Shown in pieces: positions 1 through 35,665 of a DNA stretch of 35,665 nucleotides (position 1 is its first letter; each line of letters begins with the position of its first letter). Origin of the DNA: Clostridia bacterium (GTDB lineage Bacteria > Bacillota > Clostridia > Clostridiales > Clostridiaceae). The notes below the pieces were generated by a model that was not told the DNA's origin, did no database searches, and worked only from the letters and a program-made list of their open reading frames with translations. A program made the translations under genes and the position numbers. Location: the NCBI GenBank assembly GCA_012523855.1, contig JAAYTB010000022.1, positions 1 through 35,665 of the forward strand, in the 5' to 3' direction.

Positions 1-31
1 CATTAAAGATATCATATAATCCATAGAAGTA

Positions 32-946
32 TTAATCTTCTCCAACTATTCTAACTTCAGTATGAAGCTCTACTCCAAATTTTTCATGAACGGTATTCTG
101 TACATGTTTAATTAAAGCCAGTATGTCTTTTGCTGTAGCGTTGCCTGCGTTTATTATGAATCCGGAATGCTTGGCGGAAACTTGTGCTCCTCCTATAGAC
201 ACTCCTTTTAAGTTTGAATCCTCAATGAGTTTCCCTGCGAAGTGTCCTACTGGACGCTTGAAGGTACTACCAGCTGAAGGATATTCTAAGGGTTGCTTAT
301 CTTTCCTTCTGAACTGTAATTCATCGATTTTGGATTTGATTGCATCGTAATCGCCAACTTTTAGTTTAAAGGTAGCTTCCAATACAACATAACCTTCCAT
401 TAAGATAACGCTATTTCTATAACTAAGCTTTAATTCTTCTGCAGCTAGTCGCTTTATATTTCCTTCCTTGTCTAGCACCAGTGTGCTTTCGATAACGTCC
501 TTAATCTCTCCTATGTAAGCACCAGCGTTCATAGACACCGCTCCGCCTACACAACCAGGAATTCCACACGCAAACTCAAAGCCAGTAAGGCTATTATTTA
601 GAGCTGCATCGGATACGTCAGAAAGAAGAGCGCCGCTTTGAGCAACTATTTTGTTGTCCGTAACCTCTATAATGTTTAATGGAGAAAGCTTAATTACAAC
701 CCCTCTGATACCTCCATCTTTCACTAAAAGATTGGAGCCATTTCCCATTATATAATATGGTGTGTTATGTTTATTGCATATCTTGATTAATTCCTGAACA
801 TCTGTGTAATTTCTAGGCAATACTAGTATATCTACAGGACCTCCAACTTTGAAGGAAACATGATTACACATTGGTTCATTTAAAAGTACGTTATCTTCTC
901 CAACAATTGCTTTGAATTCTTCTGCCACAAACAAATAATTTTTCAT
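32..946 (-). CDS. murB: UDP-N-acetylenolpyruvoylglucosamine reductase MurB
   Basis: MurB is a cytoplasmic FAD enzyme that reduces UDP-GlcNAc-enolpyruvate to UDP-MurNAc with NADPH, the second committed step of peptidoglycan precursor synthesis. The 304-residue product has the usual length. Visible signatures are the FAD-binding GNGSNLLV near residue 68, [17 protein letters not shown] near 128-143, the YRNS arginine segment near 176, GSTFKRP near 227-233 carrying the serine proton donor, and AKHSGFIIN near 258. The absence of the longer insert of the E. coli enzyme suits the type II enzymes of Firmicutes. The ATG at 946 is preceded by AGGGGAAG. It is the last gene of the - strand series, 100 bases after uvrC, and seems to have its own promoter. 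Identification is secure. Confidence 0.97.
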
Positions 947-994
947 TCTTCTTCCCCTAACTAATTTGTAAAATTATACAAGCTTATCACAAAT

Positions 995-1023
995 AATATA
1001 CATAAATACTGACCTTTCATCAA
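995..1023 (-). promoter_or_regulatory. Candidate sigma-A promoter of murB
   Basis: On the - strand TTGATG (1018-1023) is separated by 17 bases from TATATT (995-1000), about 50 bases before the murB start. A second TATAAT lies closer to the gene without a good -35. No terminator hairpin follows uvrC, so murB may also be read from upstream. Confidence 0.45.
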
Positions 1024-1046
1024 GTGTAATTTTATACAAATTTAAA

Positions 1047-2915
1047 TTATTTTTTTTTAGACGAAAAAAAACTTAGTATACTATCTGCAACTTTTTTATT
1101 TATTGAAGGTGTCTGTAATAATTCTTCCAAAGTAGCCTTTTTAATATTGTCTACAGAACCAAAATGCCTTAAAAGTTCTTTTTTTCTCTTTTCACCTACG
1201 TTAGGAATCTCATCTAACACAGAATGAAACATTCTTTTATCCCTTAAAGTTCTATGATAGGAAATAGCAAAACGGTGTACTTCATCTTGAATTCTTGTTA
1301 TCAGTTGCATAACATTAGATCTTGCCTTAATAGGTAACTCAATATTATTATATATTAATCCCCGTGAATTGTGACGGTCATCCTTTACCATACCAGCCAC
1401 AGGAATATTTATTCCCAGTTCTTCTAGGACCTCTAAAGCCACTCTTACCTGTCCCTTGCCACCATCCATCAAGATTAGATCAGGGAAAACAGAGAACTTA
1501 CCATGACTAAATTCCAGCTTTCTCTCCTGGATACTTTTTATTTCCTCCAAGCCATGCCTAAATCTTCTTTGAAGTATCTCCCTCATACTGTCATAATCAT
1601 TAGCTCCCACTACGGTCTTTATTTTAAACCTTCGGTAATCCCCATTTTTAGGTTTGCCATTTTCAAAAACCACCATGCTTCCTACAGAATCAAAGCCTTG
1701 AATATTAGAAATATCGTAAGCTTCTATTCTATGAGGTAGATCCTCTAAATCTAGTAAGTTAGCTAAATCAGTGAGGACCGTCCCCTGTAATTCTTTATCT
1801 TTTAGGAGTTTAAGCTTGAATTGCTCTAGGGTGTTTTGAGCATTTTTTTGAACAAGGTTCAAAAACTTAAGCTTATCTCCTCGTTTTGGTATCTTTAATT
1901 GGACCTTGCTACCTTTTTTTGTAGATAACCATTCCTCTATAAGTTCATGGTCCTCCACATCAGGCGCGTATATATGAGGGGGTATAAAAGGGGTTCCTCC
2001 GTAGAATTCCTTTATGACTTGAGCAATTATAAAGCCAACACTTTCGTCGGCAGTGTCTTCTAAAATAAAGTGCTCTCGACCAAGGACCTTGCCCTGCCTT
2101 ACTAAAAACACTTGAGCGCAGGTGTCCTTTTCGTCGCTGTAAATATGAATATAATCCTCATCCTCAAAGCTACCGGTGATTATTTTCTGTCTTTCCTGAA
2201 TTTTTGTTACAGCATTAATTTTATCCCTTAAGACTCCAGCTTTTTCGAATTCTAAATTCTCAGCTACAGTTTCCATTTCCTCTTTTAGCCCTTTTATAAT
2301 TTCAGGAGATCTTCCTGAAAGGAGCTTGATTACATCATGAACTATTTTAGCATAATCCTCTTTAGAAATAAGGCCAGCGCAGGGCGCCTTACAAATATCG
2401 ATGTGATAATTAAGGCAAGGTCGTGTAACCTCGCCATTTTCAACGATATTTCTTTTGCAATTTCGTAAAGGGAATATCTTTCTAATAAGTTCTAATGTTT
2501 CATAAACTACAGAAACATCGGTATAAGGTCCAAAGTACTTATTGCCATCTTTCAAATAGTTTCTGCTAATAAAAATTCTGGGGAAATCCTCATTAGTAGT
2601 AACCTTAATAAAGGGATAATGCTTGTCATCTTTAAGCAAGATATTGTATCTTGGCCTATACTTTTTTATAAGGTTACACTCTAAAATAAGGGCTTCACTT
2701 TCTGAATCTGTAATAATATACTCAAATTCAGCGATATTTTTAACCATAGCTTTAACTTTGGCCCCATGGCTTGCGGATTTTTGAAAGTATTGTCTAACTC
2801 TATTTTTTAAGTTCTTAGCCTTACCTACATAGATAATCTCGCCAAGATTATTCTTCATTAAATACACTCCCGGCTTATCAGGGAGCATTTTTAATTGATA
2901 TTCAAAATCAAACAT
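1047..2915 (-). CDS. uvrC: UvrABC system endonuclease subunit UvrC
   Basis: UvrC makes both incisions in nucleotide excision repair after UvrB has been loaded at a lesion. The protein shows an N-terminal GIY-YIG nuclease domain (PGVYLMKN, EIIYVGKAKNLKNRV), a cysteine cluster around CKRNIVENGEVTRPCLNYHIDIC, a UVR domain (LEEMET..LEFEKAGVLRDKI), the RNase H-like 5' nuclease domain (EAYDISNIQG, LMDGGKGQV, ISYHR) and C-terminal helix-hairpin-helix repeats (IPNVGEKRKKELLRHFGS). The reading frame opens at 2945, but GGATGTGAT lies just before the ATG at 2915, giving a 622-residue protein that begins MFDFEYQLK like its family, so 2915 is preferred. It follows the PBP gene by about 70 bases and looks cotranscribed with the FHA-SEDS-PBP genes. 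A GGGGACGGTCC repeat-like segment lies inside the gene near 1778. Confidence 0.97.
   Translation of the reverse strand: MFDFEYQLKMLPDKPGVYLMKNNLGEIIYVGKAKNLKNRVRQYFQKSASHGAKVKAMVKNIAEFEYIITDSESEALILECNLIKKYRPRYNILLKDDKHYPFIKVTTNEDFPRIFISRNYLKDGNKYFGPYTDVSVVYETLELIRKIFPLRNCKRNIVENGEVTRPCLNYHIDICKAPCAGLISKEDYAKIVHDVIKLLSGRSPEIIKGLKEEMETVAENLEFEKAGVLRDKINAVTKIQERQKIITGSFEDEDYIHIYSDEKDTCAQVFLVRQGKVLGREHFILEDTADESVGFIIAQVIKEFYGGTPFIPPHIYAPDVEDHELIEEWLSTKKGSKVQLKIPKRGDKLKFLNLVQKNAQNTLEQFKLKLLKDKELQGTVLTDLANLLDLEDLPHRIEAYDISNIQGFDSVGSMVVFENGKPKNGDYRRFKIKTVVGANDYDSMREILQRRFRHGLEEIKSIQERKLEFSHGKFSVFPDLILMDGGKGQVRVALEVLEELGINIPVAGMVKDDRHNSRGLIYNNIELPIKARSNVMQLITRIQDEVHRFAISYHRTLRDKRMFHSVLDEIPNVGEKRKKELLRHFGSVDNIKKATLEELLQTPSINKKVADSILSFFSSKKK
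1769..1787 (-). repeat. GGGGACGGTCC repeat-like motif inside uvrC
   Basis: The - strand reads CAGGGGACGGTCCTCACTG, an imperfect palindrome that closely resembles the two GGGACGGTTC motifs at 31701-31746. It encodes residues within QGTVLTDL, at the junction before the RNase H-like domain, where related UvrC proteins are variable. The reading frame is kept. It may be a remnant of a dispersed repeat or chance. Confidence 0.35.
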
Positions 2916-2981
2916 TTTATCACATCCCATATACGACATATGCATTTTTCTTTTGTAAACTCACAAGCTTTCTTCACAAGC

Positions 2982-4415
2982 TTACTTCAAAGCTGCTTGG
3001 AAAACCTTCGAAGCTATTTCTGCAGCATATCCTCCACCAGCGCCACCTTCTTCAACAATAACAGCTATAGCTATTTGTGGATTATCCTGTGGTGCAAAGC
3101 CGATAAACCAAGAATGTGCTTTTGCCTCCTTAGTTAAGCTTCGAGCATGATCTGCAGTTCCGGTCTTACCACATACCTCTATACCTTTAACTGACGCTTT
3201 TTTTCCTGTTCCATCAGTAACTACTAATCTCATATAATCAGTTAATTTATTAGCAATATTCCCTGAAGTAACCCTTGCCAATTCTTCATCAGCTATGATT
3301 TTTAAGGTTTCACCTTCACTATTCATTATTTCACTAACAAGCTTTGGTTTCATCAATATACCATCATTAGCAATAGTAGAAGCCACTAAAGCCATTTGCA
3401 TTGGTGTAGCCTGAATTTCACTTTGTCCTATACCACTTTGAGCTATATTACTACGGTTGGAAAATGGTATCTCTGGGAAATTACTTGGGCTAATATAAAA
3501 GCCTTCTGTATCTATTTCCTTATTAAAATAGAACTTCTCCGCTGTATTTTTTAATTTTTTATTTGTCAATTCCATAGCTAAATTACCGAAATATACATTA
3601 CTAGACTTAACAAATGCTTTTTTAAGATCGATTTTTCCCCAAGCTGTACCTCCAGAGTTGCTCAAGGTATAATTAGTCCCTTCAAAAGTTAGCTTGCCCT
3701 TATCGTTAAACTTTTTATCTTCAATATCCGCCATATTTTCCAATCCAGAAACTGTAGTTACAACTTTAAAGGTTGATCCTGGAGGATACTTACCTGAAAG
3801 GGCTCTGTTTATTAAGGGCTTATTAGGATTATTTATAATGGCCTCCCATGATTTTTCTAGATCATTGGCATCATAGGAAGGTGTGGATGCTAAGACTAAA
3901 ATCTCTCCATTTTTAGGATTTATAGCCACCACCGCCCCATTAAGACCTGTACTTTTAAGTTGATTATAAGCCACCTTCTGCAATTCAGAATCTATAGTTA
4001 GCTTAATACTGTTACCAATCTGGTTTTCTAACTTCTTTGGGTCCTTAAATCTATCAAAAAAGGAGAACTCACTACCGGCCATTAAGTCTTTATCGTAGCT
4101 GTCCTCTAAGCCAGAACGTCCATAAGTTTTAGAATTGTATCCTATTATATGGGTAAAAGCTGTTCCTCCTATATATTCTCTTGTTTGGCTTGACTTTCCA
4201 GTCTTTTCGCTCTTTGTAAGAGGATTACCATCTCTATCATAGATTGTACCTCTTAAAACTGCGTTTCTTTTTGCCGCTAATCTTTGATTTCTAGGATTAT
4301 AAGCTACCTCTTCACCTCTTACTATAACAAAATAACTAAAATAAGAAATTAATGCTACAAACAAAAGCAAAAAGATAATTAACACCTTTTTTATATTTAA
4401 TGTTAAATCTTCCAT
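2982..4415 (-). CDS. pbpA: Monofunctional penicillin-binding protein transpeptidase (PbpA type)
   Basis: This is a membrane-anchored D,D-transpeptidase that cross-links peptidoglycan, the expected partner of the SEDS polymerase encoded just upstream. It has one N-terminal membrane anchor (residues about 9-32) followed by an extracytoplasmic protein. The three active-site motifs are all present: STFK with nucleophile Ser214 and Lys217, SSN at 271-273, and KTG at 417-419. At 477 residues it is short and lacks a large N-terminal dimerisation domain, as do the PbpA proteins paired with RodA in Actinobacteria. The ATG follows AAAGGAGGTG. It lies 36 bases after the SEDS gene in the order FHA, SEDS, PBP, uvrC. 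Elongation or spore-related use cannot be separated from sequence alone. Confidence 0.93.
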   Translation of the reverse strand: MEDLTLNIKKVLIIFLLLFVALISYFSYFVIVRGEEVAYNPRNQRLAAKRNAVLRGTIYDRDGNPLTKSEKTGKSSQTREYIGGTAFTHIIGYNSKTYGRSGLEDSYDKDLMAGSEFSFFDRFKDPKKLENQIGNSIKLTIDSELQKVAYNQLKSTGLNGAVVAINPKNGEILVLASTPSYDANDLEKSWEAIINNPNKPLINRALSGKYPPGSTFKVVTTVSGLENMADIEDKKFNDKGKLTFEGTNYTLSNSGGTAWGKIDLKKAFVKSSNVYFGNLAMELTNKKLKNTAEKFYFNKEIDTEGFYISPSNFPEIPFSNRSNIAQSGIGQSEIQATPMQMALVASTIANDGILMKPKLVSEIMNSEGETLKIIADEELARVTSGNIANKLTDYMRLVVTDGTGKKASVKGIEVCGKTGTADHARSLTKEAKAHSWFIGFAPQDNPQIAIAVIVEEGGAGGGYAAEIASKVFQAALK

Positions 4416-4451
4416 AGGGCACCTCCTTTAGATTCTTCTCTTTCATCCCAG

Positions 4452-5651
4452 CTAGGCATCTTCAGAAATTTTTTGTATAATACCAAGGGCGAAGAAGGCT
4501 GTCAGCATGGAAGTTCCTCCATAACTAATAATAGGTAGAGTAATACCTGTTAAAGGTATTGCCCCTATAACACCGCCTATAATAACTAATACCTGACAAG
4601 CAATCATGGTGCTATAGCCTACAGCTAGTAGCTGAGAAAACCTGTCCTCTACAAAAATCGCTGCCCTCATGCATCGATAGAATAATAAGAAATATAAAAT
4701 TAATATACCGAAACCAGCAATTATACCTAATTCTTCTACAATAACAGAAAAAATAAAGTCGCTTTCGTTTACTGGTATTAATTGAGGATACCCTAAACCA
4801 ATTCCACTGCCCATAAATCCCCCAGATGCTATAGCCATTAAGGATTGAGCCACCTGATATCCAACCCCTTCAAAATCTGCCCATGGATCTAACCAAACAT
4901 TAACTCTTACCCTTACATGGCCAAATAATTTGTAACTAATAACTGCTCCAACAGCTAGTAGCAAGAAACAGCCAACTACATACTTTGAATTAGAGGTTAC
5001 TATATAAAGCATTGTAATAGCAATTCCAAAAAATAGCAAGGCAGAACCTAAGTCTGTTTGAAGTACCATGAAGAGTAAACTTATCATAACAACCACAGCT
5101 GGCTGTATAAGATCCACGAATTTCCTGTAATTCTTCAGAGCAGAAGCTAAATAGGCACAAAGAAAGATCTTACCAAACTCTGAAGGTTGAAAGCCCACAG
5201 GACCTATAGAAACCCAGTTTCGTGCTCCCCCACGCTCTACGCCAATAAAAGTGGCCATTCCCATAAAAACCAAGGTCAAAATCATATAAAAGTACTTATA
5301 TCTAGCAAAAGTTTTTAAGTCTGGTAAGAGTACCACTAAAGCAATAAAACCTGTCATTCCTAAGGTATACCACACTACTTGTTTTATGGCTATTGAAGTA
5401 TCTATTCTGTACAGAGTAGCTATACCAATAACCGCAAAGACTGCAGTAAACATGATAATAAACTTATCGCCGTCAGGAAAAAATTTTCTAATAATAATGT
5501 AGCCATAAGTAAAAAGCAAGCAAATAATTACGGCCATAACAATAGCACCTTTATCATAAGGATCCTTCAACAAAAATAAACTTCCAAACATTGCAAAACA
5601 CAATGCATAGGTTGCTAGTAGAAGTCTGCTCTCCCACCTTTTTCCCTTCAT
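4452..5651 (-). CDS. SEDS family peptidoglycan glycosyltransferase (FtsW/RodA/SpoVE)
   Basis: SEDS proteins polymerise glycan strands from lipid II and act with a cognate class B PBP. The 399-residue product is almost wholly hydrophobic, with about ten membrane segments. It carries family signatures: GARNWVSIGPVGFQPSEFGK near residues 141-160, the LDPWAD..GVGYQVAQSLMAI segment in the long extracytoplasmic loop near 254-275, GSGIGLG, SDFIFSVIVEELG near 298-310, and the C-terminal PLTGITLPIISYGGTSML near 367-384. It is flanked by an FHA protein and a PBP, an arrangement like the fhaB-rodA-pbpA region of Actinobacteria, so a RodA-like partner of the adjacent PBP is the natural reading. AGAAGGTGATGG precedes the ATG. 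FtsW, RodA and SpoVE cannot be separated confidently here. Confidence 0.93.
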   Translation of the reverse strand: MKGKRWESRLLLATYALCFAMFGSLFLLKDPYDKGAIVMAVIICLLFTYGYIIIRKFFPDGDKFIIMFTAVFAVIGIATLYRIDTSIAIKQVVWYTLGMTGFIALVVLLPDLKTFARYKYFYMILTLVFMGMATFIGVERGGARNWVSIGPVGFQPSEFGKIFLCAYLASALKNYRKFVDLIQPAVVVMISLLFMVLQTDLGSALLFFGIAITMLYIVTSNSKYVVGCFLLLAVGAVISYKLFGHVRVRVNVWLDPWADFEGVGYQVAQSLMAIASGGFMGSGIGLGYPQLIPVNESDFIFSVIVEELGIIAGFGILILYFLLFYRCMRAAIFVEDRFSQLLAVGYSTMIACQVLVIIGGVIGAIPLTGITLPIISYGGTSMLTAFFALGIIQKISEDA

Positions 5652-5700
5652 ACCATCACCTTCTTAGCAGTAAATTATTTTTCCTATGCCCTTAGACATT

Positions 5701-6135
5701 TTATCCTATTACTCTAAACCTAGTTGAGCCTATTCTTATTTCATCGCCTATTTCTAAAAGTACCCTACCTTCAACAAACTCATCATTAAGTAAAGTTCCA
5801 TTTGTACTATTTAGATCTTCAACGAAATACTCCGTATTTTTAGGATATACTTTTGCGTGATATCCTGAAGCATAGGGGTCAGTTAACATAACCAAATTAT
5901 CTTCTCTTCTACCTAAAGTTATTACCCTATTAATCGGAATTATACTTCCCTTTTTCAAATTACAGCCCTCTACTACAGTTAACACCTCTAGTCCTAAGGC
6001 CTTTTTCAATACTTTTTTCTTATCACCACTTTTAACATCCTTATACATTATTCTAAGAGCCATAAAAATTATAACATATATTATTGCAATAACTATTACT
6101 CCCAAAATAGGCTTAATTAAGTCTGCAAAATCCAT
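5701..6135 (-). CDS. Membrane-anchored FHA domain protein
   Basis: The product is a small phosphothreonine-binding protein. Residues about 8-30 form one membrane segment, a basic linker follows (YKDVKSGDKKKVLKKA), and residues about 55-144 form an FHA domain. Its binding motifs are visible: ITLGRRED, SGYHAKVY and LNSTNGT. The frame is open back to 6186, but that start would lie inside a hairpin. The ATG at 6135 is preceded by AGGTGAT at good spacing and gives a protein beginning MDFADLIKPILG, so it is chosen (144 residues). It is the first gene of the unit FHA - SEDS - PBP - uvrC. FHA domains read phosphorylation by Ser/Thr kinases such as PASTA kinases, but no kinase or phosphatase gene is in the window, so the partner is inferred to be elsewhere. 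Confidence 0.9.
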   Translation of the reverse strand: MDFADLIKPILGVIVIAIIYVIIFMALRIMYKDVKSGDKKKVLKKALGLEVLTVVEGCNLKKGSIIPINRVITLGRREDNLVMLTDPYASGYHAKVYPKNTEYFVEDLNSTNGTLLNDEFVEGRVLLEIGDEIRIGSTRFRVIG

Positions 6136-6167
6136 TTTAATATCACCTGCCATAATAAATATTTTAA

Positions 6168-6197
6168 AGACTAGCATTTTATACATTATGCTAGTCT
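6168..6197 (-). terminator. Hairpin after uvrA, likely terminator or attenuator
   Basis: A perfect 10-base stem (AGACTAGCAT / ATGCTAGTCT) with a 10-base loop starts 8 bases after the uvrA stop. On the - strand it is followed by TTAAAATATTT, a modest U-rich tail. It separates SOS-type uvrBA transcription from the FHA operon, perhaps incompletely. Confidence 0.6.
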
Positions 6198-6205
6198 AAA
6201 TTTAA

Positions 6206-9028
6206 TTATATCATTTTTTTTAAATATTGTCCTGTATATGATAATTTATTTCCACAAATTTCCTCAGGCGTCCCTTTAGCAATGACTTTACCACCCTTTG
6301 CGCCCCCTTCAGGACCTAAATCTATTATATAATCAACAGATTTAATAACATCAAGATTATGCTCAATTACGATAACAGTATTACCTGTATCTACTAATCT
6401 TTGCAAAATAGCTATTAACCTGTTCACATCATCAATATGAAGTCCTGTGGTAGGTTCATCTAAAATATAAAGGGTATTACCGGTACTTCTTCTAGATAGT
6501 TCGTAGGCCAATTTAATTCTTTGAGCTTCCCCACCAGAAAGCTGGGTGGAAGGCTGACCTAATCTGATATAACCTAGACCAACATCGTACAAAGTTTGAA
6601 GTTTATTCTTTATTCTTGGTAGATTTTCAAAGAACCTTAAAGCTTCTTCTACTGTCATATTAAGAATATCGGCAATATTTTTACCTTTGTATTTTACCTC
6701 TAAGGTTTCCCTGTTGTATCTTTTACCCTTACAGACCTCACAAGGGACATAAACATCAGAAAGAAACTGCATTTCAATCTTTATTATACCATCACCGCTA
6801 CAAGCCTCGCAACGTCCACCTTTTACATTGAAACTAAATCTCCCTGGCTTATAACCTCTCATCTTTGCATCGTTGGTATCTGCAAATAATGCTCTAATTA
6901 TGTCAAAAACACCGGTATAGGTAGCAGGATTAGAACGAGGAGTTCTTCCTATAGGACTCTGGTCAATATCAATAACCTTATCAATATGCTCAATGCCTCT
7001 TATCTCCTTATGGGCACCAGGATATCTTCTGGCTCTATTAACTGCCCTATGCAGTGCCTTAAATAAAATTTCATTAACAAGGGTACTCTTACCTGAACCT
7101 GAAACTCCAGTAACAGCAGTTAATACTCCTAAAGGAAATTCTACATTTATATTTTTCAGATTATTTTCCCTAGCCCCTATTACCTTAATCCAATTGCCAT
7201 TACCCTTTCTTCTTTCCTTTGGTACTATAACTTCTTTCTTGCCACATAAATATTGTCCTGTAATAGAATTCTCTACAGCCTTAATTTCCTCCAAAGTTCC
7301 TGCAGCCACAACCTCACCACCATGCTCTCCAGCTCCAGGTCCAATATCAACAATGTAATCTGCTTCTCTTATAGTATCCTCGTCATGCTCTACTACAACT
7401 AAGGTATTTCCTAAATCTCTAAGATTTTTCAAGGCTTCGATCAGCCTATCATTATCCCTCTGGTGAAGACCTATGCTTGGTTCATCTAAGATATAAAGAA
7501 CTCCTGTTAAGGAAGATCCAATCTGTGTAGCCAATCTAATTCTTTGGGCCTCTCCACCAGACAAGGTTCCTGCACTTCTAGCCATAGAAAGATAGTCCAA
7601 GCCTACCTTTTCTAAAAAGCCAAGCCTATTGGTAATCTCTTTTACTATCTGTCCACTTATAATCTTATCCTTTTCAGATAATTCTAAGCTCTTAATAAAC
7701 TTCAATTCATCACTGATAGATAGTTTACAAAAGTCAGCTATATTTTTGTTACCTACAGTAACAGCTAGAACTTCAGGCTTTAATCTGTCACCCTTGCACT
7801 TAGGACATGGATTATCACTCATAAACTGTTCAATTTCAGACTTAATAAGGTCAGAATTTGTCTCCATATACCTTCTTTTTAATATATTTACTTCTCCCTC
7901 ATAATTATGATAAAACTGTCCGGAAGAAAACTCTTTGTCATAATGTACAAGAACCTTTTCACCTTGTGTACCATACAATAGAATGTCTACAACCTCATCT
8001 GACAGCTCATTTATAGGAGTATCTAAAGAAAAGTTATACTTTTTACTCAACGCTGTCATTACGCTGTAACTCCAGGAGTCTTCCTTCAATCTTCCGCTAC
8101 TCCAATGGGCAAAGGCCCCTCCATTAATGCTCTTGCTTCTATCAGGTATCACAAGATTTTCATCAATCTCTAATAAAGTACCTAAACCATCGCAACGATC
8201 ACACTTACCAAAGGGTGAGTTAAAGGAAAAGGTTCTAGGTGATAAATCCTCAACGCTGATTCCACAGTCAATACAGGCAAACTTCTCACTAAAAAGTATA
8301 TCTTCCCCATCGATAACATTAACAACTACTACACCCTCTGCTAACTTTAAAGCTGTTTCCAAAGAATCTGCCAACCTGCCATGAATATCAGCTTTAACAA
8401 TTAATCTATCTACAACAGCTTCTATAGTATGCTTCTTATTCTTCTCCAGAACTACCTCATCTTCTGTTAAATCATACAAGTCACCATCAATTCTAGCCCT
8501 TACAAAACCTTTTTTCTTGATGGTTTCTAATACCTTCTCATGCTGTCCTTTCCTACCTTTAACAATAGGAGCTATAATTTGAATTTTAGTCCTCTCTGGC
8601 AAATCCATAATAAGGTCCACCATTTGATCTATGGTTTGCTGACTAATTTTCTTACTACACTTTGGACAATGAGGCACACCAATTCTAGCATAAAGCAATC
8701 TCAAATAGTCATATATTTCTGTCACAGTACCAACAGTAGAACGGGGGTTTTTACTAGTAGTCTTTTGATCTATGGATATGGCCGGAGATAGGCCTTCTAT
8801 ATAGTCTACATCTGGCTTGTTCATCTGTCCTAGAAACATTCTGGCGTAGGCAGATAAAGATTCTACATAACGCCTCTGTCCCTCTGCATACAAGGTATCA
8901 AAAGCCAAGGAAGACTTACCTGAACCGGACAGTCCCGTAAAAACCACCAACCTTTCTCTTGGTATCTCCAAATCCACATTTTTCAAATTATTCACTCTAG
9001 CGCCCTTAATCTTTATTTTATCTTGCAT
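6206..9028 (-). CDS. uvrA: Excinuclease ABC subunit A (UvrA)
   Basis: UvrA is the damage-sensing ATPase of nucleotide excision repair; a UvrA dimer finds lesions and loads UvrB. The protein (940 residues from the chosen start) has two ABC ATPase modules. The first has Walker [10 protein letters not shown] near residue 32-40, a zinc module with CPKC, and signature [12 protein letters not shown]. The second has GVSGSGKST, the second zinc module (CEAC...CEVC) and [15 protein letters not shown] followed by [10 protein letters not shown]. Length is typical. The frame opens at a TTG at 9037, but AGAGG at correct spacing and the family N-terminus point to the ATG at 9028. It follows uvrB by 68 bases with no terminator between, so the two are probably one SOS-regulated transcript. 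Confidence 0.98.
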
Positions 9029-9096
9029 GTATCTCAACCTCTACTCTCTATGATTTAGACTAAACTTTTATTCCACATATTAAATAAAATCTTACC

Positions 9097-11091
9097 CTAA
9101 CTATTATTAATTTTCTTTTTCATTTTCCTTAATTCAAAAATTTTATCTCTAAGCTGGGCCGCTCTTTCAAATTGAAGCTCCTTAGAAGCTTCCCTCATTT
9201 CTCTTTCATATTTCTCTAAAGTCTTTTCTATATTTTCCACTGTTGCTTCCAAGGCCTCTTCCATGGAGCCATACTCTGCTCCTTCCTCAGAAACAGAGGA
9301 AATTTCAATTATATCTCTAATCTGCTTAGCTACAGTTTTTGGGGTTATACCATGTTTCTTATTGTAGTCCATCTGAATTTCTCTTCTTCTATTGGTCTCA
9401 TCAATAGCTCTTTTCATAGAATCTGTAATCACATCAGCGTACATTATAACCTTACTTTCACTATTTCTAGCAGCTCTACCAATAGTCTGTATTAGAGAAG
9501 TTTCAGATCTTAAGAAACCTTCCTTATCAGCATCTAATATTGCAACTAAGGCAACCTCTGGAATATCTAATCCCTCTCTTAAAAGGTTTATACCTACTAA
9601 AACATCAAAATCCCCTTTTCTAAGGTCACGAATAATCTTCATTCTATCAATAGTATCTATATCAGAATGTAGATAGGTTGTTTTTACATTTAGATCCTTT
9701 AAGTATTTTGTTAAATCTTCAGCCATTCTTTTAGTCAAGGTAGTTACTAAAACTCTAAAGCCCTTATCTATAGTCTTTTGAATATTTCCATAAAGATCAT
9801 CTATCTGTCCCTTAACTGGATTAACGATAATCTCAGGATCCAAAAGTCCTGTAGGCCTTATGATTTGCTCTGCCACCACAGTAGAATGTTCTAATTCATA
9901 CTTGGAAGGAGTAGCACTAACAAAAACCACCTGATTAATTTTCTTTTCAAACTCATCAAATTTTAGAGGCCTGTTATCAAAGGCTGAAGGTAGCCTAAAA
10001 CCATAATCCACCAAGGTATTCTTTCTTGAACGGTCACCAGCATACATAGCCCTAACCTGAGGCAGGGTAACGTGGCTCTCGTCTATAAAGAGCAAAAAGT
10101 CCTCCGGAAAATAGTCTATTAATGTCTTAGGGGGGGTTCCAGGATCTCTACCATCCATTATTCTAGAATAATTTTCAATACCACTGCAGTAACCAACTTC
10201 CCTAATCATTTCAATATCGAAATTAGTTCTCTGCTTGAGCCTTTGAGCTTCTAAAACCTTATCCTCCGCCATTAACTCCTTTAATCTTTCTTCTAATTCC
10301 GCCTCTATCATTTTAATAGCTATCTCCAACTTCTCCCTTGAAGTAGCAAAGTGAGAGGCCGGAAATATTTGCACATGCTTTAAATCCTTCAAAAGTTCAC
10401 CAGTTAAAATGTCAAACTCTCTTATCCTATCTATTTCATCGCCAAAGAACTCCACCCTAATTCCTCTACTATTAGAATCAGAAGGAACAATATCCAATAC
10501 ATCTCCTCTAACTCTAAAGGTTCCTCTATGGAAATCTATCTCGTTTCTTTCATACTGTATTTCTACTAGTTTCTTGATAATTTCGTCCCTATCCTTTATC
10601 ATACCCTGTCGCAGAGATATAGTTAAGTTTTTGTATTCTTCTGGATTACCAAGTCCATATATACAGGAAACAGAAGCTACTATTATAACATCCCGTCTTT
10701 CAAAAAGAGCTGCTGTGGCAGAGTGCCTCAACCTTTCAATTTCATCGTTAATAGAAGCATCCTTCTCTATAAAGGTATCAGTCTGAGGAACATATGCCTC
10801 TGGCTGATAATAATCATAATAAGATACGAAATATTCCACTGCACTGTCCGGGAAAAATTCTCTAAACTCAGAACAAAGCTGTGCAGCCAAAGTTTTATTA
10901 TGGGCCAATACCAAAGTTGGTTTTTGTACCCTTTCAATAATATTAGCCATGGTAAAAGTCTTCCCAGAACCGGTAACACCTAATAAAGTCTGACCCCTAT
11001 TTCCTTTTTCAATAGCTTCCACCAGCTTATCTATAGCCTGAGGCTGATCCCCTGTAGGCTTAAAAGCGGACTTAATTTTATATTGTCCCAT
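9097..11091 (-). CDS. uvrB: Excinuclease ABC subunit B (UvrB)
   Basis: UvrB is the helicase-like subunit that verifies DNA damage and recruits UvrC. The 664-residue product shows Walker A GVTGSGKT at 38-45, the damage-verifying beta-hairpin region ([12 protein letters not shown] near 92-103), the FIDESH motif II, helicase motifs V and VI ([14 protein letters not shown] and QTIGRAARN), and a C-terminal UVR domain ([18 protein letters not shown]) that contacts UvrC. Length is normal. GGAGGGGAAAAG precedes the ATG. A LexA-type box lies about 100 bases upstream, so this gene and uvrA are likely induced by DNA damage. Identification is secure. Confidence 0.98.
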
Positions 11092-11158
11092 AATCTTTTC
11101 CCCTCCAATACCTGCCTTATTGGCAAACTATGTATGTTAAATAAAAATTCTTTTTACT

Positions 11159-11206
11159 ATTATACCCTCATATCAACACCGTAATCGTTTCACGAATACT
11201 TGTTCG
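11159..11206 (-). promoter_or_regulatory. LexA (SOS) box and -10 element of uvrBA
   Basis: The - strand carries CGAACAAGTATTCG at 11193-11206, which differs from the Bacillus/Clostridium LexA consensus CGAAC-N4-GTTCG at a single position. A TATAAT (11159-11164) follows it, with no strong -35 between, and the uvrB start lies about 68 bases further on. The box sits just upstream of where the -35 should be, a usual position for SOS operators. What is seen is the motif; LexA control is inferred. Confidence 0.75.
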
Positions 11207-11315
11207 GAGCTATACCACATATATTTTATACTTTTAAATATTATCTGTCAAGAATAATAGAGAATCATTATTAAATAATTACCAATCTATATAACCTATT
11301 ATAAATGGCTAAAAA

Positions 11316-11362
11316 CCTAATAAAAAGAAAAACCGGCACTATAATTTTTAGCACCGGTTTAT
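11316..11362 (-). terminator. Rho-independent terminator after the MinJ-like gene
   Basis: The stem AAACCGG/CCGGTTT (11330-11336 with 11354-11360) is followed on the - strand by TTTTTCTTTTT, 8 bases beyond the stop codon. It ends the S41 protease - PDZ protein unit and isolates it from the SOS-type uvrB promoter. Confidence 0.8.
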
Positions 11363-11367
11363 CAAAA

Positions 11368-12810
11368 CTAACTTTTATTATCTTCATCATTAGATTTATT
11401 TTTGTCATCATCCCTAGGCTGACTATCCTCTTCACCTTGTCTATAATTTTGGTCGCCGTCATCCTCTTCAGTCTTATCCCTTCCCTTTTCATTATCCACA
11501 TGGTTTTTATCTTCATCATTCTTATATATTTTGTCCAATAAATCTCTAAAATTCACTGCTTCAACAGCTGAAAGGACATCTTTCTTAGGTAAGTTTCTAG
11601 GCACAAATACTACTCCCAGCCTCTCACCTGCAGTGAAACTACCATACATAAGTTCTTTTTCATTGCCATTAACTTGCTGGATTTTAATAACTATCTTACT
11701 TAAGGCTTGTTTTATACTTTCCAGCACGTCTTTTTCATTATTTATTTCACGACTATTTATCTCTAAGAGCCTATCACCTGTTCTGATACCCATATAGGCT
11801 GCTGGAGAATTAGGAGCAACCTCCAAAACCATAATTCCTCGTTCTGAGCTTACAAACCTTGGCTTTAGCTTCCGTTCTTTCTCCCTTTGAATTTTTAACA
11901 TAAGCTCATGGGCCAAAGGTGTAAAGACCACCACTAGGACCTTCAATAGGATATTATTGAAGGAAGCCAACTGAGCCACAGCTGTTAATATAAGACCATA
12001 AGAGAAGATCCAACCACCTGAACTTAAAGCCTTTTCCTTCTTAGTTTTGGTAAAGGTTACAGAACTATACCCTAACATAGCGTAAATAGAAAAAATCCCT
12101 ATAATTGCTTGTTTCAAAAGCTCTCCATTGTAGCTCCCCCTTATTAAGGGCCACCAATTAGGCAAGGGTAGATCTACAGTGCCACTAGCAGCGCCAGCAG
12201 ATGTCTCAGGGAAGATTAAAAGCATTATAACCACTGGTATAGGCCAATATCTTTTTAAGGCAAAACCACCAGCAATCTTCCCATTATTGTTTGAAAACAC
12301 AGGAATGGCGCCTCGAGAACCATCTACAGCAACTAAAAGCCCCTCTACTATATGTAGAATACCAATCATGGTCATTAAAGAAGTTATATCCACATTAAAA
12401 TAACCATCCATTAAAGGCTGACCAAGGGCCAAAACAGCTATATCATTAACTATTAGTGATATAGCTCCAAGTATGGCCCCTGCATAGGAAAAACAAATAA
12501 ATCTTGGTTTCACCAAGGATAATAGTATAGATGTTAGAAAAATTAATTCTACACCTGATTTTTCATCAAACATTACCCCTGTATAACTTATCAATAAACT
12601 AGCAACTACACCGCCAGCAATACCTAAGACAATTTGTGACAAGGTAAGTTCAAGGGGAGAGTTGATACTCTGCCCAATTATTACCTTTTGCATAGCTGCT
12701 GTTCTTCTATTTTGAAAGTAAAGAATAAATCCTAAAATAATTAGTATGGTGGCGCCCGATCCTGCTATGGCTTGAGCTACCGATTTTAGTACATATATTG
12801 CTAAATCCAT
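11368..12810 (-). CDS. Polytopic membrane protein with C-terminal PDZ domain, MinJ-like
   Basis: The 480-residue product has about seven or eight membrane segments in residues 1-310, then one PDZ domain (about 318-385, core GIMVLEVAPNSPAAYMGIRTGDRLLEING-like stretch) and a highly charged, disordered tail of about 50 residues rich in D, E, K and N. This layout, and its place directly after an S41 protease in a region with ftsEX and uvrBA, matches B. subtilis MinJ, which links DivIVA to MinCD and positions division. The tail is longer than in MinJ, and sequence evidence beyond architecture is weak, so the functional assignment is inference. The ATG at 12810 lies 17 bases after the protease stop, with AAGGGGGA at a longish spacing. 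Confidence 0.75.
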   Translation of the reverse strand: MDLAIYVLKSVAQAIAGSGATILIILGFILYFQNRRTAAMQKVIIGQSINSPLELTLSQIVLGIAGGVVASLLISYTGVMFDEKSGVELIFLTSILLSLVKPRFICFSYAGAILGAISLIVNDIAVLALGQPLMDGYFNVDITSLMTMIGILHIVEGLLVAVDGSRGAIPVFSNNNGKIAGGFALKRYWPIPVVIMLLIFPETSAGAASGTVDLPLPNWWPLIRGSYNGELLKQAIIGIFSIYAMLGYSSVTFTKTKKEKALSSGGWIFSYGLILTAVAQLASFNNILLKVLVVVFTPLAHELMLKIQREKERKLKPRFVSSERGIMVLEVAPNSPAAYMGIRTGDRLLEINSREINNEKDVLESIKQALSKIVIKIQQVNGNEKELMYGSFTAGERLGVVFVPRNLPKKDVLSAVEAVNFRDLLDKIYKNDEDKNHVDNEKGRDKTEEDDGDQNYRQGEEDSQPRDDDKNKSNDEDNKS

Positions 12811-12827
12811 TTATCTGCAAATCCCCC

Positions 12828-14168
12828 TTATTTTATTTTTCCTTTGATTACCTCCATCGCTTTCTGAAATTGAGGGTCTGTTGCTCTATCATATTCCTTC
12901 TCTAACAATTCCTTGGGATAATCTACTTCAACATGAGGCTTAATACCAATTTTATCAATATTTTCTCCACTTGGGGTGTAATACTTAGATATTGTGACCT
13001 TTAATGCAGTTCCTCCTCCTGCCCTTAATAAAGTTTGAACTACACCCTTTCCAAAGGTTGTTGTTCCTACAAGAGTACCAATTTTATAATCTCTTATAAC
13101 CCCTGCTAATATTTCTGAAGCACTGGCGCTATAATCATTAGTTAAAACCACCAAAGACATTCCCTTTAGCAACTGTCCCTTTACCGCCTTGCTAGTGTCT
13201 CCAGAACCGTCCTTATACTTCTGAGTTACTATAACTTCACCCTTATCTATAAATTGAGAACTAATATTTACACAAGTATCTAATAAACCACCTGGGTTAT
13301 CCCTTAAGTCTATAATTAATCCTTTCATTCCCTTGTCTTTTAAGTCTTTAGCAGCCTTTGCAAAATCCTCATCAGTCTTCAAATCAAAGCTACTTATCTG
13401 AATATATCCAATATTACCCTCTAACATTTCATACTTTATTGTTTCAAGGGTAATTTTTGCACGGGTTACTTTAGTATCAAAGCTGCCTTTACCCTCTCTA
13501 AACAGTGTAATATCGACACTTTCCCCTTCTTTTCCTCTCATCATGGAAACAGCTTTTTCTAAATCCTTACCTGCCACATCTATATTATTGACCTTTATAA
13601 TAGTATCTCCAGGCTTTATGCCAGCCTTTTCCGCTGGAGATTCAGGGAAGGCAGATATTACTGTTATCTTCTCATCCTTAACTCCTACCATCAAGCCTAC
13701 TCCTACATATTCACCCTCTGTGCTTGTGTTAAACTCCTTGTACTCTTCCTCATTCATAAAGACAGTATAAGGGTCATTTAGAGATTCCGTTAATCCCTTA
13801 ATAGCTCCTTCCACTAAGAGATCTTCATCTATATCGCCATAATAATAATTTTCCAACATTTTTTTTACTTCAAAAAGCTTTTTAAATTTTAATACACCGT
13901 CATATTCACTTAAAGCAGTATTCAGCTCTTCATTTTCGTCTTTCTTCAAAACTTCCTTTAAATCTTTTAAATTCTCATATTCTTTCTTGGTTACCGTCAC
14001 CATACTGCCAGTAGCAATAGCAAGCCTGTTACCAATAAATATAGAAAGAATATTAGTTAAAACTAAAATAAGTACTATTAGTAATATTCTATTTCTTCGT
14101 CTAGAAGCCTCCAATCTTTCATTATCAAAAAATTCATTATTGTCTTGATTCATTCCATTAAACTGCAT
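12828..14168 (-). CDS. C-terminal processing peptidase, S41 family (CtpA/CtpB)
   Basis: This is a membrane-anchored serine protease acting outside the cytoplasmic membrane. An N-terminal cytoplasmic stretch of about 27 residues precedes one membrane segment (about 28-50). A PDZ domain follows (about 155-225, with GVGLMV and SPAEKAGIKPGD), then the tail-specific protease domain. The Ser-Lys dyad is visible as Ser349 in DYSASASEI and Lys374 in TFGKGVVQ, at the 25-residue spacing of the family, with LIIDLRDNPGGLLD at 284-297. At 446 residues it is a typical length. In B. subtilis CtpB sits between ftsX and minJ, as here in outline, and cleaves a sporulation checkpoint protein. The substrate in this organism is unknown. 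The ATG has AGGGGTG upstream. Confidence 0.93.
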   Translation of the reverse strand: MQFNGMNQDNNEFFDNERLEASRRRNRILLIVLILVLTNILSIFIGNRLAIATGSMVTVTKKEYENLKDLKEVLKKDENEELNTALSEYDGVLKFKKLFEVKKMLENYYYGDIDEDLLVEGAIKGLTESLNDPYTVFMNEEEYKEFNTSTEGEYVGVGLMVGVKDEKITVISAFPESPAEKAGIKPGDTIIKVNNIDVAGKDLEKAVSMMRGKEGESVDITLFREGKGSFDTKVTRAKITLETIKYEMLEGNIGYIQISSFDLKTDEDFAKAAKDLKDKGMKGLIIDLRDNPGGLLDTCVNISSQFIDKGEVIVTQKYKDGSGDTSKAVKGQLLKGMSLVVLTNDYSASASEILAGVIRDYKIGTLVGTTTFGKGVVQTLLRAGGGTALKVTISKYYTPSGENIDKIGIKPHVEVDYPKELLEKEYDRATDPQFQKAMEVIKGKIK

Positions 14169-14314
14169 TAATATACACCCCTATTCTAAGCTTACAAGAA
14201 AACTACTCTCTAATAACCTTTTTATATTTTATGCCTAATTAATATCTTTTAAACGGTACTTTTACTAAAATATAAAAGCTACATTACTTTTAATGTCCTT
14301 TTCTCCATATAATT

Positions 14315-14515
14315 TTAATTGTAGCACTTATATATTAAATAATCTACAATAAAATAAGTTCCCATTTTATTAATGTCAACTAGCAAAACTCCTTTATCTA
14401 AAAAGTCATAGTAAAAAAGAAACGCAGCATATTCACTATAAGAAATACCGTGCGTTTCCCCATAAAATATAGATACTACTGAATTTATAAGATAAACTAT
14501 TGTTTTATAAACCAT
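14315..14515 (-). pseudogene. Decayed partial copy of the adjacent NTF2-like gene
   Basis: A 66-codon frame overlaps the last bases of the preceding 150-residue gene. Its middle part resembles the C-terminal half of that protein: SEYAAFLFYYDF against EKYKALLFYYDF, with I-F before it matching V-W, followed by poorly matching residues and an early stop. The DNA of the two segments is also alike around AAAGTCATAGTAAAA. It has no good ribosome binding site. The likely explanation is a tandem duplication of the upstream gene that has decayed. A short real gene cannot be excluded. Confidence 0.45.
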
Positions 14516-14957
14516 TCATAGCCACAGAGGTCATCTCTCGCCAAATTCCTAAAACCTTCCCCTCCTTACTATCAATTAATATATGAGGCACCCTATCAAC
14601 TTTATTCTCTGGTATATCAGCTTTAACTAACCAAGCATCCTCTTGAAAATCATAGTAAAACAATAGAGCCTTATATTTCTCCATAGATTCTACACCGTAA
14701 TTTTCCTTCCACACATCCTCTGCTATTTTTCTAGCCTTATCACAATCTGTTACTTCCCCAAACTTCTTATCAAAAACTGCTTCTTTAATATATATATAAT
14801 AGTCTGATAGTTTAAATTCACCGATATCTTCCTTAATGATAGTCCTCTTGCCTTTTTCTTTTTCCAAAGCTAGTAGCTTAAATCCGCCAAAGCAAACCAA
14901 AGCTACAATAATTCCTGCGATAATAATAACCTTTCCGTTGAATTTAAATTCTTTCAA
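14505..14957 (-). CDS. Membrane-anchored NTF2-fold immunity-like domain protein
   Basis: The 150-residue product starts with a membrane segment (about 10-30, GKVIIIAGIIVALVCFGGFK). The outer domain ends in a pattern known from small NTF2-fold (YbbC/YhhH-like) proteins: KARKIAEDVWKENYG, then YKALLFYYDFQEDAWLVKA, then VPHILIDSKEGKVLGI. Some members of that group are immunity proteins of polymorphic toxins, but no toxin is nearby, so function is not assigned. Translation probably starts at TTG (14957), because GGGGAGG stands eight bases before it and no ATG is better placed. A TTGAAA-17-TAATAT promoter candidate lies upstream near 15005-15035. A decayed partial copy follows at 14315-14515. It sits between the DUF368 gene and the S41 protease gene without clear functional ties. 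Confidence 0.7.
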   Translation of the reverse strand: MKEFKFNGKVIIIAGIIVALVCFGGFKLLALEKEKGKRTIIKEDIGEFKLSDYYIYIKEAVFDKKFGEVTDCDKARKIAEDVWKENYGVESMEKYKALLFYYDFQEDAWLVKADIPENKVDRVPHILIDSKEGKVLGIWREMTSVAMNGL

Positions 14958-15058
14958 CAGTATTACCTCCCCATTGTATAAAAATTTATACGGCTTAGAA
15001 AGATATTACCATAATTTGTTATTATTTTCAACGGTTACCATCTTCAAAAAATCTTCAT

Positions 15059-15115
15059 AATTTAAAGAAGACTGTAAGGAAACCATCTTAAACAGTCCTT
15101 ACAGTCTCTTAAATT
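15059..15115. terminator. Long hairpin terminator after the DUF368 gene
   Basis: A perfect 12-base stem AGACTGTAAGGA/TCCTTACAGTCT (15069-15080 with 15096-15107) is extended by near-matching AATTTAA arms to about 20 pairs. The tail is U-rich but short. It lies 13 bases after the DUF368 stop and would serve - strand transcription. Confidence 0.65.
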
Positions 15116-15128
15116 ATTACTCTTAAAA

Positions 15129-15944
15129 TTAATCCAATACATCCTTCTTACTTATAAACCTAATTACAATAAAGCCAACTACAAAAGCAATTAAAGAAGT
15201 TAATATCTTTATTCCACTAGGTAAACCTACCACTTGAAATACTGGAATCAAGGATCCTGTCACAAAACCTAAAATCAACATATACATTTTATTAGGATAC
15301 TTTTTAAGCAAGGCCTCAATAATCCTAGTTGTAGCCAAAGTACCTACAAGCACCCCTAAACCCAAGGGCATAAGAAATGTAATATTTCTGGTTTCAATAG
15401 CTGACACGGTAATATGAAATAGACCCAAGATTAAAAGCATCAAAGAACCACTTATCCCCGGCAAAACCAAGGCTACTGCCATTACGATACCAGCGATAAA
15501 TAACAGTAGCAAGCTAGCCATCCCCTCAGGATTTGCTAAAGTTTCTGCAGCAGCTGGATCTTTCCCAAGTAAAATAACAATAATAAGACCAATAATTACA
15601 AAAATTAAATTCTTAAGCTCTACCTTACCCTCAGTTGACTTCTTGTAGAGAACTGGTATCCCGCCACAGATGACACCCATAAACAAAAATTGGGTCTCAA
15701 AAGGAAAGTGCTCTAGAGCAGATGACAAAACACCACTAAAAACTAGCAGTCCTGTAAGCCCTCCTAATCCTACTTGCAATAAAAATAAGAAATGTTTCTT
15801 CCAATTTTCAAAGAAAGAGCCTATGGAATGCAATAAATCATCATAAATCCCCAATATTATAGCCATAGTTCCACCACTAGCCCCTGGAACTAAAACCGCT
15901 ATTCCTACAGCTATACCCTTTAAGTAATTGACTAAAAATTTCAT
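15129..15944 (-). CDS. DUF368 family polyprenyl-phosphate translocase (PopT type)
   Basis: DUF368 proteins, together with DedA proteins, have been shown in other bacteria to return undecaprenyl phosphate across the membrane for reuse in wall synthesis. The 271-residue product is almost all membrane segments and shows the family hallmarks: VPGASGGTMAIILGIYDDL near residues 19-37 and a related inverted-half motif LPGISGSLMLLILGLF near 160-175, plus MGVICGGIPVLYKK. The chosen start is the ATG at 15944, preceded by GGAGGTAAAG; the ATG twelve bases upstream overlaps that site. It stands alone between two terminators, next to the FtsEX-M23 operon. The family assignment is firm; the transport role is taken from the family. 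Confidence 0.9.
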   Translation of the reverse strand: MKFLVNYLKGIAVGIAVLVPGASGGTMAIILGIYDDLLHSIGSFFENWKKHFLFLLQVGLGGLTGLLVFSGVLSSALEHFPFETQFLFMGVICGGIPVLYKKSTEGKVELKNLIFVIIGLIIVILLGKDPAAAETLANPEGMASLLLLFIAGIVMAVALVLPGISGSLMLLILGLFHITVSAIETRNITFLMPLGLGVLVGTLATTRIIEALLKKYPNKMYMLILGFVTGSLIPVFQVVGLPSGIKILTSLIAFVVGFIVIRFISKKDVLD

Positions 15945-16083
15945 CTTTACCTCCATTATGTATATACTTGCAAATATTATATATTTATTTGAAAATACAT
16001 ATTTATTTTAACTGCTAATTGCCATTTGCACAATATCAAATATAGGGATAAAACTAATAAATTTCAACTTTATCTTAAAACAT

Positions 16084-16120
16084 TAAAAAAATTAGAACAA
16101 GCAGCCCAAAAGCCGCTTGT
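16084..16120 (-). terminator. Terminator of the ftsE-ftsX-M23 operon
   Basis: A 9-base stem including one G-U pair (16097-16105 with 16112-16120) begins two bases after the M23 stop codon. On the - strand it is followed by TAATTTTTTTAATG. Confidence 0.8.
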
Positions 16121-16121
16121 C

Positions 16122-17378
16122 CTAATTTCTTACATAGTATGGTGATGGATCTATAGTTTCACCATTAGGTTTTCTTATTTCAAAATGCAAATGAGGCCCT
16201 GTGGATACACCACTATTTCCTGATTTAGCAATAAGTTGTCCACCTTTAACATACTGGCCTTCCTCTACTAGCAAGGTTGAGTTATGAGCATATAGGCTTA
16301 TTATATCTCCATGATGTATGAGAATTACGTTACCGTAGCCACTCATATAGCCAGAAAATATTACTTGTCCATCTTTCAAGGCATATAAAGGGGTTCCTGA
16401 ATAAACACCTATATCCATACCAGCATGAAATCTATATGTATTTAATACTGGATGAAATCTAGTGCCGTAAGAAGAGGTTATTCGATATGGAACTCCAGTT
16501 ACACGGTATAGTTTCCCTTTACTTACTATTCCTTGATCTTTGTCTTCCTTTTTATCATCCTCTTGACCTTGACTTTTACCATCTGCTTTAGCCTCCGCTT
16601 CAGCCTTGGCTTTAGCCTCCGCCTCTGCTTTAGCCTTAGCTTCTGCTTCCGCTTTAGCTCTTAGATATTCTAGATTCTTAATCTTTTCCTTTAAGGCTTC
16701 AGCGTCCTTTTCTTCTTGTTCTATAAGCTTTAGATAGCTTTCCCTATCTTCTGAAAGCTTGTCCATTAACTCCTTTTTCTCAGCACTTTGACTATTTAAT
16801 TGTGCCAATTTCGTAGAATTATCCAGCTTTATCTTTTCAAGTTCTGCCTTTTTATTTTCCAAGTCCTTCCTAGTCTCTTCTAGTTGCTTTTTATTTTCTT
16901 CCATCTTAGCAATTAATTGCTTATCGTTACTAATGATTCTTTCAACATAAACAGCCTTATCAACCATATCAGCAAAGTTTTCAGAAGAGAAAATTATATT
17001 TATAAATCCGATGTTTCCCTTCTTATACATAACTAATAAACGATGATCTAAAAGCTCTTCCTGTTCTTCTATCTCCTTGAGCTTAGCATCTATTTCTCCC
17101 ACAAGCCTTTCAACATCCTCATTAGTAGTATTTATTTGAGCTGTTAGTTTCTTTATTTCTCCAGTAAGCTGATTCATCTTATTTTCCAGATCTTTAAGTT
17201 GCTTTTCAACTATTTTTTGCTCCTCTTGAATATCATCCAACTTTTCCTTATTTTCGTTAATTGATTGATTTGCATTATTCAATTGATTCTTTGCGTCATT
17301 TAATTGATCTGCTAAAACTGTGGTCGTAATATTTAAAAATATAAGTAAAGATACTATGACACTAATCAATTTTTTCAT
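16122..17378 (-). CDS. Secreted coiled-coil M23 peptidase, EnvC/PcsB-like FtsEX partner
   Basis: This is a secreted peptidoglycan hydrolase or hydrolase activator controlled by FtsEX. The 418-residue product has a signal peptide (MKKLISVIVSLLIFLNITTTVLA), a long coiled coil (about 24-245) with a hydrophobic break (GNIGFINIIFSSENFADMV) as in PcsB, an Ala/Glu/Lys-rich low-complexity linker, and a C-terminal M23 (LytM) domain. The zinc ligands are present in HAGMD and GPHLHFE, so the domain is probably active, unlike E. coli EnvC. Translation is placed at the ATG at 17378 behind AGGTGGAAAAG; the frame is open to 17405. It follows ftsX by about 115 bases, most of them taken up by a long hairpin. 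Confidence 0.9.
   Translation of the reverse strand: MKKLISVIVSLLIFLNITTTVLADQLNDAKNQLNNANQSINENKEKLDDIQEEQKIVEKQLKDLENKMNQLTGEIKKLTAQINTTNEDVERLVGEIDAKLKEIEEQEELLDHRLLVMYKKGNIGFINIIFSSENFADMVDKAVYVERIISNDKQLIAKMEENKKQLEETRKDLENKKAELEKIKLDNSTKLAQLNSQSAEKKELMDKLSEDRESYLKLIEQEEKDAEALKEKIKNLEYLRAKAEAEAKAKAEAEAKAKAEAEAKADGKSQGQEDDKKEDKDQGIVSKGKLYRVTGVPYRITSSYGTRFHPVLNTYRFHAGMDIGVYSGTPLYALKDGQVIFSGYMSGYGNVILIHHGDIISLYAHNSTLLVEEGQYVKGGQLIAKSGNSGVSTGPHLHFEIRKPNGETIDPSPYYVRN
16584..16657. repeat. Ala/Glu/Lys-coding tandem repeat
   Basis: About three imperfect 24-base units encode AEAEAKAK-type octads in the linker between the coiled coil and the M23 domain. Such repeats expand and contract by slippage; here the frame is intact. 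Confidence 0.7.
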
Positions 17379-17420
17379 CTTTTCCACCTCATATAATTTT
17401 ATCAATCTATGTAGATCTAA

Positions 17421-17472
17421 AGTTCTTATAAGAAAATTGCATAACAGAATTATGCAATTTTCTTATAGAACT
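17421..17472 (-). other. Long near-perfect hairpin between ftsX and the M23 gene
   Basis: Arms 17421-17443 and 17451-17472 match over 22 bases with a single unpaired A, around a loop of 5-7 bases. The - strand RNA would carry it in the leader of the M23 gene, about 43 bases before its start. There is no U tract, so it is not an ordinary terminator. It may be an RNA-stability or processing element, or a small palindromic repeat. Confidence 0.7.
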
Positions 17473-17493
17473 ATATAGGAAGTTGTACACCTT

Positions 17494-18390
17494 TTAAACA
17501 ATTAAGAATTTTCTTAAAGCAATAATACTACCTACAGCACCAATGCACATACCTGCAATAGCAAAGCTCCAGGATAAATGAGTGGTTACATATGAAGATG
17601 CCACAACATCAATAGCCATCAAAGAACCCTTGGTTATGCTTTTAACAACATAGTCATAAACTACCTTAAGTATTCCTGTAGATATAAGTGCTCCGATCAA
17701 TCCTATAACTATACCTTCAATAATAAAAGGCCATCTTATAAACCAATCTGTAGCACCAACAAACTTCATAATACCTACTTCTCTTCTTCTTGAGAAAACT
17801 GTCTGCCTTATACTGTTTACTATTAGGAAGAGAGAAACCCCTCCAAGCAATAGGAACATAAATACTCCAACCCATTTAAGAGTTTTTGAAATATTTATTA
17901 TGGCTTCAATAGTTGGTCTATCATTACCAACATCGTCTACACCATTCATATCCTTGAATTCATCTTCGATTTGGTTTGCAGCTTCAACAGTCTTAAGATG
18001 TACATCGTAGGATTCTGGAAAAGGATGACTTTCTTTAGTGTAGCCACTTAATACTTGCTGGTAATCTTCTCCCATCCTCTCCTTCATTCTATCAAAGGCC
18101 TGATCTTTAGTTACATGTTCGAATCTTTCTACACTGCTATTATCTTTTAATTTATTTTCTATAGCTGCCTTTTCCGTAAATGAGATATCTTCTTTCAAAA
18201 ATATAACTACTTGAACTTTGTCCTCTAGATCTCCCATAAGCTTATTGGCATTACCCATCAACAATAAAAAGGTTCCAAATATAAACAATGTTGCAGCCAC
18301 TGTCATGATACAAGCAAAACTCATAGTGAAATTTCTTTTCAAACTCTTAAATGCATCTGCAAAAAAGTGTCTAAAGGTACTAATCTTCAT
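17494..18390 (-). CDS. ftsX: Cell division ABC transporter permease FtsX
   Basis: FtsX is the membrane subunit of FtsEX, which does not transport a solute but passes ATP-driven movement to peptidoglycan hydrolases outside the cell. The 298-residue product has the family pattern: a first membrane segment (about 22-46), an extracellular domain of about 120 residues (47-168) that binds the hydrolase partner, then three segments in the C-terminal FtsX/MacB-type domain (about 170-195, 222-245, 270-292). The motif SRRREVGIMKFVGATDWFIRWPF is characteristic. It begins within the last codons of ftsE (11-base overlap) behind AAGGGGGAG, showing translational coupling. Confidence 0.95.
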   Translation of the reverse strand: MKISTFRHFFADAFKSLKRNFTMSFACIMTVAATLFIFGTFLLLMGNANKLMGDLEDKVQVVIFLKEDISFTEKAAIENKLKDNSSVERFEHVTKDQAFDRMKERMGEDYQQVLSGYTKESHPFPESYDVHLKTVEAANQIEDEFKDMNGVDDVGNDRPTIEAIINISKTLKWVGVFMFLLLGGVSLFLIVNSIRQTVFSRRREVGIMKFVGATDWFIRWPFIIEGIVIGLIGALISTGILKVVYDYVVKSITKGSLMAIDVVASSYVTTHLSWSFAIAGMCIGAVGSIIALRKFLIV

Positions 18391-19066
18391 AGCCGTATCT
18401 CCCCCTTGTCTCGTCTCTTGCTATTACACCTTTTTCTATAGCTACAACTCTCTTTTTCATACTGTCAACAATATCTTTAGCATGGGTAGCCATAAGGATT
18501 GTTGTACCTGCTTTATTAATATCATCTAAAGTTCTCATAATTTCCATAGCTGTATCTGGATCCAGATTTCCTGTAGGCTCATCGGCAATAAGTAGGGATG
18601 GATTGTTTACAAGAGCCCTTGCCAGAGAAACCCTCTGCTGTTCTCCACCAGATAGTTCATTAGGAAACTGCTTAAACTTTGAGGATAGACCTACCATGGA
18701 CAAGGCCATAGGTACTCTCTTTCTTATATCCCTATAAGGTGCTTCAATAACCCTCATGGCAAAAGCAACATTTTCATAAACACTTAAAGTTGGTATCAAT
18801 CTAAAATCCTGAAAAACCATTCCAATTTTTCTTCTATAGTAGGGCAATTCTTTTCTCTTCAATTCGTTTACTACTGTTTTACCTAATCTTATCGTTCCAG
18901 ATGTGGTTTCTACCTCTCTAAGCAACAATTTAATAAAGGTTGACTTTCCGGCACCGCTTGGACCAACTAAAAATACAAATTCGCCCTTTTCGATCTTTAT
19001 ATTTATGTTACTTAAGGCATACTGTTTATTATCATAAGTTTTACTAACATCCTTAAATTCAATCAT
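18380..19066 (-). CDS. ftsE: Cell division ATP-binding protein FtsE
   Basis: FtsE is the ATPase of the FtsEX complex at the division site or sidewall. The 228-residue product has Walker A GPSGAGKST at 35-43, the Q-loop MVFQDFRLIPTLSVYENVAFAM, signature LSGGEQQRVSLARAL, Walker B LLIADEPTGNLDP and the switch histidine in LMATHAKDI. FRLIP together with the neighbouring ftsX separates it from other small ABC ATPases. The ATG is preceded by AGAAGGGA. It heads the operon ftsE-ftsX-M23. A TATAAT lies on the - strand near 19120 but without a convincing -35. Confidence 0.96.
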   Translation of the reverse strand: MIEFKDVSKTYDNKQYALSNINIKIEKGEFVFLVGPSGAGKSTFIKLLLREVETTSGTIRLGKTVVNELKRKELPYYRRKIGMVFQDFRLIPTLSVYENVAFAMRVIEAPYRDIRKRVPMALSMVGLSSKFKQFPNELSGGEQQRVSLARALVNNPSLLIADEPTGNLDPDTAMEIMRTLDDINKAGTTILMATHAKDIVDSMKKRVVAIEKGVIARDETRGRYGYED

Positions 19067-19312
19067 TACATTATCGTCCCTTCTGATTTTTTATTCCACA
19101 ACATTTTGCCTTTAGCCTTTTTTATTATATCATAACCTGTGCTATTCTTTCATTTAAATTTTTAATTAATTTTTATATTTCAGCTATAATTCTGCCCAAC
19201 TTAACCATATTTATAACATTTATCTATCTTATACCACTAGCTCTTATGTAAATTTTACATTAAATACTAAAACTTTTCAACAAAAAACAAAAAGTGCTAT
19301 AAAAATGCACTT
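19067..19312. other. Intergenic region before ftsE
   Basis: This AT-rich gap of about 245 bases holds the terminator of the upstream YitT gene at its right end and should contain the ftsE promoter. A GATATAATAAA element on the - strand near 19120 is the best -10 candidate. No open reading frame or RNA gene is seen. Confidence 0.5.
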
Positions 19313-19313
19313 T
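19281..19313 (-). terminator. Terminator of the YitT-family gene
   Basis: The 7-base stem AAAGTGC/GCACTTT (19291-19297 with 19307-19313) is followed on the - strand by TTTTTGTTTTTTG. The stem begins at the stop codon itself. Confidence 0.78.
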
Positions 19314-20164
19314 CAATCCTCTATTAACTGGGAAAAACCCTCTCCTAATACTTCATGGGCATCATTAACAGATATAAAGGCTCTCTTATCAATAGATATG
19401 ATATATTTTTTTAAATTTATATATTCTGTTCTGGATAAAATAGTATAAATAAGATCTACATCTTTATTGCTAAATCCTCCCCTAGCAAGAAGGACGGTGT
19501 AGCCTCTGTCAAGAGTTTCTGTAATATACCTTCCAACTTCCTCCTTATGGCTTGTTACAATCATAACCTGCTTACATACATTAAATCCATTAATGGCATA
19601 ATCAATAATCACTCCATTGATTATAACTGCAAACAAGGAATATAGTCCCTGATCTATACCAAAAGTCATGGCTCCTAAGATAGTTATTAAAAAGTCCACT
19701 GCCAGCAAAGACTTGCCAATGGCTATATGAAAAAATTTGTTTATAATCTTTGCTATAATATCTGTACCGCCAGTAGAAGCATTTTCATTAAAAACTATTG
19801 CCATTCCAATCCCTGATAAAAAGGTGCCGAAAATGGAAGCCAACATTAAGTCCTTAGTTAGGACCATGTCTTCTGCAAGAAAAAGATCCATAATCCAAAT
19901 CAGCGCCGCCAGCACCAAGCTAGCGTATATGGTTTTCTTGCCAAACTTGCCACCTATTACGAAAAAGGCCACTATAAATAAGACCACATTCATAATTAAG
20001 GTCAATAATCCTATAGGTAGATTAGGTAGATAGTAGTTTATAATAATAGCCAGACCACTAACTCCTCCTGCAGTCAAGTGGTTGGGAGCCAGGAACAAAT
20101 TGATACTCACAGCCACAAGAAACAAGCCTGTTGTTATTTTTAAATATACTTTAATAGTATTCAT
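19313..20164 (-). CDS. YitT/YvjA family membrane protein (DUF161 + DUF2179)
   Basis: The 283-residue product has five or six N-terminal membrane segments (residues about 8-195) and a C-terminal soluble DUF2179 domain (about 200-280). Signatures include FLAPNHLTAGGVSGLAIII near 24-42, NASTGGTDIIAKII near 127-140, GFNVCKQVMIVTS near 193-205 and GRGG-like VLLARGGFSNKDVDLIYTILSR. This is the UPF0750 family, whose biochemical role is not established. In B. subtilis the homologue YvjA lies close to ftsEX, and the same neighbourhood holds here. It has its own terminator, and GGTGAT before the ATG. Family call is secure, function open. Confidence 0.88.
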   Translation of the reverse strand: MNTIKVYLKITTGLFLVAVSINLFLAPNHLTAGGVSGLAIIINYYLPNLPIGLLTLIMNVVLFIVAFFVIGGKFGKKTIYASLVLAALIWIMDLFLAEDMVLTKDLMLASIFGTFLSGIGMAIVFNENASTGGTDIIAKIINKFFHIAIGKSLLAVDFLITILGAMTFGIDQGLYSLFAVIINGVIIDYAINGFNVCKQVMIVTSHKEEVGRYITETLDRGYTVLLARGGFSNKDVDLIYTILSRTEYINLKKYIISIDKRAFISVNDAHEVLGEGFSQLIED

Positions 20165-20266
20165 GGTATCACCATCGATATCAAAATTTATATAGCAATA
20201 CTAATATTGTTTATATTAGACTAAGTTTTTATTCCATCTTTTCTAAGAAGATCTAGAAAGTCAGCT

Positions 20267-20308
20267 AATAAAAAAAAGGTTACTTCAATTAAAGCTGAAA
20301 TAACCTTT
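20267..20308 (-). terminator. Terminator of the acpS-alr-ndoA operon
   Basis: A 13-base stem with one G-U pair (20275-20287 with 20296-20308) around an 8-base loop is followed on the - strand by eight U residues, 39 bases past the ndoA stop. Confidence 0.85.
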
Positions 20309-20347
20309 CCTATAGGATGGAGGAAAATAGAAAGCAACTTAAAATAA

Positions 20348-20698
20348 TCATCTATGATGAAGACCTACGCTAACTAGTAGAGCTTCATCTACCAGTGCCA
20401 TATCATCGTCTTTCATATGACCAATTTTCTCTTTTAGTCTTTTTTTGTCTAGTGTTCTTATCTGTTCAAGCAAAACTACCGAATCCTTGTTAAGCCCATA
20501 TTCTATTGAAGAGATTTCAACATGGGTGGGGAGTTTTGCCTTATTTATCTGAGAAGTTATTGCCGCTACAATAACTGTAGGACTGTATTTATTGCCAATA
20601 TCATTCTGTATAATAATAACCGGTCTTACGCCTCCCTGCTCTGATCCTACCACAGGACTAAGGTCAGCATAAAATATATCTCCTCGTTTCACTATCAT
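20348..20698 (-). CDS. ndoA: Endoribonuclease toxin NdoA (MazF/EndoA)
   Basis: NdoA is a sequence-specific mRNA interferase (UACAU in the B. subtilis enzyme) held inactive by the antitoxin encoded upstream. The 116-residue product aligns from end to end with the B. subtilis protein: [20 protein letters not shown] at the N-terminus, catalytic Arg25 in GGVRPV and Thr48 in AAITSQ, then [10 protein letters not shown] and [17 protein letters not shown]. The start is set at the ATG at 20698 because the family begins there; in-frame codons up to 20737 have no such support. The start lies 35 bases inside the antitoxin gene, in another frame. It ends the operon. Confidence 0.96.
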
Positions 20699-20984
20699 AG
20701 TCATCAGGCAAATCACTCTCCGTAAGCCATACCTCATAATCTTGCAGGTTTATAAAATCTTCAGCACATCCCATCTCTGCCATTTCAACATTGATGTCAG
20801 CCATCTCCATGTAACCCTTCTTCATTCTATCTATATATTCATTCTTTTTTCTTTCCTCTATATATAATATTATGGCATCCTTAATATATTGACTATTTTT
20901 TTTGCCTTTCTCTTCACTTTTTTTTTCTAAATGTCTTTCGAGTGTTTCTGAGAGGTTTACAACTAATCTCTTTGAACCTGACAT
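20664..20984 (-). CDS. ndoAI: Antitoxin NdoAI, ribbon-helix-helix (CopG type)
   Basis: NdoAI is the antidote to the NdoA ribonuclease and may repress its own operon. The 106-residue product begins with a ribbon-helix-helix DNA-binding domain ([22 protein letters not shown]... with [18 protein letters not shown], residues 4-49). A toxin-wrapping helix follows ([19 protein letters not shown]), then an acidic C-terminus. The last twelve codons overlap the toxin start in a different frame, so a tail ending RRYILC is read from toxin sequence. The ATG at 20984 has GGAGGTAGCG upstream, with a long spacing. The leader of about 90 bases contains a paired direct repeat. Confidence 0.93.
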
Positions 20985-21015
20985 GTTTTACGCTACCTCC
21001 TATTACCCTAAGCAA

Positions 21016-21043
21016 ATTATGACGTAGGAATATTATAACGTAG
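21016..21043. repeat. Paired 12-base direct repeat in the ndoAI leader
   Basis: ATTATGACGTAG (21016-21027) and ATTATAACGTAG (21032-21043) differ at one base and are 16 bases apart. They lie 32-59 bases before the ndoAI start, between the proposed promoter and the gene. They could be an operator for the ribbon-helix-helix antitoxin. Confidence 0.5.
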
Positions 21044-21080
21044 CCTCTTACTGCTACATTGCCATTGATAGACATCTAAC

Positions 21081-21108
21081 ATTATAATAATCTACCTATC
21101 ATAAACAA
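21081..21108 (-). promoter_or_regulatory. Candidate promoter of ndoAI-ndoA
   Basis: On the - strand TTGTTT (21103-21108) is 16 bases from TATAAT (21081-21086). It would let the toxin-antitoxin pair be transcribed apart from acpS-alr across the 238-base gap after alr, where no terminator is seen. Confidence 0.5.
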
Positions 21109-21222
21109 TTATATCCCACCCTTATTCCATATGTCAAAGCAATTATATTACCGCCCAACATTTCCCTTTAGGCTCCCTTATAATAGGCAGGATTTAATAC
21201 CAAAGTAAGCATAGATAAAGTA

Positions 21223-22386
21223 TTATTCAACATAATTCCTTATTTCTATTACCTTACCATTCCTAATAAAAACCCTTGGAACTCTCTTGCTAATAGAGCA
21301 GAGTATCTCATAGTTGATTGTATCTATGTTTTGAGCAATGTCATCGGCATTATATTTTATATTGTCCTCTTCCCCCATTATAATAACCTCATCGCCCAAC
21401 TCTACTCCTTCTATATCAGTGACGTCTATCATACACATATCCATGCATATTTTGCCTACGATAGGAGCAAATTTTCCTCTCACGATAACCTTACCTTTGT
21501 TAAAGAGCAGTCTTGTGTACCCATCTGCATAACCAATAGGTAAAGTTGCTATTACGCTTTCTCTATTTGTTTTATATGCTCTGCCATAACTTATGTATTC
21601 ACCTGCAGGCACCTTCTTAAGGTTTATTATACTGGCTTTAAGAGACATTGCCGGTTTTAAATCTATTTTTGTTACATCAACTTCCTTAGAAGGATAGTAA
21701 CCATATAATACAATTCCAGGTCTCACAGCATCTAAATGAGTTTGAGGCAAATCAATAATAGCTCCACTATTTGCTATATGTCTGAACTTAAATTTAACTC
21801 CAGCTGCCTCCAGCTCCTTGCAAAACCAATTGAATTTTTCAAACTGGTATAATGTATATTCTTTATCCAACTCGTCAGCGCTGGAAAAATGAGAAAATAC
21901 ACTTTCAATTATTATATTAGGCAATTTACTAATTTTATATACATTTTCCACACTACTTTCTGTAGGTAAAAAACCTATACGTCCCATACCAGTATCCACA
22001 GCTATATGTATTTTGATTTTTTTATTATATCTATCAGCCTCCCTGGACAATTGTCTTACGTAATCATAATCATAGGCAGTAATCTCTATATCATTCATCA
22101 AAATCTCCTCAATGTATGTAACAGGAGTATACCCTAAAATCATAATTGGAGCCTTTTGGACAGCCCTCCTTAATTCGAGAGCCTCAGTCACCACTGCTAC
22201 TGCTAGCCTGGTAGCTCCGGATTCTAACAAAACAGGCGCCGCTTCTAATGCACCGTGTCCATATCCATCTGCCTTGATCACAGCAATAATTTCCTTAGAG
22301 GCTGATATTTTCACCACTTCTTTCATATTATGAGCAATGTTATCTAAATTTATCTCAGCCCATAAAGGCCTTAGTTTCTCCGTCAT
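21223..22386 (-). CDS. alr: Alanine racemase
   Basis: Alr is the cytoplasmic PLP enzyme that interconverts L- and D-alanine for peptidoglycan stems. The 387-residue product has the PLP lysine Lys38 in AVIKADGYGHG, the HIAVDTGMGRIGF barrel segment, the catalytic tyrosine in ISYGRAYK, ATLPIGYADGY, and VGKICMDMCMIDVTD. Length and order are normal for the fold-type III barrel plus C-terminal beta domain. The ATG at 22386 follows AGGGGGAAG. It lies between the GerS-like lipoprotein gene and ndoAI, as in B. subtilis (acpS-ydcC-alrA-ndoAI-ndoA). Confidence 0.97.
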   Translation of the reverse strand: MTEKLRPLWAEINLDNIAHNMKEVVKISASKEIIAVIKADGYGHGALEAAPVLLESGATRLAVAVVTEALELRRAVQKAPIMILGYTPVTYIEEILMNDIEITAYDYDYVRQLSREADRYNKKIKIHIAVDTGMGRIGFLPTESSVENVYKISKLPNIIIESVFSHFSSADELDKEYTLYQFEKFNWFCKELEAAGVKFKFRHIANSGAIIDLPQTHLDAVRPGIVLYGYYPSKEVDVTKIDLKPAMSLKASIINLKKVPAGEYISYGRAYKTNRESVIATLPIGYADGYTRLLFNKGKVIVRGKFAPIVGKICMDMCMIDVTDIEGVELGDEVIIMGEEDNIKYNADDIAQNIDTINYEILCSISKRVPRVFIRNGKVIEIRNYVE

Positions 22387-22446
22387 ATCGCTTCCCCCTC
22401 ATATGTATATCAATGTATTAAAAAACACACTTACTGCAATTAAAAT

Positions 22447-23055
22447 TTATTGAAAACTGAATAAGTTATTATCCAGCTTAAGGTTAGCTTTAAAATCGGA
22501 ATAAGTTATATCAACTCTTTCCTTGTCATTACTATCATAAATTAATACTTTATGAGGCACAAGGCTTTCACTATCCACATACAATACCGCCTTATTAATA
22601 TTTCTATTATTAGCTGGTATAGTCAGCTCAATAAGCTGATACCTTTTGCCACCCTTTTCTTCTATATAATATTTTGTATCTTCATTTACATAAATTAGTT
22701 TTATGTACTCACTGACAAAGGTAAAATAGTACAAATCTTCAAATTGACTTTCCACAGTATACCGTCTATTATTTACATTGTCCTTTACCTCTGTTTTATT
22801 GTTTTTAAATATGTATATTCTATCCTTGCCAAGGTCCAACCTATTACCATTCTTACTATCATAAAACAAATTACATTGATACTCAATATCTTGCCTATCA
22901 TTATGAACTACAATCCTGGCCTTGCACTGATAGCTCTGCATATTTTTAATATGATCCACCACTTCTTTTTCACTTTTCTCTTTCTTAGCGCAACCAGAAG
23001 AAATGGCAAGACTAGTAACTACAAAAATTAGCAGCAGCTTTTTAAATAACTTCAT
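22447..23055 (-). CDS. LolA-fold lipoprotein, YdcC/GerS-like
   Basis: The 202-residue product starts with a lipoprotein signal peptide (MKLFKKLLLIFVVTSLAISSGC; the -3 residue of the lipobox is not ideal). It is followed by a beta-rich domain with the alternating pattern of LolA/LolB-like proteins, ending VPHKVLIYDSNDKERVDITYSDFK. GGAGGGG before the ATG at 23055 fixes the start, although the frame is open to 23085. The position between acpS and alr matches B. subtilis ydcC and the setting of C. difficile gerS, a lipoprotein needed for cortex breakdown during spore germination. The name here rests on context and fold, not on clear residue identity. Confidence 0.72.
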   Translation of the reverse strand: MKLFKKLLLIFVVTSLAISSGCAKKEKSEKEVVDHIKNMQSYQCKARIVVHNDRQDIEYQCNLFYDSKNGNRLDLGKDRIYIFKNNKTEVKDNVNNRRYTVESQFEDLYYFTFVSEYIKLIYVNEDTKYYIEEKGGKRYQLIELTIPANNRNINKAVLYVDSESLVPHKVLIYDSNDKERVDITYSDFKANLKLDNNLFSFQ

Positions 23056-23133
23056 AAACCCCTCCAGAATTATTTCCTCCACCAATAATACTAATATTCT
23101 AAAGGGCCCAATAATATTCTTAAAAATTATATT

Positions 23134-23511
23134 TTATTTTAACACTTCTATTATCACATAAGCTATAGCATTATCTTTACTATGAGAAATACTTAGATGT
23201 ATACTATAATCTCCAAATTTACTTGCCAGTTCTGCAGCAGCAGCCTGCAATAGAACAGAAGGTTTCCCCATTTCATCTCTAACAATTTCAATATCTGCCA
23301 TAGAGAATCCCCTTACACCTGTACCCAAAGCCTTAGCCACCGCTTCCTTAGCAGCAAACATTCCTGCGGCGTGCTGGGCCATATTCTTTTTACCCTCCAT
23401 ATACTGTCTTTCCTTCAGGGTAAAGACCTTGGATAGAAAGTTTTGATTCCTTTCCATTGCCTCAGCTATCCTATTTATCTCAATAATATCAACACCGACC
23501 CCTACAATCAC
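23134..23511 (-). CDS. acpS: Holo-[acyl-carrier-protein] synthase
   Basis: AcpS transfers 4'-phosphopantetheine from CoA to apo-ACP, activating fatty acid synthesis. The 125-residue product has the expected size. The metal and CoA ligands are visible: Asp8 in GVGVDIIEI and Glu56 in MFAAKEAVAKALGTG, along with LSISHSKDNAIAYVI near the C-terminus. Translation starts at GTG (23511) behind GAGGAGAG, with no ATG nearby. It is the first gene of acpS - lipoprotein - alr - ndoAI - ndoA, with a clear promoter about 32 bases upstream. The NAD(P)HX repair gene often found next to it in clostridia is missing. Confidence 0.97.
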   Translation of the reverse strand: MIVGVGVDIIEINRIAEAMERNQNFLSKVFTLKERQYMEGKKNMAQHAAGMFAAKEAVAKALGTGVRGFSMADIEIVRDEMGKPSVLLQAAAAELASKFGDYSIHLSISHSKDNAIAYVIIEVLK

Positions 23512-23542
23512 AGTAACTCTCCTCTACCTTTTCTTGACTTAT

Positions 23543-23571
23543 ATTTTACTCCTTTAAAGGTAGGTTGGCAA
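23543..23571 (-). promoter_or_regulatory. Sigma-A promoter of the acpS operon
   Basis: TTGCCA (23566-23571) and TAAAAT (23543-23548) stand exactly 17 bases apart on the - strand, giving a leader of about 25 bases before the GTG start of acpS. Confidence 0.7.
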
Positions 23572-23690
23572 CTTAGTAAAACTTGCTAAAGACCAATCAA
23601 CACTTCTTTAAAACATAGGAATACAGGAAAACTCCTACCATAGCACTTAAGAAACCGACAAGACTCTGGTAAATTATTCCACTGTAGTGT

Positions 23691-23737
23691 AAAAAAAATG
23701 CCGCTCTCCTATTAATGTACAGAGAAAGGCACTTTTT
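23691..23737 (-). terminator. Terminator of the DUF6514-type gene
   Basis: The outer stem AAAGUGCC/GGCAUUUU (one G-U pair) and an inner CUCU/AGAG helix are followed by eight U residues on the - strand. It lies directly after the stop codon at 23744. Confidence 0.78.
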
Positions 23738-23743
23738 CATATA

Positions 23744-24100
23744 TTAATTTAGGGTAGATGCGTCTCTTACATATATATCGAAATCCATTATATAAGCATC
23801 AACATACTCTCCTAGCACTTCTACAAGATGAATAGGAGATACAGCATTATCGTAAAGTAATCTTAGAAGGTTATGAACCTTATATCTTTGAGGACTGATA
23901 TTATGGATAGAATCCCTTTCAATATTAACAACAACTCCATCTACAATATCCTGTCTTTCCACCTCAATTCCGTAGGCCTGACATGAAACTACTTCTTTCC
24001 CCTGCTCCACCGATATGTAACCTCTTGTTACTCTGTAATTATATAAATAAGTTATGTCTTCCACCTTTTCAGTCCTGCTTAAAGATTCTACTACCATCAT
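23744..24100 (-). CDS. DUF6514-type hypothetical protein
   Basis: The 118-residue product is soluble and has no known function. Sequence pattern (VTYLYNYRVTR..-like opening, CQAYGIEVER near 40, INNISPQ-like SIHNISPQRYKVHNLLRLLYDNAVSPIHLVEVLGEYVD near 70-107) resembles DUF6514, a short family of clostridia, as far as memory allows. Two adjacent ATGs (24100 and 24097) follow GGGGGG at good spacing; a GTG at 24115 overlaps that site and is rejected. It is a single-gene unit with its own terminator, upstream of acpS. What it does cannot be deduced here. Confidence 0.65.
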   Translation of the reverse strand: MMVVESLSRTEKVEDITYLYNYRVTRGYISVEQGKEVVSCQAYGIEVERQDIVDGVVVNIERDSIHNISPQRYKVHNLLRLLYDNAVSPIHLVEVLGEYVDAYIMDFDIYVRDASTLN

Positions 24101-24325
24101 ATGTATTCCCCCCACAAAATTTCTTTTTTCACCGTTACATCAATTTTGCTCTATACATATGATAACACTAGTCAAAATAAAATAATGTCATTTCCTGATA
24201 TCACAAAAAAAATTATTTCTGTATAATATGACATCAATCCATGATAAGCCACATTGAATCGATTATTTATGCAGGATAAATTTCCATTTTTCTTCCAATT
24301 ACTAGTTCATTTTGTCGATTCATTT

Positions 24326-24925
24326 CTAATAAGCACTAAAACTTTTACTAACTTTTAATGCAGAAATTGTTAGTATATAAGATTCTTTACGGCCAAGGTA
24401 TTTAATAATATCCTCTAAAACCATTAAAACTATAGTAACCATAGCAGCATCTTCCTTATTATAAGATGCTATATTATATTTTTCCTTATGTACCTTTAAT
24501 ATATCTTTTCTACACTTAATTTCCTTATATATTTCATGTAGAGTTTCATAAATCACATCGTAAGATAGGCTTAAAAAGTCCAATAGCTTTTTCTCCCCAC
24601 CATCCATAAGGGATCTTGCGATTTTATTTAAAGGCATCCCTCTATAATGTTCCTCCATAATACTTTTGTATCTAATAGCAAGGAATTTTCCAACCAGTGT
24701 TTCATCAATAATAGCAATATCACCTTTAGTGTTAAACATACAGCTAATAGAAGCTAAGGCCCTTCGTTTCTCATCTAGTTCACTAATAATTTTCTTAAGC
24801 CTGACACTGAAGGCCCTTGTATATTCAGCGTTAATAATCATAAATCCCAACTCTCTAGCTGAAGCAGCTGCCACTAGCTCCGAGAAGTTAGAGTACCTTC
24901 TATTTAAATCCATTCTTTCTAACAT
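24326..24925 (-). CDS. Hypothetical protein, 199 residues
   Basis: I do not recognise this protein. It is soluble, appears mainly helical and is charged, with hydrophobic runs in RELGFMIINAEYTRAF (25-40), ISCMFNTKGDIAIIDETLVGKFLAIRYK (60-87) and DAAMVTIVLMVLEDIIKYLG (158-177). There is no signal peptide, and the C-terminal hydrophobic helix is too short to be a certain membrane anchor. The frame is clearly coding: it fills 600 bases in an AT-rich region and has GGGAGGGAAGG before the ATG. It stands alone, with gaps of 225 and 408 bases on either side. Confidence 0.75.
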   Translation of the reverse strand: MLERMDLNRRYSNFSELVAAASARELGFMIINAEYTRAFSVRLKKIISELDEKRRALASISCMFNTKGDIAIIDETLVGKFLAIRYKSIMEEHYRGMPLNKIARSLMDGGEKKLLDFLSLSYDVIYETLHEIYKEIKCRKDILKVHKEKYNIASYNKEDAAMVTIVLMVLEDIIKYLGRKESYILTISALKVSKSFSAY

Positions 24926-25333
24926 CTTGTCCTTCCCTCCCCAAAAATCTTTTCATAAATTAATGTTAAATCTATTTTGTGAATTTAGGGACAAAAATAT
25001 TCAGCTTTGAAAATTGAGAAAAAATTTTCACATTGGTCATAATACAAATAGGCTAGTGAAAAAACTGCTCTTATTAAAACTGTAAAGGTAGAATTTTTAG
25101 ATCAGTATGTTGAAGGACTAAAGTCTTTATGAAATATTTAAAGACATCAATAACTATTAAGAAATTCTTTTTGGATCCCCTACAATTAAGGGCCACTTGT
25201 TAGAGCCAATCAGAGGTAGAACTTCAACAGGCCTTTGATTTCGGTGTAAAATTCAGAAATAAGCTTCTTCGGAAAAAAATTAAACTTCTGCCTCGGTGGA
25301 AGTTTAATTTTTTTATAATTTCACCAGTAAATA
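24926..25333. other. Gene-free region of about 400 bases
   Basis: No complete frame is seen. It contains the SSB terminator at its right end (25273-25314) and presumably the promoter of the 199-residue gene at its left end. On the + strand, short coding-like runs occur (for example KVEFLDQYVEGLKSL then a stop at about 25130, and EVELQQAFDFGVKFRNK near 25210-25260), which could be a decayed gene, but no family can be named. Confidence 0.35.
25273..25314. terminator. Strong terminator after ssb
   Basis: A perfect 16-base inverted repeat (25273-25288 with 25299-25314) has A/T runs on its outer ends, so it can work on both strands. It lies 20 bases beyond the ssb stop. Confidence 0.85.
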
Positions 25334-25675
25334 TCATACAACATTTTCCTTGTGCTTCTTAAGCTCCAGAAACTGTAGGGTATCTGCAACCACTTCAGAA
25401 ATGTATCTTCTTCCACCTTGACTGTCCACTATAGTTCTATTAGCCAGCCTACCACAAACGCTTATTAAACTTCCTTTTGTTAAGTATTCTGCTGCTACTT
25501 CTGCCCTCCTGCCCCATACTATTATAGGAATAAAATCCACATCTCTTTCTCCCTTAGGATTTTTGTATTCCCGCTCTACCACAATAGTAAACCTAGTCAA
25601 AACCTTTCCAGCTTCCTCCAAGATCCGTTTTTCTGGATCCTTTGTCAATCTTCCAATTAAAATTATTCTATTCAT
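25334..25675 (-). CDS. ssb: Single-stranded DNA-binding protein without acidic tail
   Basis: SSB coats single-stranded DNA in replication, repair and uptake. The 113-residue product is a single OB fold: MNRIILIGRLTKDPE at the start, TRFTIVVER, DFIPIIVWGRRAEVAAEYLTKGSLISVCGRL, and the YISEVVADTLQFLE end strand. It stops soon after the fold and lacks the acidic DDDIPF-like tail by which main SSBs bind other proteins. It is therefore likely a secondary SSB (SsbB-like), not the replication copy, which in Firmicutes usually lies between rpsF and rpsR. CGGAGG precedes the ATG. It is 63 bases downstream of the hydrolase gene and likely cotranscribed. Confidence 0.93.
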   Translation of the reverse strand: MNRIILIGRLTKDPEKRILEEAGKVLTRFTIVVEREYKNPKGERDVDFIPIIVWGRRAEVAAEYLTKGSLISVCGRLANRTIVDSQGGRRYISEVVADTLQFLELKKHKENVV

Positions 25676-25738
25676 TTAATAACCTCCGAAATGGATTTTT
25701 CTATAATTATAACCAGCTCTTCAGTTATTAAACACTTC

Positions 25739-26587
25739 CTAGAATATTTTTTTAATAAATCTCTTCATGGACAATTGAAGGATTCCTTTCACCGTACCCA
25801 CATAACCACTTACCCTTATAGAAAAAGATATCCTAGATATAGCCTGACCGTCATATAACTTCTCTAACTCCTTTAGTTCCTCTAGACTTTTGTTTAAAAT
25901 CTTCTTTATATTAAATTCAATAGCTGTCCGCCCATGAACACTGCTAGCAAATTTAAAAAACAATAAGTTTTTGCAGTTTTTAACACAGTCCCTTTGATAA
26001 AGATCCTCTTCCACCATGGCTGGATAGAAATATACTATAGGAATACTGCTACTTTCAACTAATTCCACAAGGTTATAGTACTTGTTTTTATCATAATTAT
26101 CTTTGTTTTCATATAAGTATTGATTAAAATAAGATTTGTCTTTTTCGGTATGATATTCTAAAGAAAATTGACCAGAGAAATTAAATATTAGTTTAGCATT
26201 TAGGATAATACCCATAAGTACTGCCATATAACCACCTGAAGAATTGCCCATAGTTATAATCTCATAACCTTCAGTTTCCTTTTTAAGAAAATCCAAGAGC
26301 TTTTCAATACTGGAGTAATTATCATTTATACCATCTAAATACCAATGCTTTTGAATGTCCCGTAGGAAAATATGTTTCCCTGCATACTCTATTCTTGTTT
26401 TATACCATTCATATTTATCCTTATTGACAACTTCCCTTCTAAAGGCCTCTTCTGTATTCTCAGGGTATAGGCCATTACTTGAAAAATATATGGCACAAAC
26501 ATTGCTGTCTTTATTGGAATATTCAATTTTAAAATTATCTTTTTTATAATATTCTTTTAAGAGTTCTTGGTACTTTTTATCCATCAT
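25739..26587 (-). CDS. Alpha/beta hydrolase-fold protein
   Basis: The 282-residue product looks like a cytoplasmic alpha/beta hydrolase. The nucleophile elbow GNSSG is at residues 114-118 with Ser116, followed by the typical GGYMAVLMG helix. His218 in SVHGRTAIEF is a good candidate catalytic histidine; the acid is not clear (Glu193/Glu194 or Asp200 area). A basic C-terminal end (LQLSMKRFIKKIF) may touch the membrane. Proteins of this kind occur in surface polysaccharide loci, and the neighbours rfbD and a GT26 transferase suit that, but the substrate is unknown. GGGGAG precedes the first of two adjacent ATGs. It is divergent from rfbD. Confidence 0.72.
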   Translation of the reverse strand: MMDKKYQELLKEYYKKDNFKIEYSNKDSNVCAIYFSSNGLYPENTEEAFRREVVNKDKYEWYKTRIEYAGKHIFLRDIQKHWYLDGINDNYSSIEKLLDFLKKETEGYEIITMGNSSGGYMAVLMGIILNAKLIFNFSGQFSLEYHTEKDKSYFNQYLYENKDNYDKNKYYNLVELVESSSIPIVYFYPAMVEEDLYQRDCVKNCKNLLFFKFASSVHGRTAIEFNIKKILNKSLEELKELEKLYDGQAISRISFSIRVSGYVGTVKGILQLSMKRFIKKIF

Positions 26588-26617
26588 GGCATCTTCTCCC
26601 CAATAAGTATATGTAAT

Positions 26618-26646
26618 ATTTTACCATCCATTTTTCACTCTATCAA
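26618..26646 (-). promoter_or_regulatory. Sigma-A promoter of the hydrolase-ssb unit
   Basis: TTGATA (26641-26646) and TAAAAT (26618-26623) lie exactly 17 bases apart on the - strand, about 30 bases before the hydrolase start. Confidence 0.65.
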
Positions 26647-26672
26647 TAAAAAAATATTTTTTATATGAAAAG

Positions 26673-26701
26673 TTTCTACTTTTTTTACTAAATGTTATAA
26701 T
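26673..26701 (+). promoter_or_regulatory. Extended -10 promoter of rfbD
   Basis: TGTTATAAT (26693-26701) is an extended -10 element. The -35 at 17 bases is weak (TTTCTA). The rfbD start follows 39 bases later. Confidence 0.55.
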
Positions 26702-26740
26702 GTTATGAGATAATGATTAGCGTATATCTGGAGGTAAATT

Positions 26741-27580
26741 ATGAAAGTTTTAATAACAGGAGCCAAAGGTCAGCTTGGATTAGAATTAACAAAACAATTC
26801 CAGCTTAAGAAGGATGTTGAATTAATATTAACTGATGTAAGCGAACTGGATATTACTAACACAGAAAAGGTTTATTCCTTCTTTCAAGAGCATAAGCCAG
26901 AAGTAGTTATTAATTGCGCTGCCCACACAGCAGTTGATAAGTGTGAAACAGATGTAGATAATGCCTATAAAATTAATGCCATAGGTCCTAAAAATCTTTC
27001 TGCTGCAGCCTATTCCATAGGAGCAGAAATAGTTCAAATATCCACAGATTATGTTTTTGACGGAGAATCTGCAGACCCTCTTACAGAATTTGATAGCCCA
27101 AACCCTCAAACAATTTATGGTGCTTCAAAACTTCAGGGTGAAAAACTTACTGCAGAATTTAATCCAAAACATTACATATTGAGAACAGCCTGGCTATATG
27201 GAGAAGGAAACAATTTTGTAAGAACCATGGTTAAATTAAGCGAGACAAATAAGAGCTTAAAGGTAGTTAATGATCAAATAGGAAGCCCTACTAGCACTGT
27301 AGATTTGGCAAGGGCTATCATTAAGCTAATAGAAGAAAAAAACTACAGCTTGTTTCATGCTACTTGTAGTGGCCAATGTAGCTGGTATGAGTTCACTAAG
27401 GAAATCTTTAGACTAAAAGGAATAGATACAGAGGTAATTCCTTGCACTACAGATGAGTTCCCTAGACCAGCAAAGCGTCCTAAGTACTCTGTTTTAAGAA
27501 ATTATATGATGGAGTTGACTACTGGAGATATAATGAGGCCTTGGCAGGAGGCTATTGCAGAGTATTTGAAAGAAAACTAA
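26741..27580 (+). CDS. rfbD: dTDP-4-dehydrorhamnose reductase
   Basis: RfbD (RmlD) reduces dTDP-4-keto-L-rhamnose to dTDP-L-rhamnose, the last step in the supply of rhamnose for surface polysaccharides. The 279-residue product is an extended short-chain dehydrogenase: nucleotide-binding GAKGQLG at 7-13, NCAAHTAVDKCE at 58-69, ISTDYVFDG at 100-108, and the catalytic pair Tyr126/Lys130 in YGASK. LRTAWLYGEGNNFV and RPKYSVLRN near the end are usual for RmlD. GGAGG precedes the ATG. It stands alone between a divergent promoter and a strong terminator; rfbA, B and C are not in the window, so the pathway genes must be elsewhere or the substrate differs. Confidence 0.93.
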   Translation: MKVLITGAKGQLGLELTKQFQLKKDVELILTDVSELDITNTEKVYSFFQEHKPEVVINCAAHTAVDKCETDVDNAYKINAIGPKNLSAAAYSIGAEIVQISTDYVFDGESADPLTEFDSPNPQTIYGASKLQGEKLTAEFNPKHYILRTAWLYGEGNNFVRTMVKLSETNKSLKVVNDQIGSPTSTVDLARAIIKLIEEKNYSLFHATCSGQCSWYEFTKEIFRLKGIDTEVIPCTTDEFPRPAKRPKYSVLRNYMMELTTGDIMRPWQEAIAEYLKEN

Positions 27581-27601
27581 GTAAAAAGCGGTGTTATATA
27601 T

Positions 27602-27645
27602 AAAAAACTAACTAGCCCTATAATAAGAGGCTAGTTAGTTTTTAT
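27602..27645. terminator. Bidirectional terminator between rfbD and the GT26 gene
   Basis: A perfect 14-base stem (27604-27617 with 27629-27642) has T runs on both outer sides and lies between two converging genes. Confidence 0.9.
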
Positions 27646-27648
27646 CTA

Positions 27649-28380
27649 TCATTTCTTTAATTTATTCTTTTTACTATCCTTCACTGCTAAATACATAAAC
27701 TTTGGAATAGCAGCTAGTCTTTTAATCCTAGTAGGCTCTTTAACAACTCTGTAGAGCCATTCCATATTGGTTTTTATCATCCAACTTGGTGCTCGATTCA
27801 ATTTACCAGCAAAAATATCAAAACTGCCTCCTACACCCATGAATATTTTTGCCTGTAGTATGTCCATATACTTCATTATAAACTGATCCTGTCTTGGTGA
27901 ACCCATGGCTACAAAGAGGGCAAAGGGTTTTGAATTGTTTATCTTGTCTATAAGGTTTTGGCAATCATCTAAATTGAAAAAGCCATTATGGATTCCAGCT
28001 ATTTTTAATGTAGGGTATTTATCCATTAAATTAAGGGCACAACTCTCTACAACATCTTGCTGGGCACCTAGGAGAAATATGGCCTTTTCATTGTTGGCAC
28101 AGTGTTCTATTATGGCTTCCATTACTTCTATGCCTGCTATCTTTTCCTTTACTCCTTGTTTTAAAAGCTTTGATGTGTGTACTACCCCAACACCGTCTGG
28201 TATTATTATGGTGTTTTTGCTGTTAAAACATTGGTAGAGTTCCTTATCTTGCAGTCCATTATATAGAACCTCGGGATTACCGGAAACTATATTTATCTTT
28301 TCTTCTGTTTCTACTACAGATTCTATTAGTTCCTTTTTACTCTTATTATATATGTTATAGCCTAAAATTCGGGTCAATTG
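27649..28380 (-). CDS. GT26 glycosyltransferase (WecG/TagA/CpsF family)
   Basis: This family moves N-acetylmannosamine or a related sugar to a lipid-linked GlcNAc, starting wall teichoic acid or other surface glycans. The family marks are all visible: IVSGNPEVL, the catalytic aspartate in IIPDGVGVV, AIFLLGA, GFFNLDD, VAMGSPRQDQF, MGVGGSFDIFAGKLNRAPSW and EWLYRVVKEPTRIKR. The start is uncertain: a TTG at 28380 has AGGGAG at good spacing, while a GTG at 28386 overlaps the yihY stop as GTGA but has no room for a ribosome site. TTG is chosen (about 243 residues). It is cotranscribed with yihY. The exact sugar and acceptor are unknown. Confidence 0.9.
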   Translation of the reverse strand, partial: QLTRILGYNIYNKSKKELIESVVETEEKINIVSGNPEVLYNGLQDKELYQCFNSKNTIIIPDGVGVVHTSKLLKQGVKEKIAGIEVMEAIIEHCANNEKAIFLLGAQQDVVESCALNLMDKYPTLKIAGIHNGFFNLDDCQNLIDKINNSKPFALFVAMGSPRQDQFIMKYMDILQAKIFMGVGGSFDIFAGKLNRAPSWMIKTNMEWLYRVVKEPTRIKRLAAIPKFMYLAVKDSKKNKLKK

Positions 28381-28382
28381 TA

Positions 28383-29219
28383 TCACTCCCTAGGATTATA
28401 TTTCTTTGGATACTCAAAGGCTAAGGTAGCATTTATCTCCCCTCCTATGAGCAAGATGATTGAACTTAAATAGATCCAAATCATCAATATAAATATGGCC
28501 GCAATTCCTCCATATAAATTGGAGTAGTTGGCAAAGTTATCTACATAAAAAGAAAAGACAATTGAAATGATAATCCATCCTGCCGTTGAAAACAAGCTTC
28601 CTGGTAAGACTTCCCTTAATTTTAGACGGCGACTAGGAGTATATTGATATATAAAAGTAAATGCAGCTATCATTACTGCCCCCATTATAACATAGCGAAA
28701 CATGTTCCATACAGGCATCAAGGCAGTAGAAAATTTAGGGAATTGGCTTAAATAGTTGCCTAGTAAGTTACCAAATACGAGTAAAACTGTAGTTGCTAAT
28801 AGGGCAATTACAAGGCCTAAAGTAAAAACTATAGATAGCAATTGGACCTTAATAAAACTTCTTTTTTCTCTTTCATCATAGGCTGTATTTAGTGCTCGCA
28901 TTATTGCCTTTGTACCACCACTGGCAGCCCAGATTGTTCCTAGTAAACTAAAGGATAATAACTCTCCTTTTCTAACTTCTGTAACTTCTCTTACAGTGGT
29001 CTCTACTAAAGTTAGCGCTTCCCCTGGTATTATTCCCTGTAAAAAAACTAGTAGATCTACACTCTTTAAAGGAGTATAAGCAATAATTGATAATAGAAAA
29101 ATCATAAAGGGAAAAAAGGATAACAATAGCCTATAAGCCATTTGACTTGCTAAGGCAGATATTTGGTCATCCTTAATACGCTTAATTAGAGACAAGATAA
29201 ACCTTCCTTTAGTACTCAT
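28383..29219 (-). CDS. YihY/virulence factor BrkB family membrane protein
   Basis: The 278-residue product has about six membrane segments and the family signature near the N-terminus: DQISALASQMAYRLLLSFFPFMIFLLS (about 18-44). It continues with GTIWAASGGTKAIMRALNTAYDE near 105-127 and LYGGIAAIFILMIWIYLSSIILLIGGEINATL near 238-269. The family was once called RNase BN; that name is not supported, and the function is unsettled. GAGGGATG before the ATG at 29219 decides the start against the ATG two codons upstream. It overlaps the start region of the GT26 gene and is read from a strong promoter carrying an operator-like palindrome. Confidence 0.9.
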   Translation of the reverse strand: MSTKGRFILSLIKRIKDDQISALASQMAYRLLLSFFPFMIFLLSIIAYTPLKSVDLLVFLQGIIPGEALTLVETTVREVTEVRKGELLSFSLLGTIWAASGGTKAIMRALNTAYDEREKRSFIKVQLLSIVFTLGLVIALLATTVLLVFGNLLGNYLSQFPKFSTALMPVWNMFRYVIMGAVMIAAFTFIYQYTPSRRLKLREVLPGSLFSTAGWIIISIVFSFYVDNFANYSNLYGGIAAIFILMIWIYLSSIILLIGGEINATLAFEYPKKYNPRE

Positions 29220-29244
29220 ATACATCCCTCAGTATCACATTAAT

Positions 29245-29262
29245 ATAAATTCTAGAATTTAT
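29245..29262. promoter_or_regulatory. Perfect 18-base palindrome at the yihY start site
   Basis: ATAAATTCTAGAATTTAT is self-complementary over all 18 bases. It begins five bases after the -10 element of the yihY promoter, so it would cover the transcription start. This is where a repressor would bind. Confidence 0.55.
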
Positions 29263-29267
29263 GGTTG

Positions 29268-29296
29268 ATTATATCATACCTTATGCCCCTTTTCAA
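29268..29296 (-). promoter_or_regulatory. Sigma-A promoter of yihY-GT26
   Basis: TTGAAA (29291-29296) and TATAAT (29268-29273) are exactly 17 bases apart on the - strand. Confidence 0.75.
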
Positions 29297-29339
29297 TTTT
29301 TCGAATCTTTACTTTTTCAACCTAAAAAACCCTCAATAA

Positions 29340-29368
29340 TTGTATTTTACATTTTTCTATAGTATAAT
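29340..29368 (+). promoter_or_regulatory. Candidate promoter of the + strand zinc-ribbon gene
   Basis: TTGTAT (29340-29345) and TATAAT (29363-29368) are 17 bases apart, giving a leader of about 110 bases before the start at 29485. Confidence 0.5.
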
Positions 29369-29484
29369 AAAAGTGTTTTATAAATATTAATAAAGCAAAG
29401 GGATTTACTTGCTTATCACGGTATAATACATAAGTAATTTGCAGTAAGTAAATTACCTTGTTAATAAGAAGGAGGATTTAACTT

Positions 29485-30414
29485 ATGGCTTTTTGTGCAA
29501 ATTGTGGCGCTCAGATGGCTGATGGGGACAAGTTTTGCGGAAATTGCGGAACTACTCTAGCAGCTGAAAATTCAGCTCCACAACAAAACTTTCAACAAAA
29601 TGTACAACCTAACGTACAACCTAATGTACAACAGAATTTCCAGCAAAATGTACAACCTAACTTTCAAAATCAGCAGGCTCCAAACTTTGGTCCTGGCCCA
29701 GGTCAACAGCAGTATGCACCACAGGGTCCATCAAATTTTTCAATAGCTATGGAGGAGTTAGGTAAGGAAGTATCTGCTTTCTTTAAGAACCCTGTAGCTG
29801 CTATTAGTAAAGTAAAATTCCAAATGTCTTCAATGGCTACATATCTCTTTGCTGGCCTAATGACATTGATTCTAATATTACTTAACTTCTGGAGTGCAGC
29901 GCAAAACTTGGCACTAGTAGGTGCTGCAATTACTACCATAGAAGATGCTTTTTCATCTGTTTTTGGTGGCAATGAAAAAGAGACCTTATTTGATATTGGC
30001 TACGGCAAGATCTTCCTTGCTTCATTCTTCTTTGTAATAGTTATGTTAGCGGCTCTTTGGGGACTAAGCTTATTAGTTAACTCTGTTATGTTGAAGGGTC
30101 AGTTTAATGCTGTACAGGCTCTAAATGTGGTGGTTTTCGCAGCTATACCTTATGCCCTTCTATCAATAGTATCAATAATTTTTGGCTATGTTGAAGCAAA
30201 TTTATCTTATTTGATTTATCTAGCTGGAATAATGGCTTCAATCATATTGTTATATAAGGCTATCAGCAGTAACATTAACAAGGCTGAATCTTCTGCCTTA
30301 TACAGTTTCTTAGTAATACCTGTAGCTCTTTACTTCGTAAACTTCCTTTTCTTTAAAGTTGCAGGAGCTGAAGTTGCTATGTTCTATAACGGAATATTTA
30401 TGGGAATAAACTAA
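29485..30414 (+). CDS. Zinc-ribbon polytopic membrane protein with Q/N-rich linker
   Basis: The 309-residue product starts with a zinc ribbon (CANCGAQM...FCGNCGTTL, residues 4-25, two CxxC pairs), followed by a Gln/Asn/Pro-rich linker (about 30-83) built of VQPN-type repeats. Residues about 119-300 then carry five or six membrane segments, in a layout reminiscent of Yip1-type membrane domains. There is no enzyme motif. A strong GGAGG precedes the ATG, and a terminator follows the stop. It faces the - strand permease operon, whose zinc-ribbon protein has a similar N-terminus and a low-complexity linker. Function is unknown; a regulatory or scaffold role in the membrane is only a guess. Confidence 0.8.
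   Translation: MAFCANCGAQMADGDKFCGNCGTTLAAENSAPQQNFQQNVQPNVQPNVQQNFQQNVQPNFQNQQAPNFGPGPGQQQYAPQGPSNFSIAMEELGKEVSAFFKNPVAAISKVKFQMSSMATYLFAGLMTLILILLNFWSAAQNLALVGAAITTIEDAFSSVFGGNEKETLFDIGYGKIFLASFFFVIVMLAALWGLSLLVNSVMLKGQFNAVQALNVVVFAAIPYALLSIVSIIFGYVEANLSYLIYLAGIMASIILLYKAISSNINKAESSALYSFLVIPVALYFVNFLFFKVAGAEVAMFYNGIFMGIN
29580..29670. repeat. Tandem coding repeat of the Q/N-rich linker
   Basis: Imperfect 12-15 base units around GTACAACCTAA(C/T) encode VQPN and FQQN steps. The copies are nearly identical, which suggests recent slippage expansion. Confidence 0.7.
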
Positions 30415-30421
30415 GTAAGTA

Positions 30422-30463
30422 AAAACACCTATTGCTATCAACTTTTGAAGCAATAGGTGTTTT
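30422..30463. terminator. Bidirectional terminator between converging genes
   Basis: A perfect 15-base stem (30422-30436 with 30449-30463), with T-rich tails on each side, separates the + strand zinc-ribbon gene from the end of the - strand permease gene. Confidence 0.9.
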
Positions 30464-30471
30464 CTATTCTT

Positions 30472-31752
30472 TTATTTTCTATAAATAAGCCTTGCAGGCA
30501 CAATGAATATCCCTGCCATAGCAAGAAGAACCAGGAGATTTGGAAGTATACTAGAAAAAGTGCCACTAAATAAAATAATCTCAGATAATCCATTATGAAC
30601 CCAATAGGTAGGCATAAATATAGCAATATCCTCCATAGCTGCTGGCATCAGTTCCAAACTATATACGCAGCCAGACAAGATTCCCATCATAAGGACCATC
30701 ACTGGCATAAAACTTTGAAAGGAAATATGGTTTCTAAAGATGGAGGCTATCAAAACAAGCATTGATGCAGCAGTAAATATATAAAAGACCATTGTTAGGC
30801 CTACTAACAAAATACCACTTAGGGACATACCTTCAAAGACCGGATACATCAAGATAAATTGAAGGAAGGTTATACTTATCCCTGCTATAGTTACGGAAAA
30901 AATATCTGCAAATAAAAGTTTGAAAGGAGCTACACCTGCTAGCTTTATCCTGCTTCTAACTCTATTTTCTCCTTCCTTTATAAGAATGCTACATCCTGTT
31001 AGCATAAAGATTGTAGAAAATATCACTATAAGGCCTAATCCCATGGAAATGGCGAAAATATCTCCATCTTCCTCTTTTTCATCTACTTCACTGACATTAG
31101 GTGTTCGTAGATCAGCTATCACTGGCAACTGAAAACTAGGATCCTGGTCAAGGTCTTTTAACCTCTTGCTTATAGCCTCTTCAATTATAACATATTCCTC
31201 CTGAGCTAGCTGCTTTTGTCCATCAATTATAACTAAATACTTGCAAACATAGGGAACTATTTCCCCGGCAATTATATCACTGACACCCATGGCAGTTAAG
31301 CTGCCAGGAACAGTATAAACAGAAACTATATTCTCATAATCTCCTTCTCTTATCCTCTTTTCCATTCCCTCTTCAAAAATATAAACCGCCTGGACCTTTT
31401 CCTTGGAAATGTACTCCTCTATCTCCTTCTCCCCAATAGTCTTCATAGATATGGCAGAATTGGCCCCTATCTTCTTAATAATCTCAGAAGAAAATTCAGA
31501 TTCATCTCTATCAATAACTCCAATAGGCACACCTTGATAAAAGGTCTTTTTCTGAAAAATTTTATTAACCAACATGGAGAAAAATAAGGGCAACAATATG
31601 CATAACAAAATAAACAACTTGTTGCGATACATTAACCTTAGCCGGTTTTTAACTATAGGCAAGACCTGAGATCTTGAAGGCTTAATTTCAATGAAGTTCT
31701 GTGAACCGTCCCCCATATTTTTAAAGTCGAGAGAACCGTCCCTATTATTCAT
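30472..31752 (-). CDS. ABC-2 type transporter permease (second of pair)
   Basis: The 426-residue product has the ABC-2 exporter layout: one membrane segment (about 45-65), a large outer domain (about 66-225), and five membrane segments in the C-terminal part (about 228-422). The outer domain contains the typical GVIDRDESEFSSEII and the C-terminal half SILIKEGENRVRSRIKLAGVAPFKLLFADI. The ATG overlaps the previous gene's stop as ATGA, so the two are translationally coupled. The first 22 codons contain two GGGACGGTTC repeat-like motifs and look grafted onto the conserved part, which begins near KPSRSQVLPIVKNRLRLMYRNK. Substrate unknown; no ATPase gene is in the window. Confidence 0.88.
   Translation of the reverse strand: MNNRDGSLDFKNMGDGSQNFIEIKPSRSQVLPIVKNRLRLMYRNKLFILLCILLPLFFSMLVNKIFQKKTFYQGVPIGVIDRDESEFSSEIIKKIGANSAISMKTIGEKEIEEYISKEKVQAVYIFEEGMEKRIREGDYENIVSVYTVPGSLTAMGVSDIIAGEIVPYVCKYLVIIDGQKQLAQEEYVIIEEAISKRLKDLDQDPSFQLPVIADLRTPNVSEVDEKEEDGDIFAISMGLGLIVIFSTIFMLTGCSILIKEGENRVRSRIKLAGVAPFKLLFADIFSVTIAGISITFLQFILMYPVFEGMSLSGILLVGLTMVFYIFTAASMLVLIASIFRNHISFQSFMPVMVLMMGILSGCVYSLELMPAAMEDIAIFMPTYWVHNGLSEIILFSGTFSSILPNLLVLLAMAGIFIVPARLIYRK
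31701..31746 (-). repeat. Two GGGACGGTTC repeat motifs in a permease start
   Basis: On the - strand AGGGACGGTTCTCTCGAC (about 31729-31745) is followed by GGGGGACGGTTCAC (31702-31715), about 27 bases apart. They encode DGSLD and DGSQN near the N-terminus. The phrase resembles short palindromic repeats dispersed in clostridial genomes. Confidence 0.5.
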
Positions 31753-32990
31753 GACCTCACCGCCTTTCGGAGTCGTAAGTAGGATATAAATATTAACAGT
31801 AGGGAAATTCCAGCCAAGGAATAGAGTGTAAGCTCAAGTTGACTAATGGCTAATAGGCCAGTAGCACCACCAGTGCTGTAACTCATCATATAGAGGCTAG
31901 CTCTTATAATCCAATAGTTTGGAGTTAAAGCTGCTAGTTTTTGTATTTCAAGTGGCATTAGCTGCAAGGGTAGGAAGCTACCTCCTGCTAGGGCACAGAT
32001 AAATACAAATATATTGCCTACTGCCATAAATACCTCTTCTTTTCGGAAAAATGTTGCTAGGAATATGAAGATGCTGTTTATGAAAAAGATATCCAGCCAC
32101 ATGTATAGTATAATTTTTACTATTAAGTCTTGGTGGAAGGCTTGAAAAAATAGCACCACTGGCAGTATAAAGATAATCATTTGAACTGCTCCGTAGATGG
32201 AGAAGGATATCCATTTGCTTAATAGTACAGATAGGCTTCCTGCGGGACTAGTCACTGTTCGTTTTAGACAACCGCTGTTAATTTCCTTTATTAAGTGGTT
32301 TCCTGAGCTAACCCCATTGTACATTAGCAACAAGACCAAAATAGCTACAATGAAATATTCTGCTGAACTAGAAGAAGGTATGGAGTTTATCTTCTTTTCC
32401 TGAAAGAGATCTCCTCGGGTTAGGGCAGCTAGTATTAATTGAAGTGACATATTTTCGTTAATGTCCTCCAATTCACTTTGGCTGAAATCATATTCCTCTA
32501 GGTAGTCTATGTAGGCTACAATGGATTTTTCTACAGAAGATACATAAACCCCATAGCTTTCCATCATGTTTTTAAGGACAGAGCTTTTCAGAGACTCCCT
32601 CTTGTTTAAGATAATGTTTATTGGATAATTTTCAATATACACAAGGCTTTTAGAAAAGTCTTCAGGTATGATGATTATACCCATCAGTTGATTTTCCTTA
32701 AAGCTTTCCTCAGCCGCCTCCTCCTTCATGGTTTTAATGTTTACCATCTTGGAAAAGGATTTATTGCCCTTGAAGTTATTAATAAGCATCCTGCTTAGGA
32801 CACTGTTTTCCTTATCCACTACTGCCACATTCATTGGTGAAATATCCGCTTCCCTACTCATCATATCGGAAAAGATAAAGGCAAAAATTCCGTATAATAA
32901 AAATGGAAGACACAAATGGGCAATAATTGCCCACTTATGTCTTAATATAAGCTTTAAGTCCTTTTTAATTAACTTCGTTAGTTTAATCAT
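31749..32990 (-). CDS. ABC-2 type transporter permease (first of pair)
   Basis: The 413-residue product has the same layout as its downstream partner: a short cytoplasmic start (IKKDLKLILRHKWAI), membrane segment about 22-41, an outer domain with VAVVDKENSVLSRMLI and GIIIIPEDFSKSL, and five further membrane segments (about 213-410). INSGCLKRTVTSPAGSLSVLLSKWI is the usual cytoplasmic loop. Such proteins pair to form the channel of an ABC exporter of drugs, lipids or glycans. The start has only AAGGAT. It follows the zinc-ribbon gene by 25 bases, in one operon. The ATPase is not encoded between the promoter and terminator of this unit. Confidence 0.88.
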   Translation of the reverse strand: MIKLTKLIKKDLKLILRHKWAIIAHLCLPFLLYGIFAFIFSDMMSREADISPMNVAVVDKENSVLSRMLINNFKGNKSFSKMVNIKTMKEEAAEESFKENQLMGIIIIPEDFSKSLVYIENYPINIILNKRESLKSSVLKNMMESYGVYVSSVEKSIVAYIDYLEEYDFSQSELEDINENMSLQLILAALTRGDLFQEKKINSIPSSSSAEYFIVAILVLLLMYNGVSSGNHLIKEINSGCLKRTVTSPAGSLSVLLSKWISFSIYGAVQMIIFILPVVLFFQAFHQDLIVKIILYMWLDIFFINSIFIFLATFFRKEEVFMAVGNIFVFICALAGGSFLPLQLMPLEIQKLAALTPNYWIIRASLYMMSYSTGGATGLLAISQLELTLYSLAGISLLLIFISYLRLRKAVRS

Positions 32991-33015
32991 AATATGCAGA
33001 TCCTTAAATTAATTT

Positions 33016-34572
33016 TTAAAAGCCAAGGTTCAAGTTGTTCATAAAGAGGTTTTCTAGATTTTCTTGTATTTCACCCATAAGGCTCATAGCCTGAAAATCA
33101 TCCATTTCTGCTAAGTTAATACCGCCTTCTGTAGATAGTTTTTCGATAACCACGTCCTTGTCAAAGGCATTGAAAGTAACCTCTATTGAAATTGAACCTG
33201 TAGTGCCATATCCACCAACCATGTTTCCAGCACCATCTCCTAAGTCAAATTCATAAAGAAGCTGTCTTAGTCTGTCCTTTTCATCTATTCTTACTGTTGC
33301 TTTAGATTTGAAGTTTAGACCTTCCAATTCCTCTTCCTCAAGCTCCTCAATGGCAGACTTTAGTTCTTCCATGGCATCAGCCCAATTTTCATCGAAATTG
33401 GCCATGAATTCTTCATATTCATCCAAATCATAATCTACCTTATCTAAGTATCCACTTTCATCTGCAACTTCTATGAACTCAGGTAGCTTTTTCTTTACTA
33501 AGGCTTTAAGTTCCTTATCTTGAGAAACTTCTTTTAAGAAACCTATTGCTACAGTATTTATAAAGTTCTCATCTATAGTTATAGCTATTTCATCACAGCT
33601 TACCTTTTTATTCTTACCACCTTCTACAACTGATACATCAACCTTACCATTGTCCTTGATGAATTTATTTAAATTTTTCTCAAAGAATTTCTGGTAATTC
33701 TTTTTAACAGCTTTAAAGTCTTTGTCATTTTCAATTTTCTTAGCAAAGTCATTGTAAACTTCTAAATCTAGGGCAGACGCACCAGATGTAATAGTTTCTA
33801 AGTCCAAATCAGATGCACCATACATTAAGTCATTTAAATCATCTAGATCGATATATAGTGTGTCTCCAAATAATTCATCGGATCTTACTATTAGTACCTC
33901 TTCATCAAGGTAGGCACTTACAGTAGCAAGACTTCTATCTTTATAGTGTACTCCTATATCAAAAGCACCAGTTTTGCTTTCCTTGTCGCCTTTTGTGCCA
34001 ATAACAAATGACAAATCTTTAAGTAGTGCTCCTTGTGCGCCATCTGCATCTATCTTTATTTTCGCATTCATATCAAGAGCCTTATAGTCAGCTATTTTAC
34101 TTACAGCTTTCATAGTTCTCTTAACAGGATTAGCCTTTGCTATAATTGGCTTTAATACTGCAAAATATAATCCAACTAAAGCTGCTACTACAACTAACAC
34201 GGCAGTTATACCAATGAATACTGGTTTCTTAGACTTTGGCATCGGTGAAGGCTGTCCCATTGGAGATGGCTGTCCCATATTGTTGAAACCACCATTATTA
34301 GGATTGCTAGCGAAACCATTGTTAGCATTAGGCCCAGCATTATAATAGCCAGTATTTCCTCCGTTATTATAACTTTCATATCCAGTATTTGCAGTATTGC
34401 CAAAACCATCATTGGCAAAACCAGTGTTACTATTGTTGTAATCTTGAGTATAATCATACTGCTGTGTTGTCTCTATAGTTTCATTAGCTTGTTGACTGCT
34501 TTTTACGTGGCCACAAACAGTACAAAATTTAGCCCCTGCTTCTAGCTGAGCGCCACATTTTTCACAAAACAT
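33016..34572 (-). CDS. Zinc-ribbon, single-pass membrane protein with large outer domain
   Basis: The 518-residue product begins with a zinc ribbon (CEKCGAQL...FCTVCG, residues 3-21), followed by an Asn/Gly/Tyr-rich linker (about 25-112). One membrane segment (about 117-140) leads to an outer domain of about 375 residues. That domain has lipoprotein-like beta patterns (KALDMNAKIKIDADGA, DRSLATVSAYLDEEVLIV, DTLYIDLDDLND) and a very acidic helical part (EELKSAIEELEEEELEG). It resembles other zinc-ribbon proteins of clostridia with LolA/LppX-like outer domains, without a known function. AAGGGGGA precedes the ATG. Its promoter is TTGAAA-17-TATAAT. It is first in an operon with two ABC-2 permeases, so a sensor or periplasm-like accessory role is possible. 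Confidence 0.85.
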   Translation of the reverse strand: MFCEKCGAQLEAGAKFCTVCGHVKSSQQANETIETTQQYDYTQDYNNSNTGFANDGFGNTANTGYESYNNGGNTGYYNAGPNANNGFASNPNNGGFNNMGQPSPMGQPSPMPKSKKPVFIGITAVLVVVAALVGLYFAVLKPIIAKANPVKRTMKAVSKIADYKALDMNAKIKIDADGAQGALLKDLSFVIGTKGDKESKTGAFDIGVHYKDRSLATVSAYLDEEVLIVRSDELFGDTLYIDLDDLNDLMYGASDLDLETITSGASALDLEVYNDFAKKIENDKDFKAVKKNYQKFFEKNLNKFIKDNGKVDVSVVEGGKNKKVSCDEIAITIDENFINTVAIGFLKEVSQDKELKALVKKKLPEFIEVADESGYLDKVDYDLDEYEEFMANFDENWADAMEELKSAIEELEEEELEGLNFKSKATVRIDEKDRLRQLLYEFDLGDGAGNMVGGYGTTGSISIEVTFNAFDKDVVIEKLSTEGGINLAEMDDFQAMSLMGEIQENLENLFMNNLNLGF

Positions 34573-34624
34573 TGTTTATCCCCCTTAAAATTATTGAAAA
34601 AATTAGTAAATCCATATAAACAGT

Positions 34625-34653
34625 ATTATACGATAAAATATATAACTTTTCAA
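34625..34653 (-). promoter_or_regulatory. Sigma-A promoter of the zinc-ribbon/permease operon
   Basis: TTGAAA (34648-34653) and TATAAT (34625-34630) are exactly 17 bases apart on the - strand, about 50 bases before the start of the zinc-ribbon gene. Confidence 0.75.
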
Positions 34654-34654
34654 T

Positions 34655-34672
34655 CATTATTTATAAATAATG
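34655..34672. promoter_or_regulatory. Perfect 18-base palindrome abutting the -35
   Basis: CATTATTTATAAATAATG is fully self-complementary. It ends one base before the -35 of the zinc-ribbon promoter and begins three bases after the transglutaminase stop. It could bind an activator or repressor, or act as an AT-rich UP element. Confidence 0.5.
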
Positions 34673-34675
34673 CTT

Positions 34676-35665
34676 TTATTTGTATTTTATTTCACAGGTA
34701 AAAACCAGTGTATTAGGATCGTAACTATAGGAATATTCGGGTTTTACATAATTTATCTTATTATCCATCACAACATTATGAATAGCAGAATAAGTATAAA
34801 CTTTAGGGTCATAACTAGTGGTCTTTATCATTATATTTTCCTTCTTATCCACTAAGCCCTTCTTTATTATGTTACAAAATTCATCATAATCCTTTGATAC
34901 TAGCTTATTAACATTGAAATAATTGGCCTCTGTAGCAGTTGCCGCAGGGTAAGCAGCCTTATTCCAGCTATGATTCCTAGCAATTTCCTTATCTGTCACA
35001 TTAAAATACTCATAGCTTAATACATCTCTTCTATCGGCAGTAACAGGGTCGTTAAAAGTAGCGTCTAGATGATAGTACTTTCCTCCTATTTTCACTAAGT
35101 TCCAAGCATGATTATCCCCATTAGCCTTTCCTGTCACAATATGGGCCTCTATACCAGCCTTATTAAGAAGCCTGTACATAACTTCCGCATAACCAGAACA
35201 CACTGCCCTCTTGTTTACCAAAAGCCCATAAGCAGTATAAGAATCCCCAGGCACTGTATTCCTTCTATAGTTCTCATAATCATACCTTGTATTATTTACA
35301 ATATAATCATGTAGGGCCAGTTCCTTCTCATAATCAGACATGCCACTCTTAACTACAGTAGCCACAATGGAATTAACCTTCTCATTTACATATCTATACT
35401 TCTTAAGGAATCCCTCTTTCCCATCTACATAATTGAAAATTATTTTTGCCTTTCTACCATTTAAGCTGTAGGACACATTTTTTACATATCCCCCAAAACC
35501 ATACTTTTCCGCAACCTGCAAGGCCATTTCTCCTAATTCATCCATACTTATACCATCAGCAATAGTCACCTCTGTATCCTTAGCCAAGGCTACATTTGTC
35601 TTTAAAAGTTCTTCCAGCTTAGCCCTGTCATAGGCACTATTAGAACTTATACTCCCAGTTGAAGG
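34676..35665 (-). CDS. Transglutaminase-like (Cys-His-Asp) domain protein, 5' end missing
   Basis: The frame is open to the window edge, so the true start lies outside; at least 329 codons are visible. A transglutaminase-like fold is shown by the triad Cys (NKRAVCSGYAEVMYRLL), His (NGDNHAWNLVKI) and Asp (YYHLDATFNDP). It is preceded by the helical ELALHDYIVNNTRYDYE segment typical of bacterial surface transglutaminases. The start of the visible part (PSTGSISSNS...) looks like a low-complexity linker after a signal or membrane segment, which would be encoded beyond the window. A TTG near 35587 is not a likely start. Such proteins are usually proteases or cross-linkers at the cell surface. The zinc-ribbon operon follows. 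Confidence 0.88.
   Translation of the reverse strand, partial: PSTGSISSNSAYDRAKLEELLKTNVALAKDTEVTIADGISMDELGEMALQVAEKYGFGGYVKNVSYSLNGRKAKIIFNYVDGKEGFLKKYRYVNEKVNSIVATVVKSGMSDYEKELALHDYIVNNTRYDYENYRRNTVPGDSYTAYGLLVNKRAVCSGYAEVMYRLLNKAGIEAHIVTGKANGDNHAWNLVKIGGKYYHLDATFNDPVTADRRDVLSYEYFNVTDKEIARNHSWNKAAYPAATATEANYFNVNKLVSKDYDEFCNIIKKGLVDKKENIMIKTTSYDPKVYTYSAIHNVVMDNKINYVKPEYSYSYDPNTLVFTCEIKYK

Follow-up and report, generated by a model that had tools for sequence, protein, structure and literature searches.

An ATPase-less ABC-2 permease operon with a zinc-ribbon ectodomain protein in Clostridia: a predicted exporter that may be energised in trans

SagG/H/I-like and DrrAB-like exporters combine a pair of ABC2_membrane_3 permeases with DrrA-type ATPases. 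ATPases serving several transporters from a distance are known from type I sugar importers, where MsmX and MsmK energise transporters devoid of an ATPase of their own; such sharing was called uncommon by the authors (PMC7658222). For ABC-2 exporters, searches of the open-access literature turned up no such sharing. The operon described here, ZnR-PermA-PermB, has the same type of permease pair as the SagG/H/I-like and DrrAB-like exporters and, unlike them, no ATPase gene in cis. It lies in a stretch of 35 665 bp (the window), which is a whole contig of a draft genome (G000; 2.41 Mb in 196 contigs).

The operon and its neighbours

All ORFs of the group named in the preliminary description (ZnR, PermA, PermB, TG and ZnYip) were confirmed at the positions given there. 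The operon occupies the minus strand and consists of three full-length ORFs: ZnR (33016-34572), PermA (31749-32990) and PermB (30472-31752), the last two overlapping by 4 bp. The promoter and terminator said to enclose just these genes are both real. The promoter (34653-34625, minus strand; TTGAAA-17-TATAAT, core TATCGTATAAT) is among the two best matches of the region, and its core upstream of ZnR is identical across four congeners (the window genome and three others). The bidirectional hairpin between PermB and ZnYip (30422-30463) has a folding energy of -23.9 kcal/mol (z -7.5; no shuffle was equally good). A search against Rfam gave no match. A terminator was looked for between TG and ZnR and was not found; read-through from TG is thus possible.

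PermA and PermB match ABC2_membrane_3 (PF12698) with E-values of 3e-37 and 6.5e-37 (128-129 bits; cut-off 31.6); no sequence relatives of PermA were found in PDB. ZnR begins with a zinc ribbon (Zn_Ribbon_1, 30.7 bits; Pfam cut-off 25) whose cysteines C3, C6, C17 and C20 form the motif CX2CX10CX2C, a spacing that binds zinc in two membrane proteins of Lactococcus (PMC4628341). The ribbon is followed by a low-complexity linker, one transmembrane helix (residues about 119-141) and an ectodomain of 380 residues, which matched no family of Pfam or NCBIfam; a search of PDB for sequence relatives of ZnR was likewise negative.

Structure prediction of the outer domain, suggested earlier as a check, was carried out. 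Two AlphaFold2 models, each poor (mean pLDDT 47 and 52), were built from three sequences. LppX was the top Foldseek match of the full-length low-confidence model (E 3.5e-5), ahead of DUF1329 and LolA3; the ectodomain-only model, also of low confidence, had no match under 0.001. VIA-align with the latter model gave top rows occupied mostly by LolA/LolB/LprG/LppX/RseB-type folds at Z 5-8, the best value of 8.0 being near background. On these low-pLDDT models, a LolA/LppX-like half-barrel lipid-carrier fold is likely but unproven for the ectodomain core.

Among 206 genomes of the family, ZnR was found in five, four of the genus (the window genome, Clostridium sp. N3C, UBA3947 and G003) and one of another genus (G446). 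Three congeners have the whole locus on a single contig, and all of them keep the order ZnR-PermA-PermB><ZnYip-BrkB; in the fragmented G446 genome the operon is distributed over two contigs (L073 and L210). As the preliminary description had it, no ATPase gene belongs to the operon: none lies adjacent to it or near it in any of the five genomes, and in N3C, UBA3947 and G003 the flanks of the locus, each about 5 kb or longer, are free of one. An ATPase gene just past position 35665, upstream of TG, had been envisaged; UBA3947 and N3C have none at the syntenic position, and the candidate that emerged is a solitary gene elsewhere in the genome (see below). Nor is the operon part of an ordinary complete exporter running beyond the window, as it is ATPase-less in the relatives too.

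In G003, the ZnR gene (L017, 9355-10824) has one in-frame TGA, which could reflect decay or an assembly error, and at the C-terminus of PermB (L017, 13240-13350) short GGTGCTGCG-type repeats replace the conserved end.

ZnYip (29485-30414, plus strand), the second zinc-ribbon membrane protein said to converge on the group, combines Zn_Ribbon_1 with a Yip1-like membrane domain (sub-threshold match) and is linked to the operon in 5/5 genomes; the linkage makes it a candidate for a role in the system. The architecture common to the group is confined to the zinc ribbon, present in both ZnR and ZnYip; the remainder of the two proteins is not shared. No homology was found between ZnYip and the membrane protein encoded 3' of PermB in the complete operons of G198 and G068 (hhalign probability 0.1%).

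Conservation of the neighbourhood, which was to be checked for four gene families, holds for the operon with ZnYip and fails for the transglutaminase-like TG (34676-35665, minus strand; Transglut_core, E 6e-15). The window being the entire contig, TG is truncated and its 5' end is missing; in UBA3947 the protein is a lipoprotein. TG adjoins the operon in the window, UBA3947 and G446 and is missing beside it in N3C and G003. With 3/5 genomes we rejected it as a core part; it is probably a loosely linked, variable neighbour. The window also encodes FtsE (18380-19066) and FtsX (17494-18390) and, after this pair, an M23-type peptidase (16122-17405). FtsE, the sole ABC ATPase found in the window by profile search, is 12 kb from the operon and, being paired with FtsX, was rejected as a partner.

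Complete homologous loci in Clostridia

A class-level search with PermA found homologues in 23 other genomes, and the neighbourhood of all 23 was read. Of the 22 resolved loci, 21 have a DrrA-type ATPase gene adjoining PermA-PermB (the exception is G346; one more locus is cut by a contig end). Fourteen of the class-level loci also encode, by the permeases, a large single-pass ectodomain protein, which in six of the 14 carries the same zinc ribbon. Profiles made from eight of these proteins matched the ZnR profile at E 1e-13 (98%) and 6e-25 (99.6%), so ZnR is homologous to them; two groups of the ectodomain proteins match each other at E 8e-39. For the outer part, no Pfam family scored above cut-off in the nine ectodomain proteins scanned (G446 ZnR included), and no NCBIfam model was found in the two scanned.

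Since the homologous PermA-PermB pairs mostly stand with an ATPase and, in 14 loci, with an ectodomain protein of the ZnR type as well, ZnR-PermA-PermB is, judged by homology, the ATPase-less form of an undescribed four-part ABC-2 exporter of Clostridia. The operon had been put forward as a candidate for an undescribed system; this is correct for the four-part exporter and for the ectodomain family, both undescribed, while the system as a whole derives from ABC-2 exporters and stays within known biology.

A solitary DrrA-type ATPase as possible partner

We built an ATPase profile from eight complete loci and searched five genomes with it. The top-scoring ATPase in three of them (the window genome, N3C and UBA3947) has no permease beside it and lies in the order unknown protein - M50 peptidase - ATPase - TrmB; in the window genome (G000:C55) it scored 1e-78 against 1e-63 for the next. 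Relatives of this ATPase are mostly found in operons of the type sensor kinase - regulator - ATPase - P1 - P2, with P1 and P2 being permeases. TrmB directly follows P2 in G009, G018, G016 and G003. Four genomes, namely the window genome, N3C, UBA3947 and G446 (where the contig ends just past the M50 gene), have kept the ATPase but lack the kinase, the regulator, P1 and P2. The five-gene exporter itself (L201, L203, L197) is conserved in the family, often between the M50 peptidase gene and trmB. Upstream of the M50 peptidase, where the contig allows, we observed a fast-evolving single-pass protein of 349 residues (L147 8828-9877 and relatives; family unknown), with 24-38% identity outside three close species.

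P1-P2 follow the ATPase in all 24 resolved loci (21 genomes) of genomes without ZnR-PermA-PermB. Loss of P1-P2 was thus seen in four of five genomes with the operon versus 0 of 21 without it (Fisher p 0.0003 if genomes are taken as independent; they are related). Both one loss event and two fit the data (p-AU 0.26), so the number of events behind the association is small. In the ATPase tree, the four solitary copies group together (90/50). All their catalytic motifs are intact, and dN/dS among three congeners (window genome, N3C, UBA3947) is 0.06-0.11, like that of TrmB. The solitary clade is separate from the ATPases native to complete PermA-PermB operons, with no close kinship. A single residue, at position 230, is common to the four solitary ATPases and absent elsewhere; they therefore have no docking signature. 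The fifth genome, G003, keeps P1-P2; its TrmB-locus ATPase gene (L197, about 9315-10250) has a frameshift near residue 92, which again could be decay or an assembly error. In G003 both members of the proposed partnership, ZnR and the ATPase, are affected in this way.

The exception in the class-level search is G346, which belongs to another family and is assembled as a single contig. Its PermA-PermB pair lacks an ATPase gene and is accompanied by two Gate-domain genes and a lipoprotein of 370 residues (L080 4328-8924). When G346 was searched with the ATPase profile, a solitary DrrA-type ATPase again came first (2e-91; next 2e-67); it adjoins a gene read by eye as asparaginyl-tRNA synthetase and branches elsewhere in the ATPase tree, not close to that of the window genome. 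G346 is one case, which chance might also produce. The G346 lipoprotein is weakly similar to ZnR (probability 29%), and the outer protein resembles that of the complete operon in G299 (25% identity).

We propose that ZnR-PermA-PermB would be an ABC-2 type exporter that has lost its own ATPase gene. PermA and PermB, as members of their family, would form the membrane channel. ZnR would be a dedicated ectodomain subunit with its zinc ribbon in the cytoplasm, one membrane helix and, as the low-confidence models suggest, a LolA/LppX-like domain outside, which may accept or hold a hydrophobic, probably lipid-like substrate; the direction is presumably outward. ATP hydrolysis would be the task of a DrrA-type ATPase acting in trans, for which the solitary ATPase at G000:C55 is the likeliest candidate. 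This ATPase is no longer accompanied by its two permeases and its two-component regulator and has stayed intact (deletion and conservation are observed), and its pairing with the operon is predicted. In G003, where P1-P2 are kept, the ATPase, frameshifted in the assembly, would need to serve both systems. We give about even chances to an exporter energised in trans, most probably by the solitary ATPase. The fuller reading, offered tentatively and at somewhat less than an even chance, is that two crippled ABC systems (a lipid-handling exporter without ATPase and an ATPase without permeases) have been joined from distant loci as one working transporter, which would include a LolA/LppX-like zinc-ribbon subunit from a family not yet described.

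The permeases could instead be powered in trans by one or more ATPases borrowed from complete exporters, with the solitary ATPase serving something else. The window genome holds several other DrrA-type ATPases, and sharing does exist among sugar importers (PMC7658222). G003 has a complete ATPase-P1-P2 operon plus the ATPase-less pair, so sharing would be needed there if the system works. Still, we hold this explanation unlikely: in the window genome, a permease gene adjoins each of the other ATPases with high scores, and the best-scoring one is solitary and strongly conserved despite having no known partner.

A second explanation, to which we also assign a low probability, is that PermA/PermB and ZnR make up a receptor, scaffold or sensor that works independently of an ATPase and signals through the cytoplasmic zinc ribbon. 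It would agree with the lack of a linked ATPase in all five genomes and with the effect on cell-wall integrity of Llmg_0524, a CX2CX10CX2C membrane protein of Lactococcus (PMC4628341). However, the ATPase-docking (coupling) loops, conserved glutamate-to-arginine stretches around KEINSGCLKR in PermA and KERENRVRNRIK in PermB, persist in the ATPase-less clade, where G446 shows minor changes, and they align with those of complete operons. Together with purifying selection (dN/dS 0.10-0.13 for PermA, 0.10-0.16 across PermA and PermB), the retained loops argue for ATP-driven work. Moreover, zinc-ribbon ectodomain proteins occur beside complete, ATPase-containing operons as well, and the zinc-ribbon form is therefore no marker of ATPase-free function. 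A decaying exporter remnant, to which the in-frame TGA and the frameshift in G003 (possibly assembly errors) might point, is very improbable given the promoter, terminator, gene overlap and reading frames conserved in other genomes and the low dN/dS of both permeases.

Comparison with known systems

The closest relatives of the operon are the clostridial ATPase/ectodomain/PermA/PermB loci (such as G198 L075, G068 L076 and G120 L079), which have a homologous ectodomain protein, PermA and PermB, and in some cases the same zinc ribbon; they differ in the ATPase gene beside the permeases. Similarity to the SagG/H/I-like and DrrAB-like exporters is more distant: the permeases score 81 and 41 bits with the SagH model (NCBIfam NF038293), far under its cut-off of 450, and the ATPase falls somewhat under the curated DrrA cut-off (291 vs 312 bits).

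Other known proteins resemble ZnR in part. TcaA of Staphylococcus has, like ZnR, a cysteine motif, a transmembrane helix and a long outer part; its model (NCBIfam NF053815, cut-off 550 bits) does not match ZnR and matches ZnYip in the ribbon only (14.7 bits). Llmg_0524 and Llmg_0526 of Lactococcus have the same zinc-binding CX2CX10CX2C motif (PMC4628341). Unlike ZnR, neither TcaA nor the two Lactococcus proteins are described with a permease operon. With the LolA/LolB, LppX and LprG superfamily, the ZnR ectodomain core likely has its predicted fold in common; ZnR differs by the transmembrane tether to a zinc ribbon, by a long helical insert and by the lack of detectable sequence similarity. 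The ectodomain family defined here is uncharacterised and has no model in Pfam or NCBIfam; it is found with such exporters throughout Clostridia and, if the fold is correct, may carry lipids at the Gram-positive cell surface.

The solitary ATPase resembles the multitask ATPases MsmX and MsmK (PMC7658222) in being free-standing, intact and without permeases of its own, whereas the transporter it would serve is an ABC-2 exporter rather than a type I sugar importer. If the proposed pairing is true, the ATPase sharing known from sugar importers would also apply to ABC-2 exporters, and the genomes with ZnR-PermA-PermB would offer a view of evolution in progress, in which two broken transport systems exchange partners.
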